Shown here one piece after another: positions 1 through 64,000 of a stretch of DNA of 64,000 nt. Both the position numbers and the translations under genes were made by a program. Below the pieces are notes generated by a model that was not told the origin of the DNA, did not search any database, and saw only the letters and a program-made list of their open reading frames with translations. Location: contig JAHDWA010000007.1 in assembly GCA_023382535.1 (NCBI GenBank), positions 194,449 to 258,448 on the forward strand. Direction: 5' to 3'. The DNA is from Anaerolineae bacterium. Its GTDB lineage: Bacteria; Chloroflexota; Anaerolineae; 4572-78; J111. Each line of letters starts with the position of its first letter. Within the stretch, counting starts at the first letter, position 1.

Positions 1-1357
1 CTGGTCTAATGGGAATATTGGCATGTTTGGCCGGTCGTATTTGGGCATCACCCAATTCATGGCGGCCAGCACGGCTCCACCCCACTTGAAGGCGATTTTT
101 CCCGAAATGTCTGAATTTGATCGTTATTCCTTTATATATCCGGGCGGCGTGTTCCATAACGATTTCTTCCGCCAGTGGGGAAATATGATAAACAGGTTAG
201 ATTCTGACGGTTCGGCCGTAGATGAAGATACGAATAAGGCCATGTTGCAAGCAGCCTTGAAGGAACATGCAAGCAATATGGACGTATTTGATACATATTC
301 GTTTTTGCATTATCGGGATAGCGTGTCTGCACCGAACGGCACGCAGCCCTATATCCTCAACAACCCGGCGAGTTACCTGAAAGAGATCCGGAGTTCCGGT
401 GTGCCCGTTTATCATTGGGCAGGTTGGAATGACATGTTTCCTAAGCATGCGCTCTTGTGGTACAGCAACCTGACGAACCCTCAAAAAATCGTGATTGGCC
501 CCTGGGCGCATCCGCAATTGGGATACCTCGATCTGGCCATAGAAGAAGTGCGCTGGTATGACTACTGGCTCAAAGGGATTGACAATGGGGTGATGGACGA
601 AGCGCCCATTTATTACTACACCATGGGGGAGGGGAAGAATTCCGGCTGGCATTCGGCCTGGCAGTGGCCATTGCCCAATCAAAAGCTCACCAACTATTAT
701 TTCGATGGCACAAAATCAGGCAGCGTAAAATCTGTAAATGACGGGAGTCTCAGCCTGGATTTGCCGGTAACGACTACCGGCGTAGATGAGTATCTTGTGG
801 ATTACTCTACGACTTCCGGCACGACCACCCGTTGGACCGCTGGATACAATGTCACGTCGCCTGTTTATCCCAACACGATGATGTTCAATGATGAGAAAGG
901 GTTGACCTATACGACACCGCCTTTAGCGGCTGAGGTCGAGGTCACTGGCCACCCGGTTGTCCATCTTTGGGTCACCTCTTCCGCCAAGGACGGAGATTTC
1001 TTTGTGTATCTGGAAGATATCAGCGAAGCCAGGTATTCAAAATATGTAACCGAGGGTAATCTACGCGCTTCCCACAGAGCCATTTCCACAGCGCCTTTTG
1101 AGAATCTGGGACTGCCTTATCATCGGAGCTATGCCGAAGATATCGCCGATTTGCCCGACCAGCCGGTTGAACTGGTCTTCGACTTAATACCCACCTCCTA
1201 TGTTTTTGCTGCCGGCCACCGGATTCGGGTAACCATCACCGGTGCAGATAAGGATACTGCCCTGACGCCGCAGTTGGATCCTCCTCCCACGGTTCGTCTA
1301 TATCGCGAGGCCGATCATGCCTCGTACATTGTGCTGCCCGTTATTCCCAACCCGTGA
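1..1357 (+). CDS. CocE/NonD family (peptidase S15-like) hydrolase, 5' truncated by window edge
   Basis: The open frame runs from base 2 to the stop at 1355-1357 (451 residues visible), so the true start lies upstream of the window. The nucleophile motif GRSYLG (Ser12, counted from the first in-window codon), the Asp in GWNDMF (Asp144) and the His in GPWAHP (His170) fit the Ser-Asp-His triad of the X-Pro dipeptidyl-peptidase/CocE alpha/beta hydrolases. The C-terminal half (about residues 250-450) looks like the jelly-roll PepX_C domain, including a typical HRIRV segment. In known members the enzyme cleaves acyl or peptide bonds; the substrate here cannot be told from sequence. No signal peptide can be judged because the N-terminus is missing. 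Confidence 0.88.
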   Translation, partial: WSNGNIGMFGRSYLGITQFMAASTAPPHLKAIFPEMSEFDRYSFIYPGGVFHNDFFRQWGNMINRLDSDGSAVDEDTNKAMLQAALKEHASNMDVFDTYSFLHYRDSVSAPNGTQPYILNNPASYLKEIRSSGVPVYHWAGWNDMFPKHALLWYSNLTNPQKIVIGPWAHPQLGYLDLAIEEVRWYDYWLKGIDNGVMDEAPIYYYTMGEGKNSGWHSAWQWPLPNQKLTNYYFDGTKSGSVKSVNDGSLSLDLPVTTTGVDEYLVDYSTTSGTTTRWTAGYNVTSPVYPNTMMFNDEKGLTYTTPPLAAEVEVTGHPVVHLWVTSSAKDGDFFVYLEDISEARYSKYVTEGNLRASHRAISTAPFENLGLPYHRSYAEDIADLPDQPVELVFDLIPTSYVFAAGHRIRVTITGADKDTALTPQLDPPPTVRLYREADHASYIVLPVIPNP

Positions 1358-1367
1358 CGTTGACCTG

Positions 1368-1473
1368 GTGTTTCGTGGCCTAGGTAAGGCCCTGGTTATG
1401 GTTAGGACACGAAACACTTAGGCAGTTGGGCATGAAGGGCAACATTGCTATGGGTCTATTTGCGCCCAACTGC
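1368..1473. repeat. two adjacent imperfect-spacer inverted repeats in the intergenic region
   Basis: GTGTTTCGTG (1368-1377) pairs with CACGAAACAC (1408-1417), and GCAGTTGGGC (1422-1431) pairs with GCCCAACTGC (1464-1473). Both are perfect 10 bp arms with loops of about 30 bases. They sit between the CocE-type gene and the methyltransferase. They may be a remnant of a mobile element end or two hairpins of a transcript end. A 73-codon frame across 1426-1647 exists but has no convincing protein character. Confidence 0.45.
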
Positions 1474-1643
1474 ACTGAAGCTGGAGAAAGATTGGTTGCC
1501 GAGAGGTGTTTAAAATTCAAAGTACTGCTTTGCCTGCTCAGAATGATTGTAGCCGGTTGTTCAAGTTCTCCGGTCATAGCCGTAGGGCCTGATATGCCGA
1601 TTCCGGCTTCATTGAAGAATCTCATAAATCTTCAGGAGAGACA

Positions 1644-2201
1644 ATGAATACTGAAGCGTTGGCAAAATCCCCCATCGGCCGGATATTTATAAGATTGATG
1701 GCAGCCATAATGGAGAGCCGTCTTCGATACAAGTTCTTTGGACCAACAAAAATACTTCAAGGGGCCGGAATTCGTCCGGGAATGAGGGTCTTAGAAGTTG
1801 GCTGCGGAACAGGTTTTTTTACTATAACTGCTGGCCGGATGCTCGGGGAACAAGGGTCCTTGATTGCCATGGATATGTTACCTCAATCCGTCGAAGCAGT
1901 TACCAAGAAGGTCCAAGCTGCCGGCCTAAGCAATGTCCAGATCATAAAAGGGGATGCGCTGGATACTAAACTTGAGAAAGAAAGTTTAGATGAGGTCATC
2001 ATCTTTGGCGTTATTCCTGCGCCCATGTTACCGCTGGAAAAGCTCTTGGCCGAGATGCACCGAATTCTTAGACCAGGTGGGGTGATGGCGGTATGGCCAC
2101 CCAGTTGGGTTCATCAATCAATTGTTCAATCGAGATGGTTCAAATTTATAGACAAACAGAATAATGTCAGTAATTATCAACGAGTAGAACAAATTGACTA
2201 A
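1644..2201 (+). CDS. class I SAM-dependent methyltransferase
   Basis: 185 residues, preceded by CAGGAGAGACA as ribosome binding site. Motif I of Rossmann-type methyltransferases is clear at residues 49-59 (VLEVGCGTGFF), with the acidic residue that contacts the SAM ribose at Asp77 in LIAMDM, and a motif-III-like EMHRILRPGG near residues 140-150. The protein resembles UbiE/Methyltransf_11 proteins but ends shortly after the core fold, so it is small for the family. The acceptor substrate is unknown. It stands alone, 21 bases before a sugar kinase, and could be read into that transcript. Confidence 0.8.
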   Translation: MNTEALAKSPIGRIFIRLMAAIMESRLRYKFFGPTKILQGAGIRPGMRVLEVGCGTGFFTITAGRMLGEQGSLIAMDMLPQSVEAVTKKVQAAGLSNVQIIKGDALDTKLEKESLDEVIIFGVIPAPMLPLEKLLAEMHRILRPGGVMAVWPPSWVHQSIVQSRWFKFIDKQNNVSNYQRVEQID

Positions 2202-2222
2202 ACGTTTATTGGAGGTAGAACC

Positions 2223-3770
2223 ATGGATTATCTAATGGGCATAGACCTCGGTTCGACCACTCTGAAAGCGGTCATATACGATCTCCACGGCAACGCCGTT
2301 GCCAGCGGCAGCCGGCCCACCGAACGATACAATCCCTCCCCCGACCATCCCGAATGGACCGTCTGGCAGCCGGAACAAATCTGGGGGGGCGCGGCGGCAG
2401 CTATCAGGGAGGCCGTAGCTCACCTCGATAATCCGCGCCAGATCAAAGGGGTGGCGGTTACCGGGATGGGGATGGACGGCGTGCCGGTTGACGAGGCCGG
2501 CCGGTGGCTCTATCCGTTCATTAGCTGGCATGACCCCCGCACCGAACCGCAGCTCCGCTGGTGGCAGGAGCATATCGGCGCTGAGAAGGGCTTTTCCATC
2601 GGCGGCAACACGCTCTGGCGTTTTAACACCGCCTTGCGTCTCCTGTGGATGGCCGAGCACGAGCCGGACATCCTGGCTCGCACGGATAAATGGCTGTTAA
2701 TTGAAGATTTCCTGAACTTTATGCTCTGCGGGCGTAAAGCCACCGATTACACCATGGCCTCCTGTACCCTGCTTTTTGACCAGCACCAGCTTGATTGGTC
2801 GGCTGAAATCCTGGCCCTGGCCGGGATTGACCGGCGGCTCCTGTGTGACGCCTATCCCAGCGGCGCCATTTTAGGCGAGGTCACGCCAACAGCGGCGGAA
2901 GCAACCGGTTTGCCCGCTGGTACACCCGTAATATTGGGCGGCCACGATTACTTATGCGGCGCGCTGCCGGTCGGCGCTTTTAAACCGGGGGTCGTACTGG
3001 ATTTGACCGGAACCTGGGAAATCGTCTTGACCGCCATCCCCGAACCGGTGTTGACGCCCCGGGTGCAGCGGCTTGGCGTCACCGTCGAAGCTCATGTGGC
3101 CCGGAATATGTACGCCGTGTGGGGTGGGGCTGTGGCGGCGGACATGCTGGAATGGTACCGTAAAGAGTACGGCTTTGAAGCCAAACAGCGGGCCGAGCAG
3201 GAAGGCGGGGTTGACTGGAATTACTTGATGGCGGCGGCAGCGGCGTCGCCGCCCGGAGCCAGGGGGGTCATGTTTTTGCCGCACATGTCAGCGGCCGGCT
3301 GTCCGGTGGTAGATGCTCGCTCGTTGGGCGCGTTTGTCGGCCTCAGCAATTTTGTTGCCCAGGGGGACATGCTGCGGGCTATCATCGAGGGCTTGGATTA
3401 CCAGGTTCTGGACATCATTACCGCCCTCGAAGGCGGCCTGGGGATCAAGCCCGACAAGCTGATCGTCGTCGGTGGAGCGGCGCGCAACAAGTTCTGGATG
3501 CAGAACAAAGCCGACGTGGCCGGCCGGCCCATTGAGGTGCCGGAAATCGAAGAGGCTACTCCGCTGGGCGCTGCTATCCTGGCCGGTATTGGCGTGGGCC
3601 TGTACCGGGACGAGCAGGATGCCTTTGAGCACGTCTACAAGCCGGGCCAAACTTACGAACCCAACCCAGAATTAGCTTCCTGTTACGCCGAGTGGTTCAA
3701 AATCTACCAGCAACTTTATCCAACCCTGAAGCCGATCAGCCACCAGCTTTACAGCCAATTTCTGGGGTGA
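2223..3770 (+). CDS. FGGY-family carbohydrate kinase
   Basis: 515 residues, the normal FGGY length, with GGAGGTAG placed well before the ATG. The N-terminal ATPase signature GIDLGSTTLKAVIYD lies at residues 6-20, and the conserved catalytic Asp of this fold is Asp242 in GGHDYLCG. The C-terminal domain carries GGAARNKFWMQ and an EEATPLGAA segment that match the family's nucleotide-binding part. The enzyme should phosphorylate a sugar, ketose or polyol with ATP in the cytoplasm; family members include xylulokinase, fuculokinase and AI-2 kinase, and the sequence does not let me choose. It starts a run with a SnoaL-like gene, a polyol dehydrogenase and a second FGGY kinase. Confidence 0.88.
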   Translation: MDYLMGIDLGSTTLKAVIYDLHGNAVASGSRPTERYNPSPDHPEWTVWQPEQIWGGAAAAIREAVAHLDNPRQIKGVAVTGMGMDGVPVDEAGRWLYPFISWHDPRTEPQLRWWQEHIGAEKGFSIGGNTLWRFNTALRLLWMAEHEPDILARTDKWLLIEDFLNFMLCGRKATDYTMASCTLLFDQHQLDWSAEILALAGIDRRLLCDAYPSGAILGEVTPTAAEATGLPAGTPVILGGHDYLCGALPVGAFKPGVVLDLTGTWEIVLTAIPEPVLTPRVQRLGVTVEAHVARNMYAVWGGAVAADMLEWYRKEYGFEAKQRAEQEGGVDWNYLMAAAAASPPGARGVMFLPHMSAAGCPVVDARSLGAFVGLSNFVAQGDMLRAIIEGLDYQVLDIITALEGGLGIKPDKLIVVGGAARNKFWMQNKADVAGRPIEVPEIEEATPLGAAILAGIGVGLYRDEQDAFEHVYKPGQTYEPNPELASCYAEWFKIYQQLYPTLKPISHQLYSQFLG

Positions 3771-3894
3771 CCGTTCCTCTACTGATTGAGAAAGGAGGCG
3801 GTACTAAGGAAAAAAGGGCTGTTCGTTTGGTTTTATCTTATTCAGCCCGAAAGGGTACGTTAAAATTTGCTCAGGATTCAAAGGAGAATATCTG

Positions 3895-4296
3895 ATGTCA
3901 GAGGCAAATAAGAAATTGGTTCGAAACTACTATGAAGTAGTTACCGGCAATTTGGTTGGCATCGAAGAGATTGTAGCCGATAATTTTGTTGACCATCATT
4001 TTCCGCCCGGTCTGCCCCCCGGCCCTGAAGGAGTGCGGCAGTTTTTCAAAAATGTTCTGGGCAGTGTCTTCAGCGACATGCAGATCGAGCACAATTTTAT
4101 GCTGGCCGAAGGCGACAAAGTAGCCTGCTACTTCGCCCTGCGTGCCAAACACACAGGCGAATTTGCCGGTATCAAACCCAAAGGCAACGAGGTTCTTTGC
4201 CCGGCTATCAGCACCTTCCACATCGAGGGCGGTAAATTGGTTGAAGGCTGGGAACTGTTCGACAGCGGCGACCTGCTGAAACAATTACAGGCGTAA
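3895..4296 (+). CDS. SnoaL-like polyketide cyclase/NTF2-fold protein
   Basis: 133 residues, with AAGGAGAATATCTG before the ATG. The sequence has the SnoaL/ester cyclase layout: an N-terminal helix with VRNYYEVVTG, then NFVDHHFPPGLPPGPEGVRQFF, a central DMQIEHNFMLAEGDKVA strand pair and a C-terminal KLVEGWELFD. The DHHFP and GPEGVRQFF segments are typical. Members of this NTF2-like family bind small hydrophobic or sugar-like ligands in a cone-shaped pocket, and many have no known enzyme activity. It lies between a kinase and a polyol dehydrogenase, 11 bases before the latter, so a role in the same pathway (for example as a lactone or keto-sugar handling protein) is possible but unproven. Confidence 0.75.
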   Translation: MSEANKKLVRNYYEVVTGNLVGIEEIVADNFVDHHFPPGLPPGPEGVRQFFKNVLGSVFSDMQIEHNFMLAEGDKVACYFALRAKHTGEFAGIKPKGNEVLCPAISTFHIEGGKLVEGWELFDSGDLLKQLQA

Positions 4297-4307
4297 GGAG
4301 GCTAAAA

Positions 4308-5426
4308 ATGATTAAGGTTTTAGTTGCACCACGGCGATATGTACAGGGCGCAGGCGCCCTGGCAGAATTGGGTAAGTATGTCGCCCCACTGGGCCGGCGT
4401 GCCCTGGTGGCGATGGGGCCAGCGGTGAGCAAGCTCTTTGCCGAGCAGGTGCAGGCGGCCTTGCAGAAATATGAGATTGAGATGATCCCTTTCCTGTTTT
4501 CAGGAGAGTGTGACCGGGGACAGATCAAATTGGGGGTTGAAAGGGCGCTGGCCAAAAAGGTTGATGTGGTTATTGGCGTGGGCGGTGGTAAAGCGATTGA
4601 CCTGGCCAAAGCGATTGCCTTTGATTCTGACGTAAGGGTCAAGATGGTTTCCCTGCCGACCATTGCCAGCAACGACGCCCCGACCAGCGCCGCCACTGTT
4701 TATTACACCGAGGACGGGATTATGGACGGCTGGGCCATCTGGCCCTTCAACCCTGACCTGGTGCTGGTGGACACCCAGATCATCGTTAACGCTTCGGCCC
4801 GCTGGTTGGTTTCCGGCATTGCCGACGGCCTGGCGACCTGGCTGGAAGCTGAGGCCGCCTTCAAAAAACGGGCCGCAGCCTTGTCGGGCGGGGTAGCGAC
4901 GCTGGCCGCTTTACATCTGGCCCGCTTGTGCTACGATACATTGCTGGAGTTTGGATTGACCGCCAAGTTGGATTGCGAAAAACACGTGGTCACGCCGGCC
5001 GTAGAAAAGGTGGTAGAAGCCAACACCCTACTTTCCGGCCTGGGCTTTGAAAGCGCCGGGGTAGCCTCGGCCCACGCTGTTGCCAACGGCCTGACCATGC
5101 ACGAAGGTACCAAGCCCTATTCCCATGGCGAAAAGGTGGCCTTTGGTATTGCCACCCAGTTGTGCCTTGACGAAGATGTCCGCGACGAAGAGCGGCTTAA
5201 GGTCATGGACTTTATGGTTGCCTTGGGCCTGCCTGTCACCTTTAAGCAGCTTGGCATCGGCGATATTTCATCTGAAAAATTGATGGAACTGGCCACAGCG
5301 TTTTGCGCGCCCGGACAAATCACCCACAACCACGTCTTCACTGTGACCCCATTCGATATGTACAGTGCCCTTGTTGCCGCCGATGCTTTAGGCCAGCGCC
5401 GGAGGGCCTTGGCTGAAATAGTGTAA
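4308..5426 (+). CDS. gldA: glycerol dehydrogenase-type (GldA family) polyol dehydrogenase
   Basis: 372 residues, start supported by AAGGAGGCTAAAA. The NAD-binding GVGGGKAIDLAKA and the hallmark IASNDAPTSA segment match GldA-type iron/zinc alcohol dehydrogenases. The three metal ligands are all in place: Asp173 (GIADGLATW), His256 (SAHAVANGL) and His273 (SHGEKVAFG), almost the same numbering as characterised GldA. It should oxidise a secondary alcohol next to a primary one, as in glycerol to dihydroxyacetone, with NAD+. Next to two FGGY kinases it may act on another polyol whose keto product is then phosphorylated. That substrate assignment is inference; the family assignment is firm. Confidence 0.85.
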   Translation: MIKVLVAPRRYVQGAGALAELGKYVAPLGRRALVAMGPAVSKLFAEQVQAALQKYEIEMIPFLFSGECDRGQIKLGVERALAKKVDVVIGVGGGKAIDLAKAIAFDSDVRVKMVSLPTIASNDAPTSAATVYYTEDGIMDGWAIWPFNPDLVLVDTQIIVNASARWLVSGIADGLATWLEAEAAFKKRAAALSGGVATLAALHLARLCYDTLLEFGLTAKLDCEKHVVTPAVEKVVEANTLLSGLGFESAGVASAHAVANGLTMHEGTKPYSHGEKVAFGIATQLCLDEDVRDEERLKVMDFMVALGLPVTFKQLGIGDISSEKLMELATAFCAPGQITHNHVFTVTPFDMYSALVAADALGQRRRALAEIV

Positions 5427-5620
5427 CTCTCAGTTGCTCCCACATTTGGGTAACCCTGACCGTTCGACCGCTGGCCGCCGGAAAGATGGGGTACAATACA
5501 ACCCATAGGGGTCAGCGGTCATAGCGCCCATTCGGAGTAGCGCTTGAGCAATTACTGGCTGGCGCACCTTATGCTGGCGACCTGGCGATCGGCATGAAGC
5601 TGAGGCTACAGGTTCAAATG

Positions 5621-5632
5621 TTGAACGTTCAA
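5621..5632. promoter_or_regulatory. perfect 12 bp palindrome, possible operator
   Basis: TTGAACGTTCAA is a perfect palindrome ending 26 bases before the start of the downstream FGGY kinase. Its place just before the ribosome binding site AAGGGGATAACC would suit a repressor site. No cognate regulator can be named; the truncated GntR gene downstream is one candidate. Confidence 0.35.
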
Positions 5633-5658
5633 TCGTTAAACATGAAAGGGGATAACCT

Positions 5659-7188
5659 ATGGGTAAATATCTGTTAGGTTTGGATAACGGTAATACTGTC
5701 TCTAAAGCAGCCCTTTTCGACTTGAGAGGGAAGGAACTGCAAGTCGCCAGCCGAAAAGTCGAGACACATTATCCCAGGCCCGGCTGGACGGAGCGAAGTA
5801 TGGACTCGCTCTGGCAGGAAACGGCTGGAGCGATCCGTGAAGTCATCGCCAAAGCGGGGGTTAAGCCTGAGGAGATTGCTGGCATCGGCAGTTCCGGCCA
5901 TGGGAATGGTCTTTACCCCCTCGATAAAGCCGGCAAACCGGCGTGGAACGGCATTCAATCGCTCGATACCCGCGCGACCGAGATCGTTGACGGCTGGAAT
6001 ACCATTGCCCTGCGCGACCAGGCCTTTCCTCATACCCTGCAAAGTTTCTGGCCCGCCCAGCCCAATGCCCTGCTGGCCTGGTTCAAGCAGCACGAACCGG
6101 CTGTTTATGAGCGCATTGGGGCGGTGCTCCTGTGTAAGGATTACGTCAATTACTGCCTGACCGGCGAAATCAGATCCGATTACACGGACATGAGCGCCAC
6201 CAGCCTGCTCGACGTGCCCAACCGCTGTTATTCGGCGGAGCTGATGGCTCTGTACGGTATCCCGGAGATGGCTGAGGCTCTGCCCCGGCCGGCCTACAGT
6301 TTTGAAGTGATCGGCAAAGTGACGCCAAAAGCCGCGGCAGCGACGGGCCTGGCCGTCGGCACGCCGGTGGTCGGCGGCCTGTTTGACGTTGATGCCAGCG
6401 CCATTGGCGCGGGGGTCACTCAACCCGACCAGGCCTGCATTATTGTTGGCTCCTGGAGCATCAACGAGGTGGTCACGGCGAAACCGATTATTTCCCCTGA
6501 TATTTTCATGACGACCATCTTTGCCGATCCCGAATACTGGCTGACCATTGAAGCGAGCGCCACCTCGGCCACGAACCTGGAATGGTTTGTCAATCAGTTC
6601 TGCGCCGAAGAGCGTCTGGAAGCCAGCCGGCGGGGTGTCTCCGTCTACGAGGTCTGCAATGAAGTGGTAGCCAATGTGCCGATAGAGAGCGCCAGCCTGA
6701 TTTTCCACCCGTTCCTGTACGGCTCCAACGTTCAAGCCACAGCCAGAGCGGGTTTTTATGGAGTGGGCGGCTGGCATACCCGCGCTCACCTGCTCCGGGC
6801 GCTTTACGAAGGCGTGGTCTACAGCCATCTCAATCACGTCGAAAAATTACGCCAGGCCGGAGCCGATTTTGACATGGCTCGCTTGACCGGGGGCGGAGCA
6901 CGGAGCGAAGTCTGGACGCAGATGTTTGCCGACACCCTCGAAGTCCTGATCGAAGTGCCGGACGGTATGGAGACCGGCGCTCATGGGGCGGCCATATCGG
7001 CCGGGATTGGGGCCGGGATCTACGCCAATTATAGGGAAGCTACCGAGCAGGCCATTTCTATCGTGCGAGTCCACGAACCTGGCGAGGGCCGGACGCCCTT
7101 TTATTTGGCCCGGTATCAAGAATATAAGCAGCTTTTGGAGGCGATGGGCCAACCCTGGGACCGCCTGGCTCATTTAAAAGCGGACTAG
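5659..7188 (+). CDS. FGGY-family carbohydrate kinase, L-xylulose kinase (LyxK)-like
   Basis: 509 residues with the FGGY signature GLDNGNTVSKAALFD near the N-terminus, PGWTERSMDSLW, a GIGSSGHGNGLYPLDKAGKP segment and the catalytic Asp243 in GGLFDVDAS. The C-terminal half has GGGARSEVWTQMFADTL, where the nucleotide is bound. The pattern of motifs (PGW-ER-M--LW, G--G-GL--LDK, GGLFDV) recalls enterobacterial L-xylulose kinase LyxK more than xylulokinase or glycerol kinase, but I cannot exclude erythritol or other pentulose substrates. It follows the GldA-type gene after a 232-base gap with its own possible operator, so it may be separately controlled. It is the second FGGY kinase within 5 kb. Confidence 0.85.
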   Translation: MGKYLLGLDNGNTVSKAALFDLRGKELQVASRKVETHYPRPGWTERSMDSLWQETAGAIREVIAKAGVKPEEIAGIGSSGHGNGLYPLDKAGKPAWNGIQSLDTRATEIVDGWNTIALRDQAFPHTLQSFWPAQPNALLAWFKQHEPAVYERIGAVLLCKDYVNYCLTGEIRSDYTDMSATSLLDVPNRCYSAELMALYGIPEMAEALPRPAYSFEVIGKVTPKAAAATGLAVGTPVVGGLFDVDASAIGAGVTQPDQACIIVGSWSINEVVTAKPIISPDIFMTTIFADPEYWLTIEASATSATNLEWFVNQFCAEERLEASRRGVSVYEVCNEVVANVPIESASLIFHPFLYGSNVQATARAGFYGVGGWHTRAHLLRALYEGVVYSHLNHVEKLRQAGADFDMARLTGGGARSEVWTQMFADTLEVLIEVPDGMETGAHGAAISAGIGAGIYANYREATEQAISIVRVHEPGEGRTPFYLARYQEYKQLLEAMGQPWDRLAHLKAD

Positions 7189-7488
7189 GCTGAGAGGTCA
7201 ACCTTGATTGATTTACAGCAATTATCGTCGTATTGAAATAGGGTTTTAATCGAAACTTCGGCGACCCGGTTTTTCCCCATCCGGGTCACTCAGCGCCGCC
7301 AGGCGCGCTTGCCTCACAGCCTCGGCGGCGTGATCAACAAAGCCCAGCGCCACCCCGATAGCGGTAGGACCTGCTCCCCCCGGCGTGCCCCCGAACCTGT
7401 CACTTGGCCGTTTTGAACCGTCGTTAAGGATTCATCGGTCATTATGATTGCTCCTTTGCCCTGTTCGAGCATCCTGATCATCCAATGA
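7189..7488. other. gene-free stretch with a possible minus-strand coding remnant and a hairpin
   Basis: No intact gene is seen here. A hairpin of GACCCGG and CCGGGTC lies near 7262-7286. On the minus strand, from about 7384 to a TAA at 7246-7248, one frame reads as a protein-like C-terminal tail containing GPTAIGVALGFVDH and EAVRQARLAAL, without a usable start. It may be the last 45 codons of a deleted gene. The family could not be recognised. Confidence 0.3.
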
Positions 7489-7517
7489 TTGACAGAAACC
7501 TGGAAATAAATTATAAA
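7489..7517 (+). promoter_or_regulatory. sigma70-type promoter for the truncated GntR gene
   Basis: TTGACA at 7489-7494 and TATAAA at 7512-7517 are separated by exactly 17 bases. A second AT-rich hexamer TATAAT lies at 7519-7524. Transcription would begin about 10 bases before the ATG at 7533, giving a very short leader. Confidence 0.6.
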
Positions 7518-7532
7518 TTATAATCGGAAAGA

Positions 7533-7838
7533 ATGATTATGTCTGGCAAAGGCCCAACGACACTTGCCAGTTACGTTTTCAATACCATCCGTGAAGAAAT
7601 CCTCTCCGGTCACTATCTACCAGGCTTACGTATTAATCAAAAATTACTGGCCGAGGAACTCGGGGTGAGCCTGATTCCGGTGCGGGAGAGTCTGCGCCAA
7701 CTGGAAGCTGAAGGTTTGGTGAGGAGTTATCCGCACCGGGGGGTGTTTGTAGCCGAGCGCTCCGCCGATGAGGTGATCGAAATCGGGCGTATCCGCGAGG
7801 TGCGTCACTATATCCGGCAGGTAACCGAGGGCGTTTGA
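7533..7838 (+). pseudogene. GntR-family regulator, truncated after the DNA-binding domain
   Basis: 101 residues. Residues 10-78 are a clear GntR winged helix-turn-helix, with TIREEILSGHYLPGLRINQKLLAEELGVS and PVRESLRQLEAEGLV followed by PHRGVFV (read in separate motifs). The frame stops at a TGA about 20 residues into what should be the FCD or UTRA effector domain; no such domain is found in the other frames up to the next gene, 65 bases later. It is therefore likely a decayed regulator, although a lone DNA-binding domain with a consensus promoter could still be expressed. By position it would have controlled the kinase/dehydrogenase genes upstream or the MetE-like gene downstream. Confidence 0.6.
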
Positions 7839-7906
7839 GCCAAAATTGCTCTGGGGCCGGCGGCCGGGCAAAAGGCTCGCCGATCATCTAATAAGGGGGT
7901 AATTTG

Positions 7907-8944
7907 ATGACACAGCCAATTTTACAGACAACTATCGCCGGCAGCCTGCCTAAGCCAGTCTGGCTGGCCGAGGCGGCAAAGCTTTGGGCGCCCTGGAAGC
8001 TCGAAGGTGATGCCCTGATTGAAGGCAAGGGCGATGCGGTCCGGCTGGTCCTGCGCGACCAGGAGAACGCCGGCATTGATATCGTCAGTGATGGCGAGCA
8101 GACGCGCCGGCATTTTGTGACGACCTTCATCGAGCACCTTCAGGGCGTTGATTTCGGGCAAACAAAGCGGGTGCGTATCCGCGACCGCTATGACGCCGAC
8201 GTGCCGGTTGTGGTTGGTCCGGTGGCGCGTCAACAGCCGGTATATGTCGAAGATGCCCGCTTCCTGCGAACGGAAACGACCCGCCAGGTAAAGTTTACCT
8301 TGCCCGGACCGCTGACCATGGTTGATACGCTCTATGACGACTACTATCACAGCCGCGAGAAGCTGGCCTGGGAGTTCGCCCGGATCTTAAATGAGGAGGC
8401 ACGCGAGCTGGCTGCCGCTGGCGTGGATGTGATTCAGTTCGACGAGCCGGCGTTCAACGTCTTTTTCGACGAAGTTCGTGCCTGGGGGATACAGACACTC
8501 GAACGTGCTGCCGAGGGCCTCCCCTGCAAAACGGCCGTTCACATCTGCTATGGTTACGGCATCAAGGCGAACAATGACTGGAAGCAGACGCTGGGCGGGG
8601 AATGGCGGCAGTACGAGCAGACCTTCCCCTTGCTGCAAGCATCGGCGATTGACCAGGTGTCGCTCGAGTGCCACAACTCGCACGTGCCGATCGAGTTGAT
8701 CGGACTGCTTAAGGGCAAGGATGTGTTGGTCGGCGCTATTGATGTGGCGACAGACCGTGTTGAGACCCCGGAAGAAGTTGCGGCAACCATCCGAAGCGCG
8801 CTCAACTACGTGGCGCCGGAAAAGCTCTATCCATGCACCAACTGTGGCATGGTCCCGCTCACGCGCGAGGTTGCGCGCCGCAAGCTGCGGTCGCTGGCGG
8901 CGGGCGCGGCGCTGGTGCGGAAAGAGTTAGGCGCCAATATGTAA
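7907..8944 (+). CDS. cobalamin-independent methionine synthase C-terminal-type (MetE-like) protein
   Basis: 345 residues from the ATG at 7907 (an in-frame TTG at 7904 is less likely; AAGGGGGTAATTTG precedes). This is the single-domain form of the MetE barrel, as found in archaeal MetE and in MetE-like proteins. The zinc site can be seen: His212 and Cys214 in HICYGYG, Glu254 in LECHNS, and Cys310/Cys313 in CTNCGMV. The N-terminus AGSLPKPVW and SDGEQTRR are typical of this group. It should transfer a methyl group to homocysteine or a related thiol, but many such stand-alone proteins have other methyl donors than methyl-tetrahydrofolate. The 24-residue GKD/LPGPLTMVD region fits the catalytic barrel. 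No methionine genes flank it. Confidence 0.8.
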   Translation: MTQPILQTTIAGSLPKPVWLAEAAKLWAPWKLEGDALIEGKGDAVRLVLRDQENAGIDIVSDGEQTRRHFVTTFIEHLQGVDFGQTKRVRIRDRYDADVPVVVGPVARQQPVYVEDARFLRTETTRQVKFTLPGPLTMVDTLYDDYYHSREKLAWEFARILNEEARELAAAGVDVIQFDEPAFNVFFDEVRAWGIQTLERAAEGLPCKTAVHICYGYGIKANNDWKQTLGGEWRQYEQTFPLLQASAIDQVSLECHNSHVPIELIGLLKGKDVLVGAIDVATDRVETPEEVAATIRSALNYVAPEKLYPCTNCGMVPLTREVARRKLRSLAAGAALVRKELGANM

Positions 8945-8952
8945 TAGAAACC

Positions 8953-9034
8953 AGGTGACAGGCACTTTTGAACACTAATAGAGGCGGGTCTTGTTCAAAT
9001 AAGCAATGAGTCGTCCGATAAGTGCCTGTCACCT
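8953..9034. repeat. 82 bp MITE-like element, copy A
   Basis: Perfect 15 bp terminal inverted repeats, AGGTGACAGGCACTT at 8953-8967 and its complement at 9020-9034, bound a short AT-rich core. A homologous copy in the opposite orientation lies at 50365-50443; the similarity runs through the core (AACACTAATA, TTGTTCAAATA, GTCCGATAAGTG) and a few flanking bases (GAAACC). There is no transposase gene inside. GTGCCTGTCACC-type repeats are widespread in bacteria, often linked to IS200/REP-type Y1 transposases, so this is probably a non-autonomous element. Confidence 0.75.
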
Positions 9035-9092
9035 TAATCCCGATAATGTTTAATAAAGTGTGGCGATAGTTTGTTGGAAGGAGCATAAATTT

Positions 9093-9359
9093 ATGACACA
9101 GCAAAGAGAAACCTACAAAGGGTTTGAGATTGTCATTGACAAGCCGGCAGCCTCAGCTCCTGCCAGTGGCGCGACGGCCGCGGGTACTCCGTTTGCCGGA
9201 AAGTTAACGATTGGTCCCAGAGAAATTGATGTGGTGGAGGTCGCCCCTGGTATATTTATTACCAGTTATCTCCCGCATACTTCATATAAATCAGTTTCGG
9301 ATTTAGCCAAAGCCGTTATTGACCATACCGAGGAGTTTAATACCACCTTGCGCGGTTAG
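9093..9359 (+). CDS. small protein of unknown function upstream of tyrosinase
   Basis: 88 residues from the ATG at 9093, chosen because GGAAGGAGCATAAATTT sits correctly before it; an in-frame ATG-less extension to 9060 lacks such a site. The sequence begins MTQQRETYKGFEIVIDK, has an Ala/Ser/Gly/Pro-rich stretch at residues 19-36, and continues with a beta-rich part (GKLTIGPREIDVVEV, GIFITSYLPH) and a final helix (SVSDLAKAVIDHTEEF). I do not recognise a family. There is no signal peptide. It lies 47 bases before the tyrosinase gene in the same direction, so it may be a partner such as a copper-loading or 'caddie' protein, by analogy only; it does not look like MelC1. Confidence 0.7.
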   Translation: MTQQRETYKGFEIVIDKPAASAPASGATAAGTPFAGKLTIGPREIDVVEVAPGIFITSYLPHTSYKSVSDLAKAVIDHTEEFNTTLRG

Positions 9360-9406
9360 CCGGGTGAGGCGCAGTCACACATTTTCAAAAAAATTGAGGA
9401 GGGAGT

Positions 9407-10699
9407 ATGGGGGTTAGAAAGAATCTAAGATCTTTGACAACCGCTGAAAAAACCGAATTTGTCAATGCCGTTAGGGCGTTAAAGGCGAATGGGCGATACA
9501 ACCAATACGTTCTCCGCCATGCCCAGGCGCCGATGGCGAACATCCATCGTTCACCGGCCTTTTTACCCTGGCATCGCCAATTTATTCTGGATTTTGAACG
9601 GGAGTTACAACAGGTATCGGGCAACCCAAATTTAGCCCTGCCTTATTGGAATTGGACGGAAGACGCCGGGCTGCCTGATCCTCGCACTGCCCCGATTTGG
9701 GCGGATAACTTCATGGGCGGGAATGGCGACCCAGGTAATAACTGGGCTGTGAGAAGCGGCCCGTTTCGACCAGGGGAATGGACGATAGTAGATGGTAATG
9801 GGAACGCCGCGGGCGCTTTAAGACGACAATTTGGTATCAATGTACCGACTTTACCCTCACTGGCAGACGTGAATAATGTCCTAAGCACCACACCTTATGA
9901 CGCAAGCCCCTGGAACATGACCAGTAACCCCAGTTTCCGTAATCGGCTTGAGGGCTGGTATCCTGTTACGCCTGGTTTGCATAACAGAGTCCACGTTTGG
10001 GTGGGTGGCTCAATGATACCGATGACGTCGCCGAATGATCCTGTCTTTTTTCTGCATCACTGCTTTGTGGACAAACTGTGGGCCGATTGGCAAGCGCGAT
10101 TTCCCAACCAAAGTTACCAGCCCATAGCTGGCGGCCCTCAAAGGCATAATTTGAACGATATGATGGAACGGACTCTATCCGGTAGTGTGACCCCTGCTTC
10201 TGTCTTAAATATCAGAACGCTTGACTACAGCTATGATACGGACCCGGTGGTAAGGCAGTTGGCGCAATCTATGTGGATTCATGGTCACAGTCTACAGATA
10301 GAGTCTGTAGACCGAGTCCGAGCCGCCTGGCGTATAGGTCCTTTAATCAGTATTGAGGGAGGGCAAAACACCGAGAACTGGTTTCACTTTGCCATTCCGA
10401 CACCTGTGATCGTGAATGATCGGCGTCTGCGGGCGGGCGCAGTTTTGCTGAGATTTAAAACCATCTCGGAGAGCACCTTTGTGCATGCCGTTCACATTTA
10501 CGATGGCGAAAGCAGGCTCACGGGGTATGATAACCTCAGGTTATCCCCTAGAAATTGGACTTCACAGCGGTTTGATGTACCCAATGATCCTGAAATTCGG
10601 TGGGGATTAGGTATTTCTATCGGGGTTAGATTTCAAAGTGCTAACCCAGTTGATAACCGGATAGAGTTCAGTTCCGCTGGAGGTGAGTTCTTGTCATAG
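9407..10699 (+). CDS. tyrosinase-type copper oxidase with an extra C-terminal domain
   Basis: 430 residues. The CuA site is formed by His38, His47 and His56 (HAQAPMANIHRSP then PWHR) and the CuB site by His192, His196 (GLHNRVHVW) and His217/218 (FFLHHCFVDKLW). LPYWNWTED is also typical. Tyrosinases hydroxylate monophenols and oxidise diphenols to quinones. Residues from about 285 on form a separate domain starting MWIHGHSLQIES, which is not part of the catalytic fold and is repeated as the next gene. From memory this resembles the DUF6623 group of domains. No signal peptide is visible, so the enzyme appears cytoplasmic or is exported with a partner. GGAGGGAGT precedes the ATG. Confidence 0.88.
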   Translation: MGVRKNLRSLTTAEKTEFVNAVRALKANGRYNQYVLRHAQAPMANIHRSPAFLPWHRQFILDFERELQQVSGNPNLALPYWNWTEDAGLPDPRTAPIWADNFMGGNGDPGNNWAVRSGPFRPGEWTIVDGNGNAAGALRRQFGINVPTLPSLADVNNVLSTTPYDASPWNMTSNPSFRNRLEGWYPVTPGLHNRVHVWVGGSMIPMTSPNDPVFFLHHCFVDKLWADWQARFPNQSYQPIAGGPQRHNLNDMMERTLSGSVTPASVLNIRTLDYSYDTDPVVRQLAQSMWIHGHSLQIESVDRVRAAWRIGPLISIEGGQNTENWFHFAIPTPVIVNDRRLRAGAVLLRFKTISESTFVHAVHIYDGESRLTGYDNLRLSPRNWTSQRFDVPNDPEIRWGLGISIGVRFQSANPVDNRIEFSSAGGEFLS

Positions 10700-10779
10700 C
10701 AGGAAAGTGATGTTTACGTTTCAAGTTCGTCAAGTACTTTAGAACTCCGAAAGAAAACGCTTAATTTAGGAAAGGGGAT

Positions 10780-11229
10780 ATGAAGATGGCAGTACAAGCG
10801 ATGTGGGCCCATGGTCACATGATGCAGATAGAGTTCGCCGATCGTCTCCAGTCAGCCCGGCGGTTCGGCTCTTCGATTAGCATTGAGGGCAGGCAAAACA
10901 CGGAGAATTGGTTTCACTTTGCCATTCCGACACCCGTCGTTATAAACGATCGGCGTCTGCGGGCGGGTTCGGTTCTGCTTAGATTTAGAACCAGCTCAGA
11001 TAACGCCTATGTCCATGCCGTTCACATCTATGATGGCGAAAATAGGATAGCCGCGCATGATAATCTTAGGGTATCACCGAGAGCATGGAGCCTTCAGCAG
11101 TTTGATGTACCCAATGATCCTGAAATTCGGTGGGGATTAGGTATTTCTATCGGGGTTAGATTTCAAGGTGTTACCCCCGCTGATAATCGGGTAGAGTTTA
11201 GTTCCGCGGGCTGTGATTTCATTTTGTAG
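10780..11229 (+). CDS. stand-alone copy of the tyrosinase C-terminal domain
   Basis: 149 residues, strongly similar along its whole length to residues 285-430 of the tyrosinase just upstream: both share MW-HGH--QIE, QNTENWFHFAIPTPV, NDRRLRAG, VHAVHIYDGE and FDVPNDPEIRWGLG. Bases 11100-11166 are identical to 10570-10636 (67 of 67), while other parts differ at third positions, which suggests a tandem duplication with later gene conversion. The domain looks all-beta and the HGH motif could bind a metal. There is no catalytic tyrosinase part. AAAGGGGAT precedes the ATG; a second ATG follows at 10786. Function unknown. Confidence 0.75.
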   Translation: MKMAVQAMWAHGHMMQIEFADRLQSARRFGSSISIEGRQNTENWFHFAIPTPVVINDRRLRAGSVLLRFRTSSDNAYVHAVHIYDGENRIAAHDNLRVSPRAWSLQQFDVPNDPEIRWGLGISIGVRFQGVTPADNRVEFSSAGCDFIL

Positions 11230-11302
11230 GTTGTCACATCTTTTCTCACCCCCCGGAGTTACGGCCTTTATTGACGAACTCAGGCAGCAGGTTGGAATGT
11301 CC

Positions 11303-12133
11303 ATGAAACTTGACGCTCACCAACATTTTTGGCATTACACGCCAGCGGACTACGGTTGGATTGAGTCCGATATGCAGGTTCTGCAAAAAGACTACCTGCC
11401 CTCTAATCTGGCCTTGTTGACCAAAAGCGTTGGTATTGAAGGGACGGTGGCCGTGCAGGCCCGCCAAAGCCTGGTCGAAACCGAGTGGCTGCTTTATTTG
11501 GCCGGGCAGTATCCCCTGCTTCGGGGGGTGGTCGGCTGGGTGGATCTGCGCAGTCCCGCCTTGCGGGGCCAATTAGAGCGGTTTTCAGCCCACCCCAAGT
11601 TAGTCGGGGTGCGTCACGTGGTGCAGGATGAGCCAGATGACCGGTTTATGCTGCGCGCCGACTTTTTGCGCGGCCTCAGCCTGCTGGCCGAGTTTGGTTT
11701 AACCTACGACATTCTAATCTTTCCGCGTCACCTGCCGGTAGCCTACGAGTTGGTCAAAAAATTTCCTGACCAGCTTTTTGTGCTTGACCATATCGCCAAA
11801 CCATTTATCAAAACAGGACAAATAAGCCCCTGGAACGCCGATTTGCACCAATTAGCCGCTTGCCCGAATGTTTACTGTAAAGTGTCGGGCATGGTCACAG
11901 AAGCCGACTGGCAAACCTGGCGGCCCACCGATTTTAGGCCCTATCTTGACGTGATCCTGGAAGCGTTTGGCCCGGCGCGGCTAATGTTTGGCTCGGACTG
12001 GCCGGTTTGCACGGTAGCCGGGTCGTATGAACAGGTGGTCAAACTGGTGGCAGGTTACACTCAAGCCTTGTCACCAACCGAACAGGCCCAAATTTGGGGC
12101 GAAACCGCCCGAAAATTCTATGGATTGGAATAA
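11303..12133 (+). CDS. amidohydrolase 2 family, L-fuconolactonase/rhamnonolactonase-like
   Basis: 276 residues from ATG 11303; an in-frame start at 11213 would overlap the previous gene and add an unrelated tail. The N-terminal metal motif DAHQHFWHY, the central RHVVQDEPD, the FVLDHIAKP segment, CKVSGMVTEA and the C-terminal FGSDWPVC are the standard marks of COG3618 lactonases of the amidohydrolase superfamily. Known members hydrolyse L-fucono-1,5-lactone, L-rhamnono-1,4-lactone or related aldonolactones, an early step in non-phosphorylative deoxysugar breakdown. A broken L-fuconate dehydratase gene at 24549 and sugar transport genes nearby agree with L-fucose or a similar sugar as substrate. 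Confidence 0.8.
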   Translation: MKLDAHQHFWHYTPADYGWIESDMQVLQKDYLPSNLALLTKSVGIEGTVAVQARQSLVETEWLLYLAGQYPLLRGVVGWVDLRSPALRGQLERFSAHPKLVGVRHVVQDEPDDRFMLRADFLRGLSLLAEFGLTYDILIFPRHLPVAYELVKKFPDQLFVLDHIAKPFIKTGQISPWNADLHQLAACPNVYCKVSGMVTEADWQTWRPTDFRPYLDVILEAFGPARLMFGSDWPVCTVAGSYEQVVKLVAGYTQALSPTEQAQIWGETARKFYGLE

Positions 12134-12161
12134 AAGCGTTCATACGAGGGGATGATCACCC

Positions 12162-13673
12162 GTGTCTCTGGAGTATAGCGGCTACAAAATCCTGGTTGTT
12201 GACGATAATCCGGCCAACTTAAGCGTTTTGGTGGATTATCTCATTAAATACGGGTTTGAAGTTTTAACGGCCCGGAATGGAACCAACGGCATCGAAAAAG
12301 CTCAGTACGTTTTGCCGGATTTGATTTTGCTCGACATCGTTATGCCGGGGATTGATGGGTTTGAAACGTGCCGCCGCCTCAAAGCCGATCCCGCCACCCA
12401 GGATATCCCCATCATCTTTATGACTTCTCTAACCAATACCCAGGACAAAATTAACGGCTTTGAAGCAGGGGGGGTTGATTATATTACCAAACCGCTGCAA
12501 CAGGCCGAAGTTCTGGCGCGTATGACCCTCCATTTGCAGCTTCGTAATTTGACCCGCGAACTGCACCTGGCCAACATCAAGCTGGCCGAGCAAGTCCAGG
12601 TTGAGCAAGAAAAGGTCCGAGATTTAACCCAACGGAATACGATGATTGGACAGGCGGTTGAAGCCAGTCGTGAGGCTGTGGTGATGGGCAACAGCAGCGG
12701 CGAAGTGCTTTATCTCAACCCGGCCTTTAGCCACCTCTTTGGTTATACGGCGGTGGACCTCCCCGTAATGAATGGATTAGCTACTATTTTTGCCAATCCT
12801 GACCAGGTTCAGGCGATGTTTACGGCCATTCAACACCACCAATTCTGGCAGGGAGAAGTTAATCTCCAAACGAAAAGCCGGCAGACCCTTACCGCCCTGG
12901 TCCGCACCGCCTGTATCGCCGACGCGGCCGGGCAGGTGACGAGCTGGGTCAGTTTGATCACCGACATCAGCGCCTATAAGCAAGCCTTAACCAAGCTGGA
13001 ACAACAGCGGCAAAAAATGCGGCGATTATCGGCCCGGCTGGCCGAAACCCAGGAAGTCGAGCGAAAGCGCCTGGCGCGTGAATTGCACGACCGCATTGGC
13101 CAAAATCTGTTTACCTCGGATGTTTTGTTGAATATTATCCGGGGCCAAACAGCTCAATGCTGCCCCGACAACGCCACGTTAGCCCATCATATCAATGATT
13201 TGTCAGCTTTAATCAATCAAACCACCACCCACGTCCGCGATGTGATGGCCGAACTCAGGCCCCCCATGCTGGACGATCACGGGTTGGTCGCTACTCTGGA
13301 ATGGTATGGTCATCAATTCAGCCAGTGGTTTGGTATTTCCGTCGCCGTCCAGGGGATCGAGCCGGAGCCGCGCCTACCGGATTTTGTAGAGAACGCCCTG
13401 TTTCGGATCACCCAGGAAGCGCTAACCAATGTCGCCAAACATGCCCAGGCGACCCAGGCCACCATCTTGCTGAAAGTAGAACCGCGTAAAGTCAGCTTAA
13501 GCGTCAAAGATGATGGCATTGGATTTAAGATGAATCCCACAGACGCTACGGTTGAGGCCAGAGGGTGGGGATTGGCGGCGATGACTGAACGGGCTGAAGC
13601 CGCCGGGGGACGGTGCCGCATTTCCGCCAGGGTTCAACAGGGGACTGAGGTAACGGTTGAGGTTCCGCGATGA
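12162..13673 (+). CDS. response-regulator receiver / PAS / HisKA_3 histidine kinase
   Basis: 503 residues, GTG start preceded by GAGGGGATGATC. An N-terminal receiver domain (residues 8-125, phosphoacceptor Asp58 in LILLDIVMPG) is followed by a coiled coil (about 128-165), a PAS domain (about 168-280), a HisKA_3 dimerisation domain with His309 in ARELHDRIGQ, and a HATPase domain (about 400-503, with DDGIGFKM and GWGLAAMTERAEA). It has no membrane segment, so it acts in the cytoplasm. Kinases of the HisKA_3 type pair with NarL-type regulators, and the next gene, overlapping by 4 bases, is one. A receiver at the N-terminus lets another kinase, perhaps the hybrid kinase at 15668, feed into it. 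Confidence 0.88.
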   Translation: MSLEYSGYKILVVDDNPANLSVLVDYLIKYGFEVLTARNGTNGIEKAQYVLPDLILLDIVMPGIDGFETCRRLKADPATQDIPIIFMTSLTNTQDKINGFEAGGVDYITKPLQQAEVLARMTLHLQLRNLTRELHLANIKLAEQVQVEQEKVRDLTQRNTMIGQAVEASREAVVMGNSSGEVLYLNPAFSHLFGYTAVDLPVMNGLATIFANPDQVQAMFTAIQHHQFWQGEVNLQTKSRQTLTALVRTACIADAAGQVTSWVSLITDISAYKQALTKLEQQRQKMRRLSARLAETQEVERKRLARELHDRIGQNLFTSDVLLNIIRGQTAQCCPDNATLAHHINDLSALINQTTTHVRDVMAELRPPMLDDHGLVATLEWYGHQFSQWFGISVAVQGIEPEPRLPDFVENALFRITQEALTNVAKHAQATQATILLKVEPRKVSLSVKDDGIGFKMNPTDATVEARGWGLAAMTERAEAAGGRCRISARVQQGTEVTVEVPR

Positions 13674-14320
13674 CTTTTACGGTTTTCTTAGCCGATGACC
13701 ATACCGTTTTAAGAGACGCTCTCCGCTTTATGTTAGAAGCTCAGCTTGACGGCTGTAAAGTAGTGGGCGATGCGGCTACGGGACGTGAGGCTGTGCAGCA
13801 AGTGGCAACCCTGTGCCCTGATATTGCCATTTTGGATATCAGTATGCCTGAGTTAAACGGTATTGAGGCGACCCGGCTTATCTGTCAGAACTGCCCCACG
13901 ACCAAAGTTATCATCCTGTCTATCCACAGCACCAAAAGTTACGTCACCCGCGCCCTCCAGGCCGGCGCTTATGGCTATGTTTTGAAAGAGAATGGCAGCA
14001 GAGCCGTACTGGAGGCTATTCAAGCCATCCGCCAGGGCCACCATTATTTGAGCCAGGCCGTCTCTGATATTGTGGTGACAGATTACAAACATCGCTTGGA
14101 GGCCGATGCCAATCCGCTGGCCGAACTTAGCCCGCGCGAGCTGGAAATTTTGCAGTTGTTTGCCGAAGGTAACTCCTATCAGGAAATTGGTGATCGGCTG
14201 ATGATTTCTCCCCACAGCGTAAAAACCTACCGCAAGCGGATTATGCAGAAGCTCGATCTGCATGATGGAGCCGGCCTGATAAAATTCGCCATTCAGAACG
14301 GCCTGATTTCGCTAGAATAA
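13670..14320 (+). CDS. NarL/FixJ-family response regulator (receiver + LuxR HTH)
   Basis: 216 residues. The receiver domain covers residues 1-120 with phosphoacceptor Asp56 in DIAILDISMPEL and the conserved Lys in GYVLKEN. The LuxR-type helix-turn-helix lies at about 148-210 (LSPRELEILQLFAEG, then YQEIGDRLMISPHSVKTYRK). It overlaps the upstream HisKA_3 kinase by four bases (ATGA), so the two are translated together and almost surely form a pair. Its targets are probably the sugar-binding lipoprotein/hybrid kinase genes and the CUT2 transporter downstream, as inferred from gene order. Confidence 0.9.
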   Translation: MTFTVFLADDHTVLRDALRFMLEAQLDGCKVVGDAATGREAVQQVATLCPDIAILDISMPELNGIEATRLICQNCPTTKVIILSIHSTKSYVTRALQAGAYGYVLKENGSRAVLEAIQAIRQGHHYLSQAVSDIVVTDYKHRLEADANPLAELSPRELEILQLFAEGNSYQEIGDRLMISPHSVKTYRKRIMQKLDLHDGAGLIKFAIQNGLISLE

Positions 14321-14457
14321 ACAGCCGCCCCGAACCTCTTACTTCTAATTTCTTTTTCCCTGATGTCCCCATTTGGGTGGCCCAAATGTCCCCATCTAGC
14401 TGACAGACAACTTTGGAATGATGGCGTATATTGGTAGGGTCAGAGTGGGACAATCTT

Positions 14458-15675
14458 ATGATTTACAAAGATGTATATAAAAACTTAAACTATCTGCCTG
14501 CCCTGCCCCGATTTACCACTTTCATTTTATTCCTGGTCTTCGGTTTAGTCGCCTGCCAACCGGCGAGTTCACTTCCGGCGACCGCCATCCCTGATCCTCC
14601 TCAGCCCAGCCCCGCCGGAATAGCCACCGGTGATACCTCAACCGCACGGGTTGCCTTTTCTAACTCCTTTGCCGAAAATTCCTTCCGGCAGGGTACAATT
14701 TACGCTTTTGAAAAAGCTGCGACTCAAGCTAAAGCTGCCGGCCTGCTGGCTGATTTTACCATTGTCAGCGCCAACGGCGATCCTGCCCAACAGGCTGAAC
14801 AAATTCAGCAGATGATTTCAGAGGGGTACGAGGCTATCCTTATCAATCCGGCTTCACCTACGGCTCTGAATCAGGTGATAAAATCGGCCTGTTCAGCCGG
14901 GATAGTGGTCGTTGTTTTCGACAGCCAGGTGACCGAACCCTGTGTTTACACCGTTACTTATGTCTGGGCCAATTACGGGGCAGTCCAGGGCAACTACGTT
15001 GGGGGGCGGTTAAACGGCCAGGGCAATGTGCTTGAAGTGCGCGGGGCCAAAGGTAGCACCTCCGATACCGATATTAGCGCCGCTACTAAGGCGGCCCTGT
15101 CCCGTTTCCCCGATGTGAAAGTGGTGGCTTCGGTCTACGCCAAGTGGACGCAGACGATTGCCCAACAAGAAGTCGCTGCTATTTTGCCGTCTCTCCCGCC
15201 AATTGACGCCGTTGTAACCCAGGGTGGCGATGGTTACGGGGTGGCCCTGGCTTTTGCCGCCACCGACCGCCCTATGCCCATCATCATTATGGGCAACCGT
15301 TACGACGAACTCAAATGGTGGCAGGAACAGCGGCTTAAGCATAACTATCATACCATTTCGGCCTCGGCTACGCCGGGCATCTCGGCTCTGGCTATGTGGA
15401 CCGCCCAGCAAATTTTGGCGGGTAAGGAAGTTCCTAAATTTGTTGAAGCGCCCCTGCTGGTCATTGAAGAAAAAAACCTGGCTACCTGGCTGGCCGTCAC
15501 CCCGGAAGGAGGTGTGGCCGATGGGGATTATTCGCTGGAGTACACCGTCAATTTAATTGACGCCAATATCAACGCCACCCCCCTGCCCGCCGTGCCGCTT
15601 CCGGCTCAAAGCAGCGCCGCCCTTCCATCTATGCCGCCGGTTCGCTGGAACGATGGGAGATTTGCTGATGTTTGA
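14458..15675 (+). CDS. sugar-binding periplasmic lipoprotein (Peripla_BP_4), sensor type
   Basis: 405 residues from ATG 14458 (a TTG at 14431 would add nine poorly fitting residues). A lipoprotein signal is present: hydrophobic [12 protein letters not shown] with the lipobox Cys33. The mature part has the type I sugar-binding fold ([16 protein letters not shown], then [34 protein letters not shown]). It overlaps the next gene, a membrane hybrid histidine kinase, by eight bases. There is no transporter membrane protein directly with it, so it probably presents a bound sugar to that kinase rather than feeding a permease, as known for XylFII-LytS pairs. Its C-terminus is Pro/Ala-rich and probably extended. 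Confidence 0.82.
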
Positions 15676-18484
15676 GCAGACAGCCAACAACATCCTTCAA
15701 AACTGGCTGCCCTGGTTTATGCTGCTAGTCTTTATCATGGTGGGGTTATTTTTAGGGGGTCTGTATCGCCGCCGGACCGCTGCGGGTTCGTTGAGCAACC
15801 AGTTGCTCCTGGCTTTTACCGGCGTAGCCGCCATTTCGCTAATCATCGTGGTGGGCGCGGTCATCTGGCAGACCGAGAGTATTTTGACCGCTCAAACCGG
15901 CGAGTCCTTTGAGACCCTGGCCGAGTCCAACAGTGAGCGCCTGGTGGCTGAAATAGCCCGAGAGGTGGAGCTGCTCGAACAGCTTACCCAAGAGTCCTCT
16001 TTTTTCTACCAAACTTTTGGTACGCCTGAGTCTGATTTAAGCGCCTTATCCCCGCTCGAGCGACGTAGCTTTCTCCAAAGCCGCGAGGCAGCCTGGCTTG
16101 ACCCGGCTGAAGAAACGCTCCACACCCAGGTTCGCAGCAGCCCCATCAGCAATGACCTGGAAAGTTTTGTCCGCAACCTGCCGGCCCACACCCAGCTTAT
16201 TTATGTGGATGAGTTTGGGGCGTTGGTCGCTTCCGGGGGAGCGCCGGCGGAACATTATTATTATGGCGATGATCCCGGCTGGCAGGCAGCCTGGAACCAG
16301 GGCAACGGCAAAATCAATATTACCGGACTGCATTTCACTCCTGGCGAACAGGATGCCACGATGGAAATCTCTGTGCCGGTGCGCTTATTGGGCACGCAGT
16401 CTACGCAAGGAATTCTGCGCTCTCGCTTCAGAATTCGAGACCTGGGTGTATTTACCAGCCCGCCTTCGCTGGGCCAAACCGGCGCGATGGCCCTGGTGGA
16501 TAAAAGCGGTGCGATCATTTACAGCACCAACCCGGCCCAAATTGGGACGCAGTTTCCGGCTGCTTTTCAGCGCAACCTGACCACGGGCCTGACCGGCTGG
16601 AGCGTCAATCCCGATGACTCCGGGCAGAACATCATCCAAAGCCACGCGGCTTTGAATCCGGCCCCGCGGCAAGGCTATCTGAGTCATCTCGGCTGGACGT
16701 TATTGATGCAGCAGCCCGCCGCCGAAGCCCTGACGACCGTAAACCGGCTGTCGCAACTGGCGTTATGGGGGGGATTAGGCGCGCTGGTGTTTGCCGTAGC
16801 CGTAAGCAGTTGGGTGGCGCGGCAGTTGACCCATCCCATTCAAGACCTGACCCAGACAGCCTCGGCCATGGCCGGCGGCGCGCTGGACCGCACGGCCAAA
16901 ATTACGGGCTCGACGGAATTTCGCACCCTGGCCGCGGCTTTTAACACGATGACAGACCAACTTCGTAACCTGATTGATACTCTGGAAGATCGGGTTGCCA
17001 GCCGCACGGCTCAATTGGAGACGGCGCTTAAGGAATTGGCGGCGGCTAAAGAGGCTGCCGAAGTGGCCAGCCAGGCCAAAAGCGAATTTTTAGCCAACAT
17101 GAGCCACGAACTGCGGACCCCGCTCAATGGTATTTTAGGTTATACCCACTTACTTCAACGGGGCCGGCTGCCCCAACGCGAACAAGCCAGGGCGCTTAAC
17201 ATTATTCAACAGAGCGGTGAACATTTGCTGACCCTGATCAACGATATTTTAGACCTGGCCAAAATTGAAGCTCACCGTCTTGAACTGACTGTTACCGAGG
17301 TGAATTTTCCCTTATTTTTGCAGGAAGTGGTGAGTATTGCCAAAATGCGGGCCGACTTAAAGAGTATTTTTTTTGCCTACGAACCGCTAACCGAGCTGCC
17401 CGCCGGGATTCGGGTGGATGAAACCCGGTTGCGCCAGGTACTCATCAACCTTCTGAGCAACGCGGTCAAGTTCACCGATAAGGGAGGTGTGACCTTAAGA
17501 GTGACCACGGTTGAACGTTCAAACGTTATCCTTCGTTTTGAGATTGAAGACACCGGCATTGGCATTACTGCCGCTGATCTGGAGAAAATATTCTTGCCCT
17601 TTGAACAGGTTAGCTCCCCGCAAAAACGCATCGATGGGACGGGGTTAGGGTTAGCCATCAGTCAAAAACTGGTCAAAGCAATGGGCGGCGAAATCAAGGT
17701 GGAAAGTGTCTGGGGCCAGGGCAGCCGTTTTTGGTTTGAGGTTGAATTGCCCGTTTTTGAGGGAAATCTGCCTCAAAAACGGGAATTCGGGCGCAAGGTC
17801 GTCGGTTATCAAGGGCCAAAGTACAAAATCCTGGTCATTGATGACAACGAAAGCGCCAGGTCAATGCTGGTGGACTTTTTGACGCTGTTAGATTTTGAAG
17901 TGGCGGCGGCTACAGACGGCCGGCAGGGGTTGCAGCTAGCCAAAAAAGTCAGGCCCGACCTTATCTTCACCGATTTGTTAATGCCGGTTCTCGACGGGTT
18001 TGAAGTCATCCACCAGCTCCGGCAATCGCGCCGGCAAGGCGGGCGCCCCACCGTGGTGGCGGTATCAGCCAGCGTCTTTGAAACCGATAAACACAAGAGC
18101 ATCATTGCCGGCGCCGACGACTTTTTAGCCAAGCCCATCCACCCCCAGGATTTGTATGAGCTGCTGGCTAAACATTTGACCCTGGAGTGGATTTATGAGG
18201 ACACGGCGGAGCAGAAGTTGCCGCTTGAAACCTCCTCTAACGGCAAAGGTACAACCGAAATAATTGTCCCGCCCCAAGAGGAACTGCAAATCCTGTTAGA
18301 GCTGGCCATGCGCGGCAACATTGTTGAAATCGGTGAACGGGCCAATGAACTAGAAGCCTTAAACAGAAAATTTATTCCCTTTGCCAATGAATTACGGAAA
18401 TTCGCCCGTGAATTCGATGACGAGCGGATTCGGAGCCTGGTTAAAGCGCACCTGACTGTTAAAGATGAAACAGTTAAAGGTTGA
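15668..18484 (+). CDS. membrane hybrid histidine kinase with extracellular sensor and receiver domain
   Basis: 938 residues from ATG 15668, with GGGAG before it; an in-frame start at 15557 lies far inside the upstream gene and is rejected. Two membrane segments near the N-terminus (about 13-34 and 46-67), an extracytoplasmic region of about 290 residues (probably a double-Cache fold), a third membrane segment (about 363-384), HAMP, a coiled coil, HisKA with His480 in [10 protein letters not shown], a HATPase domain and a C-terminal receiver with Asp769 in [10 protein letters not shown]. The last 100 residues form a helical tail that may be a weak Hpt-like part, but no clear HPt histidine was found. 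It should relay signal from the sugar-binding lipoprotein encoded just upstream. Confidence 0.88.
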
Positions 18485-18515
18485 AGGTTATAAAGCGCAA
18501 CTTTCAACTTTTAAC
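18473..18515 (+). terminator. hairpin at the end of the hybrid kinase gene
   Basis: GTTAAAGGTTGAA (18473-18485) pairs with TTCAACTTTTAAC (18503-18515) over 13 positions with one G-U pair. The stem includes the stop codon. A short T-rich stretch follows at 18530. AACCTGC heptamers repeated 2.5 times follow at 18513. It may terminate transcription, but no proper U-run directly follows. Confidence 0.4.
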
Positions 18516-18550
18516 CTGCAACCTGCAACTTATTTTCGGAGGAGGTGAAA

Positions 18551-18574
18551 ATGGTTGTACTAATTCCCCCCTAA
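18551..18574 (+). CDS. possible 7-codon leader peptide (MVVLIPP)
   Basis: An ATG with an unusually strong ribosome binding site (GGAGGAGGTGAAA) opens a seven-codon frame ending in two CCC proline codons before TAA. It lies 266 bases before the sugar-binding protein gene and just before a shared stem-loop. Such a frame could be a leader peptide whose translation affects the stem-loop, but it may also be chance. I give it low confidence. Confidence 0.25.
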   Translation: MVVLIPP

Positions 18575-18612
18575 AACATCACCGGCTAAAATGATGTTAG
18601 CCCAACAAAAAA

Positions 18613-18649
18613 GGAGATACTGGCTGACCTGGCAGAAAGCAGTATCTCC
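18613..18649 (+). promoter_or_regulatory. leader stem-loop, copy 1 (upstream of the CUT2 sugar ABC operon)
   Basis: GGAGATAC (18613-18620) pairs perfectly with GTATCTCC (18642-18649) around a 21-base loop. A matching structure, with GGAGATACC and GGTACCTCC, lies at 25073-25110 before the second sugar ABC operon. Both are preceded by CCCAA and an A-rich run and followed by a C and purine-rich sequence. It sits in a 332-base gap with no other gene, about 170 bases before the start codon. It could be a structured 5' leader or an RNA or protein binding site; no known riboswitch class was recognised. Confidence 0.5.
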
Positions 18650-18816
18650 CGAGAGGACAAATGTTTAGAGCAAACCCAATGTTTGGGTCTTGTTGCCCTA
18701 GCCATCTGCCTTTTTATATTATGCTTAAAAAGAGCAATCCGGGCGAATCAACCGGACAGGATTAAAACCATCAAACAACTCTTTGGATCAAAAATTTACC
18801 CTTTATGGAGAATAAG

Positions 18817-19866
18817 ATGAATAAAAAGTTTCAACCCACTAACGATCAGCCAACCGGCTTAACCCGGCGAGGTTTTCTAACCGGCGCTGCCGGTGGTGTT
18901 TCGGCCCTGGCCCTGGGAAGGATGTTGGGTACAGGTTTAGTTCCTGATATCGCTGCGGCGGCTGCGCCGCGCCCCCAAGCAACGCCGAAAGACAGTTATA
19001 AAATGGTCTTTATCCAAATTCAACCGCATACGGTCTCTACTGCCTGGGGCCAGGGCATCAAAGAGGTCACCGACGTGCAAGGAAACGTTACCTTTGAGGT
19101 GCTTGACGGCCAGAACAAAGCCGATACTCAAATCAGCCTGATGGATACAGCTATCACCGAGGCCGTTGACGTCATCTTCTTGCAGCCGATTGACAGCGTT
19201 GGGTTGGCTCCCTCGATTATAAAGGCCAAAGAAGCCGGCATCCCGATTATTACCCTGAACATTGACGCCACGGAACCCCACGCTGCCCATGTGGAAATGA
19301 ACCATTACTACGGCGCGATTGAAATTGCCAAGAAAATGGGCGAGATGATGGGCGGCAAAGGTGAGGTTGCTATTCTCAACGCCCCTCCCGGCATCGTCAT
19401 CCGCGACCTGCGCACCAATGGCTTTGTGGATGGGATGAAAGCAAATTATCCCGATATCCAAATTGTAGCCGACCAGGTGGCCGATTGGAGCCGCAAGAAG
19501 GCCCAGGAGGTGTTGACCGCTATTTTGGCCGCTAAACCCAATATTACCGGTGTGTACGGGGTAAACGACTCAATGGCCCTGGGGGCGGTTGATGTGGCTA
19601 AGTCTAAAGGTACCCTGAGTAAAATGGTCATCTTTGGCAATGATGGGGAAAAGGACGCCCTGGAATCGATTGAAAAAGGCGAACTCAGCGGCACCCAATA
19701 CACCGACGTCTGGCAGCAGGGCCGGTTTGCGGCGGCGCTGGCGATTGGCATGGCCACGGGCGGGGTTCCAGCCGAGGCCTTTGGCGCGCAGGGCCATTTG
19801 CTCATGCCGTACCTCATCGCTACTAAAGACACGGTTGCAACTATTTTGCCCCACCAGCGCTGGTAG
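18817..19866 (+). CDS. Tat-exported sugar ABC transporter substrate-binding protein (CUT2 type)
   Basis: 349 residues from ATG 18817, chosen because GGAG lies seven bases upstream; an ATG four codons earlier is inside that site. The N-terminus has a twin-arginine signal, LTRRGFLTGAAGG, followed by a hydrophobic segment and a likely cleavage near AAAAAPRPQA. The mature protein is a Peripla_BP_4 fold: KMVFIQIQPHTVSTAWGQG, then DVIFLQPIDSVG, IPIITLNIDA and ITGVYGVNDSMALGA. It delivers a pentose, hexose or similar sugar to the RbsC-type permeases encoded downstream. A 229-base gap with a MITE-like element separates it from the first permease. Confidence 0.88.
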   Translation: MNKKFQPTNDQPTGLTRRGFLTGAAGGVSALALGRMLGTGLVPDIAAAAAPRPQATPKDSYKMVFIQIQPHTVSTAWGQGIKEVTDVQGNVTFEVLDGQNKADTQISLMDTAITEAVDVIFLQPIDSVGLAPSIIKAKEAGIPIITLNIDATEPHAAHVEMNHYYGAIEIAKKMGEMMGGKGEVAILNAPPGIVIRDLRTNGFVDGMKANYPDIQIVADQVADWSRKKAQEVLTAILAAKPNITGVYGVNDSMALGAVDVAKSKGTLSKMVIFGNDGEKDALESIEKGELSGTQYTDVWQQGRFAAALAIGMATGGVPAEAFGAQGHLLMPYLIATKDTVATILPHQRW

Positions 19867-19880
19867 GTTTCAACAAACCT

Positions 19881-20063
19881 GAGAGCATTCGGAAACTGTT
19901 TCACCTACCTGGCCTCGCCCCGGCATGAATGCCAGGGCTACAGTGCAACGCCGGGTGAACCCGGCTTTAGCCCGATTAATCGGGCGCAGCCTTCTAGTCC
20001 GGCGACTTTATCGCCGGACGAACGCCGGAGGCAAAGTTTAGAAGGGGATTTCCGAATGCTCTC
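19881..20063. repeat. 183 bp MITE-like element inside the sugar ABC operon
   Basis: Perfect 15 bp terminal inverted repeats, GAGAGCATTCGGAAA (19881-19895) and its complement (20049-20063). The interior holds several small hairpins, for example CCGGGTGAACCCGG and CCGGCGACTTTATCGCCGG, and no open frame of note. It separates the binding-protein gene from the permease gene and could act as a processing or attenuation element within the operon. No transposase is encoded, and clear target-site duplications could not be seen. Confidence 0.65.
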
Positions 20064-20095
20064 CAGTACAGCCGGCGCGGGCTAAGAGGTAAACC

Positions 20096-21097
20096 ATGCT
20101 AAAGAAGCTAAACTTTACTAATTTAGGGCTGGTTTTGTTTTACCTGGCTATTATTCTGATCTTTTCAGTTTTTTCGCCGTCATTCCGGTCGGTTGGCAAT
20201 TTCAAAAATATTCTGACCGGGTTCTCCCATGTGGCGATTATGGCCGTGGGAATGACCTTTCCCATTCTGCTGGGCGGGATTGATTTGAGCGTGGGGGCAA
20301 TTTTGGCCCTGGTCGGGATGGTAGCCTTTGATACGATGCTGATTTTTGGCTGGCCGGGCTGGGCCGCTGTTTTGGCCGGCCTGCTGACCGGGGCACTGGC
20401 CGGACTGCTCAACGGGTTTCTGGTAGTTCGCTTAAAACTGACGCCTTTTATCGCCACCCTGTCCACAATGGTCGCCTATCGCGGCGCGACGTATGCCATC
20501 TCTGGCCGGCAGTTGTACCCGGAACTGAGCATCAAGGCCATCACCGATCCGCTGTACCGGATGATTGACAAATCTATCGGGCCAATCCCGCTGGCCTTTA
20601 TCTACCTCATTATTGTGATCGGCTTGACTTACTTCATCCTGCGTTACACCCGGCTGGGCATCAATCTGTACACCGTTGGCGGCAATGAGCATGCGGCTCG
20701 GCTGGCCGGCATCAATATTGACCAGGTCAAATTGTTCGCCTATATGATGTCCGGCCTCTGTACCGGGATAGCCGGCTTGATCCTGACCTCGCGGATGACG
20801 ACCGCCACCGAAAACCTGGGGCTGGGTTTTGAACTGTCGGCCATTGCCGGGGCGATTATCGGCGGGGTAAGCTTGCAGGGCGGGGTAGGGAACACAATTG
20901 GCCCGGCAGTGGGCGCTTTTCTCATCGGCACCATTTATATCGGGATGACTTTGCTCGGCGTCACCACCTACGCTCAGCCGGTGGTGTCGGGTTTTATTTT
21001 GATGGGCGCGGTAGGCTATGACCGCTATATGAAGCTGAAGCGCGAACAAAGTCTCCTCAAATACCAGGCGGTTCAACCGGCCCAGGAAGGAGCGTAG
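20096..21097 (+). CDS. sugar ABC transporter permease (RbsC family), first
   Basis: 333 residues with about 8-10 membrane segments of the BPD_transp_2 family. The conserved loop GGIDLSVGAILALVGM (about residues 60-75) and a second GAIIGGVSLQGGVGN are typical of RbsC-type CUT2 permeases. It lies in the order binding protein - permease - ATPase - permease, five bases before the ATPase gene. With the second permease at 22610 it probably forms a heterodimeric channel, in contrast to the homodimer of the ribose system. Confidence 0.9.
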   Translation: MLKKLNFTNLGLVLFYLAIILIFSVFSPSFRSVGNFKNILTGFSHVAIMAVGMTFPILLGGIDLSVGAILALVGMVAFDTMLIFGWPGWAAVLAGLLTGALAGLLNGFLVVRLKLTPFIATLSTMVAYRGATYAISGRQLYPELSIKAITDPLYRMIDKSIGPIPLAFIYLIIVIGLTYFILRYTRLGINLYTVGGNEHAARLAGINIDQVKLFAYMMSGLCTGIAGLILTSRMTTATENLGLGFELSAIAGAIIGGVSLQGGVGNTIGPAVGAFLIGTIYIGMTLLGVTTYAQPVVSGFILMGAVGYDRYMKLKREQSLLKYQAVQPAQEGA

Positions 21098-21101
21098 TAG
21101 G

Positions 21102-22613
21102 ATGGCCGGAGAAATTCTGCTCCAGGGATATGATCTATCCAAACGATACGCCGCCATTCAGGCCCTGGCTCAAGCCGATATTGAGATTCAAGCGGGCGAA
21201 GTTCACGCCTTGCTGGGCAGCAACGGCGCGGGTAAATCAACACTGGTTAAAATCTTGACCGGCGCGATCGTGCCCGATACCGGCGAAGTGCGGCTCAACA
21301 ACCAGCTCCTCCCCACCGGCGATACCAAAGCCGCCCTGGATGCCGGCCTGGCCTGCATTTACCAGGAAGCCAACCTGGTTCCGGCCCTGTCGGTGCTGGA
21401 TAATATTGTGCTGGGCCGCCATCCCACCAAAAAGTGGGGCCTGCTGGACCGGCGGACCCAGCGAGAAGTTGTTACCCGGCTCCTGGCCCAGCATAATTTG
21501 CAGTTTGACCTGGATACCCCGGTCCAGGCCCTGTCAACGGTGCAGCAAAAAGAAGTTGAAATTGCCAAGGCCCTCTCACTCAACGCCCGGGTTATTTTAA
21601 TGGACGAGCCAACCGCCTGGCTGTCACGAGTGGAGGTGGAAAAGCTGTTTCGCTCCATTCGCCACCTGACCGCCCAGGGCGTGGGAGTGCTGTATATTTC
21701 ACACGTGCTGGATGAGGTTTTTGAAATTGCCAACCGGGTGACGGTACTGCGGGACGGCAAAGTTCATTTATCCACGCCCATTAGCGGCCTCACCAAAGCC
21801 CAACTCGTCCAGGCGATGCTCGGCCGCCAGCTCTCGGCGGAAACAGACCAGATGCAGCATCGGAGGGAAACGCTGGAGGGGGAGGTGGCCCTGGAATGTC
21901 GGGGCTTGAGCAAAGCCGGGCTGTTTGAGAACATTAATCTCAAAGTGTATCGGGGGGAGATTGTCTGTATTACCGGCCTGATTGGGGCCAAACGATCGGA
22001 ACTGGTGCAAACTCTGTTTGGGGCGCGAAACCCCGACGCCGGTGAAATTTTGATTCACGGCCAGCCGGTCAAACTATCCCGGCCCAAAGATGCCATTGAG
22101 CGGGGTATTGGGTTGGTTCCCGAAGATCGCCGCGCGGAAGGGCTGCTGATGAGCCTCTCGATGGGCCACAATTTGGGCATGGCTTATCTCTCTCAAGTAA
22201 CCCGGTTAGGCATGATCTCCGCCGGGGGGCTGCGGGCGATGGGCCGGCAGCAGGTGGAGCGATTGGGCATTGTGCCGCCTCACCTGCACCTCCCGGTGCG
22301 CAACTTGAGCGGCGGCAACCAGCAAAAGGTGTTGGTAGGCCGCTGGTTAGCCGGGAAAGCGGGCATCATTATCCTGGATGAGCCAACGGTGGGCGTTGAT
22401 GTCGGCGCTAAGGCCGATATTTACCAATTGCTGCGCGAATTGGCCGCCGCCAAAGCGGCTATCTTAATGGTTTCCTCCGATATGGAAGAAGTGATGACCA
22501 TTGCCGCCCGGATTTTGGTGATGGCTCAAGGCCGGCTGGTGGGCAGTTACAGGCGCGGAAAGGTGACCCAGGCCGAAATTCTTGAGGCCGCCGGTGGGGA
22601 GATGGTAGTATGA
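21102..22613 (+). CDS. sugar ABC transporter ATPase (RbsA/MglA family)
   Basis: 503 residues with two ABC modules, the norm for CUT2 ATPases. The first has Walker A GSNGAGKSTL and a weak signature LSTVQQKEVEIAKAL with Walker B VILMDEPTAWL. The second has a degenerate Walker A (GLIGAKRSEL) but a good signature LSGGNQQKVLVGRWL and Walker B IIILDEPTVGVD. This split is normal for the family. AAGGAGCG precedes the ATG, and the gene overlaps the next permease by four bases. It energises uptake by the flanking permeases. Confidence 0.93.
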   Translation: MAGEILLQGYDLSKRYAAIQALAQADIEIQAGEVHALLGSNGAGKSTLVKILTGAIVPDTGEVRLNNQLLPTGDTKAALDAGLACIYQEANLVPALSVLDNIVLGRHPTKKWGLLDRRTQREVVTRLLAQHNLQFDLDTPVQALSTVQQKEVEIAKALSLNARVILMDEPTAWLSRVEVEKLFRSIRHLTAQGVGVLYISHVLDEVFEIANRVTVLRDGKVHLSTPISGLTKAQLVQAMLGRQLSAETDQMQHRRETLEGEVALECRGLSKAGLFENINLKVYRGEIVCITGLIGAKRSELVQTLFGARNPDAGEILIHGQPVKLSRPKDAIERGIGLVPEDRRAEGLLMSLSMGHNLGMAYLSQVTRLGMISAGGLRAMGRQQVERLGIVPPHLHLPVRNLSGGNQQKVLVGRWLAGKAGIIILDEPTVGVDVGAKADIYQLLRELAAAKAAILMVSSDMEEVMTIAARILVMAQGRLVGSYRRGKVTQAEILEAAGGEMVV

Positions 22614-23590
22614 CAACCCTCAGATTGAAATCTTCGGATCGAAGGATAGAACTTCCTCAGTGGGTGGAGGATTACGGCTTACTGCTGATTATGGGGGTAC
22701 TGGTTCTGGCCTTCGCCATTTTGGAACCGGCCATTCTCAATGTGGACAATATGATTGGCATTGTCTTCCAGGTGTCCATCATCGGCATTATGGCGGTGTG
22801 CTCCACCTTTGTCCTGATTTTGGGCGGGATTGATCTGTCGGTGGGGCCGGTGCTTGCCTTAGCGGGCCTGCTGGCGGCTTTTATCCTGGAGGCGAATGAG
22901 CAAGCGTTTGGGCTGGCCCTGTTGGCCGGCCTCTTTACCGGGGTCGTTGTCGGCCTGTTCAACGGCCTGACCATTTCTCGGTTCAAACTACCGCCGTTTG
23001 TAGTGACCCTGGCGATGTTGAGCATTACCCGGGGTATCGCTTTGCTGTTGGGTGAGGGTTCCCTCCACCTGATTCGAGGGCCGGAAGCGTTCCTGTTTAT
23101 TGGCAATGGGAGTCTGCTGGGGCTGCCTTTTCCGATTTACCTGTTTGCCGTCGTGGCCCTGGTCATTTTCTTTATCCAGGAGAAAACGCCATTTGGCATG
23201 GCCGTTTTCGCCATTGGCGAAAATGAAGCCGCGGCGCGGTTGTGCGGTCTGCCCCTGGTGAGGACCAAGACCCTGGTCTACACCCTCTCCAGCCTGGGGG
23301 CCGCGCTGGCCGGGTTGGTCCTGGCCTCGCAGGTCCACACGGCCACCGCCACCTATGGCGAAGGGATTGAGCTGGACGTGATCGCTTCTATTGTCCTGGG
23401 CGGCACCAGCCTGATGGGCGGCAGCGGCTCAGTCCACCGCTCGGTGTTGGGGGCGCTGTTGATCGGAATTATTAACAACGGGCTAAGTATTCTCAACGTC
23501 AGTCTGGAGATCCAATTGATGGTCAAAGGATTGATTATTGTCCTGGCCTTAGCCCTGGACCATTACTTTAGAACAGGGAGAAAAAGATGA
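22610..23590 (+). CDS. sugar ABC transporter permease (RbsC family), second
   Basis: 326 residues with about 8-9 membrane segments and the RbsC hallmarks GGIDLSVGPVLALAGL and SIVLGGTSLMGGSGS. It overlaps the ATPase gene by four bases. It differs clearly from the first permease in sequence, so it is not a recent copy. A sigma70-like promoter for the following GntR gene begins 26 bases after its stop. Confidence 0.9.
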   Translation: MTTLRLKSSDRRIELPQWVEDYGLLLIMGVLVLAFAILEPAILNVDNMIGIVFQVSIIGIMAVCSTFVLILGGIDLSVGPVLALAGLLAAFILEANEQAFGLALLAGLFTGVVVGLFNGLTISRFKLPPFVVTLAMLSITRGIALLLGEGSLHLIRGPEAFLFIGNGSLLGLPFPIYLFAVVALVIFFIQEKTPFGMAVFAIGENEAAARLCGLPLVRTKTLVYTLSSLGAALAGLVLASQVHTATATYGEGIELDVIASIVLGGTSLMGGSGSVHRSVLGALLIGIINNGLSILNVSLEIQLMVKGLIIVLALALDHYFRTGRKR

Positions 23591-23616
23591 CGATTCCCAA
23601 ACACGGTAAGAGGGGG

Positions 23617-23678
23617 TTGACAAATTAGGTTTTATGCTTTACGATAATTCCGTATACGGTATGCGGCATTTCGTATGC
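23617..23678 (+). promoter_or_regulatory. promoter with overlapping operator-like repeats for the GntR gene
   Basis: TTGACA (23617-23622), a 17-base spacer and TACGAT (23640-23645) form a good sigma70-type promoter. Directly downstream, over the expected start of transcription, lie the perfect palindrome CCGTATACGG (23650-23659) and two GTATGC direct repeats (23659-23664 and 23673-23678). GTATAC-centred palindromes are common operators of GntR/FadR regulators, so autoregulation by the next gene product is likely. Confidence 0.55.
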
Positions 23679-23735
23679 AGGGGCATCAAAGGCCGCCTGT
23701 TATACCTTCTACTAAACTTTGCAAAGAGTCTCTCT

Positions 23736-24416
23736 ATGCTGAAATCTAGCGCCATTCCCCAAAAAGTACAGTTAGGGCATCAAGTCTATCAGATTTTACG
23801 CGATAAGATTTATCGGACAGAGATCGAGCCGGGAGCTTACCTGGGGGTGGGGGAAATTGCGGATCAATTGAGGGTTAGCCGCAGCCCGGTACGAGACGCC
23901 CTGCTGATGCTGGTCAGGGAGGGTGTTGTCGAGGTACTGCCGACCGGCGGTTATCGGGTCATTGAATTCAGTCGTAAATATATTGACGATGTTTTTACCC
24001 TGCGCCGGACCCTGGAATTATTAGCAGTTAGGTTAAGTGTCCAACAACTCGACCGGGAACGGGTGCAGCAGCTCCGCGATACCTGGGCTGATCTCTTGAT
24101 GGCCGATGCCTCGGACCCGCACCTGCTTGAACGTTTCCTCGATGCCGATCATGATTTACATCAATATATTGCCGCCATGAGCCAGAATTTATTACTGCAA
24201 GATGCGCTGGCTAAAATTATCTCCATTTCAGCCATGATCCGCCGCTGGTACTTCGCCGGGAATATCCCTCATGATCAAATTGTACTTACGGCCCAAGAAC
24301 ACCTGAAAGTTTTAGAGGCGATACTGGCCGGTGATAGTGAGGCCGCTGCGGCTGCCCAGGACGAACATCTCACTCAGGCTCATCTGCGCACGCTTGAGCG
24401 GTTGGATGCGGCTTAA
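23736..24416 (+). CDS. GntR-family (FadR/FCD) transcriptional regulator
   Basis: 226 residues from ATG 23736; a longer frame from 23634 would run through the promoter/operator region and is rejected. The N-terminal winged helix (about residues 12-75: YQILRDKIYRTEIEPGAYL, ADQLRVSRSPVRDALLML) is followed by a helical FCD effector domain (about 85-220). The metal ligands of FCD domains can be seen in the DHDLHQYI and AQEHLKVLEAI segments. It should sense a sugar acid or related metabolite and repress the transporter genes upstream and itself. Confidence 0.87.
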   Translation: MLKSSAIPQKVQLGHQVYQILRDKIYRTEIEPGAYLGVGEIADQLRVSRSPVRDALLMLVREGVVEVLPTGGYRVIEFSRKYIDDVFTLRRTLELLAVRLSVQQLDRERVQQLRDTWADLLMADASDPHLLERFLDADHDLHQYIAAMSQNLLLQDALAKIISISAMIRRWYFAGNIPHDQIVLTAQEHLKVLEAILAGDSEAAAAAQDEHLTQAHLRTLERLDAA

Positions 24417-24481
24417 TTCCTCTCACTGATGGTATATAACGAGAGGAATTGGCTCTCATTTCAGTCAGTTAATAAAAAAAC

Positions 24482-24521
24482 GTGATGCGTGATGCCCAAA
24501 AAGTCATGTATCACGCATCAC
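24482..24521. repeat. 12 bp perfect inverted repeat after the GntR gene
   Basis: GTGATGCGTGAT (24482-24493) and ATCACGCATCAC (24510-24521) form a perfect stem. A run of A lies on its left side, so it would work as a rho-independent terminator only for the minus strand, where no gene ends. The left arm begins with two tandem GTGATGC heptamers, like other heptamer repeats in this window. Confidence 0.5.
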
Positions 24522-24548
24522 AGGTTTAGTTGAAGCCAGGGGGGAATT

Positions 24549-24990
24549 TTGAGACCGACGACCATCACCGGTATCGTCTTGCGAGCTATTCGTTTTCCAA
24601 CCTCGCACTTTTTAGACGGCTCCGATGCAATGAATCCCAACCCAGACTATTCCACTGCCTATGTTATCCTCAAGACAGACAGCTCTGAAGGCTTTGAAGG
24701 ACATGGTCTAACCTTTACCCTGGGCCGGGGGAATGAGTTGTGTCTGGCGGCATTAAGACGCTCGCCCCGGCGGTTATTGGCAAGACATTGGAGTCCTTGA
24801 CCATCAATAGGGGGATTCTGGCGCAGGCTGACCGGCGACAGCCAGCTTCGCTGGGTTGGCCCGGAGAAGGGCGTGATTCACCTGGCCACCGCCGCGATTG
24901 TCAACGCCATCCGGGATTTGTACGCTTAAACGTCAGGTAAGCCCCTGTGGAAACTGCTGGTTGATATGACCTGGCCCCGAAAGGAGAGTT
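24549..24990 (+). pseudogene. L-fuconate dehydratase (enolase superfamily), 5' remnant with frameshifts and a stop
   Basis: The first frame reads RFPTSHFLDGSDAMNPNPDYS and EGHGLTFTLGRGNELCLAA (in separate parts), which are N-terminal marks of L-fuconate dehydratases. The homology moves to a second frame at about 24755 (LAPAVIGKTLESL), returns to the first at about 24813 ([19 protein letters not shown]), hits TAA at 24927-24929 in place of a Lys or similar codon, and continues as GKPLWKLLVDMT before it is lost. Only about the first third of a roughly 440-residue enzyme is left. The catalytic barrel is gone, so it is inactive. It shows that this locus once handled L-fucose or a related deoxysugar. 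Confidence 0.8.
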
Positions 24991-25072
24991 GACGATGTTT
25001 ATCCGCGCCCCTTAATCACTCATTGCTGAGGTGAAGGGATGATTAACCCAAGAAGGTCAGACCAAAACAAAA

Positions 25073-25110
25073 GGAGATACCGCCTCACCGCCAAGTCAGC
25101 CGGTACCTCC
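25073..25110 (+). promoter_or_regulatory. leader stem-loop, copy 2 (upstream of the CUT1 sugar ABC operon)
   Basis: GGAGATACC (25073-25081) pairs with GGTACCTCC (25102-25110), with one A-C mismatch, around a 20-base loop. It resembles the stem-loop at 18613-18649 in arm sequence, in the A-rich run before it and in the place about 160-170 bases before a binding-protein gene. The loop sequence differs and is one base longer between the shared parts, so a shared peptide reading frame is not kept; shared structure is more likely. Confidence 0.5.
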
Positions 25111-25271
25111 CAGGATAAAGGACACAGGGCTATCTTGACTTATCTTTCAGCCAGGTAGCTCCGGGTCCCTCCTTTTTGGATTATACCTTACCTCAACTTA
25201 GTTAGCGAATGAGCGTTTAGCTATCTGGTAAGACAAATATAATCTATACCTAACAATGGAGAAGATAAAAA

Positions 25272-26750
25272 ATGAGAACTGTAAGATGGATGGCCATATT
25301 CGTGGTATTTGTTCTGGTGGGGCTGGTGGCCGCTCAGGCTGAGGCCCAAACCAAGCCTTTTGAGGGCGTCGAGGTCAATATTTTGACTTTTGTGGGCCCG
25401 CAAGTTGCCGAACCGTTGCAGCGGCGCGGTCCTGACTTTACCGCGCTCACCGGGGCTAAGATCAACGTGGTGACGGTCCCCAACAGCGAACTGTACCAGA
25501 AAGCCCTGACAGACATGGCCACGGGGACCAATAGTTTTGACGGTTTCCTCTTTGCGCCGTCGTGGATCGTTGACTTTGCGCCGGCCGGCTACCTCGAACC
25601 TCTCACCGAACGGGTCGAGGCTGATGCAGCCTTAGAATGGGACGATATAGCGCCTTTCTTCCGCGATTTCAACTCCTATCAGGGCGAAATTTATAGCATC
25701 CCCCTGGACGGCGACTTCCATATGGTTTACTATCGCAGCGACATTTTGGCGCAAGAAGGGTTGGAGCCGCCCAAGACCTGGGACGACTATCTGAATGTCG
25801 CCAAAACGCTGCACGGCAAAGACCTCAATGGCGATGGTGAAGCGGATTACGGCTCATGTATTGCCAAAGCCAAAGCTCAGCAATCTTACTGGTGGATCAC
25901 CTCGATTGCCGCTCCCTTCATTCAAAGCCAGGGCACGGCGCAGGGCGCTTTCTTCAACACCGCTGATATGGAACCCCTGTTCAACAACGCGGGCTTCAAA
26001 CGCGCTCTGGAGATTTACAAAGAAACCACCCAATACGGCCCGCCCGATGAATTGAATCTGGGCGTGGGCGACACCCGTGGTCTCTTCACTTCTGGCCGCT
26101 GCGCCCTGACGATGGACTGGGGCGATATTGGAACGCTGGCGATTGACCCGGAAACTTCGAAAGTGCAGGATAAAGTCGGCTCGATCATCACCCCCGGCTC
26201 GACCGAAGTGCTGGATTGGGCAACCGGCGAACTGGTCCCTTGCGATGAAACCACCTGCCCCTATGCCATTGATGGCGTCAATCACGCCCCGTTTGCCTCT
26301 TTTGGCGGTTGGGCCGGCGCGGTGAATGCCGCCGCCGATCCGCAGAAGAAAGATGCGGCTTATGCCTTCTTCTCCTACATGGCGCAGCCGGCTCAGGCCA
26401 ACGAGGACGTGACGATCGGTAAAACCGGTTACAATCCCTATCGTTTTTCCCAACTCTACAACCGGATCCCCTGGATTGAGAATGGGATGAGTCCAAAAGC
26501 CTCCTTGAATTACCTGGTCGCTATCGAAGACAGCTTGAACAGCCCGAATATGGTTTTGGACCTGCGCACACCCAGAAACCATGATTATCAGCAGGTTAAA
26601 CTGGATGAGATTGTGGCTCAATACCTGGCCGGCGAACTTGATACCGATCAAGCTGCCCAGACCCTGACCGACGCCTGGAATGAGATTACCGACGAAGCGG
26701 GCCGCGACCAGCAGCTTGCCGCCTACAAGGCCACCCTGGGCGCGGAATAG
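25272..26750 (+). CDS. sugar ABC transporter substrate-binding protein (CUT1 type, SBP_bac_1)
   Basis: 492 residues with a Sec signal peptide (MRTVRWMAIFVVFVLVGLVAAQAEA in two parts: charged start, hydrophobic core, cleavage after AEA near residue 25). The mature protein has the family 1 solute-binding fold: NILTFVGPQVAEPL, then FDGFLFAPSWIVDFAPAGYLEPL, DGDFHMVYYRSDIL and LFTSGRCALTMDWGDIG. A DLNGDGEADYG loop (about residue 185) looks like a calcium-binding loop. GGAGAAGATAAAAA precedes the ATG. It leads an operon with two permeases but without an ATPase. Confidence 0.88.
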   Translation: MRTVRWMAIFVVFVLVGLVAAQAEAQTKPFEGVEVNILTFVGPQVAEPLQRRGPDFTALTGAKINVVTVPNSELYQKALTDMATGTNSFDGFLFAPSWIVDFAPAGYLEPLTERVEADAALEWDDIAPFFRDFNSYQGEIYSIPLDGDFHMVYYRSDILAQEGLEPPKTWDDYLNVAKTLHGKDLNGDGEADYGSCIAKAKAQQSYWWITSIAAPFIQSQGTAQGAFFNTADMEPLFNNAGFKRALEIYKETTQYGPPDELNLGVGDTRGLFTSGRCALTMDWGDIGTLAIDPETSKVQDKVGSIITPGSTEVLDWATGELVPCDETTCPYAIDGVNHAPFASFGGWAGAVNAAADPQKKDAAYAFFSYMAQPAQANEDVTIGKTGYNPYRFSQLYNRIPWIENGMSPKASLNYLVAIEDSLNSPNMVLDLRTPRNHDYQQVKLDEIVAQYLAGELDTDQAAQTLTDAWNEITDEAGRDQQLAAYKATLGAE

Positions 26751-26779
26751 CGCCGCCCAAGAATTACAATTGCGATAGC

Positions 26780-26821
26780 AGTCACGACTTTAGTCGTTTT
26801 TAGGCGACTAAAGTCGTGACT
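26780..26821. repeat. 17 bp perfect hairpin between binding protein and permease genes
   Basis: AGTCACGACTTTAGTCG (26780-26796) and its exact complement (26805-26821) enclose eight bases. It lies 29 bases after the binding-protein stop and 34 before the permease start. It may protect the upstream mRNA or reduce read-through, so that more binding protein than permease is made. The inner sequence is of the REP-like kind. Confidence 0.65.
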
Positions 26822-26855
26822 ACAAATGTTTCATTTAACCTTTGAGGAGCTAGTG

Positions 26856-28031
26856 ATGCATATTGAACGTGACCCTCAAACCCTGGCCCCGATCGAAGCA
26901 GAACCGGATGCCTCGTTCCCCTTACCGGGTCGTTGGCATGGACTAACCAGCCAGGCAGAAAGGGTGTCAAGCTCAATATTTCTGTGGCCGGCGGTACTGG
27001 CCCTGTTGTTTTTGTCAATCTTCCCCTTGATTGTTTCGCTTTACCTCTCCCTCAGCCGTTTTGATCTGGTCAAAGGCGGCTTCAAGCTGACCTTTATCGG
27101 GCTGGCTAACTATCGCAAACTGCTGTTTGGGTCTGAGAAAACCCACTTTCTGGGCCTTTTTGGGCCGACTACGTTCTGGCATTGGCTTATTTTTGGCCTG
27201 GTGGTGGTGGCTTTAGCCGTTTTCCTGGGGCGGTACGTGCGCAATAGACCCATTTCCTGGGGCGGTTTGCTGGGCCGAATCCTGATGGTGGCGGGCCTGG
27301 GGGCGCTGGCCTGGATGGTCATCCACACCCTGGGACCCGGCGGCCGATTGGGGACCTTAGGAGTGACCCTGGTCTTTGTTTTTGCTGGTATTTTTATTCA
27401 GTACAGCCTGGGCCTGGGCCTGGCCTTGCTGACCGTGCAGCACCTGCCGGGGCGGCGCTTCTTTCGGGTAGTGTTTTTACTCCCCATGATGATTACCCCG
27501 GTGGGGGTGGCTTATATGTTTCGGATGATGACAGATATGGATAAAGGACCGTTCACCCCGCTGTGGCAGGCCTTTGGCCTGGCTGCCTTCTCCTGGTTCA
27601 ACGATCCCTGGTTGGCCCGGACCGCCATTTTGATTGCCGATGTATGGCAGTGGACGCCGTTTATGTTTATCGTGCTCGTCGCCGCGCTGGAGAGCCAATC
27701 CATGGAACCTCTGGAAGCGGCGTTGGTTGATGGAGCTAATTCCTGGCAGCTCCTCCGTTACATCACCTGGCCGCAAATCTTGCCGGTCAGCCTGACCTTG
27801 ATCCTAATCCGTATGATCGAAGCCTTTAAGATGGTAGATTTGCCCAATGTAATGACCAATGGCGGACCTGGCACGGCTACCGAGTCCTTAACTCTCCAGG
27901 CTTTCATCCTGTGGCGCAGTATCGAATTAGGCAGCTCGGCGGCGGTGGCCTACATGCTCCTCTTGACCGTTACCTTTTTTGGGCTGATTTTTGTCAATCT
28001 GATCCGCCACCAGGCGATGGAGAAACTGTAA
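26856..28031 (+). CDS. sugar ABC transporter permease (MalF/UgpA type) with an extra membrane segment pair
   Basis: 391 residues from ATG 26856, with GAGGAGC six bases before it; an ATG at 26826 lacks such a site. The C-terminal half has the EAA-type motif EAALVDGANSWQLLRYITWP and the usual LILIRMIEAFKMVD part of CUT1 permeases. Normal members have about 290-310 residues; this one carries some 75 extra residues after the first membrane helix (WLIFGLVVVALAVFLGRYV and GLLGRILMVAGLGALAWMV), which look like two additional membrane segments. The substrate is unknown. Confidence 0.87.
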   Translation: MHIERDPQTLAPIEAEPDASFPLPGRWHGLTSQAERVSSSIFLWPAVLALLFLSIFPLIVSLYLSLSRFDLVKGGFKLTFIGLANYRKLLFGSEKTHFLGLFGPTTFWHWLIFGLVVVALAVFLGRYVRNRPISWGGLLGRILMVAGLGALAWMVIHTLGPGGRLGTLGVTLVFVFAGIFIQYSLGLGLALLTVQHLPGRRFFRVVFLLPMMITPVGVAYMFRMMTDMDKGPFTPLWQAFGLAAFSWFNDPWLARTAILIADVWQWTPFMFIVLVAALESQSMEPLEAALVDGANSWQLLRYITWPQILPVSLTLILIRMIEAFKMVDLPNVMTNGGPGTATESLTLQAFILWRSIELGSSAAVAYMLLLTVTFFGLIFVNLIRHQAMEKL

Positions 28032-28092
28032 AGGTAGCAGGTAGCATAAGAATCTGATTACTGACTACTGACCGCTGTTTGAAGGAGAGACT

Positions 28093-29121
<1,029 letters not shown>

Positions 29122-29163
29122 TTCAAAGTCCCGTCACGGAAGCCACTTTGATTGCATGAACAA

Positions 29164-29187
29164 CAAAAAAACCGGCTTGCGCCGGTT
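29164..29187 (-). terminator. rho-independent terminator of the tRNA-Gly gene
   Basis: Read on the minus strand, AACCGGC-GCAA-GCCGGTT is followed by a run of T. It lies four bases after the 3' end of the tRNA. It may also stop transcripts from the converging permease operon. Confidence 0.75.
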
Positions 29188-29191
29188 GGAA

Positions 29192-29262
29192 GCGGGTAAG
29201 GGGATTCGAACCCCTGACATCAACCTTGGGAAGGTTGCGTTCTACCACTGAACTATACCCGC
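29192..29262 (-). tRNA. tRNA-Gly (anticodon CCC)
   Basis: The 71-base minus-strand sequence folds as a full cloverleaf: acceptor GCGGGTA/TACCCGC, D arm GTTC-AGTGGTA-GAAC, anticodon arm CAACC-TTCCCAA-GGTTG, T arm AGGGG-TTCGAAT-CCCCT. The anticodon loop TTCCCAA gives CCC, which reads GGG glycine codons. The 3' CCA is not encoded. A consensus promoter lies upstream and a terminator downstream, so it is a single-gene unit. Confidence 0.96.
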
Positions 29263-29272
29263 AGTGGTTTGA

Positions 29273-29301
29273 ATTATAAAACTTCGGTCAGAGATTGTCA
29301 A
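29273..29301 (-). promoter_or_regulatory. consensus sigma70 promoter of tRNA-Gly
   Basis: On the minus strand, TTGACA (29301-29296), a 17-base spacer and TATAAT (29278-29273) match the consensus at all 12 positions. The tRNA begins 10 bases after the -10 hexamer. Confidence 0.85.
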
Positions 29302-29360
29302 ACTCCTTGTGATGGATAATTTTACTGTATCAGAATTTGAGGCCGGTAGGAATTATAATG

Positions 29361-30371
29361 TTAGCGGTCGCCGGACAATATAGCCAGCGCGGCCTGGGCG
29401 ATCCAGCGGCGGAAGGGGAAGAGGTCAATGAAGCCGACATGGCCGCCGTAAGGCAGAATGTGAAGTTTCAGGTACGGCGTCAGGTTGTGGAAAGGCCGAA
29501 AATCTTCGACGGGAACGATGGGATCATCGGCGGCGGTGATGAAGGTTACGGGAGTTTGCAGGCTTGCCAGCATGGCCGGGGTGATGGCATAACTGGCCAG
29601 GTAGTCCCGCGCACTGGGATAAGGGGTAAATGGGACAAAAGCTTCGGTCATCGCCATGCAGGTGCGCGCGGCAACGGCGTGGGAGAAATCGTAGAGGTGG
29701 GGAAAGAGCGCCTGCTTCTTTCTGAAGGAACGGCGCCATTTGCGGCGAAAGTAAACCAGGTAAAAAGCCGGGGCGCTGTCCAGTTTTTGCGTGGTGTGGT
29801 ACGGATCGAGCGGGGGACTGACGGCCAGGGTCTGAGCCAGGTTAGGGAGCGGTGTGTGGCTGTGCCGCCAGGCCAGCCGCGCAGCAAAGTTGCCTCCCAG
29901 CGAGGAACCAATGATGTAAAAAGGCGGGCCGTTTTCGAGCCGGGCGATTTGCTGCGTGGCGGCAAAGGTTTCATCCAGCAGGTCGCCGCGAAAAATGCCG
30001 GGGTTGAGAGAATGGGTATCGCCGTGGTCGCGCAGGTTCAGCCGGAAAACACTGTAGCCATGCTGGTAAAGATACTCGCCGATAGCAATGTTGTAACTCG
30101 CATTAGCCTGGCCCAGCCAGCCATGGATCAGCAGCACAACCCCCCTGGATTGGCCGCCGGGCTGGGGCGAATAAAAACCCTGCAAGCGGACATCGCCCGC
30201 TACTTCCAGGATCATCGTACGGGCGGCAGCACTCATAGCCGCCGGGCGGTTGCGGGCTGTACTGGAGACTATGGTTTGAAAATGGGGATTGCGGGCCAGG
30301 CGGTGAGGCTGGAAGTTAATTTTTAGCCCAGGAATATCCTGGCTGCCCCCTTGTTTAAGATCACTTTCCAA
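29361..30371 (-). CDS. YheT/ABHD1-family alpha/beta hydrolase
   Basis: 336 residues if it starts at the TTG at 30369-30371; longer in-frame extensions run into the upstream phosphatase gene and show no homology-like character, and no ATG lies before the conserved RNPHFQTI segment. The fold is shown by LIHGWLGQANASYN, LRDHGDTHSLNPGIF, the nucleophile elbow GSSLGGNFA, the acid in TAADDPIVP and the His in GGHVGFID, all typical of YheT proteins, which are esterase-like hydrolases of unknown natural substrate. It overlaps the upstream phosphatase by 11 bases and so belongs to the same operon. The start is uncertain. Confidence 0.82.
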   Translation of the reverse strand: MESDLKQGGSQDIPGLKINFQPHRLARNPHFQTIVSSTARNRPAAMSAAARTMILEVAGDVRLQGFYSPQPGGQSRGVVLLIHGWLGQANASYNIAIGEYLYQHGYSVFRLNLRDHGDTHSLNPGIFRGDLLDETFAATQQIARLENGPPFYIIGSSLGGNFAARLAWRHSHTPLPNLAQTLAVSPPLDPYHTTQKLDSAPAFYLVYFRRKWRRSFRKKQALFPHLYDFSHAVAARTCMAMTEAFVPFTPYPSARDYLASYAITPAMLASLQTPVTFITAADDPIVPVEDFRPFHNLTPYLKLHILPYGGHVGFIDLFPFRRWIAQAALAILSGDR

Positions 30372-30882
30372 TTTCCCAAACCTGTACCAAGCGCCGCTGT
30401 GCTTCGGTTTCTGGCGAAGGCCGGCGGCCATCAGGCATGTTCCGGCGCAAACGAGCAAGCTCGGCCAAAGCGGCATCTCCTGAGAGACCGTGCCGGACCA
30501 GGTAACAGCCAATGACTGTGCCGGTGCGGCCAATTCCACCGAAGCAGTGAACATAAACAACTCGCCTACCCGCCAGGGCTGTCTCAATAGTATCCAAAAT
30601 TTGGATCATCTGCGCTGGAGAGGGTACGCTGAAATCAGGGATGGACGTGCGATGATGCTCCACCGCATATCCCCCGTTGGCCGCTTCGCTTTGTAATAAC
30701 TCCTGGTAGGGCTGCAGGCTGTACTCGCTGGCTTCGGTTAAATTCAGGAAAAAGGTAACCCCAGCAGCTAAAAAACGGCGTAATTTCAGCCGCGATTCGG
30801 CTTCATCGGGGGTACCGGGATACTCTCCCGCCAACAACTGGCCGGGTCGAACCCAGTATGAGTCCGGGATAGGTGTGTTCAT
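30361..30882 (-). CDS. dual-specificity/tyrosine phosphatase-like protein
   Basis: 173 residues from ATG 30882, which overlaps the upstream gene's stop as ATGA. The CX5R signature is HCFGGIGRTG, with Cys113 as nucleophile and Arg119 in the P-loop; Asp83 (IPDFSVP) is a good candidate for the general acid. The protein resembles the plant/bacterial-type protein tyrosine phosphatases of about 170 residues. It lies two genes below an FHA-domain protein, which binds phosphothreonine, so the operon may handle protein phosphorylation; that link is inference. A longer frame to 31629 is a shadow of the neighbouring genes. Confidence 0.85.
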   Translation of the reverse strand: MNTPIPDSYWVRPGQLLAGEYPGTPDEAESRLKLRRFLAAGVTFFLNLTEASEYSLQPYQELLQSEAANGGYAVEHHRTSIPDFSVPSPAQMIQILDTIETALAGRRVVYVHCFGGIGRTGTVIGCYLVRHGLSGDAALAELARLRRNMPDGRRPSPETEAQRRLVQVWEIGK

Positions 30883-31550
30883 CCCCTGTCCTGTCTCTCT
30901 GCCCGCCCCAGCCAAAAAACGCCGCCAATACTGCTGCCAATAAGCCCGCCACCTGTTACCCACCAGCCCCAGCCGAGCGATACCGGCTGGCGGTAAGCTT
31001 CGCTTATGCCGGCCTGAACGAGGCTGAAATGCCACACGGGTAAAATAACAGCGGCCAGCCCGGCGCCAATTATGATGAGCGCCAATCCTTGGCGCGGCAG
31101 ATTTCCAAACAAAGGGGCGGCCACTGCCAGGGTGACAGCCGCCAATGCCAGACCTGTTTGCAGCCGAAATTCCGGGGCTGTCAGAATCGCGGGGGTCCAG
31201 ACCGGCGGCAAGGCGGTCAGGGCGAAGGGAACCACCGCCAGCCGCAAGGCCCAGCCCAGCCAGCGGGGCAGAGCCAGGGTTCGATTTTCCAGGGTCAAAG
31301 GCAAGGCCAGCATGGCAAAAAACAGAGGCAGCAAAAAAAACAGCCGCTCGATTTGTACCTGGCCGTAGCGCACCTCCGGCAGGAACTTGACAAACTCGGC
31401 CAGGCCGGGCGCGGTCAGTTGCAGGGCGACAGGCGGCCGCCAAATCCAGGGCAGAAAGGCGCCGCCCACGCCTGTCAATAATAGAGCCAGGACTAACAAC
31501 CGGCCGGCCAGACCTGATGTGTTTAATTCTCGAATTCGAATTCGCGCCAC
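30879..31550 (-). CDS. hypothetical polytopic membrane protein
   Basis: 223 residues, GTG start at 31550, overlapping the end of the FHA-protein gene by 28 bases; a start a little further in is possible. About six hydrophobic segments are visible (LLVLALLLTGVGGAFLPWIW, LFFLLPLFFAMLALPLTL, LGWALRLAVVPFALTALP, LALAAVTLAVAAPLF, GLALIIIGAGLAAVILPVW, WWVTGGGLIGSSIGGVFWL). I recognise no family. It is tied by overlaps to the FHA gene before it and to the phosphatase gene after it, so all three are probably made together. Confidence 0.75.
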   Translation of the reverse strand: MARIRIRELNTSGLAGRLLVLALLLTGVGGAFLPWIWRPPVALQLTAPGLAEFVKFLPEVRYGQVQIERLFFLLPLFFAMLALPLTLENRTLALPRWLGWALRLAVVPFALTALPPVWTPAILTAPEFRLQTGLALAAVTLAVAAPLFGNLPRQGLALIIIGAGLAAVILPVWHFSLVQAGISEAYRQPVSLGWGWWVTGGGLIGSSIGGVFWLGRAERQDRG

Positions 31551-33316
31551 TCGGTCTTGTCACTATCTCCCAGGGTCGAACTGGTGGCCCAGACTCGCCA
31601 GCGTCCCGGCCTGATTCCGGCAAACTCACCCATCACGTACCGGGTATCCTCCAAGCCTGTAACCGTGCGCCAGTTTTCCCACTCGCCGTCGTCTTCGGAT
31701 TGGATTTCGATGTTGTAGGTAATTGTCCCCGGCGCGCTCACCTCTGACCAGTCAAAATCAACTTCATCTCCCTCATCAAAATTCTCGTCGTCGTCCGGCG
31801 AAATGAGGTTGGGCCGGGGTACAGTTGTCGCCCGGACATTGATAGTCACGGTGAAATCCTGGGTCGAGCCATCCTGTTTTTGAATGTGGAGGGTGTGGGT
31901 GTTTGGTCCCACCGGATCGCAAACTTCGCGGTCGCCCTCATCGCCGGCCCCGGCCACGCCATCCACAAAGTAGGCGGCCACATTCCTGACCCGCCAGCGC
32001 AGCCGGGTACACTGGCCCTGGTTCAATTCGGTGCTATCGGCAGTAAAACTGATTTCTGCCGAGGGGGGCGGCGTGTTGGTCGGCGGCGGGGTAGGGGTGG
32101 GGGGTGACGGGGGACCGGCCACCACCGGGACAGCGCCGGCGGCGGCATTGGCTTGGACAAAGTTGCCGGCAACCCAGCCAGTGTTCGGCGGGAAAAGAAT
32201 TTGCCACCAGGCGCTGTCGGCGCTGCGGCCTACAACTGCGGCAACTTGGCCCGCCCGCAGCAGGCCAAGAATAGGATAATTTGTGCCCGGACCACCCCGA
32301 ACATTGACGTCGGCTACCGCTTGCAGCCCTGGCTGAACAACTTCCGTTGGCGGCGGAACGGGGGTGGGGGATGGGGTGGAGGTAAAGATAATGATGGGCA
32401 CGGCAGTAGCCGTCGCCGTATCCAGGGAAGCAGGGGTAGCTGTCTCTACCAGAACAGCAATACTGGTGGCAGTAGGCGTTCCGGCGATTGCATTAACTGT
32501 TACCTGAACCGGTGTGCTTGATTGGTTGGCCGAATTGAACGCCCGCACTTCCAAAACGTGGTTGCCCGGTGAGGCGGGCGTCCAGGTGAGGTTCAGCAGC
32601 AGCGGGGACGCGCCCTGCGGCGAAGGGCTGGCCTGCTGGCTGACCAGGGCGCCATCGGCCCACAACTCCATGCGCGTGACGCCGCGATTATCCGTGGCGC
32701 TGGCCTGTACAATCACCGGCACGTTAAGGGCCACCTGCGCCCCATTTGCCGGGGTAAGAACGGTGACGGTGGGAGCCTGGCTCACAGTGGCAGGCGTCTG
32801 ACTGAAATACCAAAGTAGCCCAAGGCCCAGGATTGCCAGCAAAAGCGCCAGCCCCAGGCCTGCTAACACCAGCCAGAGTGAACTCCCTTGTTGGGACACG
32901 GCCTGAGGCGGAGGCGCGTAGCGCGGGGCCACGGCTGCATCTAAATTGCGGGCGGTGGGGGTCAATTCGCGACTGATTAAGCCCTGGACCATAAAAGTGG
33001 CGTTGCCGATGTTGATTAAATCCTGTTCGCTCAACGGCTGCGCACCAGAAACAGGCCCACCGTTCACCAGGGTGCCGTTGGCGCTGCCCAAATCTTCGAC
33101 CAGCAGGCGCGAACCGTGCCAGTAAAAACGGGCATGGCGGCGGGAAACCTGAACATCGTCAAGGGTCAGATCACATTCACCGGCCCGCCCCACCAGTAAC
33201 CCCGTCGGTGGAATAGCATAGGTACGGCCTCGTTCCGGTCCCTGCTGCACCACCAGCCTGGGGCCGGAGTGCGACCTGGACATTGTTCCAAAATTATCAT
33301 CCCTGATATTGCTCAT
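31523..33316 (-). CDS. FHA-domain membrane protein with extracellular Ig-like and SH3b domains
   Basis: 597 residues. Residues 18-112 form an FHA domain with the phosphothreonine-binding marks GRAGECDL (43-50), SRRH (58-61) and NGT (80-82). One membrane helix (about 147-171, LVLAGLGLALLLAILGLGLLW) separates it from an outer part: an Ig-like beta domain (about 180-275), a Thr/Pro-rich linker, an SH3b domain (about 335-390, DVNVRGGPGTNYPILG), another Pro/Thr linker and one or two beta domains to the end. SH3b domains of this type usually bind cell-wall or glycan material. It could join a cytoplasmic Ser/Thr kinase signal to the envelope. Confidence 0.85.
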   Translation of the reverse strand: MSNIRDDNFGTMSRSHSGPRLVVQQGPERGRTYAIPPTGLLVGRAGECDLTLDDVQVSRRHARFYWHGSRLLVEDLGSANGTLVNGGPVSGAQPLSEQDLINIGNATFMVQGLISRELTPTARNLDAAVAPRYAPPPQAVSQQGSSLWLVLAGLGLALLLAILGLGLLWYFSQTPATVSQAPTVTVLTPANGAQVALNVPVIVQASATDNRGVTRMELWADGALVSQQASPSPQGASPLLLNLTWTPASPGNHVLEVRAFNSANQSSTPVQVTVNAIAGTPTATSIAVLVETATPASLDTATATAVPIIIFTSTPSPTPVPPPTEVVQPGLQAVADVNVRGGPGTNYPILGLLRAGQVAAVVGRSADSAWWQILFPPNTGWVAGNFVQANAAAGAVPVVAGPPSPPTPTPPPTNTPPPSAEISFTADSTELNQGQCTRLRWRVRNVAAYFVDGVAGAGDEGDREVCDPVGPNTHTLHIQKQDGSTQDFTVTINVRATTVPRPNLISPDDDENFDEGDEVDFDWSEVSAPGTITYNIEIQSEDDGEWENWRTVTGLEDTRYVMGEFAGIRPGRWRVWATSSTLGDSDKTEWREFEFEN

Positions 33317-33336
33317 CCCTCATCCTCTGACAATAT

Positions 33337-36024
33337 TTACTCACCGGCGGTTATCCGCACCTGGGTGAGCGTGATGCTAGTGCTGGCCGGGTTGCCGGCC
33401 TCGTCCAGTACATCCAGCCGGGTAAAGGTGTCGGCCAGGTAGAGGCCGACTTGTAAAGGGTAGTCGCCGGCCGGCACATCAGGCGAGAGCTGAATGGTAT
33501 GCTGATCGGCGATAATCTGGCCGGGACGCCAGCCGTCGGTTGGATAGGTCCAGCAAACCGGCACACCATCGGCCTGGGCGACCGGCCCCTGCTCACTTTC
33601 CAGGTGGGCGAAGACCTGGTAACTGGCCGGGATGGTTGCCTGGGCCTGCCAGTACAGGGTGACCGGAATGCGCCCGCCCGGATGCGCCCGCCGGGTATCG
33701 AGATCATAGCCAATCAAGCGAATCAAGTGGCTAAAGTTGGCTTCAACCGGTACAGAACCACGAGCGGAACGGGCAAAAACCGCCGGGTTGGCTGTCTGGT
33801 CAAACTCACCTGCCAGCGCCGGGTCAGGCAACTCACCCAAAGTTAGCGTTGTGGGCCTCAATTGCATTATCCGCATTTGTTTTTGATTTGGCAAAGTGAC
33901 CTGGCCAATTTGCCCGTAGGCTGAGAGCAGCAGGTCGGCGGGCACGTCAACCGGGTCAATCAGGTCGCCGGCCAAAAAATAAAATTCAGGGCGGGGGTCG
34001 CAGGCGCGCGGCGCGCCGCGGGTGTACCATGTGGTGACATCCGGCTCTTCGTTGCTGCCATAATCCCCGGCCAATTCCCCGGCCACAATCTTCTGGCCGA
34101 CTGCTTTCCAGCCGGTGCGGTGGGCAAAGCCAAAAAAACCGGCCGGGGGGAGCTGTTTATAGGGCGTCCAGTAAAGGGATAAATTGCCCGCCGGGTAATC
34201 TTGCCAGTACTCAACATCGTGGCGGACGAAGGCATTCCACAAGAAGAGGGTGGAGAGGAGGGCGAGGCCGATAAGCAGTCCGTTTGCGATGAGTCGGGGT
34301 AAAGTCAAGCGGGGGGGATTTTTCTCCTGCTCGGGATTGCCGTCGAAAAAGATATGCCACCCCAGCCCGGCTAACAGCGACCAGGCCGGCACAATCGTAT
34401 AAATGTGGGTCAAGCCCAGGGCGACGACAAAGTTGTAACCCAGAAAGGGGATGGCTAGCCAGAGGAGGAGCGGGAGTAGGGAGTAGGGAGTAGGTAGTAG
34501 GGGAGGATGAGAGAGCGGTTCGTTTTTCGAGGCAAAGTAGGCGCGCCAGAAGAGGGTGATAAAAGCGCCGGCCAGGAGCAGGGCAAAAGGCAAAACAGAG
34601 AGGTCCAGGCTGTTCCAGGCCAGCAGATTTGGCTTAAAGACGACAGCCAGGAGAAGGCCAGCCAGGATTATCCCCGGCCAGCGGCCCTGGCGAGTTTGCC
34701 ACAGCAGCCAGGCTAACAGCCCCAAGACCAGCAGGCCCGATAGGATGAGATAGTAGAAGGAACTGTAGAACGTGCTGAAGTGAAAAAAGTCAGGCAGGTT
34801 GTTGCGCAGTTCGTTGCCGATACGCGCTCCCACGTAATCACCGGTGCGATTGGCCTGGGGATCGAGGGTGAAGGGCAGGTAAAAGGGGAGGGCAGCCAGG
34901 AGGAAGGCGGCGATAAGACCGCCGACGGCGGACCACCGACCGCTGAAAAGATCTCCTTTCTGGTCTTCCCCTGCACCTGGGGACGAGGGAGTTGTAACTA
35001 AACTGCTCCCGGTTCTCGGCTCCCGGCTTGTGTTGGTTGAGGGGGTGGTGAGGAGTATCCAGGCCAGGGCCGGAACGACCAAAACGGCATCATAATGGGC
35101 CAGCAGGCCCAGGCCCAGGCAAAGGCCGGCCAGCAGGACCAGACTGTACCGGCGGGTCTCGCTCCATTCTAACATTGCCAAAAAAGCCAATGTGCTGAAC
35201 CAGACGACCAGGGCTTGATACTGCACAATCCGGCCAAAGGCGACCATAAAGCCGTTGAAGGCAAAAAAGCCGGCAGCCAGCCAGCCGACGCGCTCCCCAC
35301 CCAGTCTGCGGCCAACCAAGTAAATAGTGGCGACGGCCAGCAGCGAGGCAGTGGTGAAAGGCAAACGGGCGATGGGTTCGTTGATAACGCCGCTGAGCCG
35401 CCAGAGGGCCATTGGCAGCAAAACTTCAGCGGGGCCTTTGGAGCGAAGAAACAGGGCGTCCTCGTGGCCTTCCAAAGCTTCGGCGGCGGTAATCATAGCC
35501 AGGGCTTCGTCTCCTTGAAACTCACTGTAGTTCAGGTTAACGGTGCGGAGGAGCAGGGCGATGAGAAGGATGAGGAGGAGAGGAGCGGAGGCGCGGAGGG
35601 AAACAATTGTCAATGGTGAATTGACAATTGTCAATTGTGAATGATCAACAGGCGGCCGGTGGTCAGCAGTCTGCCCTGCGATCGTAGGGAGTGTTGAACG
35701 TGGAGCATGAGGTGTTTTAAGGAGTCGGTTTATGATGAGCGGTAAAATGGCCAGGAGGTTGAGCGCAAGCAAGATGTGCCACGTCTGAACGGGACCGGAG
35801 AGGTAATGCCATAATAGTGTGGTCAGGATCGTGAAACTATAGCTGAGCGCGGCGGCGATAATCCAGCGTAGAAGCGGTGGGTTGGGCCAAAAGCGGGCGG
35901 CCCAGGGCAGGCCGGGCAACAGGCCAATGAGCAAAAGCACACCCGCCACACGCAGAGGGAAGGCGGGCGGCAGCAGCAGGGTCAGGTTGGCCGCCAGCAA
36001 CGTGGCTAGATACCACCAGGGCAT
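33337..36024 (-). CDS. GT39-like (ArnT/PMT) membrane glycosyltransferase
   Basis: 895 residues with a dozen or so membrane helices. The acidic pair in the first long loop, YSEFQGDEALAMI (about residue 175), matches the catalytic region of dolichyl- or polyprenyl-phosphate sugar transferases of clan GT-C. The last about 200 residues are a soluble beta-rich domain. Three stretches look like inserted low-complexity sequence: about residues 110-142, 333-362 and 505-525, the last over three tandem GGGAGTA heptamers. It probably moves a sugar from a polyprenyl carrier to an exported acceptor. It stands 21 bases after the FHA gene's start and in the same direction. Confidence 0.8.
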   Translation of the reverse strand: MPWWYLATLLAANLTLLLPPAFPLRVAGVLLLIGLLPGLPWAARFWPNPPLLRWIIAAALSYSFTILTTLLWHYLSGPVQTWHILLALNLLAILPLIINRLLKTPHAPRSTLPTIAGQTADHRPPVDHSQLTIVNSPLTIVSLRASAPLLLILLIALLLRTVNLNYSEFQGDEALAMITAAEALEGHEDALFLRSKGPAEVLLPMALWRLSGVINEPIARLPFTTASLLAVATIYLVGRRLGGERVGWLAAGFFAFNGFMVAFGRIVQYQALVVWFSTLAFLAMLEWSETRRYSLVLLAGLCLGLGLLAHYDAVLVVPALAWILLTTPSTNTSREPRTGSSLVTTPSSPGAGEDQKGDLFSGRWSAVGGLIAAFLLAALPFYLPFTLDPQANRTGDYVGARIGNELRNNLPDFFHFSTFYSSFYYLILSGLLVLGLLAWLLWQTRQGRWPGIILAGLLLAVVFKPNLLAWNSLDLSVLPFALLLAGAFITLFWRAYFASKNEPLSHPPLLPTPYSLLPLLLWLAIPFLGYNFVVALGLTHIYTIVPAWSLLAGLGWHIFFDGNPEQEKNPPRLTLPRLIANGLLIGLALLSTLFLWNAFVRHDVEYWQDYPAGNLSLYWTPYKQLPPAGFFGFAHRTGWKAVGQKIVAGELAGDYGSNEEPDVTTWYTRGAPRACDPRPEFYFLAGDLIDPVDVPADLLLSAYGQIGQVTLPNQKQMRIMQLRPTTLTLGELPDPALAGEFDQTANPAVFARSARGSVPVEANFSHLIRLIGYDLDTRRAHPGGRIPVTLYWQAQATIPASYQVFAHLESEQGPVAQADGVPVCWTYPTDGWRPGQIIADQHTIQLSPDVPAGDYPLQVGLYLADTFTRLDVLDEAGNPASTSITLTQVRITAGE
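34472..34492. repeat. three tandem GGGAGTA heptamers inside the glycosyltransferase gene
   Basis: Three perfect 7 bp units (34472-34478, 34479-34485, 34486-34492) followed by a partial GGTAGTA. They encode part of a Leu/Pro/Ser/Tyr-rich loop in the minus-strand gene. The 21-base length keeps the frame. Confidence 0.7.
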
Positions 36025-36035
36025 GCGCTTACCGG

Positions 36036-36064
36036 GTAGAGGCAGGTCCTGGACTTGCCTCTAC
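36036..36064. repeat. intergenic hairpin between glycosyltransferase and cyclodeaminase genes
   Basis: GTAGAGGCA (36036-36044) pairs with TGCCTCTAC (36056-36064), with inner GTCC/GGAC pairs, making a nearly complete 14 bp stem. It lies in the 57-base gap upstream of the glycosyltransferase start. It is REP-like, or may be a terminator for the cyclodeaminase-family gene, but no U-run is clear. Confidence 0.5.
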
Positions 36065-36081
36065 AAAGGGATGAGGGTTCA

Positions 36082-37074
36082 TCACAGTTGGCTTTCCACC
36101 CTTTGCCCCAGGCCCAGGAAGAGAGCCTTTTCAAGGGCGAGGGTGGCGATAGCAGTATTTTGTACCTCCAGCCCGGTCAGGTCGGCGACGGTGATCTGGG
36201 CGGGGTCGGTCCGGCCCGGAATTTTGCCGGAAATAAGTTCGCCCAATTCTCCCTGGACCCGATCCAGAGTGATAACGCCGGCAGCCAGGGCGTGATGGAT
36301 TTCGCCGGCGGCGGCACACTGGTCGAGCTTGTCGGCAACGATAACATCGGCGCGCTGGAAGACGGCTACGTCGAGTTCTTGTTTGTTGGGGTGATTGCTA
36401 CCAACAGCCGTGATATGGACGCCGGGTTTCAGCCAATCGGCCTGGAGGAGAGGCTGTTGGCTCGACGTTGCGGTGATGATCAGATCGGCCTGGCGAACAG
36501 CGGCTTCAAGAGAGGGGGCGATTTCGATATTGAGGTCATGGTCTTCGACCAGGCGGCGGGCGTAGCTGTCAACGTGCAGGGGCGAACGTCCCCAAACAGA
36601 GACAAGGCCGACATGTCTGACCGCCGTTAAAGACTTGAGTTGGATATAAGCCTGACTGCCTGAGCCGAGCACGACGACCCGGTCGAGGGTTTGATTAGCC
36701 AAACAGCGAGCCGCCAAGGCTCCGGCGGCCCCGGCGCGCAGATGGGTCAGATAGCCATTATCCAGCATGATGGCGGCCGGAGAACCGTTGGCTGCATCAA
36801 AGACGGCCGTTAGTCCCTCCTGAATGGGCAACTTAAGGCTGGGATTATTACGAAAATTACTGTTAATTCTGACGACGTAATAAGGCGCCTGGCTGAGATA
36901 AGCGCCTTCGACATCTACCTGGCCGCTCACCTCCGGTAAATCGAGGGTGAAATTGCCGGGTACATGCATGCGGCTTTCGGCCAGGGCGACAAAGGCGGCT
37001 TCCACCGCGTCTATGGCCTCAGCAATGGTCACAATTTGGCGTAATTCGTCTTCGGTGAGAACAAGTAGTGACAT
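36082..37074 (-). CDS. ornithine cyclodeaminase/mu-crystallin family protein
   Basis: 330 residues, ATG at 37074. The family pattern is complete: an N-terminal VEAAFVALAESRMHVPGN, a PAAIMLDNGYLTHLRAGAAGALAARCLA stretch (read in parts), the Rossmann motif VVVLGSGSQAYIQL and ADLIITATSSQQPLL. Members include ornithine cyclodeaminase, archaeal alanine dehydrogenase, ketimine reductase and lysine cyclodeaminase, all acting on amino or imino acids with NAD(P). The sequence does not tell which. It is separately placed between sugar-polymer genes and has no evident partner. Confidence 0.85.
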   Translation of the reverse strand: MSLLVLTEDELRQIVTIAEAIDAVEAAFVALAESRMHVPGNFTLDLPEVSGQVDVEGAYLSQAPYYVVRINSNFRNNPSLKLPIQEGLTAVFDAANGSPAAIMLDNGYLTHLRAGAAGALAARCLANQTLDRVVVLGSGSQAYIQLKSLTAVRHVGLVSVWGRSPLHVDSYARRLVEDHDLNIEIAPSLEAAVRQADLIITATSSQQPLLQADWLKPGVHITAVGSNHPNKQELDVAVFQRADVIVADKLDQCAAAGEIHHALAAGVITLDRVQGELGELISGKIPGRTDPAQITVADLTGLEVQNTAIATLALEKALFLGLGQRVESQL

Positions 37075-37152
37075 AATGATCCACGGTGTGAATAGACTCG
37101 CAGAGGTTAGTGGGTCAAGTATAGCATAAATTGGGCAGAGTGTGAAACAAGT

Positions 37153-38280
37153 TTAGACAAATCGTTGATAAACAGCCAGCAGCCGTTCGGCAGCAGCCCG
37201 CCAGGTGAATTTCCGAGCCTGGCGGAATCCCTCCTGGATGGCCTGTGCCCGCAGGTCGGGATTGTTGGCCAGTTGGGACAGGGCTTGGGCCAGAGCGGGA
37301 GTATCGGTGGCCGTCACCTGGAGCGCGGCCTCGCCGGCCACTTCGGGCAGACAGGAATTGTTGGCGCAGACCACCGCTGTGCCGCAGGCCATGGCTTCGA
37401 TGACAGGAATGCCAAAGCCTTCATAGTGGGAGGGGTAGGCAAAAATATCGGCCAGGCTGTAGAGAGCGGGCAAATCTTCATCGGCCACGAAGCCGACGAG
37501 ATGAATCCGGTCGGCCACGGGCGAGGTTTGGGCGGCGGCAAAAATATCATCGTATAGCCAGCCTTTGCCGCCGGCAATGACGAGATGGTGCGTTTCGCGT
37601 ACCGGGGACTGGGCGAAGGCAGCGATTAAACCGGTAAAGTTTTTGCGCGGCTCCAGCGTGCCCAGGCCGAGGATAAATGAGTCCGGTAAATGATACCGCT
37701 GCCGGACAGCCGCCAGGGTGGCGGGATCGGCGATGGGGTGGAACCGTTCTTCAACCCCGGCCCCCACGACCGTAATACCGGCAGGCTTGAGGTTAAAAAT
37801 CTCAATCAAATCCTGTTTCGTGCTCTCCGAGTCGGCCAGGATGTGATCGGCGCGGGCCAGGCTGGCCGGGACCACCTGGTTGAGCCATTGACGCAGGCTG
37901 GCGACAGCTCCCTGGGGATGGCGAATAAAGGAGAGATCGTGAACGGTGAGCAGGGTTTTCGCCTGTCGGGTGGGCGGCAGGATAAAGTTGGGCGAGTGGA
38001 ACAAATCCAGTTGGCCCGCAAACCACTCGACGGGAACGGGTAAATAAAAGCGATGCCAGGCGATGGTCAGCCATCGCTCTGGCAAAGGATAAATTTTATG
38101 ACTGAAATTGGGGCAGTTTTGAAAAGTTTGGAGACCGGACCGGGGAGCATCGTTGGATGCCAACAGGGTATACCGGTTGTGTGGATCAAGCTGGGCCAGC
38201 GTTGTTACCAGACCCCGGGTATAACGACCTATTCCACCGCTCTGCTTGAGCGCGGCAGTGTAATCAATCCCGATTTTCAA
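37153..38280 (-). CDS. GT4-family glycosyltransferase
   Basis: 375 residues from a TTG start at 38278-38280 (LKIGIDYTAA); no better start is found and the gap to the upstream GtrA gene is only nine bases. The N-terminal domain begins with IGRYTRGLVTTLAQL, and the C-terminal GT-B domain has GLGTLEPRKNFTGLIAAF and the donor-binding PSHYEGFGIPVIEAMACGT, the EX7E motif of family GT4. It acts in the cytoplasm on a nucleotide sugar, probably building a polysaccharide repeat unit. It is the last gene of the UXS-Wzy-GtrA-GT4 operon. Confidence 0.88.
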   Translation of the reverse strand: MKIGIDYTAALKQSGGIGRYTRGLVTTLAQLDPHNRYTLLASNDAPRSGLQTFQNCPNFSHKIYPLPERWLTIAWHRFYLPVPVEWFAGQLDLFHSPNFILPPTRQAKTLLTVHDLSFIRHPQGAVASLRQWLNQVVPASLARADHILADSESTKQDLIEIFNLKPAGITVVGAGVEERFHPIADPATLAAVRQRYHLPDSFILGLGTLEPRKNFTGLIAAFAQSPVRETHHLVIAGGKGWLYDDIFAAAQTSPVADRIHLVGFVADEDLPALYSLADIFAYPSHYEGFGIPVIEAMACGTAVVCANNSCLPEVAGEAALQVTATDTPALAQALSQLANNPDLRAQAIQEGFRQARKFTWRAAAERLLAVYQRFV

Positions 38281-38289
38281 GAGGCCAGA

Positions 38290-38772
38290 TCACAGTCCCC
38301 GATAAGTCCACAGGCGGTTGACCCCGAAATTCCAAAAGAGGACGATGCCAATAGCGAAGGCTTTGGCGATATTATAACTCCACGGCTCGCCGACATAGGG
38401 AAACAGGAGATAATCAACGCCGATGACAATCAGGTTGTTGATCACAAGACCAATCAGGTTAACCAGGGCGAACTGAAGCAATTGGATGCGCTTTTTGCGG
38501 CTGCGCGACTCTGGAAATGTCCAATATCGATTCCAGATAAAGTTGCTCAGCATGGCGACGCTGACCGAGAGGGTATTGGCAATTAATAGATTCCCATTGA
38601 TGTTAAACTCCGCTAACAAATCCCAGTGCAAAATGTTGCGGATAACATATAAAGCCAGGTTGAGCAGGCCAAAATCAATGACAGCTCCAAAAGCGCCAAC
38701 CATCGCAAATTTGACGAAACGATTAAATTCTTTGGGGCGGCTCTGATAAATGTTAGTAAGGGTTTGAATCAT
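38290..38772 (-). CDS. GtrA-like membrane protein
   Basis: 160 residues from ATG 38772, which overlaps the stop of the upstream gene by four bases (ATGA); an in-frame start at 38811 lies in that gene. Four membrane helices are visible. The N-terminal FVKFAMVGAFGAVIDFGLLNL and the C-terminal FGVNRLWTYRGL (N-R-W-T/F pattern) are marks of the GtrA family, which helps move polyprenyl-linked sugars across the membrane in O-antigen or teichoic acid glucosylation. Its place next to a Wzy-type protein and a GT4 fits. Confidence 0.87.
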   Translation of the reverse strand: MIQTLTNIYQSRPKEFNRFVKFAMVGAFGAVIDFGLLNLALYVIRNILHWDLLAEFNINGNLLIANTLSVSVAMLSNFIWNRYWTFPESRSRKKRIQLLQFALVNLIGLVINNLIVIGVDYLLFPYVGEPWSYNIAKAFAIGIVLFWNFGVNRLWTYRGL

Positions 38773-40325
38773 TGATAAATTCTTTCGCGGCTGAATTTGG
38801 TTTGGTGACATGAATAGATAATCGAAATGAGCGCCAACACAACGGCCAGGTGCAAATACATCCCCTGCACGTACAGATTATCGAAAAAATTATGAATATG
38901 TAAATGGACTAAAATACCTAGTCCACCCGCTGCCACAGCCCGGTTGAAACCAGCACTGCGCTGTAAAGCTAACAATGATACTCTAAAAGTTAAAATCCAG
39001 AAAATTAAATAGGCAATTATCCCGACCAGGCCGGCTTCCGCGCCAATATTGAGCAAATAATTGTGGGCGTGACCCAACGGGTCGAGCCAGCGGCCCGGCG
39101 CGTAAACAGGATAGACGACCGCATAATTGCCAAAGCCGGTCCCCAGCCAGAGATGATCGCGCCACATGTCGCGGGCTGCTTGCCAGTGGGCCAGCCGCTC
39201 GATGGTAGCAAAATTGGCGTCGGTGACCTCGACGGCCGAAATATCACTGATCGTGGCAATGCCCAGGGCATCTACCAGGCGTTGCGTGACCGCATTCGTA
39301 CTGACTAGGCCCCAATCGAATGAGCCAGCCAGAGCCACCAGGGCAAAAACCAGAACCAAACCGCCGACTATCATGGCCGCCTGTTTGCTCCGCACCCCCA
39401 ACGTAACCAGTGCAGCAACCGCAAAACCCAGCCAGGCCCCTCGTGATTGGGTGGCAAAAAGTGCGGCCAGCAAGAGGACCAGAGACAAACCATAGAAGAT
39501 TTTGGACTGCCCTTTCGGGCGTGGACTTTTGATTTTCGATTTATTTTTTAATCTAAAATCGAAAATCGAAAATCGAAAATCGCTGAAGGCCCACACAGCT
39601 AATGACAGCGCCAGGGGGAGAACCAGGCCCAGATAGCCAGCGTAGGGATTCGGCTGGGCAAAGGTGCCGTAGGCGCGCAAGAAGCGTCCATCGAACAACA
39701 AAAAGCCCGCCGGCCCAACTTTGAAAACGAACTGGTATAAACCCAAGACCGCCTGAGCTATGCCGGCCAACATCATCACCCCGACGACCCAGCGGATATG
39801 TCGAACGGGCAGCAGGGCGACCCCTAGCAGGTAGAACGCCAGCATCTCAACCCATTTGGCCGTTTCAACCAGGCTGGCCCCAATGGAAAGCGCATTGAGC
39901 CATGACAGTCCCACCCCTCCCAAAAACAAGAGAAAAGGCCAGAGCAGGGGGGCAGAGGGAATCATGACTTTCTGCCGGGCCAGCATTTGCAGCAGCCAGG
40001 CCAGCAGCCCCAGGACGAGCACAATCTCCATCAGCCCCGCCTTAAAACCGCCGAGCGGCGCCGCCAGCAAACTGCTGAAAGGGATGATCGGGATGAGCAG
40101 GTACAGGCTCAAAACTGGGCGGAGCAAGAGCACAGTTAAAAAGATAGCTCCCCCAAGCAATAAAGCAACCCATGTGACCGGCAGCCAGGCAACAGCGAGG
40201 CCAATAGCAGTAATGGTCGAAATTAAGGCAACCTGCCGCAGTGGAGCATTGAGGGACAGGGGGGGTAAGGTTAGATTGAGGAGTTTATCTCCCGCCTGGA
40301 CATAGCTGCTGGCCGGCATGGTCAC
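38769..40325 (-). CDS. O-antigen ligase/polymerase (Wzy/WaaL) family membrane protein
   Basis: 518 residues, about 12 membrane helices. The large outer loop and [36 protein letters not shown] (read in parts) match the O-antigen ligase family, where the His of the HAHN motif is conserved. The middle part holds an Arg/Lys/Asp/Phe-rich stretch (about residues 247-275, [19 protein letters not shown]) encoded by tandem AAAATCG heptamers, which looks like an insertion. It overlaps the UXS gene by four bases and GtrA by four. It should polymerise or ligate lipid-linked glycans at the outer face of the membrane. Confidence 0.85.
39555..39582. repeat. four tandem AAAATCG heptamers inside the O-antigen polymerase gene
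   Basis: Four perfect 7 bp units from 39555 to 39582, preceded by an inverted sequence with GATTTTCGATTT near 39531. In the minus-strand gene they encode an Asp-Phe-Arg-Phe/Ser-Ile-type run that does not belong to the family's membrane topology. The disruption keeps the frame. Confidence 0.75.
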
Positions 40326-41263
40326 ACTCGTGGTTTGAAGTAGGCAATGGTTTCCTTTAAGCCAGCATGCAGCGACACTTTCGGCTCCCAGTTGAGAATG
40401 CGGCGGGCTTTGCTAATATCGGGTTGGCGCACTTTGGGGTCATCCTTGATGCGCATATCGGTGGGCCGGACAAAGACAATCTCCGCTTGGCTGTCGGTCA
40501 GTTCAACAATAGTTTTGGCAAAATCCAAAATGGTCATTTCCACCGGATTACCGATATTCACCGGCTCAACTTCATCTGACAGCAGCAGGTGATAGATTCC
40601 CTGGACCAGATCGCTGACGTAGCAGAAGGAGCGGGTTTGGCTGCCATCGCCGTATACGGTCAGCGGCTCGCCCCGGAGCGCCTGGGCAATAAAGTTTGGC
40701 ACGACCCGCCCATCTTCCAGGCGCATACGCGGCCCGTAGGTGTTAAAAATACGGACGATACGAGTATCTACTTGGTGGTAGCGATGGTAAGCCATGGTCA
40801 GGGCTTCGGCGAAGCGTTTGGCCTCATCGTAAACGCCGCGCGGACCAATAGGGTTAACGTTGCCCCAGTAATCTTCGGTTTGAGGATGGATGAGGGGGTC
40901 GCCATAGACCTCAGAGGTGGAAGCTAACAAAAAGCGCGCCCCCTTTGCTTTAGCCAGGCCCAGGGCTTTGTGCGTGCCCAGGGCGCCTACTTTGAGCGTG
41001 GGGATGGGCAGTTCAAGATAATCAATGGGGCTGGCGGGGGAGGCAAAATGCAGTACTGCGTCCAGTGGCCCTTCAACATAAATATAATTGGTCACATCAT
41101 GCTTGATAAAAAGGAAATGCTCCTGTCCGGCCAGGTGTTCGATGTTAGCAGTGTTGCCGGTAATCAGATTATCCATGGCAATAACCGTGTGACCTTCGGC
41201 CAGAAAACGGTCACACAGATGAGAACCGAGAAAGCCGGCGCCGCCGGTGATTAAGACACGCAC
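40322..41263 (-). CDS. UDP-glucuronate decarboxylase (UDP-xylose synthase) / NAD-dependent epimerase
   Basis: 313 residues, GTG start with GGAGAAAAAA before it. The NAD motif [10 protein letters not shown] (residues 7-16), [11 protein letters not shown], the catalytic Tyr and Lys in [19 protein letters not shown] and the sugar-binding [14 protein letters not shown] agree closely with UDP-glucuronic acid decarboxylases, which make UDP-xylose. Similar extended SDR enzymes have other products, so the exact nucleotide sugar is not certain. It leads the operon that goes on to Wzy, GtrA and GT4, so xylose or a derivative may be part of the polymer made there. Confidence 0.88.
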
Positions 41264-41423
41264 TTTTTTCTCCTGAATAGAATAATAGTTTTACCAGCCT
41301 ATACTAGGGCAAAAAGGTAGGAACTCACTTTGAAAAACGTTAGAAGATGGTTGGAAAGAAGACTCTAATGAAGTTTGACGACCAAATTCGGTAAAGCCTG
41401 AAGATTGACCTTTAGTGTCTTCT

Positions 41424-43037
41424 TTACATCGTGGTTTCATCTTCATAAACGGGCAGGGTAAAGAGAAAAGTAGTGCCGGACTCGCCATCACTCTCAACCC
41501 AAATAGAGCCGCCCATCGCCTGGGTGGCCAGGTTACAGAATGTCAAGCCCAGGCCGAATCCAGCACGGGTGGAGGGGGAGGCAGCATTCTTGATCTGGGC
41601 AAAGCGGTCAAAAATCTCTTGCTGGCGGTCTTGAGGAATACCGGGGCCTTGGTCGGTGATGCTAACCGTAATCATTTTCCCATCAGAGGTAACGTTAATG
41701 GTGATGGCGCTGCGGGGCGGTGAAAATTTAATCGCATTATCCAGCAGGTTTTCGACGATTCTTTGGCTAATATGCGGGTCGGCAAAGGCGGTGGGCAGGT
41801 TATCGGCGAATGTACACTGCACCTCGAGCTGGCTCATGGTTAGCAGCGGCGAAACACGGTGCAGGCTGACATCTATCAAGTTGGGTAGTTCAAAGGGTTC
41901 TATGTCTGGCTTGAGATGACCATCTTCCAAGCGCTGCCCTTCCAAAAGAGTTTCGGTCAGACGCAGCAATTGGTCGCCCGCAGCATTGGCGGCGGTTAAC
42001 AGCCGGGCGTGGGTGCTGGTCAAGTTAAGGTCAGGGTCGGTAATCAAAAAATTAATCGCTCCCAGCACCGCTCCCAGGGGCGCTTTAAGATCGTGGACAA
42101 TCATGCCGGTCAACGTTTCTTTCAATGCGCTCAACTCGCGCAGTTGATTGTTGATATGTTGTAACTCTTCGTTTTGGGCGCGGAGGACCTGCTGCGTATC
42201 CAGCAGGTCCTGATTGGTGGTAATCAACTGGTTGCTGATGGCTCTGGTGCGGTGCTTCATGCCGACATGATCAAGGACGCGATTGATAGACAGGACGATT
42301 CGCGTGGGGTGCATGGGCATAGCCAAAAAACTATCACAGAGGCTTTCCAGGCCCTCTTCAAAAGCGTCTTGGGGGTCAATCAAGGCGATGATCACGGTGT
42401 TAGGCACAAAGCGGCGCGTTTGGGCCACGAAGTTTTTGGTAGCTTCGCTGGGAGTCCGGCAATCTACCAGCAGGGCTGCCGGAGGCACGGCTCTGCTCAA
42501 CTGCAACGCCTCGCTCAATGAGGCGGGCGTTTCTACTCCAAAATCGTTATTGCTCAGGATGGAGGCCAAAGTCCTTTGGGTTTCTTTGTCCTCAATGGCC
42601 AAAATGGTGCTTGGCCCACTGGCAATAGTTTGAGTTTTAGCCGGAGCCAGCAGTTTTTTCACCACGCGGAGAAAACGTCTTAAGTCTACTGGCTTGGGTA
42701 AAAAGGCGTCGTAGGAGAGGAGCTGCCACTCGGCGTTGGGACTGGGACGCCACGGCTCATTGCTGGCAGGAATATTCAGAGCGCTGATGACCAAAATGGG
42801 CGCTGCTGCATTTTCTTTATCCGCACGGAAGGCTTTCCAAACCTGATAACTGTCCAGGCCAGTCAGTAGTAAATCCGATACAATTAAATCCGGTTTTCTA
42901 CTTTGGGCCAGACGCAGAGCAGCATGCCCATCCACGGCGACAAATACGTTGTAGCCTGCTCGCTGTAGGGTAGTTTGAAGCTGTTCCAGAGTTTCTGGAT
43001 CTTCATCCATGATTAAAATGGTGGATTGTTTGTTCAC
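41424..43037 (-). CDS. double-receiver histidine kinase (REC-REC-HisKA-HATPase)
   Basis: 537 residues, GTG start overlapping the upstream stop as GTGA. Receiver 1 (about 5-122) has Asp55 in LIVSDLLLTG and a Lys in FLPKPVD. A second receiver-like domain (about 142-258) has Asp in ALLVDCRTPSE but a weaker pattern. A coiled coil leads to HisKA with the His of IVHDLKAPLGAVL and a HATPase domain with DNAIKFSPP, DQGPGIP and GFGLGLTFC. No membrane segment is seen, so it is soluble. It follows a lipoprotein and a MoeA-like gene in one transcript and has no separate response regulator next to it. Confidence 0.87.
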   Translation of the reverse strand: MNKQSTILIMDEDPETLEQLQTTLQRAGYNVFVAVDGHAALRLAQSRKPDLIVSDLLLTGLDSYQVWKAFRADKENAAAPILVISALNIPASNEPWRPSPNAEWQLLSYDAFLPKPVDLRRFLRVVKKLLAPAKTQTIASGPSTILAIEDKETQRTLASILSNNDFGVETPASLSEALQLSRAVPPAALLVDCRTPSEATKNFVAQTRRFVPNTVIIALIDPQDAFEEGLESLCDSFLAMPMHPTRIVLSINRVLDHVGMKHRTRAISNQLITTNQDLLDTQQVLRAQNEELQHINNQLRELSALKETLTGMIVHDLKAPLGAVLGAINFLITDPDLNLTSTHARLLTAANAAGDQLLRLTETLLEGQRLEDGHLKPDIEPFELPNLIDVSLHRVSPLLTMSQLEVQCTFADNLPTAFADPHISQRIVENLLDNAIKFSPPRSAITINVTSDGKMITVSITDQGPGIPQDRQQEIFDRFAQIKNAASPSTRAGFGLGLTFCNLATQAMGGSIWVESDGESGTTFLFTLPVYEDETTM

Positions 43038-44965
43038 GGGGGTTCCGTTCCTTCATTCTCTTCCAGTTTCTGCGAGGGTGTAATTGTTGCTGTATCGGTA
43101 ACAGGAATGGTTGGTACAGCCGGAGAGACTGGCGGAGTAATAGGTATGGGGGTAGCGGTCAGGGTCACGGTTGATGTCACGCTCCGGGTAATTGATTGGG
43201 TTGGTGTAACAGCCAGGTCTGAGGTAGGGGCCGGCGTCACCGGAATCACTTGAGTCGGACTCACCTCAGCACTGGGGGTGATCGAACCTGAGCCAGTCAA
43301 AGTTGTTGTACTGGTAAGGCTGGTCATCAAGGGTGCTGCCGAAACCCACTGTGGATGGCTGGCCTGACCATCGGCGGTAAGCTGCTTGGGCGGTGTGCCA
43401 TTCCCCTCAATCATATACAAATTTCCGTTATAAGTAAAGAGCAAGGTTTCACCCTCGGGGGACCAAACCAGTTGCGGGAGCTGCACGCCCAACTCTTCGC
43501 GGAAGGGAAAGAGCTGGCGCGGGTTGCTGCCGTCCCGATCTATGAGTTTGATAAAGTAGCGGCCTGTGGCCGATTGAAGGGGGTCCATGGCCGCACCGAA
43601 CGCAATCCCCATTTTCCCCCAGGCCGGATTAGCCCACATGCCCACCTGCTGGCTCACTTTAGCCGAAATGTCGTTATCCAGGCCGAAGAGCCACAAATCA
43701 AACACCTGGCTTTCTTCGGCTGGCTCGCCGGCCTGGGGCGGGCCATGAACGACGGCGGCCAGAAATTGACCATCAGGCGACCAACTCAGCCCCGGCAGCC
43801 AGACCCAATCACTGAAAGTTTTGAGCGGGACAAAGTCAACCAGGGGCGTGATCGTGTAGCTAACCGGGCTTTCAGTTTTAAGATCAATCACCCCAATTTG
43901 GTCGGCCCGCGCATAGGCCAGCCGGACGCCCTCAGGCGACCAGGCAAAGGACGTGCCCCACCAGGGGTAAAGTCCCTGGGTATTGGGCGGAATCACTTCG
44001 ACCGCTTTTGTTTTTGCTTCGCCGCTCAGCGGCGGGCGGGAAGGTTTGTAGAGCCATAAATCATTGTTAGCCCGCCAACCGGGTGAGCTGGCTGTCCGCT
44101 CCGCCGTGCTGTAGGCGAGCAGGGGCTGGCTAATGACCGGCGACCACTCGGCATAGAGCACGCCCTGAAGGCCAAGCGTAATCGGCGCTTCGCCGACAAT
44201 GGTGGTTGAGGCCAGCCACACCTCATTGAGCGGCAGGTCAATTTCGTCGCTGAGCGCACGCGTGTAGAGCAACTGGCGGCCGTCGGGTGAAAGGCTGAAC
44301 ACCCGGCCATCCAGATCCCCGGCGGTGGTCAAAGGGCGGCGGCTGCCGCTGCTATCCCGCATCAGCCAGGCATTGCCGTTAGCGATATAGGCAATCGTCC
44401 CTTCAATGGGGGTCGAAGGCAGCTCCCCCTGCGGTCCAACCACCAGGATCTCCGGCACCGGCTGGATCACCGTGGCCCGTGATACCTCGGTCCGGCTGAC
44501 CTCTGCCCCATTTTCATAAACCACCCGAATGGTAATTTCGTCTTCGCCATTTACCCCAAGCTGCGAGACCCGCGTTTCGCCCATACCCAGGGCTTCGTTG
44601 GTAATCGTCTGCCGCTCAAAGGGTACAATTTCTCGCTTGGTCTCAATCTCTTCTTTTACCCGGATAATTGTGATGGCCAGTCCTGGCTCTAATTGGGTGT
44701 ACAGGTCGGGCTTGACCCGGTCCAGCGGCCCAAGTTCAACGTTGGCTTCCGCCAGGGCTTCGCGCACAGTCGCGGCCTGGCTCGTCAAGGCCTGGCGCCC
44801 GCCGTCCACTTCAATAAAAACTTGATTCGGTTGGGTTTGGCAGGCCACACTTAAAATGGCCAACAACCAGAGCCAGGCCAGGCAGGTCCAGCCACTTAAC
44901 CTGGCAAAACCGTGCCAGTTCAACTTGTCACCCAGACAACGGCTGTCATTTGAGCAACCCTCCAT
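43034..44965 (-). CDS. lipoprotein with G5/DUF348 domains and a PD40-type beta-propeller
   Basis: 643 residues. A late hydrophobic segment WLWLLAILSVAC with Cys42 as lipobox fits a lipoprotein, although the N-terminal part before it is long (about 25 residues) and the true start may be internal. After it come a ubiquitin-like DUF348 domain (about 48-100, AATVREALAEANVELGPLDRV) and a G5 domain (about 100-160, with ETKREIVPFERQT and DEITIRVVYENG), then TolB/PD40-like repeats (SPDGRQLLYTR, SPEGVRLAYARAD, SPDGQFLAAVVHG, SPEGETLLFTYNG), then a Pro/Thr/Val-rich tail. G5 domains often bind glycans. The C-terminal tail has no evident anchor. Confidence 0.82.
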   Translation of the reverse strand: MEGCSNDSRCLGDKLNWHGFARLSGWTCLAWLWLLAILSVACQTQPNQVFIEVDGGRQALTSQAATVREALAEANVELGPLDRVKPDLYTQLEPGLAITIIRVKEEIETKREIVPFERQTITNEALGMGETRVSQLGVNGEDEITIRVVYENGAEVSRTEVSRATVIQPVPEILVVGPQGELPSTPIEGTIAYIANGNAWLMRDSSGSRRPLTTAGDLDGRVFSLSPDGRQLLYTRALSDEIDLPLNEVWLASTTIVGEAPITLGLQGVLYAEWSPVISQPLLAYSTAERTASSPGWRANNDLWLYKPSRPPLSGEAKTKAVEVIPPNTQGLYPWWGTSFAWSPEGVRLAYARADQIGVIDLKTESPVSYTITPLVDFVPLKTFSDWVWLPGLSWSPDGQFLAAVVHGPPQAGEPAEESQVFDLWLFGLDNDISAKVSQQVGMWANPAWGKMGIAFGAAMDPLQSATGRYFIKLIDRDGSNPRQLFPFREELGVQLPQLVWSPEGETLLFTYNGNLYMIEGNGTPPKQLTADGQASHPQWVSAAPLMTSLTSTTTLTGSGSITPSAEVSPTQVIPVTPAPTSDLAVTPTQSITRSVTSTVTLTATPIPITPPVSPAVPTIPVTDTATITPSQKLEENEGTEPP

Positions 44966-45917
44966 GACCCAGGGCGATCAGATCGCGGCGGGTTAAGTGT
45001 TCTCCGGAAGCCAGGCGGGGCAAAACCATGTCCACCACGTTATAGCTTCTGCTTTTCGCGCAGCCCGGCGCGCCGACAATAGGGATGTCGCCGCAATAGG
45101 CCAACAGCATGAGATTCCCCGGTTCGACCGGCATGCCGTAATGCACAATTTCGCCGCCCACAGCCTTAATGGCCCGGGGCGTGATGTCGTCAACATCCAT
45201 AATCGAAGTTTCTCCGGCGACCAGGATCATTTTAGCGCCGCTGTTCAAAGCCCATTGTAACGCCTGGCTGATCTCAACTTCATCTTCAGACACGTAAGGG
45301 CCTTCGAGCAGCGTGGTATTGTAGCCGGCCAGCCGGTCGCGCAGGGCCGGGGTAAAGCTTTTAATCACTTTTTCGCGGGCGGCGGTGCTGCCTGTAGTGA
45401 TCAAAGCAGCCTGCCGGACAACAAACGGCTTGACTTCCACCAACCGAGACGCGCCGGCAATCGCTTCCGCAGCGGCCAAGTCGGCATGGGGCAGGCCGTA
45501 AGGAATAATCTTGATCGTACCAACCATTGTTTTTGGCTGCACCACGCTGTTGTTGGGAATTGTGGCCAGCGTGACGCCGGTAATATCGTTGAAAGACAGG
45601 AGACTTTCGACGTTGACCTTGAACAATCCCGCGAAGGTGGCCATGAGATTGACCCGCCCGGTGGTGGCGCTGCTGGGTTCAAGGCCCTGGCTCGTCATAA
45701 TTTGCCCCAGCCGGCGAGCTGCCGCATTTTCGTCAAGGTCAGCTTCAGCCAGGATGGCGATATAAACTTGCTCACGGCCCAGGTCCCGTAACAGGGCAAT
45801 ATCGGCGGCAGTCAGGCGTTGACCTTTTTTAAGGGCTTTGCGGCCATCCGGACCAGCTTGATTGTGGAGCAGAATGTGACCGGCAGCTTCGTTGAGCGGA
45901 ACTCTGACGACTCTCAT
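44946..45917 (-). CDS. molybdopterin-binding (MoeA/MogA-like) protein
   Basis: 323 residues, ATG at 45917. The N-terminal part (VPLNEAAGHILLHNQ, then KGQRLTAADIALLRDLG) is MoeA-like, and the C-terminal two thirds form a MoCF_biosynth-like domain with LITTGSTAAREKVIKS, SGAKMILVAGETSIMDVDDITPRAI and PIVGAPGCAKSRSYNVVD. It is shorter than MoeA (about 410) and lacks the usual GTGDE motif in exact form. It may bind a molybdopterin precursor or a different cofactor. It overlaps the lipoprotein gene by 20 bases, which is an odd functional neighbour. Confidence 0.8.
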   Translation of the reverse strand: MRVVRVPLNEAAGHILLHNQAGPDGRKALKKGQRLTAADIALLRDLGREQVYIAILAEADLDENAAARRLGQIMTSQGLEPSSATTGRVNLMATFAGLFKVNVESLLSFNDITGVTLATIPNNSVVQPKTMVGTIKIIPYGLPHADLAAAEAIAGASRLVEVKPFVVRQAALITTGSTAAREKVIKSFTPALRDRLAGYNTTLLEGPYVSEDEVEISQALQWALNSGAKMILVAGETSIMDVDDITPRAIKAVGGEIVHYGMPVEPGNLMLLAYCGDIPIVGAPGCAKSRSYNVVDMVLPRLASGEHLTRRDLIALGHGGLLK

Positions 45918-46042
45918 AGACTAGATTATAGCACAAGTAACTTTGTATGACACGCTTTAATTCGGATTTATTCGAAGATTAGGATTAATGTACAAATTTT
46001 ATCCAGTTAACCAGGCTTTGGCAATAAAAATAAATCTTTTTG

Positions 46043-46095
46043 TTGACAGGTACGGCTCTGGGGTTATATCCATTCCGCCGCATCTGTGTTATAAT
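46043..46095 (+). promoter_or_regulatory. promoter region of the flavin reductase gene
   Basis: An extended -10 TGTTATAAT is at 46087-46095 (TATAAT 46090-46095). Further upstream TTGACA (46043-46048) stands 16 bases before TATATC (46065-46070), a possible second promoter. The GTG start lies 33 bases after the extended -10. Confidence 0.55.
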
Positions 46096-46127
46096 CTTCC
46101 CTCAGATTTAATTGACAGAGGAAAAAT

Positions 46128-46631
46128 GTGACTAATCTGACCGAAGAAGTTGTTGACAGCCGGGCATTTCGTAACACAATTGGTTTATTTGCCACCGGGG
46201 TGACAGTTGTAGCGGTTGAAGCTGAGGGTGAGGTTTACGGGATGACTGCCAATGCAGTCACTTCTGTTTCATTAGAACCGATGCTGGTGTTGGTTTGTGT
46301 GCAAAAAGAAGCGCACTTGATGAGTTTCCTCCGCCAGGCCGATAGATTTTCAATCAATATTTTAAGCGAACAGCAGCAGGATTTGTCCACTTACTTTGCC
46401 CATATGTGGCCCCATCCCGAGCCTCCCGCTTTTACGTTTATCCCTTGGCTGGGCGGTCCGCGCCTGGAAGGGGCTATTGGAGCGATTGCCTGCCGGACCA
46501 GGGAATTTTTGGAAGGCGGCGACCATTGGATTGTTGTTGGCCAAGTCATCGGGCTGTACCGAGCCGAAAACCCGGCTAACCCGCTGCTGTACTATCGCGG
46601 TCAGTATCGGCGTATCCTGGATGGGCGCTGA
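46128..46631 (+). CDS. flavin reductase-like (FMN-binding split-barrel) protein
   Basis: 167 residues, GTG start with AGAGGAAAA before it. The sequence shows the flavin reductase domain: FRNTIGLFATGVTVVAVE, GMTANAVTSVSLEPMLVLVCVQK and FSINILSEQQQDLSTYFA, followed by a C-terminal ACRTREFLEGGDHWIVVGQV and YYRGQYR. Members use NAD(P)H to reduce FMN or FAD, often for a partner monooxygenase. None is encoded next to it. It has its own promoter and is the only plus-strand gene between two minus-strand operons. Confidence 0.88.
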   Translation: MTNLTEEVVDSRAFRNTIGLFATGVTVVAVEAEGEVYGMTANAVTSVSLEPMLVLVCVQKEAHLMSFLRQADRFSINILSEQQQDLSTYFAHMWPHPEPPAFTFIPWLGGPRLEGAIGAIACRTREFLEGGDHWIVVGQVIGLYRAENPANPLLYYRGQYRRILDGR

Positions 46632-46730
46632 ATAGCTAATCACTGTTTGGGTCGGCGGGTGGTTGAGTCCTGCGGGTGCTGGTTTGAACCAAAATGCCGA
46701 CCACAAATGTTAATCATCAGCGCCGTTCCT

Positions 46731-47114
46731 TCAAAGAGATGCCCGTAACTCTTTGGCCAGCTCGTACAGCCGGGTGAAACCAAAGGGCTTGGTTAACACA
46801 AAATCTGCTTGATGCTCAAGGGTTTCAGCCCTTATTAAGTCCGCAGTCGCTAAGATTACCCGAGTCTTGGTTAATCGTTGTTCAGTACGAATGTGGCGAA
46901 GGATTTCGACCCCGGAAACAAAAGGTAAGTGTAAATCCAAGAGAACAAGCGCCGGAGTCACAACTGCCAGCCGGTCCAGAGCTGTTTGACCATCGTAGAT
47001 GACTTCAGTTTCAAATTCAGCCTGCTCTATTGCTATCTTGAATACCTCCGCCACAGACTCATTATCTTCAACAATGAAGGCTAACGGGTTTTTAGCTGCC
47101 GGACGCTCTACCAT
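46731..47114 (-). CDS. single-domain response regulator
   Basis: 127 residues from ATG 47114, with GGAGAAATAACC before it; an in-frame start at 47135 lies inside the upstream gene. It is a lone receiver domain with acidic Glu16/Asp17 (IVEDN), phosphoacceptor Asp60 (LVLLDLHLP), Thr/Ala switch region (ILATAD) and Lys in LTKPFG. It has no output domain. It lies two bases after the sensor kinase gene and is surely its partner, acting either by protein contact or as a phosphate relay. Confidence 0.9.
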   Translation of the reverse strand: MVERPAAKNPLAFIVEDNESVAEVFKIAIEQAEFETEVIYDGQTALDRLAVVTPALVLLDLHLPFVSGVEILRHIRTEQRLTKTRVILATADLIRAETLEHQADFVLTKPFGFTRLYELAKELRASL

Positions 47115-47116
47115 GG

Positions 47117-48577
47117 TTATTTCTCCGCTATACATTCTAGGGGAAATGTTAGGGTAAAAGTGCTTCCTCGTCCTATCTCACTTTCCAAAGCAATCTGACC
47201 CCCCATCAGGGTGGTCAACTGCTTGACAATAGACAAGCCTAGCCCGGCGCCACTGTATTTCCGGGTAGTAGAGCCGTCCACTTGTCTAAAAGGCTCGAAG
47301 ATGTAGGATTGAGCCTCAGCGGGAATGCCAGAACCGGTATCGGAGACTTGTAAGGCCCAATGGGTTGGGTTGGGTTGGAAAAAGCACACCTTTACCCCGC
47401 CGGTTTGGGTAAATTTGATAGCATTACTGATCAGATTGACCAGGATTTGTTGAAGACGAACCTTATCACCGATCAAAGTAGCCGGCATATCAGGAGCGAT
47501 TGTCGTGTTTAAGCTTAACCCTTTGGTTTGGGCCAGGATATTAATTTTGGATAACGTGCCTTCAACAAGCTCCGCCAGAGGAAAGGGACTTACGTTAAGT
47601 TTTAACCTCCCGGCGTCGAGTTGAGCCTGATCGAGCAATTCGTTGACTAAGTTGGTCAGAGAATGGGTGCTGCCCATAATCTCCCTCGTGACCTGTTTTT
47701 GCTTGTCTAAAAGAGGGCCGTAGATACCGAGTTGCAGCATTTCGGTAAAGCCCAGGATTACGCCGAGGGGCGTTCGAAGTTCATGGCTGACTTTAGCCAG
47801 GAGTTCGGTTTTTAGGCGGCTGGCCGCCAGAGCCTGGTCGCGGGCCAGAGCAAGCTCGCTGGTGCGCTCAGCGACACGATATTCTAATAAGTCCCGTTGG
47901 TGCTCCACCTGATTAACGGCCAGCCGTTCGCGCTGCCAGGCAATGTCAAAATCACGAAGGAGCACATAGAGGGCAGCCATCACCAAACCGGTGGTCAGCA
48001 GGAAGTTGATGCAAATGAAGATTACGGCTTCCGTAGTCAGGAAGCCGGAATCTACATGACTGCCGGCTATAGGCTCAAATTGGCCGGTACTTATTTGCCA
48101 GCCGATAATAGCCAGGGTCAGTACACTCAAACCGATCGCTCCTAACCCGGCCCACGCGCCGAGCAGCATAAGTGCGACAACGGCAAAGCCAAAGAGAAAC
48201 ACCCGCGCATCCTCGCCCAGGCCGTAGTTGACCAGATCAAGCACGGCCACTCCATACCCACTCAGTAGAAACAGGCTGGCTCTCAGCCGGTAATCAATCC
48301 GGCGGTTAACAGCGCCGACCAAAACTGCTACCAGCGAAGCGAAATAAATGGTGATGGAAATCCACTGCTCATCCCTGACCAATCTGGGCAGGAGATTAAG
48401 TAGACTGCACAAACCAAGCCCGGCTGTTGCTCGCAGCATTGCCGTCAGAATACGCTCGCGGCCCTGGCGAAGAATAATGCTTTGATTGGCATGGAGCGGC
48501 AAGTCGGTCTTGGGAGGTGGAAATAAAAGATGATCAAACTGCTTGAAGAAATTGGTCGAGATTCGAGGTAGTTTCAT
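47117..48577 (-). CDS. membrane sensor histidine kinase
   Basis: 486 residues. Six hydrophobic segments between about residues 45 and 210 form a membrane input domain without a large outer loop (LGLCSLLNLLPRLV, ITIYFASLVAVLVGAV, LFLLSGYGVAVLDLVNYG, FLFGFAVVALMLLGAWAGLG, IGLSVLTLAIIGWQI, AVIFICINFLLTTGLVMAALYV). A coiled coil leads to HisKA with the His of [17 protein letters not shown] and HATPase (NLISNAIKFTQ, DTGSGIPAE, GAGLGLSIV). On the minus strand a TATAAT at 48674-48669 lies about 90 bases before the start. It pairs with the receiver encoded directly downstream. Confidence 0.9.
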   Translation of the reverse strand: MKLPRISTNFFKQFDHLLFPPPKTDLPLHANQSIILRQGRERILTAMLRATAGLGLCSLLNLLPRLVRDEQWISITIYFASLVAVLVGAVNRRIDYRLRASLFLLSGYGVAVLDLVNYGLGEDARVFLFGFAVVALMLLGAWAGLGAIGLSVLTLAIIGWQISTGQFEPIAGSHVDSGFLTTEAVIFICINFLLTTGLVMAALYVLLRDFDIAWQRERLAVNQVEHQRDLLEYRVAERTSELALARDQALAASRLKTELLAKVSHELRTPLGVILGFTEMLQLGIYGPLLDKQKQVTREIMGSTHSLTNLVNELLDQAQLDAGRLKLNVSPFPLAELVEGTLSKINILAQTKGLSLNTTIAPDMPATLIGDKVRLQQILVNLISNAIKFTQTGGVKVCFFQPNPTHWALQVSDTGSGIPAEAQSYIFEPFRQVDGSTTRKYSGAGLGLSIVKQLTTLMGGQIALESEIGRGSTFTLTFPLECIAEK

Positions 48578-48785
48578 AGTTAGTTAGTAAGGTGAAAGCC
48601 TAGCCGTCTGGGGTGGTGCGGCGTTACAGATATAAGCAACGAGGATAACCCTTCTAAGGGCTTAGGTAATTATATCCATTGTAGACGAGAGTGAAGCTCT
48701 TGTCCAGACAGAAAGAGGTACTTTTTCTGCTTTTGCTGGGGGTACGGATAGAAATGAAGGGTAAAGCCATGTACTTGTTAGATTT

Positions 48786-48813
48786 TTGACAAAAATAATT
48801 TCCGTGGAATAAT
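48786..48813 (+). promoter_or_regulatory. sigma70-like promoter of the lipase-like lipoprotein gene
   Basis: TTGACA (48786-48791), a 16-base spacer and AATAAT (48808-48813, five of six consensus bases). The ATG follows 41 bases later. The intergenic region 48578-48854 otherwise holds the divergent kinase promoter. Confidence 0.5.
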
Positions 48814-48854
48814 AGGCAACCGATTGTCAACGATAGTTTTACAGATATAGCTTC

Positions 48855-50351
48855 ATGAAAGTTCGCCAACAAATTCATAGCGTATTGCTGCTGATTATTC
48901 TGGTCAGCATCGCATGCACTATTCGGATGCCGGAAAACATGGCCCGGTACGCCACGCCAAGTCCCGGTGTACTGACCGAGCCCACTGTTGTCCAATCTGC
49001 CAACCCTGAAGTCGTTGCTACCTCGGTGATAAGCAATGCACTCGAGCTGACCACACCTGAGGTTGAGCCGTCGCCTACCCCTCCTGCTGTCGCCCTCATC
49101 GAGCCTCCCTCCACCCCCTCTACCCTCGATATTGAACCACCTGTGCCTGCCGCTTTAGCCGAACTGACCGTTGACTCGCTGGTCAAGGAAGCGCAGTTTG
49201 CAACCACCGTTTCCGTTGAAACCATCAATCAGCTTCAGGCCAAATTTTATCCGGCCAACAACCAGGTGCCGGCGCAATTCGCAGTTGACCGCTTTAAGGT
49301 ACGTTTCAAGAGTAGAAATGAAATGGGGCATTGGGTTTCGATCCGCGCCGAGATGTTTGTGCCCAGAGTAGATACCCCGGCTGAGTTTCCGCTCTTTGTC
49401 TACGGGGCAGGCACAACGGGGATCAGCAATCTATGCGCGCCGCTGGATGAGGATAGTCGCGGGCGCAACTGGGGCCAATACCAAATCCATCTGCTCTCCT
49501 ACGCCGCCCAAGGTTTCATCACCGTCTTGCCCCACTGGCAAGGCTATGATGATCAAACCCGCAAACACAATTATTTTATTGCCCAGCTCGAAGCCTCGAT
49601 CCTGCTTGATGCGACGCGGGCCACCTATGAGCTGTTCAACAAAAACCTGCTGGCCAACGTTCTGGCGCGACCTGCCCAGGCAGTCTTTTACGGGGGTTAC
49701 TCGCAAGGCGGGCATGGCGCTTTCGCCGCGCTGGATGAGGCCAGCAGCTACGCGCCGGAGTTGCCGATCAGGGGTGTGGTTGGCCACGCTACTGCACCCA
49801 ATGTTGAAGCTCTGCTGCGCGAACGGCCGCCGCTCGCCCCCTACATTGTTTATGCTTATCTCAACTATTATGGGGATGAGGTGATCAGTCCCGAAGCTGT
49901 GTTTTTACCCAATTGGGTGCCCACCTTTTTTAGCGATGCTTCAACTAAATGTGTGGATGAGGCGTATGAGTATTATCCCGCAGACCCGAAGCTGCTCTAC
50001 CGGCCGGAATTTTTCGAGTCGTTGTACGGCGACCGGCTCGCCGAAAGATATCCAGCCTTCAAAGAAGCACTTGAACTTAATTATGTGGGCAACTCGCCCG
50101 ACACGAGCGTGCCGGTTGTTCTATTCCACGGAGAGACGGATACCATTGTTACCCCGGAAACTCACGAGGGCTTTGTCGCTCGTTTGTGCAACCTGGGCAA
50201 AAACGTCAACTACAAGCTTTACCCAGAGGTAAACCACTTCCGAACACGTCAAGCCAGCTTTACCGATTCGGTCGCCTGGATGCGTAACGTCTTGAACGGG
50301 CAGCTCCCCGCGTCGCAGTGTTCAGACTTTTTCAACAGTAAATTTCAATAA
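48855..50351 (+). CDS. secreted lipase-like alpha/beta hydrolase lipoprotein
   Basis: 498 residues. A lipoprotein signal (VLLLIILVSIAC, Cys21) is followed by a Pro/Ser/Thr/Glu-rich linker to about residue 100, then an alpha/beta hydrolase resembling secretory (fungal LIP-type) lipases. The likely triad is Ser283 (GGYSQGGHGAF), Asp429 (HGETDTIVTPE) and His461 (EVNHFR). Related phrases, such as YGAGTTG, LCAPLDEDSRGRNWG and GYDDQTR, recur in the C-terminal half of the protein encoded at 51918-54275, so the two are paralogues. It would be anchored on the outer side and hydrolyse an ester. Confidence 0.82.
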   Translation: MKVRQQIHSVLLLIILVSIACTIRMPENMARYATPSPGVLTEPTVVQSANPEVVATSVISNALELTTPEVEPSPTPPAVALIEPPSTPSTLDIEPPVPAALAELTVDSLVKEAQFATTVSVETINQLQAKFYPANNQVPAQFAVDRFKVRFKSRNEMGHWVSIRAEMFVPRVDTPAEFPLFVYGAGTTGISNLCAPLDEDSRGRNWGQYQIHLLSYAAQGFITVLPHWQGYDDQTRKHNYFIAQLEASILLDATRATYELFNKNLLANVLARPAQAVFYGGYSQGGHGAFAALDEASSYAPELPIRGVVGHATAPNVEALLRERPPLAPYIVYAYLNYYGDEVISPEAVFLPNWVPTFFSDASTKCVDEAYEYYPADPKLLYRPEFFESLYGDRLAERYPAFKEALELNYVGNSPDTSVPVVLFHGETDTIVTPETHEGFVARLCNLGKNVNYKLYPEVNHFRTRQASFTDSVAWMRNVLNGQLPASQCSDFFNSKFQ

Positions 50352-50364
50352 TAGACGGGGTTAA

Positions 50365-50443
50365 GGTGACAGGCACTTATCGGACTTTAGGTCTATTTGA
50401 ACAAAGAGTGCCTGTATTAGTGTTGAAAAGTGCCTGTCACCTG
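50365..50443. repeat. 79 bp MITE-like element, copy B
   Basis: AGGTGACAGGCACTT (50365-50379) and its complement (50429-50443) are the same perfect 15 bp terminal inverted repeats as at 8953-9034. Read on the opposite strand the cores match as well, apart from a stretch where this copy has an additional partial GTGCCTGT. It lies between converging genes, only nine bases before the end of the MBOAT gene, and might serve as a two-way terminator-like hairpin. Confidence 0.75.
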
Positions 50444-50451
50444 GTTTCTTG

Positions 50452-51909
50452 TTAAAACTGGGCATAGATAAAGGGGATTTCCTCGGCGATACCCAGGTTC
50501 ATAATAGCCAGGGCCAGGCCGAGGTAAGCCGCCCAGCGAAACCAGAAGGGTCGCTGCCAGAAGGTAGGCGCGTGCCACTGCCGCTCCTGAATCCACTGGA
50601 CTATCACCAGGATAAGAATTAAGCCCAGTGACAGGGCCATTTCCTGGGCCGGGTTGTCAATCACGCTGGCCCAGGGCGCATTGAGTTCGGCGAAGTTAGT
50701 TAAAGACCCTAAGTTTTGGAGCAGCAGAAACGCATCGGTGATGGAATTAGCTCTAAAGAAGACCCAGGCCAGGCAGACCAGGTTGAAGGTGATAAACCCA
50801 CTTAACATGGCTTGCATGACAGGCTTCTGGCCAAGCCCCAGGCGGTAGGCCAGTTTACTCCTCTGACCCCTGGTTGCCACCTCTCCGATCATATACAGGC
50901 CGTGCAGGCCACCCCAAATCACAAAGGTCCAGGCCGCGCCATGCCACAAACCGCTGACCAGAAAGACAATCATCAAGTTCAAGTACCAGCGCGGCACGGA
51001 GACTCTGTTCCCTCCCAGGGGAATATATAAATAATCCCTAAACCAGCTAGACAAAGAAATATGCCAGCGCCGCCAGAATTCTGAGGGTGATCGGGCAAAG
51101 TAGGGCCGCCTGAAGTTTTCCATCAGGTCAAAACCCATCACCCGGGCCGCGCCGATGGCAATATTGGAATAGCCGGCAAAGTCGCAGTAAATTTGGAAAG
51201 CAAAAAAATAGGTGGCCAATAAGACCGGCCAGCCTGTCCATTCCGAGGGATTGTTATAGACGGCATTAACATAGAGTCCCAGCCGGTCGGCGATAACCAC
51301 CTTTTGGAACATGCCCCACAACATCAGGCGTAAGCCACTGCTGACCCGCGCCTCGTCAAATTCAAATTTTTCATAAAACTGCGGCAGCAGATGGGGGGCG
51401 CGATTAATCGGACCGGCCACCAATTGCGGGAAAAAGGCGGCAAACAACGCATAGCGTCCCAGATGCCGTTCCGGTTCCAGCTTGCCGCGGTAGACGTCAA
51501 TGACGTAGCCAAGGGTTTGAAACGTGTAAAACGATATTCCGATTGGCAGCAGCGCCTGGAACATCGGTACATCGTAGACGAGATTGAACTGGTTAAAGGC
51601 GGTTCTGAGACTGTCGTTGACAAAATTGAAATATTTAAAGGCAAATAAAATGCCCAGATTGGCGCACAAGCCAATAATCAGAAGGGCGCTGCGCCGGGCT
51701 TGATGCTCCGCCTTGAAAATTGAAATGGCAGTGATGTAGCTGATCAGGGTCGCCGCCATGAGGAGGAAGATATACTCCAGCTTCCAGGCCGCATAGAAAT
51801 AGTAACTGGCTGCCAGCAGCAGCACCCAGCGGGTGCGATAAGGACAGGCAAAATAAAGCCCGACGACGATCGGGAAAAAAATCAGAAATTCTATGGAGTT
51901 GAAAAGCAT
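50452..51909 (-). CDS. MBOAT-family O-acyltransferase (AlgI-like)
   Basis: 485 residues with about 10-12 membrane helices. The start MLFNSIEFLIFFPIVVGLYF, FFPQLVAGPINR, the FRRPYFARSPSEFWRRWHISLSSWFRDYLYIPLGG signature (read in parts) and the active-site His in SGLWHGAAWTFVIWGGLHGL are all typical of AlgI/DltB-like membrane-bound O-acyltransferases. They move an acyl group from a cytoplasmic donor across the membrane to a polysaccharide, usually with an SGNH-type partner such as AlgX/AlgJ or PatB. The next gene upstream, eight bases away, encodes an SGNH-domain protein, which fits this pairing. Confidence 0.92.
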   Translation of the reverse strand: MLFNSIEFLIFFPIVVGLYFACPYRTRWVLLLAASYYFYAAWKLEYIFLLMAATLISYITAISIFKAEHQARRSALLIIGLCANLGILFAFKYFNFVNDSLRTAFNQFNLVYDVPMFQALLPIGISFYTFQTLGYVIDVYRGKLEPERHLGRYALFAAFFPQLVAGPINRAPHLLPQFYEKFEFDEARVSSGLRLMLWGMFQKVVIADRLGLYVNAVYNNPSEWTGWPVLLATYFFAFQIYCDFAGYSNIAIGAARVMGFDLMENFRRPYFARSPSEFWRRWHISLSSWFRDYLYIPLGGNRVSVPRWYLNLMIVFLVSGLWHGAAWTFVIWGGLHGLYMIGEVATRGQRSKLAYRLGLGQKPVMQAMLSGFITFNLVCLAWVFFRANSITDAFLLLQNLGSLTNFAELNAPWASVIDNPAQEMALSLGLILILVIVQWIQERQWHAPTFWQRPFWFRWAAYLGLALAIMNLGIAEEIPFIYAQF

Positions 51910-51917
51910 GGCTGTCT

Positions 51918-54275
51918 CTATTCGCTGGTCAGGTTAGCGCAGTTCGACTCAGGCAAGTTGCCGCTGGCTACACTTTCTATCCAGTTGATGGTATCTCTAA
52001 AACTGGCCCGCCGGATATTGGGGTGACTCACCGCCGGATAGCTGAGGTAGGTAACATGGGCGCCGGCCTGACACAGGCTGGCAGCAAATTGTATTTGGCT
52101 GGGCGGCGTCACAATCTGGTCGGCTGTGCCCTGGAGAATGAGCACCGGGATTTCAATCCCGTCTCGCGCCAAGCCGGCGGCATTATCGTCAAGCGCTGCT
52201 TTGAAAGCCGGGACAACAGCTTGCAAGCGGCCGGCGTAGAGCGCGTCTATAAATTCGGGGCGATACATTTGCCGGGCGCTGTGGCCGTAGTAGGCAAAGA
52301 TATTATCAACACAGCGGGTCATTACATCGGCTTCAAAGCTGGCCAGCCAGCGATCCTGGAAAATATCGGCCGGATCAACTACCTCGGGGCCGTAAAAGTT
52401 ACGGTAGGTCTGCACGATGTAAGGGGTGAAAATAGCGTCTTCTTTCAACAGGGTTTCGATGTTGGTAGTCGGGCCGTGACCAATGACTCCCTTAAAAGGC
52501 AACTCCGGCGCATAACTGGCCGCGAAATCCCTGGCCGCAAAAACAGCATGCCCTCCGCTGGAGTAGCCCGCCATCACCACGGCCTCCAGGGGACGGGCCG
52601 CAGCCTGGGGTGATTCTTCAAAGAAGTTGTAAGCCGCCCGCGCCGCATCGAGCAAGGCCCGCGCCTGAAACTCGGAGATAAAGTAGGGGGTCGCCTGGTT
52701 AGCCTCGTCAAAACCCTGATAGTTGGGCAAAATGCCGATCAGCCCCTGGGCGGTGTATTCAAGCATGTAGCTGTGATACGCTCCCCAGTTACTCCCGCTG
52801 GACCACTCCAGCAGCGGGGCACACTGGTCGCCCAAACCGGTAGTGCCGGGAGCGTAGAGAAAAACAGGAAAATCAGTTTCCTCGGCAACCTGCGGTACGT
52901 AGAGATTCGCTTCGACCTCGGTGACGCGCTCATTCCGGTCTACCGTTCTGTAACGCAGACGATAGACCTCAATATTGTAATTGCCAACCGGTTCAAACGT
53001 CGTCCAAAATTCAGCCGAGACAAGCTGCCCTGCCTGTTGCTCGGCCAGCGAGCGCGGGGTGGCGGTCACCGGAACAACGCGGGTAGGGGACGGCGTTGGT
53101 TGGGCGGTCGAGGCCGGTTCAGTAGGCAGTGGGGTTGGGGTTAGCGTTGGCAGCGCCGTGGAAGTGCGTGCGGCTGGGGTTGATGTGGGCGACGGTTCCG
53201 GGCTTGGAGGGCCAGGCTCATTAATGGATGAAATATGGGGCGTGGGCGCATCATCAACATAGGTTGAGGTCAACGGCTTGGGTTGAGGCGGCTCGATGGC
53301 GGCGGCCAGGACTTTAGCGATATAGGTTTTGCCGTTTTCAGTCAGGTGCTCCGTATCAATAAAATTGTAGGCTTCCAGATCAAAGACCAAGTTTAGAACA
53401 TCAACCCCTTTTCGGCGCAGGACTCGCTCAACGACGGCTGTATTCTCAGCCAATCGCTGCTGAAACTCGTCGCCAAGATGAGTTTCCCCCAACTCGTAAT
53501 TGATGGGGGTGATGTAGAAGATGGGTTTGATGCCGTTTTCCAGGAGCAAGCGGCTGGTTGTTTTCAACGACTGGATCTTGGGGTGGTGCTGATCCAGGCG
53601 GTACATGTAGTAATAAACCAGCGTCGCCTTCAACGCCTCAACTTCATCCTCGGAGGGAATGCTGGCATGGTAAGCAAAATCGTTCGGACCGGCCTCAGGC
53701 TCTGTAGTGCTGGCCCCGATCAGTTCCTCAAATTCGGCCACCTCGCCGACGGGTTGGTCGCCGTTGAAGACAGCCGCCTCTCGAAAATCGGCCTGGCTAA
53801 TCGGCGAGTCAAACAGCCCGAAGGTGCCAAACATCCGGTAAAATATGGTTGAAAGCGTTGGGCCGTAAGTCAGGATGGTTTTTTCACGCTCAAACTGGTA
53901 AGTGGGGCGCAGGTCCCATTCCGGCGAAAATGAGCGCATATTAATGGGAATGATGACGGTCTCGACCTGGGATTTGTACTTGACCAGGTAATTTACGTAG
54001 CGTTCATACAAGTCCAGGTGGTAAGCCGGATGGGCTACATCGCCAATCGTATGGCTGGGCGCCAAATCTCGTAAAATCTCCGGGATGGTCGGCTCACCTT
54101 CAGGATAAATCAGGATGCTATCACCCAGATAGACCGTATCAACCCCTGCTTGTAGCTGTTGATCTAGCGCCAGGATTTCTTTGGGCAGCTCAGGCGGGAC
54201 CATGGCCGAGACAGCTACCTGAGCCACCAGCAGCAGGGCGATGAACGCCATCAGTTTTAGGAAAAAATTCCTCAC
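51918..54275 (-). CDS. fusion of SGNH/AlgX-like domain and secreted lipase-like domain
   Basis: 785 residues, GTG start at 54275. An N-terminal signal or anchor (FFLKLMAFIALLLVAQVAVSA) leads to an SGNH-type domain with Ser53 (YLGDSILI) and the Asp307/His310 pair (DTEHLTENG). A Pro/Ser/Thr-rich linker (about residues 340-415) joins it to an alpha/beta hydrolase related to that at 48855: YAPGTTGLGDQCAPLLEWSSG, the nucleophile elbow AGYSSGGHAVFAARD, and a C-terminal LQGTADQIVTPP and AVSHPNIR giving Asp and His. It is encoded eight bases upstream of the MBOAT gene. I infer that it receives the acyl group from MBOAT and either transfers or removes it outside the cell. Confidence 0.82.
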   Translation of the reverse strand: MRNFFLKLMAFIALLLVAQVAVSAMVPPELPKEILALDQQLQAGVDTVYLGDSILIYPEGEPTIPEILRDLAPSHTIGDVAHPAYHLDLYERYVNYLVKYKSQVETVIIPINMRSFSPEWDLRPTYQFEREKTILTYGPTLSTIFYRMFGTFGLFDSPISQADFREAAVFNGDQPVGEVAEFEELIGASTTEPEAGPNDFAYHASIPSEDEVEALKATLVYYYMYRLDQHHPKIQSLKTTSRLLLENGIKPIFYITPINYELGETHLGDEFQQRLAENTAVVERVLRRKGVDVLNLVFDLEAYNFIDTEHLTENGKTYIAKVLAAAIEPPQPKPLTSTYVDDAPTPHISSINEPGPPSPEPSPTSTPAARTSTALPTLTPTPLPTEPASTAQPTPSPTRVVPVTATPRSLAEQQAGQLVSAEFWTTFEPVGNYNIEVYRLRYRTVDRNERVTEVEANLYVPQVAEETDFPVFLYAPGTTGLGDQCAPLLEWSSGSNWGAYHSYMLEYTAQGLIGILPNYQGFDEANQATPYFISEFQARALLDAARAAYNFFEESPQAAARPLEAVVMAGYSSGGHAVFAARDFAASYAPELPFKGVIGHGPTTNIETLLKEDAIFTPYIVQTYRNFYGPEVVDPADIFQDRWLASFEADVMTRCVDNIFAYYGHSARQMYRPEFIDALYAGRLQAVVPAFKAALDDNAAGLARDGIEIPVLILQGTADQIVTPPSQIQFAASLCQAGAHVTYLSYPAVSHPNIRRASFRDTINWIESVASGNLPESNCANLTSE

Positions 54276-54503
54276 CAGAGCTATCCTTTGGGCTGTGTCG
54301 AAAAGTTAGGCGAGATGTATCAGCCAATCAGCATACGGACAATAACTTTTCATCTTATATATACCCTACTATTTTTAGAATAAGCTTAAGAAGATGAAAT
54401 CTTCCCGATAAGAGCTTATTTTAGCCGTAGGGCAGGGAGATGCGGGGAATTTGAAGAACTTTGGAGCAGAGTCGCTTATAATATTTGCGGCTAACCGGCA
54501 TGC

Positions 54504-55133
54504 TTATTGATCATTCGCCAGCCGCTGTTTGACTTGTTGCACAATATCCAGCAAAGCCTCGAACGGCTGCGCCCCGGAGATCAGGTACTTCTGCTCGATG
54601 ATGGCGGCGGGGACACCCTGCAAGCCATATACCTGGGCCTGCCGGATGTCGGCATCAACCTGCGGCGCATAGGCTCTGTTCTTGACGGCGTCCAGAAATT
54701 CAGCGCGATCCAGCCCGACTTCGGCGGCCAAATCCCCCAGCGTTTCCGGATCGCCAAAATCGCGGTCCTCGACGAAGTGGGCTTTGAACATGGCCTCGTG
54801 ATAGGCCGGCCCGGCTCCTTTTTCCTCGGCGTACTTGGCCCCTTCCAGGGCCAGGCGCGATTTCACCCCCCAGCGATGGCTTTTCATCTCCACCCCGAAG
54901 CGTTCTTGAGCGATTTGCTGCACCTGCGGCCAGCCGGCCTCGATGCGTTCCCGGTAGGCTTTTGCAACCGCTTCCGGCAGCGGCGGCGCGTCCTGCGGGC
55001 GCAGTTCGTAACTTTTCCAGATGACTTCAATCCCTTCGGTTTGAGCGAGTCGGTCCAAACTGGCCTTAATCATATAGCACCAGGGTCAGACAAAGTCGCT
55101 CCAGACTTCGAACTTCAATTTCTGTAGACTCAT
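54504..55133 (-). CDS. DsbA/FrnE-family oxidoreductase with in-frame UGA at the first active-site Cys (candidate selenoprotein)
   Basis: Starting at ATG 55133 the frame reads MSLQKLKFEVWSDFV, then UGA (55088-55086), then PWCYMIKASLDRL and on to a normal end at 54504: 209 residues if the UGA is read. In FrnE/2-hydroxychromene isomerase-like DsbA proteins this place is SDFVCPWCY, so the UGA replaces the nucleophilic first Cys of CxxC (TGC to TGA) and Cys19 is the second. The rest is intact: GVPAAIIEQKYLISGAQPFE with the cis-Pro loop and no other stop. A small hairpin follows the UGA at a distance suited to bacterial SECIS. Otherwise it would be a nonsense mutation with re-start at the Met in CYMIK. 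The gene stands alone between the MBOAT unit and uvrA. Confidence 0.75.
55052..55065 (-). promoter_or_regulatory. SECIS-like hairpin downstream of the UGA
   Basis: On the minus-strand mRNA, bases +21 to +34 after the UGA fold as GG-CCA-[GUU]-UGG-(A)-CC: five base pairs, one bulged A and a three-base loop beginning with GU. Bacterial SECIS elements are short stem-loops within the reading frame just after the UGA, with a G among the first loop bases; the distance of about 25 bases to the loop is in the usual range as I know it. The stem is weak, so this is only suggestive. Confidence 0.4.
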
Positions 55134-55314
55134 TCCCACCACTCATTCTAAAAGAGCTTCAAAGTAGAGTCGTAATCTTAGCTGCAAAATTCGAAAGTTG
55201 CAAGGGGAAGAAGGAGTGAGTGGCTGGGGTATAGGGCAAATGTGTAATTTTTCGAGGTTATAACCACAGGACATTATCCCGCCCCCGGTTGGCCAAAAAC
55301 ATCAAGCTGGGCTT

Positions 55315-55343
55315 TTGTGAGAAACTGAAGCTTGTGCTACAAT
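55315..55343 (+). promoter_or_regulatory. sigma70-like promoter of uvrA
   Basis: TTGTGA (55315-55320), 17 bases, TACAAT (55338-55343). It lies 135 bases before the chosen uvrA start. The rest of the 345-base gap between the divergent genes shows no other gene. Confidence 0.55.
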
Positions 55344-55355
55344 GTCAGTTTCAGT

Positions 55356-55369
55356 AGAAACTATGTTCT
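55356..55369. promoter_or_regulatory. possible LexA (SOS) box
   Basis: AGAAACTATGTTCT differs at one base from the GAAC-N4-GTTC core of Gram-positive-type LexA sites and has symmetrical AGAA/TTCT ends. It lies over the expected transcription start, 12 bases after the -10 hexamer of uvrA, a typical place for a repressor site of an SOS gene. Confidence 0.4.
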
Positions 55370-55478
55370 AATATGTCAAGTGGACAGGCAGCAGGTTGCA
55401 GAGTAGCAGGACTGTAGGTTGCACAATATTAAACTCGGCAACTTGCTACCTTGTTACCTATTGCTAAACCGGAGTGCA

Positions 55479-58418
55479 ATGAAGGTCATGTCACAAGACA
55501 AAATTGTCATTCGCGGGGCGCGCGAGCATAACCTGCGCAGTATTGACGTGCAAATTCCACGCAATAAGTTGGTCGTTTTTACCGGGGTTAGCGGCAGCGG
55601 TAAGTCATCGCTGGCCTTCGACACCCTCTATGCCGAAGGGCAGCGCCGCTACGTGGAGAGCCTGTCCTCCTACGCCCGCCAATTTTTGGGGCAGATGGAG
55701 AAACCCAAGGTAGATTATATTGGCGGCCTCAGCCCGGCCATCGCCATCGAGCAGAAAGCGGTCAGCAAAAATCCGCGCAGCACCGTCGGCACGGTAACAG
55801 AGGTGTATGATTACCTGCGGGTGCTCTTTGCCCGTGTCGGCACGCCGCACTGCTACAACTGTGGGCGCGAGGTCAAGCAGCAAAGCGCCCAACAGATTGT
55901 CGAACAGGTGGCCGCGCTGCCGGCGGAGACGCGTTTTCAGTTGCTCGCGCCGGTGGCCAAGGGACGCAAAGGCACGTTTGAAGACGTGCTGGCCCAGGCC
56001 CGCGCCGACGGTTTCGCCCGCGCCCGCATTGACGGGGTTACGACCGAGCTGGACCAGCGCTTTAAACTGGAAAAAAACAAAAAACATAATATCGAGCTGG
56101 TCATTGACCGGCTGGTCATCCCGGCTGACCCGGACGACGGTTTCCCGGCTCGCCTGGCCGATTCGGTGGAGACGGCCCTGCGTTGGGGTGAGGGCGTGCT
56201 GATGGTGGACGTGGTTGAGGGGGAAGAGTTGCTGCTGTCGGAGAAAAATGCCTGCGCCTACTGCGGCCTGAGTTTTCCCGAACTGACCCCGCAGATGTTC
56301 AGCTTCAACTCACCGTTGGGCGCCTGTACCGACTGCAACGGCCTGGGAGTGCGCCTGGAATTTGACCAGGAGCTGTTTATTGATCCGGCCAAATCCATCA
56401 ACGAAGGGGCGGTCATCCCCTGGGGAGAAGTTGCCAAAAAGGGCAGCAGTTGGGCCTCTCAAATCGCCCGGCAGATGGCCCACCGTTTCAATTTTAGCCT
56501 CGACACCCCCTGGCCGGCCCTGCCGCAGAGTGTGCGTGATTTGATTCTCCACGGCAACCCGGAGGTCAAATTCAGGTACCAAAGCGAGCATTTCTCCGGC
56601 AGTTGGCCGTACGAAGGCGTTATCAAATCCACCGAGCGGCGCTACAAGGAAACTCAATCCCAGGGTATGCGTGACTACTACAGTCGTTTTCTCAGCCAGC
56701 AGCCCTGCCCCACCTGCCAAGGCAAACGGCTGCGCCTTGAAGCAGGCGCGGTAACGATTGCCGGCCTCAAAATTGCTGAAGTGACCGCGATGAGCGTGGC
56801 CGAGGCGTACGATTGGATTTGTGGGCTGATGGGGGACGAGGTGGAGCAGGGGAGCAGGGGAGCAGGGGAGCAGGAAAGGAAAAACGGTCACGCCCCAGAG
56901 CAAAGCTTCCCCTGGGGACGCCCCACGCCTCACACCTCACAACTTACCCCCCAGGAACTCGAGATTGCTTACGAACTGCTCAAGGAAATCCGCGACCGGC
57001 TGAAATTTATGCTGGATGTGGGCTTGCATTATCTCACCCTCGACCGGGCGGCGCCGTCGCTGTCCGGGGGCGAAGGGCAGCGTATCCGGCTGGCCTCCCA
57101 GATTGGTTCCGGGCTGGTGGGGGTCATGTATATTTTGGACGAGCCTTCGATTGGGCTGCACCAGCGGGACAACCGCCGCCTGCTCGACTCGTTATTACGG
57201 CTGCGCGATTTGGGCAATACCGTCCTGGTAGTCGAGCATGACGAAGAGACGATGGAAGCGGCGGATTGGATTATTGACTTTGGCCCTGGGGCCGGCGTCA
57301 AGGGCGGTCAGGTCATTTTTGCCGGCACGCCCCAGGAGATGCGGCAGGCGCCGGCCTCGCTGACCGGCCAGTACCTGTCGGGCAAACTGGCAGTTGCCTC
57401 AGGTAACGGCCGGCGTAATCCCAACGGCCGCTGGTTAAAGCTGGGCGGAGTGACCCACCATAACCTCCACGATGTAGATGCCTGTTTTCCTCTGGGCTGT
57501 TTCACCTGTGTTACCGGGGTTAGTGGCAGCGGCAAGAGCAGCCTGATTACCGAGACCCTCTACCCGGCCCTGGCCCGGACACTGCACCGCGCCCAGGAGC
57601 GGCCCGGCCATTACGAACGGCTGGACGGCCTGGATGCCGTGGACAAGGTTATCCACATCACCCAGGACCCGATTGGCCGCACCCCGCGCAGTAACCCAGC
57701 CACCTATGTCAAGGTGTGGGACGACATCCGGGCCTTGTTTGCCCAAACGCCCGAAGCGCAGGCGCGCGGTTACAAGGCGGGACGCTTCAGTTTTAACGTA
57801 AAAGGGGGGCGCTGCGAGGCCTGTCAGGGCCACGGTCAGAAAGTGGTTGAGATGCACTTTCTGCCGGATGTCTGGGTGACGTGCGATGTGTGTCACGGGA
57901 CGCGCTTTAACCGGGAGACGCTGCAAGTGAAATACAAGGGCAAAAACATTGCCGAGGCGCTGGATATGGATGTTGCCGAGGCGCTGGACTTTTTTGGCAA
58001 TGTCCCGCGCATTAAACGTTTTTTGACCACCTTGCACGATGTTGGCTTGGATTATATCAAGCTGGGCCAGAGCGCGACCACCCTTTCCGGGGGCGAAGCG
58101 CAGCGGGTCAAGCTGGCCAAGGAACTGTCGCGCGTCGCTACGGGCGACACCGTTTACATTCTGGACGAACCGACGACCGGCCTGCATTTTGCCGACATTC
58201 AAAAGTTATTGGATGTACTCCACCGGCTGACCGACGCCGGAAACACCGTCATTGTCATCGAGCACAACCTGGACGTGATCAAGAGCGCCGATTGGATTAT
58301 TGACCTGGGGCCGGAGGGCGGCGACGAAGGCGGCAACATCATTGCCGCCGGCACCCCGGAGCAGGTGGCCGGGATGGAGACAAGCTACACCGGGCAGTTT
58401 TTACGGCGAGTATTGTGA
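55479..58418 (+). CDS. uvrA: UvrA, excinuclease ABC subunit A
   Basis: 979 residues from ATG 55479 (GGAGTGCA before it; ATG 55488 also possible, while 55419 would add an unrelated tail). Both ABC modules are complete: Walker [15 protein letters not shown] and [14 protein letters not shown], signatures [14 protein letters not shown] and [14 protein letters not shown]. Zinc-finger cysteines are present in [28 protein letters not shown] and [18 protein letters not shown]. UvrA finds bulky DNA lesions and loads UvrB. Odd feature: about residues 455-497, after GLMGDE, are a Gln/Gly/Glu/Pro-rich insert encoded partly by four GGAGCAGG repeats, just before the [16 protein letters not shown] part. Confidence 0.96.
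56843..56874. repeat. four tandem GGAGCAGG octamers inside uvrA
   Basis: Four perfect 8 bp units from 56843 to 56874, followed by about 70 bases of sequence that also looks foreign to uvrA (ending near 56945). The protein part encoded is an extra loop in the first ABC module. Confidence 0.8.
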
Positions 58419-58421
58419 AGG

Positions 58422-58829
58422 TCAGACGGTTTTGTAGGGCAATGCTTCCAGACCCACTTGCCCGGTCAGGGCTTCAAACTGCGGGTCTTTATGAAGGATC
58501 ACGGCTTTCTGCTGAATGGCATAGGCAGCGATGATTGTATCTGCCAGCGATAGATGATAATTCGCTTTCAGTCGTGCGGCGGTCAGCAACGTTGGCTCGT
58601 CAAGCTGCCATAGAAGATTAACCGGTAAAACTTTTAAGAGGGCGTAACGCCGTTCGGCTTCTGCTGTGCCGCGTTCTTGTTGAGTAATATAGGCGACCTC
58701 AAGCAAACTTATCCAGGTCATGATGACTGACTGCTCCCGGAGAATCTGTTCAACTCGTTCTGCACCCATCTCGTCTTCAATCAGGGTCATGATAGCAGAG
58801 GTGTCTAACAGGTAAGTTTCAGCGGTCAT
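58422..58829 (-). CDS. vapC: PIN-domain toxin (VapC family)
   Basis: 135 residues. The PIN-domain acidic residues are visible: Asp9 in YLLDTSAIM, Glu in ISLLEVAYI (about 42), Asp in LSLADTIIAAYA (about 96) and Asp in LHKDPQFEAL (about 114). VapC proteins are RNases that cleave tRNA or rRNA. The start overlaps the end of the AbrB-type antitoxin gene by 11 bases, the normal VapBC arrangement. Confidence 0.9.
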   Translation of the reverse strand: MTAETYLLDTSAIMTLIEDEMGAERVEQILREQSVIMTWISLLEVAYITQQERGTAEAERRYALLKVLPVNLLWQLDEPTLLTAARLKANYHLSLADTIIAAYAIQQKAVILHKDPQFEALTGQVGLEALPYKTV

Positions 58830-59049
58830 AGCTGCGATCCTCTTGCCGCGCGGCTAAGAGGCGTTGGAGCAGTTGTTCTCCCCGTCCGCTGCCGCGCAAG
58901 GCTCGAATTGGATCACGCGACACGGGAATAACCCGAATTGTATCACCATCGTCAATCCAGACCAGAGCATCGCCTTCTTCAATTTGATAACGTTTTCGGA
59001 TTGAAGCGGGAATAACAGTTTGTCCCCGTTTTGTAACAGCCGTTTGCAT
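58819..59049 (-). CDS. vapB: AbrB/MazE-like antitoxin (VapB family)
   Basis: 76 residues, ATG at 59049. The N-terminal swapped-hairpin AbrB domain has TAVTKRGQTVIPASIRKRYQI (in two parts) and GDALVWIDDGDTIRVIPV. The C-terminal 30 residues are charged (RGEQLLQRLLAARQEDR) and should wrap around the toxin. The region just upstream is very AT-rich, with TATATATT-like stretches, and probably holds the promoter bound by the pair for autoregulation. Confidence 0.88.
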   Translation of the reverse strand: MQTAVTKRGQTVIPASIRKRYQIEEGDALVWIDDGDTIRVIPVSRDPIRALRGSGRGEQLLQRLLAARQEDRSYDR

Positions 59050-59167
59050 TGTAAATCACCTGTAATTATGATACTTATACAATATATAAGATAATCAATC
59101 AAAACGCAAGACAAAAGACCTTTTATTAAGCCAATCTTGGATTTTTGAGCTGAGAGGAAGAAAGTAT

Positions 59168-60214
59168 ATGGAAGCCTCAGTTTTTGACCGCATTCGGGTT
59201 AATTTACTGGCAAAACGGCACAGTCTGGCCGAATGGCTGCGCAACACGCCGGCTCGTACCCGGCAAATACGCTTAGGGCCGGCGGCTGAACCCGCTCTCC
59301 AAGCGCATTTGAATAAACTCGATACGGCTATCGCCGAAATAGAGGAGGGCACCTTAGGCCGCTGCCAGGTTTGTCACGAGTATGTTGATCCTGAACTTTT
59401 AGAAATGGATTATACCGCCTCTGTCTGCCTCGATCATTTTTCGGATGACGAAAGACGCCTGCTGGAAGCTGACCTGGAGCTGGCCCAAAAAGTGCAGAAG
59501 GCGCTCCTGCCCCAACATGCGCCGACTATTCCGGGGTTGGAACTGGCCATTTTCAGCCGGCCAGCCCAAATTGTCGGCGGTGATTATTTTGACTTTTTCC
59601 ACTTTGCCGACGGCAGCCACGGCCTGGCCATCGCCGATGTAGCGGGTCACGGCATGTCCGCCAGCTTGCTAATGGCCAGTCTGCAAACTGCTTTGCGTAC
59701 CCTCGTCCCCACCACCGACTCTCCGGTCGAGGTATTGCAGCATCTCAATCGTTTCTTCGTCCACAACGTTCACTTCACCACTTTTGTGACCCTCTTTTTG
59801 GCCTGTTTCGACCATACCACCCAAACTCTGACCTACGGTAACGCCGGGCATAATCCACCCCTGCTCTACTGCCGGCAGACAAATGGCGGCGACTCCGTCA
59901 ACTGGCTCCAGCCGACCGGGGCGGCTGTGGGGCTGGTGGAGGAGTTCCGGATTACGACCGAGGTGGTGAAGCTTGCCCAAGGAGATATTTTGCTGTTATA
60001 TACGGATGGCGTCACCGAGGCGATGAACGCGGGGGAAGATCAATTTGGCCGGGAGCGGTTGGCGGCGCTGGTACAGCAGGCGGCCGGCTTGCCGGCCAAA
60101 GAGTTGGTCCAGGCAATCCGCCAGGAGGTCCAGGCGTTTACGGACGGTGAAGCTCTGGCGGATGATACGACCATCGTGGTGGGCAAGGTCAATGGCCAGG
60201 GTCAGGATCAATAG
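59168..60214 (+). CDS. zinc finger (DksA/TraR-like) fused to PP2C (SpoIIE/RsbU) phosphatase
   Basis: 348 residues. The N-terminal 95 residues have a helical part followed by a DksA/TraR-type finger: Cys66-x2-Cys69 (GRCQVCHEY) and Cys87/His90 (SVCLDH), in the setting AIAEIEEGTLGRC typical of DksA-like proteins. Residues 105-345 are a SpoIIE-type phosphatase: ALLPQHAPTIPGLELA, IVGGDYFDFF, DVAGHGMSASLLMA, GNAGHNPPLLY, LYTDGVTEAMN and ADDTTIVVG hold the metal-binding aspartates. Such enzymes act on anti-anti-sigma (STAS) proteins. The fusion hints at control by a redox or metal signal. No STAS partner is nearby. Confidence 0.88.
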   Translation: MEASVFDRIRVNLLAKRHSLAEWLRNTPARTRQIRLGPAAEPALQAHLNKLDTAIAEIEEGTLGRCQVCHEYVDPELLEMDYTASVCLDHFSDDERRLLEADLELAQKVQKALLPQHAPTIPGLELAIFSRPAQIVGGDYFDFFHFADGSHGLAIADVAGHGMSASLLMASLQTALRTLVPTTDSPVEVLQHLNRFFVHNVHFTTFVTLFLACFDHTTQTLTYGNAGHNPPLLYCRQTNGGDSVNWLQPTGAAVGLVEEFRITTEVVKLAQGDILLLYTDGVTEAMNAGEDQFGRERLAALVQQAAGLPAKELVQAIRQEVQAFTDGEALADDTTIVVGKVNGQGQDQ

Positions 60215-60223
60215 CCGGCGGAT

Positions 60224-60457
60224 TTAGACGCGGTCATCTACCCCTCTGACCCCTTCGTGCCTGGCGCAGTGGGCGCAGCAGTAAAGGGAGCCATTGGCTT
60301 CGACCCCGTGGCCGATAATTTTACAGCCGCAATGCTGGCAAGTTGGGGCCAGAGCATGGATGGCGCACTCGAAACTGTCGAAGGTGTGAGACCGGCCCAG
60401 CATAACGACTTCAAACGCTTTGTCGTAATCATTACCACAAACTTCACATTTAGCCAT
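60224..60457 (-). CDS. small cysteine-rich zinc-ribbon (metallothionein-like) protein
   Basis: 77 residues from ATG 60457, with GAAAGGAGTAACA before it. The cysteine pattern is CEVCG near the start, FECA, CQHCGC and CCAHCA, with His residues between, so it should bind one or two zinc ions. The phrases HTFDSFECAIHALAP and IIGHGVEANG are a conserved family pattern that I know from many actinobacterial and Chloroflexota genomes, where it is often annotated as a prokaryotic metallothionein-like protein without proven function. It ends ten bases after the stop of the converging phosphatase gene. Confidence 0.8.
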   Translation of the reverse strand: MAKCEVCGNDYDKAFEVVMLGRSHTFDSFECAIHALAPTCQHCGCKIIGHGVEANGSLYCCAHCARHEGVRGVDDRV

Positions 60458-60524
60458 TGTTACTCCTTTCGTTTTAAACCTGGCTGGTCTCGCAGACAGG
60501 CCAGGTTTTCGTTTTTTCATCCTT

Positions 60525-61607
60525 TCACGGTTTCATCAAATTGGGTGCTCCCCGTGCAAGCGTTTCTACCTCCGCAACGCCTTCGGGCACCTCATTGTTT
60601 TGGGGGGCGGCGCGATCAGCCAGGTGGGTCAAAGCGGAGGGAGCCATAGCCGATTGGCTTTCCCAGCCAGATTTTAAGGTATCGCCCCGCTCCGTCGTCG
60701 GCCCTGGTAAGAACTGGTTAAATAAGACCATGCCCGTAGCCATTATTCTTGGCGCTAACTCATTGGCCATCGCCGCCAGGCGAGCCTGCAACGTAATTAC
60801 TAACTCCGGGTCGCCGTAGCGACAGGCTTCGATGATTTGGCTCGCGGCATTTTCGGCCGTGGTCGAGATAACCGGCAGCGCGGCCAGGATAGAAAACCAG
60901 GCGAACTCTCTTTCGTGCTGTCCCCTGAAAAAGGCATTAAAATGAGACCCGGTCCGCATCAGGCCGGGGCAAACCGTGGTGACGTAAATTCTGTCCTGGG
61001 CTAATTCGGCTCGCAGCCCATCCGATAAACCGACCAGAGCGAATTTGCTGGTGCAGTAAGGCAAAAGGTGCGGCACGCTGATTTTGCCGCCGATAGAAGA
61101 GATATTAACAATCCGGCCCCCGCCCTGCTGCCGCATAGTGGGCAGCGCAGCCAGAATCGTATACAGAGGACCCCAGGTATGAACCGCCATTGCTTTGTCA
61201 AAATCCTTAACCGCCATATGGTCAAGCGGCCCACCCTGGATAATGCCGGCATTGTTGATGAGAACATCAAGGCGGCCAAAGTACTCGACAATGCGCTTAA
61301 TTGCCGCCTGCACTTCCTCCTGGCTGCGGACATCGCAGGGGATGGTCAGTACTTCGGTGTTATAGGAGGCCAGGTCTTCTTTTGCTCGTTCCAGTTCAGC
61401 AGAGTCGCGGGCCAATAAGGCCAAGTAAGCGCCCTCTTTGGCCAATTGACGCGCCATGACCAGCCCCAGCCCCCGTGAGCCGCCGGTAATAACAACCACC
61501 CGCTCTTTGAAATCCATTTTACGACTCATACGCTGCATTATTTGCAGACCCAGGGCCAGGCCAATACCTGTCAGACCGGCAAGGGTTAAGCCTCTGATGA
61601 TTTTCAT
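60525..61607 (-). CDS. short-chain dehydrogenase/reductase with N-terminal membrane segment
   Basis: 360 residues from ATG 61607; a longer in-frame start at 61670 adds an unlikely N-terminus. One hydrophobic segment (IIRGLTLAGLTGIGLALGLQI) is followed by the SDR domain: the NAD(P) motif VVITGGSRGLGLV, NNAGIIQGG, and the catalytic Ser and Tyr-x3-Lys in YCTSKFAL. The tail (about residues 295-360) is an extra region without clear fold, containing LPGPTTERGDTLKSG. This type of membrane-linked SDR with a C-terminal tail occurs in many bacteria; the substrate is unknown. Confidence 0.88.
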   Translation of the reverse strand: MKIIRGLTLAGLTGIGLALGLQIMQRMSRKMDFKERVVVITGGSRGLGLVMARQLAKEGAYLALLARDSAELERAKEDLASYNTEVLTIPCDVRSQEEVQAAIKRIVEYFGRLDVLINNAGIIQGGPLDHMAVKDFDKAMAVHTWGPLYTILAALPTMRQQGGGRIVNISSIGGKISVPHLLPYCTSKFALVGLSDGLRAELAQDRIYVTTVCPGLMRTGSHFNAFFRGQHEREFAWFSILAALPVISTTAENAASQIIEACRYGDPELVITLQARLAAMANELAPRIMATGMVLFNQFLPGPTTERGDTLKSGWESQSAMAPSALTHLADRAAPQNNEVPEGVAEVETLARGAPNLMKP

Positions 61608-61713
61608 CGTCTCATCACTCCTCTTTCCACTCAAAAACGAAGGATTTTTCCCTACCATGCATCCTATCACTGTTTCGGTGGCATGCCCACACTAATTTGG
61701 GCGAGCTTAAAGA

Positions 61714-61741
61714 TAAAAAAGAGCTATCTTTCGATAGCTCT
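61714..61741 (-). terminator. rho-independent terminator of the duplicated membrane protein gene
   Basis: On the minus strand AGAGCTATC-GAAA-GATAGCTCT is followed by TTTTTT. The stem is a perfect 9 bp with a GNRA-type loop, 28 bases after the stop of the gene at 61770-63017. Confidence 0.88.
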
Positions 61742-61769
61742 GACTTTTGAATCTTTCGGGGGGGAGGGA

Positions 61770-63017
61770 CTACTCGGATGGGCTAATTTTATCTTTGAGA
61801 CGGGGGGAGGTATCGCTGTCAGCAGGTCCAAATAGCTCCCACTGCCGGGCAACCTCGGATAGGGCCTCATCGCGGTTGGCCTGGTCCCACAGCACTTTGG
61901 GCGATAAACCCGAAAGAGAACCCCGGACGAATTTGACCAGCGTTTGAATTAAGCCCCGGATCAACCCGTGCAGCGACTGCTGGCGGAAACCGGCCAGCCA
62001 CCCCAGGACAATATAGCCGGCAATCACTGCGGGCGCGTCAACAACTGGCGGGGCTTCGCCGGCAAGGGATTGGAGGCCGAGATAGCCGCTGGCAATAAAC
62101 AGGTACATCACTCCCCCTAAAACAAGGCCGGTGAAGGGCAAAATGGGGTAAGCGACGAGGTGCTGCCGGTCAAAATCCTGTTCAAAAGAGATATGGCGGT
62201 ATAAATCATAGAACATGCCCACAACTCCGCCCATCCCCCCGGCAAGAATAGCAGGCCAACCCGCGGCCAGGAGATTGACCAGCAATGAATTGTCCTCAGT
62301 CTCCACTGGGAACAAGGACCAGCTCCCTAAAAATCCGGCCCCCAAACCCACCAACCAGACCAGGCCATAAACCAAAATAATTACTCCCCAGATTAAAGAC
62401 CAGCGGCTCATCCGCTGGCGCTGCTCAACCCAGGCTTGAAAGGCCAACGGCGATTCCGGGAGAGAACCGTTTGATCTGGGCGCTTTATTTGCGGCTGATT
62501 GCGTAAGGGGTGTCAATGCCTGGGACTCGGCGCTGCGGGCAGCGGGTCTGATCTTGGCCAGGACGGCTTCCTGATAATAGCCGGCAATCCAGGCCAGCAG
62601 CAGCGACAGGGCCACAAAGGTTGAGGAAGCCGCCAGGCTAGACACGGCCAGGGTACGGGTTGTGGCATAATTGACCAACAGGCCGCCCAGTAAGGTAATT
62701 AGCAGGCTCAGCATGCCGGCAATGAGGCCGGTTAGCGGCTGGAGGAAGTAAGTCAGGGGAGATTGGGTGGGCCAATCCCGGGCCACAAGCAGATGGTGAC
62801 TTAGACGCTGCAACATCGCCGTGGCCCCACCGAGGCCCCCGGCCAGGGCAGCGGCGAAGAGGATGGCGACCAGGTTATTCCCGGAGGCAAAAAATGGATC
62901 AACCAGGGTAAATCCGGCCGCCAAAGCGATTAACCCAATCACGCCGTAGCTGAGAACAATCCAACCCTGCCTGTAAGAAGGATGGAATTTCCCATTGGCG
63001 TTTTTAACTGCCGCCAT
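61770..63017 (-). CDS. hypothetical membrane protein with internal duplication
   Basis: 415 residues in two halves of about 150 residues, each with four hydrophobic segments, joined by an Ala/Ser/Pro-rich linker (about 165-205). The halves share a pattern: AALAGGLGGATAMLQRLSHHL with PLTYFLQPLTGLIAGML in the first, and AILAGGMGGVVGMFYDLYRHI with LVAYPILPFTGLVLGGVMYL in the second, followed in each by an AGYYQE/AGFRQQ segment. I do not recognise a family; duplicated four-helix modules occur in some transport or scaffold proteins. The last residues are charged and cytoplasmic. It has its own strong terminator, so it is a single unit. Confidence 0.75.
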   Translation of the reverse strand: MAAVKNANGKFHPSYRQGWIVLSYGVIGLIALAAGFTLVDPFFASGNNLVAILFAAALAGGLGGATAMLQRLSHHLLVARDWPTQSPLTYFLQPLTGLIAGMLSLLITLLGGLLVNYATTRTLAVSSLAASSTFVALSLLLAWIAGYYQEAVLAKIRPAARSAESQALTPLTQSAANKAPRSNGSLPESPLAFQAWVEQRQRMSRWSLIWGVIILVYGLVWLVGLGAGFLGSWSLFPVETEDNSLLVNLLAAGWPAILAGGMGGVVGMFYDLYRHISFEQDFDRQHLVAYPILPFTGLVLGGVMYLFIASGYLGLQSLAGEAPPVVDAPAVIAGYIVLGWLAGFRQQSLHGLIRGLIQTLVKFVRGSLSGLSPKVLWDQANRDEALSEVARQWELFGPADSDTSPRLKDKISPSE

Positions 63018-63187
63018 CGTCCGGTCTCCTGACCAAAAACACTCTGCCTATCATTTAAAGTATAATCGAGTTTTGAATTTTTTGAAAGTCTGCCATGTTA
63101 TGTCGAATGAGAGAATGGGCAACGGAAGGTGGGAGGCCGGCTGCGACAGAAATTCCAAACTTTCAGCCTGCCCTTCTTCCTCTTAAA

Positions 63188-64000
63188 TTAAAAAGCCCAC
63201 TCGCCGGCGCGCATAATCGGTTCGGAGATGCCCTCAGAGGTGATACCGTCTACATCCATCGCGGCGCTGCCGATCATGAAGTCCACATGGGCCAGGCTGT
63301 CATTGCCTCCGGCAGCGGCAAATTCCTCATCAGACATGGCGGGGCCGCCGGCTATACAAAAACGATAGGCCCGGCCAATGGCGACATGGTTCGAAGCATT
63401 TTCGTCAAACAGGGTGTTATAAAAAAGCAGCCCGGATTGCGAAACGGGCGAACTGTGGGGAACCAAGGCCACCTCACCCAGCCGGGCCGAACCTTCGTCG
63501 GTTTCAATCAGCTTCTTGAGCACGGCTTCCCCCTTTTTGGCGGTCACCTTAACCACCCGGCCCCTGGCAAAGGTCAGGCTGAAATCCTCAATCAAAACCC
63601 CCCCGTAGCTTAAGGGTTTGGTACTGCTGACCACTCCCTCGACACGGTCTTTATGGGGCAGGGTAAAAACCTCTTCGGTTGGGACATTGGCAATAAAGGT
63701 GATGCCGGCAGGGGTCTGGCTTTGAGCGCCATTCCAAATATGGTGGTCAGGCAGGCCGAGGGTGAGATCGGTGCCAGGGGCAATAAATTTCAGGGCCGTG
63801 TAACGTTTGGCATTGAGATAATCTTTGCGAGCCGACAGCTCGGCCACATGCTGCTGCCAGGCGGCAACAGGGTCAGGCTGGTCAATGCGGCAGACCATGA
63901 AGATGGCCTCCCACAAACTGGCAACCTGCTCCTCCGGCGGGAGGGCGGGAAAAACTTTGGCCGCCCAACTGGCAATCGGCAGGGAAATGATAGACCAGTT
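63188..64000 (-). CDS. M29-family aminopeptidase, N-terminus beyond window edge
   Basis: The frame is open to the window edge at 64000 (about 270 residues visible), so the start lies outside. The conserved M29 pattern is clear: DLTLGLPDHHIWNGA, the FIANVPTEEVFTLPHKDRVEG metal site (in two parts), GEVALVPHSSPV, LFYNTLFDENASNHVAIG and NDSLAHVDFMIGS, including the Glu and His residues that bind the two metal ions. Family members (AmpS, AmpT, PepS) are dimeric cytoplasmic metallo-aminopeptidases. Family length is about 410, so about 140 residues are missing from view. Confidence 0.92.
   Translation of the reverse strand, partial: NWSIISLPIASWAAKVFPALPPEEQVASLWEAIFMVCRIDQPDPVAAWQQHVAELSARKDYLNAKRYTALKFIAPGTDLTLGLPDHHIWNGAQSQTPAGITFIANVPTEEVFTLPHKDRVEGVVSSTKPLSYGGVLIEDFSLTFARGRVVKVTAKKGEAVLKKLIETDEGSARLGEVALVPHSSPVSQSGLLFYNTLFDENASNHVAIGRAYRFCIAGGPAMSDEEFAAAGGNDSLAHVDFMIGSAAMDVDGITSEGISEPIMRAGEWAF

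Follow-up and report, generated by a model that had tools for sequence, protein, structure and literature searches.

An in-frame UGA at the catalytic cysteine position of a FrnE-like DsbA-family gene, conserved in Anaerolineae, marks a very probable member of a known selenoprotein family

Introduction

The stretch of DNA analysed here, 64 kb from an Anaerolineae bacterium (hereafter the window), carries on its minus strand a gene for a DsbA-family protein that is interrupted by an in-frame UGA, and the question it raises is whether this codon ends the protein or is read as selenocysteine (Sec). A first-pass annotation had called the gene a candidate selenoprotein, with no mention that a family of DsbA-like UXXC proteins, COG2761, is already known to contain Sec. 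We take COG2761 to be the FrnE group.

DsbA-like UXXC selenoproteins of COG2761 were described in 2005 in Sargasso Sea sequences (PMC1088965), and Sec-containing FrnE was described in 2019 from the green algae Mamiellophyceae and M. viride (PMC6627142). For DsbA-like proteins a 2006 table gives the number 4, and it assigns 3 selenoproteins of 3 families to the Chloroflexi (PMC1794560); the numbers in a table of 2016 are 41 and 45 (PMC5029168). A 2026 review of prokaryotic selenoproteins describes a DsbA-like protein form 1 with PF01323 and a UxxC motif; the words Chloroflexi, Chloroflexota, Anaerolineae and FrnE do not occur in its main text (PMC13188914). For the Anaerolineales, selenocysteine has been noted for formate dehydrogenase (PMC4959059). 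Among titles and the first lines of abstracts, no description of the gene in Chloroflexota was found. The Sec forms of the family have been in print since 2005, and to a specialist the present finding is not very surprising; what is added is the extension of the known DsbA-like selenoproteins through the Anaerolineae, a large class of Chloroflexota.

The reading frame and its product

From the ATG at 55133 the minus-strand frame reads MSLQKLKFEVWSDFV-UGA-PWCYMIK and onwards, giving 209 residues including the UGA, and the frame stays intact for 193 further codons up to the TAA at 54504, as the first-pass annotation had claimed. Its expectation that gene-calling pipelines would report only a 189-residue piece was also borne out by the ORF list of the window, in which the gene is represented solely by the product of the ATG at 55073. 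The coordinates of the features are collected in Table 1.

Table 1. Features of the UGA-containing gene, in window coordinates.
Feature	Coordinates	Strand	Evidence
FrnE/DsbA-family oxidoreductase coding sequence with putative Sec at codon 16 (UPWC)	54504..55133	minus	frame, PF01323, FrnE alignment, motif column
In-frame UGA, putative Sec codon, replacing the nucleophilic Cys of CPWC	55086..55088	minus	same codon in L001, L002 and related loci
Resolving Cys codon of UPWC, sole Cys codon of the frame	55077..55079	minus	translation
bSECIS-like hairpin core GGCCA-GUU-UGG(A)CC, loop 25 nt after the UGA	55052..55065	minus	conservation in a clade of 47 sequences
Truncated 189-aa ORF of plain gene calling, from the ATG after UPWCY	54504..55073	minus	ORF list; protein cluster P0002

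The read-through protein matches PF01323 with an E-value of 5.7e-33 (114.8 bits against a cut-off of 25.6), which identifies a DsbA-like thioredoxin domain, and no NCBIfam model scored above its cut-off for it. The model NF041057, a Rcas_1661 family thioredoxin-like (seleno)lipoprotein that is also thioredoxin-like and may carry Sec, scored 27.8 bits, its cut-off being 190, and the protein does not belong to that family. The best solved relatives are the Deinococcus radiodurans FrnE structures 5cp1 and 5cnw (E 2.9e-28) and SCO1869 (3gl5), and the call to the FrnE subfamily was made from these PDB relatives. In the alignment with 5cp1/5cnw the UGA shares its column with the first CPWC cysteine of D. 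radiodurans FrnE, which has Cys and not Sec, so the earlier placement of the UGA exactly at the nucleophilic cysteine of a FrnE-type CxxC holds. Besides the UGA position, Cys19 is the only cysteine of the window protein, and inspection by eye revealed no apparent signal peptide.

The same truncation is seen in public protein data. The cluster P0002 has 189 aa and is 100% identical to the query across 90% of its length. A search of the protein database gave 1496 homologues; among the best 120 of these, the first 113 reach no more than 91% coverage of the query, and seven (P0115-P0121) reach 97-100% and carry CPWC, these seven also being the only ones of the best 120 with SDxxCPxC near the start, as judged from protein sequences only. 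Gene models of the family thus look systematically truncated and could be corrected.

Conservation of the UGA in related genomes

The same UGA is present in the Anaerolineales MAGs H5_CFX7 (locus L001, 92% identity) and H5_CFX5 (locus L002, 78% identity). Of 396 scanned genomes belonging to the same class, 272 gave a match, and in 65 the match, counted by hand at E<=1.2e-24, is interrupted by TGA. Down to ~28% identity, 64 of these 65 genomes have no second stop within the match, and the one exception, G087, has a TAG besides the TGA. We examined 87 sequences (the window, L001, L002, L021-L048 and L053-L108), and the motif was found in 73 of them, with UGA in 65 and Cys in 8 at the same column, the window included; in sequences with the motif the frame is kept on both sides of the UGA. 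Seven of the 14 sequences that the motif search missed were read individually, and UGA was found in L067, L106 and L107, Cys in L098, L099 and L103, and neither in L022.

Comparison with homologues had been proposed by the first-pass annotation, UGA or Cys in relatives counting in favour of its reading, and both are found. Its argument that a chance hit on this very codon is unlikely is strengthened by the recurrence of the UGA at this column in relatives. Of the observations that, by its account, would speak against Sec, two bear on these genomes: a sequencing error at the UGA, which is contradicted because the codon recurs in independent genomes, and random stops elsewhere in the gene in close relatives, to which the single second stop among the 65 UGA genomes gives little weight.

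Three of the loci that the motif search missed have features of their own. L022 (in G271), with 68% identity over residues 24-205, has neither UGA nor CxxC in frame, and its N-terminus looks broken or misassembled. L106 (G048 C66, 32% identity) and L107 (G345 C68, 28% identity) are distant DsbA-family genes that read UVWC and UPFC, respectively, with the UGA at the first position of CxxC, which raises the possibility of Sec in additional DsbA subfamilies of the Anaerolineae.

A SECIS-like hairpin behind the UGA

In the bacterial SECIS (bSECIS) model the element has a small apical loop with a G in its first two places, located 16-37 nt after the UGA (PMC13188914). The hairpin of the window, with a GUU loop at 25 nt, agrees with this description in both the apical-loop G and the distance. 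Its stem starts 20 nt after the UGA and has five pairs and one bulged A, the fourth pair being a G.A that is bridged by the bulge. Folded alone, the 50 nt of the window are no more stable than their shuffles (z 0.76; 154 of 200 shuffles fold at least as well), and the window hairpin therefore counts only by comparison with its relatives. The five-pair GUU hairpin that the first-pass annotation had described 20 bases after the UGA was thus found with the stated position and pairs and is conserved in its clade, but it contains a bulged A and is not significant by itself.

The comparison was made in two clades of UGA genes. In clade I (47 sequences, window included) 229 of the 235 possible inner pairs, five per sequence, are formed, whereas synonymous-codon shuffles within each gene, which ignore kinship, gave 128.0±7.3 pairs and reached 229 in none of 500 trials. 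Stem positions show exchanges on both sides (C-G/G-C, C-G/U-A and U-A/G-C), and the loop 25 nt behind the UGA is GUU in 33 and GUC in 14 of the 47 sequences. Wherever a clade I gene has Ser at the loop (45 of the 47, the other 2 having Gly), the codon is AGU, compared with 30 of 380 Ser codons elsewhere in the same genes. In clade II (18 sequences) the loop lies at 20 nt and reads GGGYG in 16, the stem shows almost no variation, and 122 of 126 pairs form against 88.6±3.9 in synonymous shuffles that likewise ignore kinship, with 0 of 500 as high. At the same places the 8 Cys genes give no such signal, with 12 of 40 pairs (12.5 when shuffled) and 31 of 56 pairs (29.7 when shuffled). The hairpin is conserved beyond the demands of the protein sequence. 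General folding energy behind the UGA is mildly low in the 65 UGA genes (mean z -0.57 and -0.58); the case for a SECIS element is carried by the position-specific pair count. A looser hairpin finder also gave hairpins in 6 of the 8 Cys genes, did not discriminate between the forms and was dropped.

Selenocysteine machinery

Both sister genomes, H5_CFX7 (G001) and H5_CFX5 (G002), contain a tRNA-Sec with a UCA anticodon, selA and selD, and selB is whole in H5_CFX7 and split over several frames in H5_CFX5. On the strength of these sister genomes the organism of the window is predicted to possess the Sec machinery as well. The frame breaks in selB of H5_CFX5 (G002:C4:34134-36000) are probably assembly indels, possibly decay.

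Among the 65 UGA genomes, selA (E<=1e-30) was detected in 58 and a strong tRNA-Sec in 58, both in 54 and at least one of them in 62, the limit for tRNA-Sec being set at E<=2e-11 since tRNA-Ser matches come as low as ~1e-8. The three UGA genomes with neither selA nor a strong tRNA-Sec are G337, G369 and G393; selB is found in G337 and G393, and selD in G369 and G393. Class-wide, selA at E<=1e-30 occurs in 320 and tRNA-Sec over the cut-off in 334 of the 396 genomes, and with the machinery so common, its co-occurrence with the UGA says little on its own. Both selA and tRNA-Sec are present in 5 of the 8 genomes in which the motif search identified the Cys form; G085 and G327 lack selA, a strong tRNA-Sec, selD and selB over the cut-off, and G272 lacks selA, a strong tRNA-Sec and selB over the cut-off and has selD. 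Genes absent from MAGs may be gaps. The presence of selA or tRNA-Sec in 62 of 65 UGA genomes versus 5 of 8 Cys genomes corresponds to a Fisher p of 0.015, a test that ignores kinship and for which the genome lists were compiled by hand.

The selD matches over the cut-off themselves contain one in-frame TGA in 10 of 11 cases, for example at G001:C1:1749411-1750346 and G002:C1:425335-426270, and SelD in those genomes is probably itself a selenoprotein; selD of G272, a genome without selA or selB over the cut-off, has no TGA.

Alternative readings of the UGA

A conserved UGA could also be a scar, a sense codon of another kind or an upstream irrelevance, and the data above bear on all three. A change from TGC to TGA is a single step, the data come from MAGs, the N-terminus of L022 looks broken and G087 has its second stop, all of which would fit a Cys-type FrnE inactivated by one nonsense mutation. 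Such a pseudogene would hardly keep the same UGA in sister MAGs and through 64 of 65 genomes otherwise free of stops, with the frame maintained on either side of it and with compensatory changes in the hairpin. Furthermore, the 15 codons before the UGA differ between the window and L001 by 3 synonymous and 0 nonsynonymous changes; between the window and L002 the counts upstream of the UGA, 1 synonymous and 4 nonsynonymous, point the other way. We consider inactivation extremely improbable. Reassignment or general read-through of UGA in the lineage, for instance as Trp, Gly or Cys and with no role for selenium, would likewise yield a conserved in-frame UGA. UGA also serves as an ordinary stop, however: of 12 other window genes inspected, 6 end with it, as do 28 of the 65 UGA-containing genes, so the codon is not simply reassigned; it is moreover tied to a hairpin, and the sister genomes carry tRNA-Sec, selA and selD. 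The probability that we leave to reassignment is close to nil.

Translation could instead start at the Met behind UPWCY, as the 189-aa piece yielded by gene callers would have it, making the product a DsbA-fold protein with no CxxC and the upstream part a leader. This protein would lack both the active site and the first strand, and a Met within three residues after UxxC is present in only 8 of the 65 UGA genes. All 65 TGA genomes, in turn, have the stretch that precedes the UGA (WSDF, FSDY and similar), 64 as recognised by motif and one, at L067, by eye; the motif search required this stretch, whereas the scan by which the genomes were chosen did not. We regard an internal start as highly improbable. 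Random nonsense mutation, reassignment and internal start were accordingly rejected on UGA conservation, the hairpin, the UGA stops and the Met counts. The conserved UGA, the Cys homologues and the compensatory changes in the hairpin support the reading of the first-pass annotation, and the gene is very probably a selenoprotein gene, an added member of an already known selenoprotein family.

Proposed mechanism and relation to known proteins

The analysis shows the frame, the UGA at the catalytic Cys, the conservation of UGA and hairpin, and Sec machinery in the sister genomes, and from these we conclude with high confidence that the product would be a single-domain FrnE/DsbA-type oxidoreductase, probably cytoplasmic, with Sec as the attacking and Cys19 as the resolving residue of UPWC. 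Sec insertion, redox direction, cellular location and regeneration are what we infer for it. The hairpin shortly after the UGA would be the binding site of SelB with its Sec-tRNA(UCA), and Sec would be inserted in place of chain termination. Disulfides or sulfenylated thiols of the substrate would then be the targets of the selenolate; the mixed selenide-sulfide would be resolved by Cys19, and a reductant from outside would regenerate the enzyme. D. radiodurans FrnE is a predicted cytoplasmic thiol oxidoreductase, proposed to act as a disulfide reductase, and it has a C-terminal CxxxxC for its regeneration, a motif that some FrnE proteins lack (PMC8945050); an outside reductant is suggested here because the window protein has no C-terminal CxxxxC.

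By its description, the gene resembles the Sargasso COG2761 proteins, which are DsbA-like with Sec as the first residue of UxxC, have widespread Cys homologues and carry a bacterial SECIS behind the UGA; those were nine marine metagenome sequences, whereas the present set comes from genomes of one class, two named Anaerolineales MAGs among them, with the SECIS tested by covariation (PMC1088965). The algal FrnE likewise contains Sec, but it is eukaryotic and presumably uses the eukaryotic Sec machinery, the likeness again being one of description (PMC6627142). The DsbA-like form 1 of the 2026 review (example NIP15863.1) has, by its description, the Pfam family and motif of the window protein (PMC13188914).

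Evolution of Sec and Cys forms

A tree built from 80 proteins, 65 with Sec and 15 with Cys, does not unite the Cys forms in one group, and the distribution requires 6 changes, at least 5 of them by well-supported branches, versus 14.0 for shuffled labels, the tree being one for which the tool gave a long-branch warning. The Cys form of G085 is sister to the Sec form of G057 with support of 100/99. We lean, with some reserve, towards a joint reading in which Sec would be the usual state of the FrnE-like enzyme in the Anaerolineae, kept over deep divergence in two sublineages with different SECIS designs (a GUY loop at 25 nt and a mostly GGGYG loop at 20 nt), and in which Cys would have replaced Sec on several occasions, in some of them at least with the Sec machinery being lost too; G085, whose Cys form is nested among Sec forms, would be such a case. 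If this is true, the two SECIS designs would represent two separate gains of Sec or a SECIS that has moved, and the Anaerolineae would offer a natural test-bed for the exchange of Sec and Cys in one enzyme. The many natural Sec and Cys versions, whose RNA signals can be compared, bear on why Sec is kept or lost.

Gene neighbourhood

Upstream of the gene, uvrA lies divergently in both the window and L001, with a 945-aa gene intervening in L001 (gene names by eye). The next downstream genes are common to the window and L001, and the neighbours in L002 differ. We claim no operon partner, since L002 has other neighbours and the upstream region of L001 differs. PADLOC gave no hit, and a role in anti-phage defence was rejected. 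When the window was inspected by eye for further UGA codons at UxxC/CxxU-like motifs, none but that at 55088 had the look of a redox motif within a coding sequence. An Rfam search of the window returned only a tRNA, which ARAGORN identifies as tRNA-Gly. Elsewhere in the window, the genes at 48855-50351 and 51918-54275 look, by eye, paralogous in their hydrolase-like C-terminal parts and flank an acyltransferase-like gene, and this trio is also present in L001.
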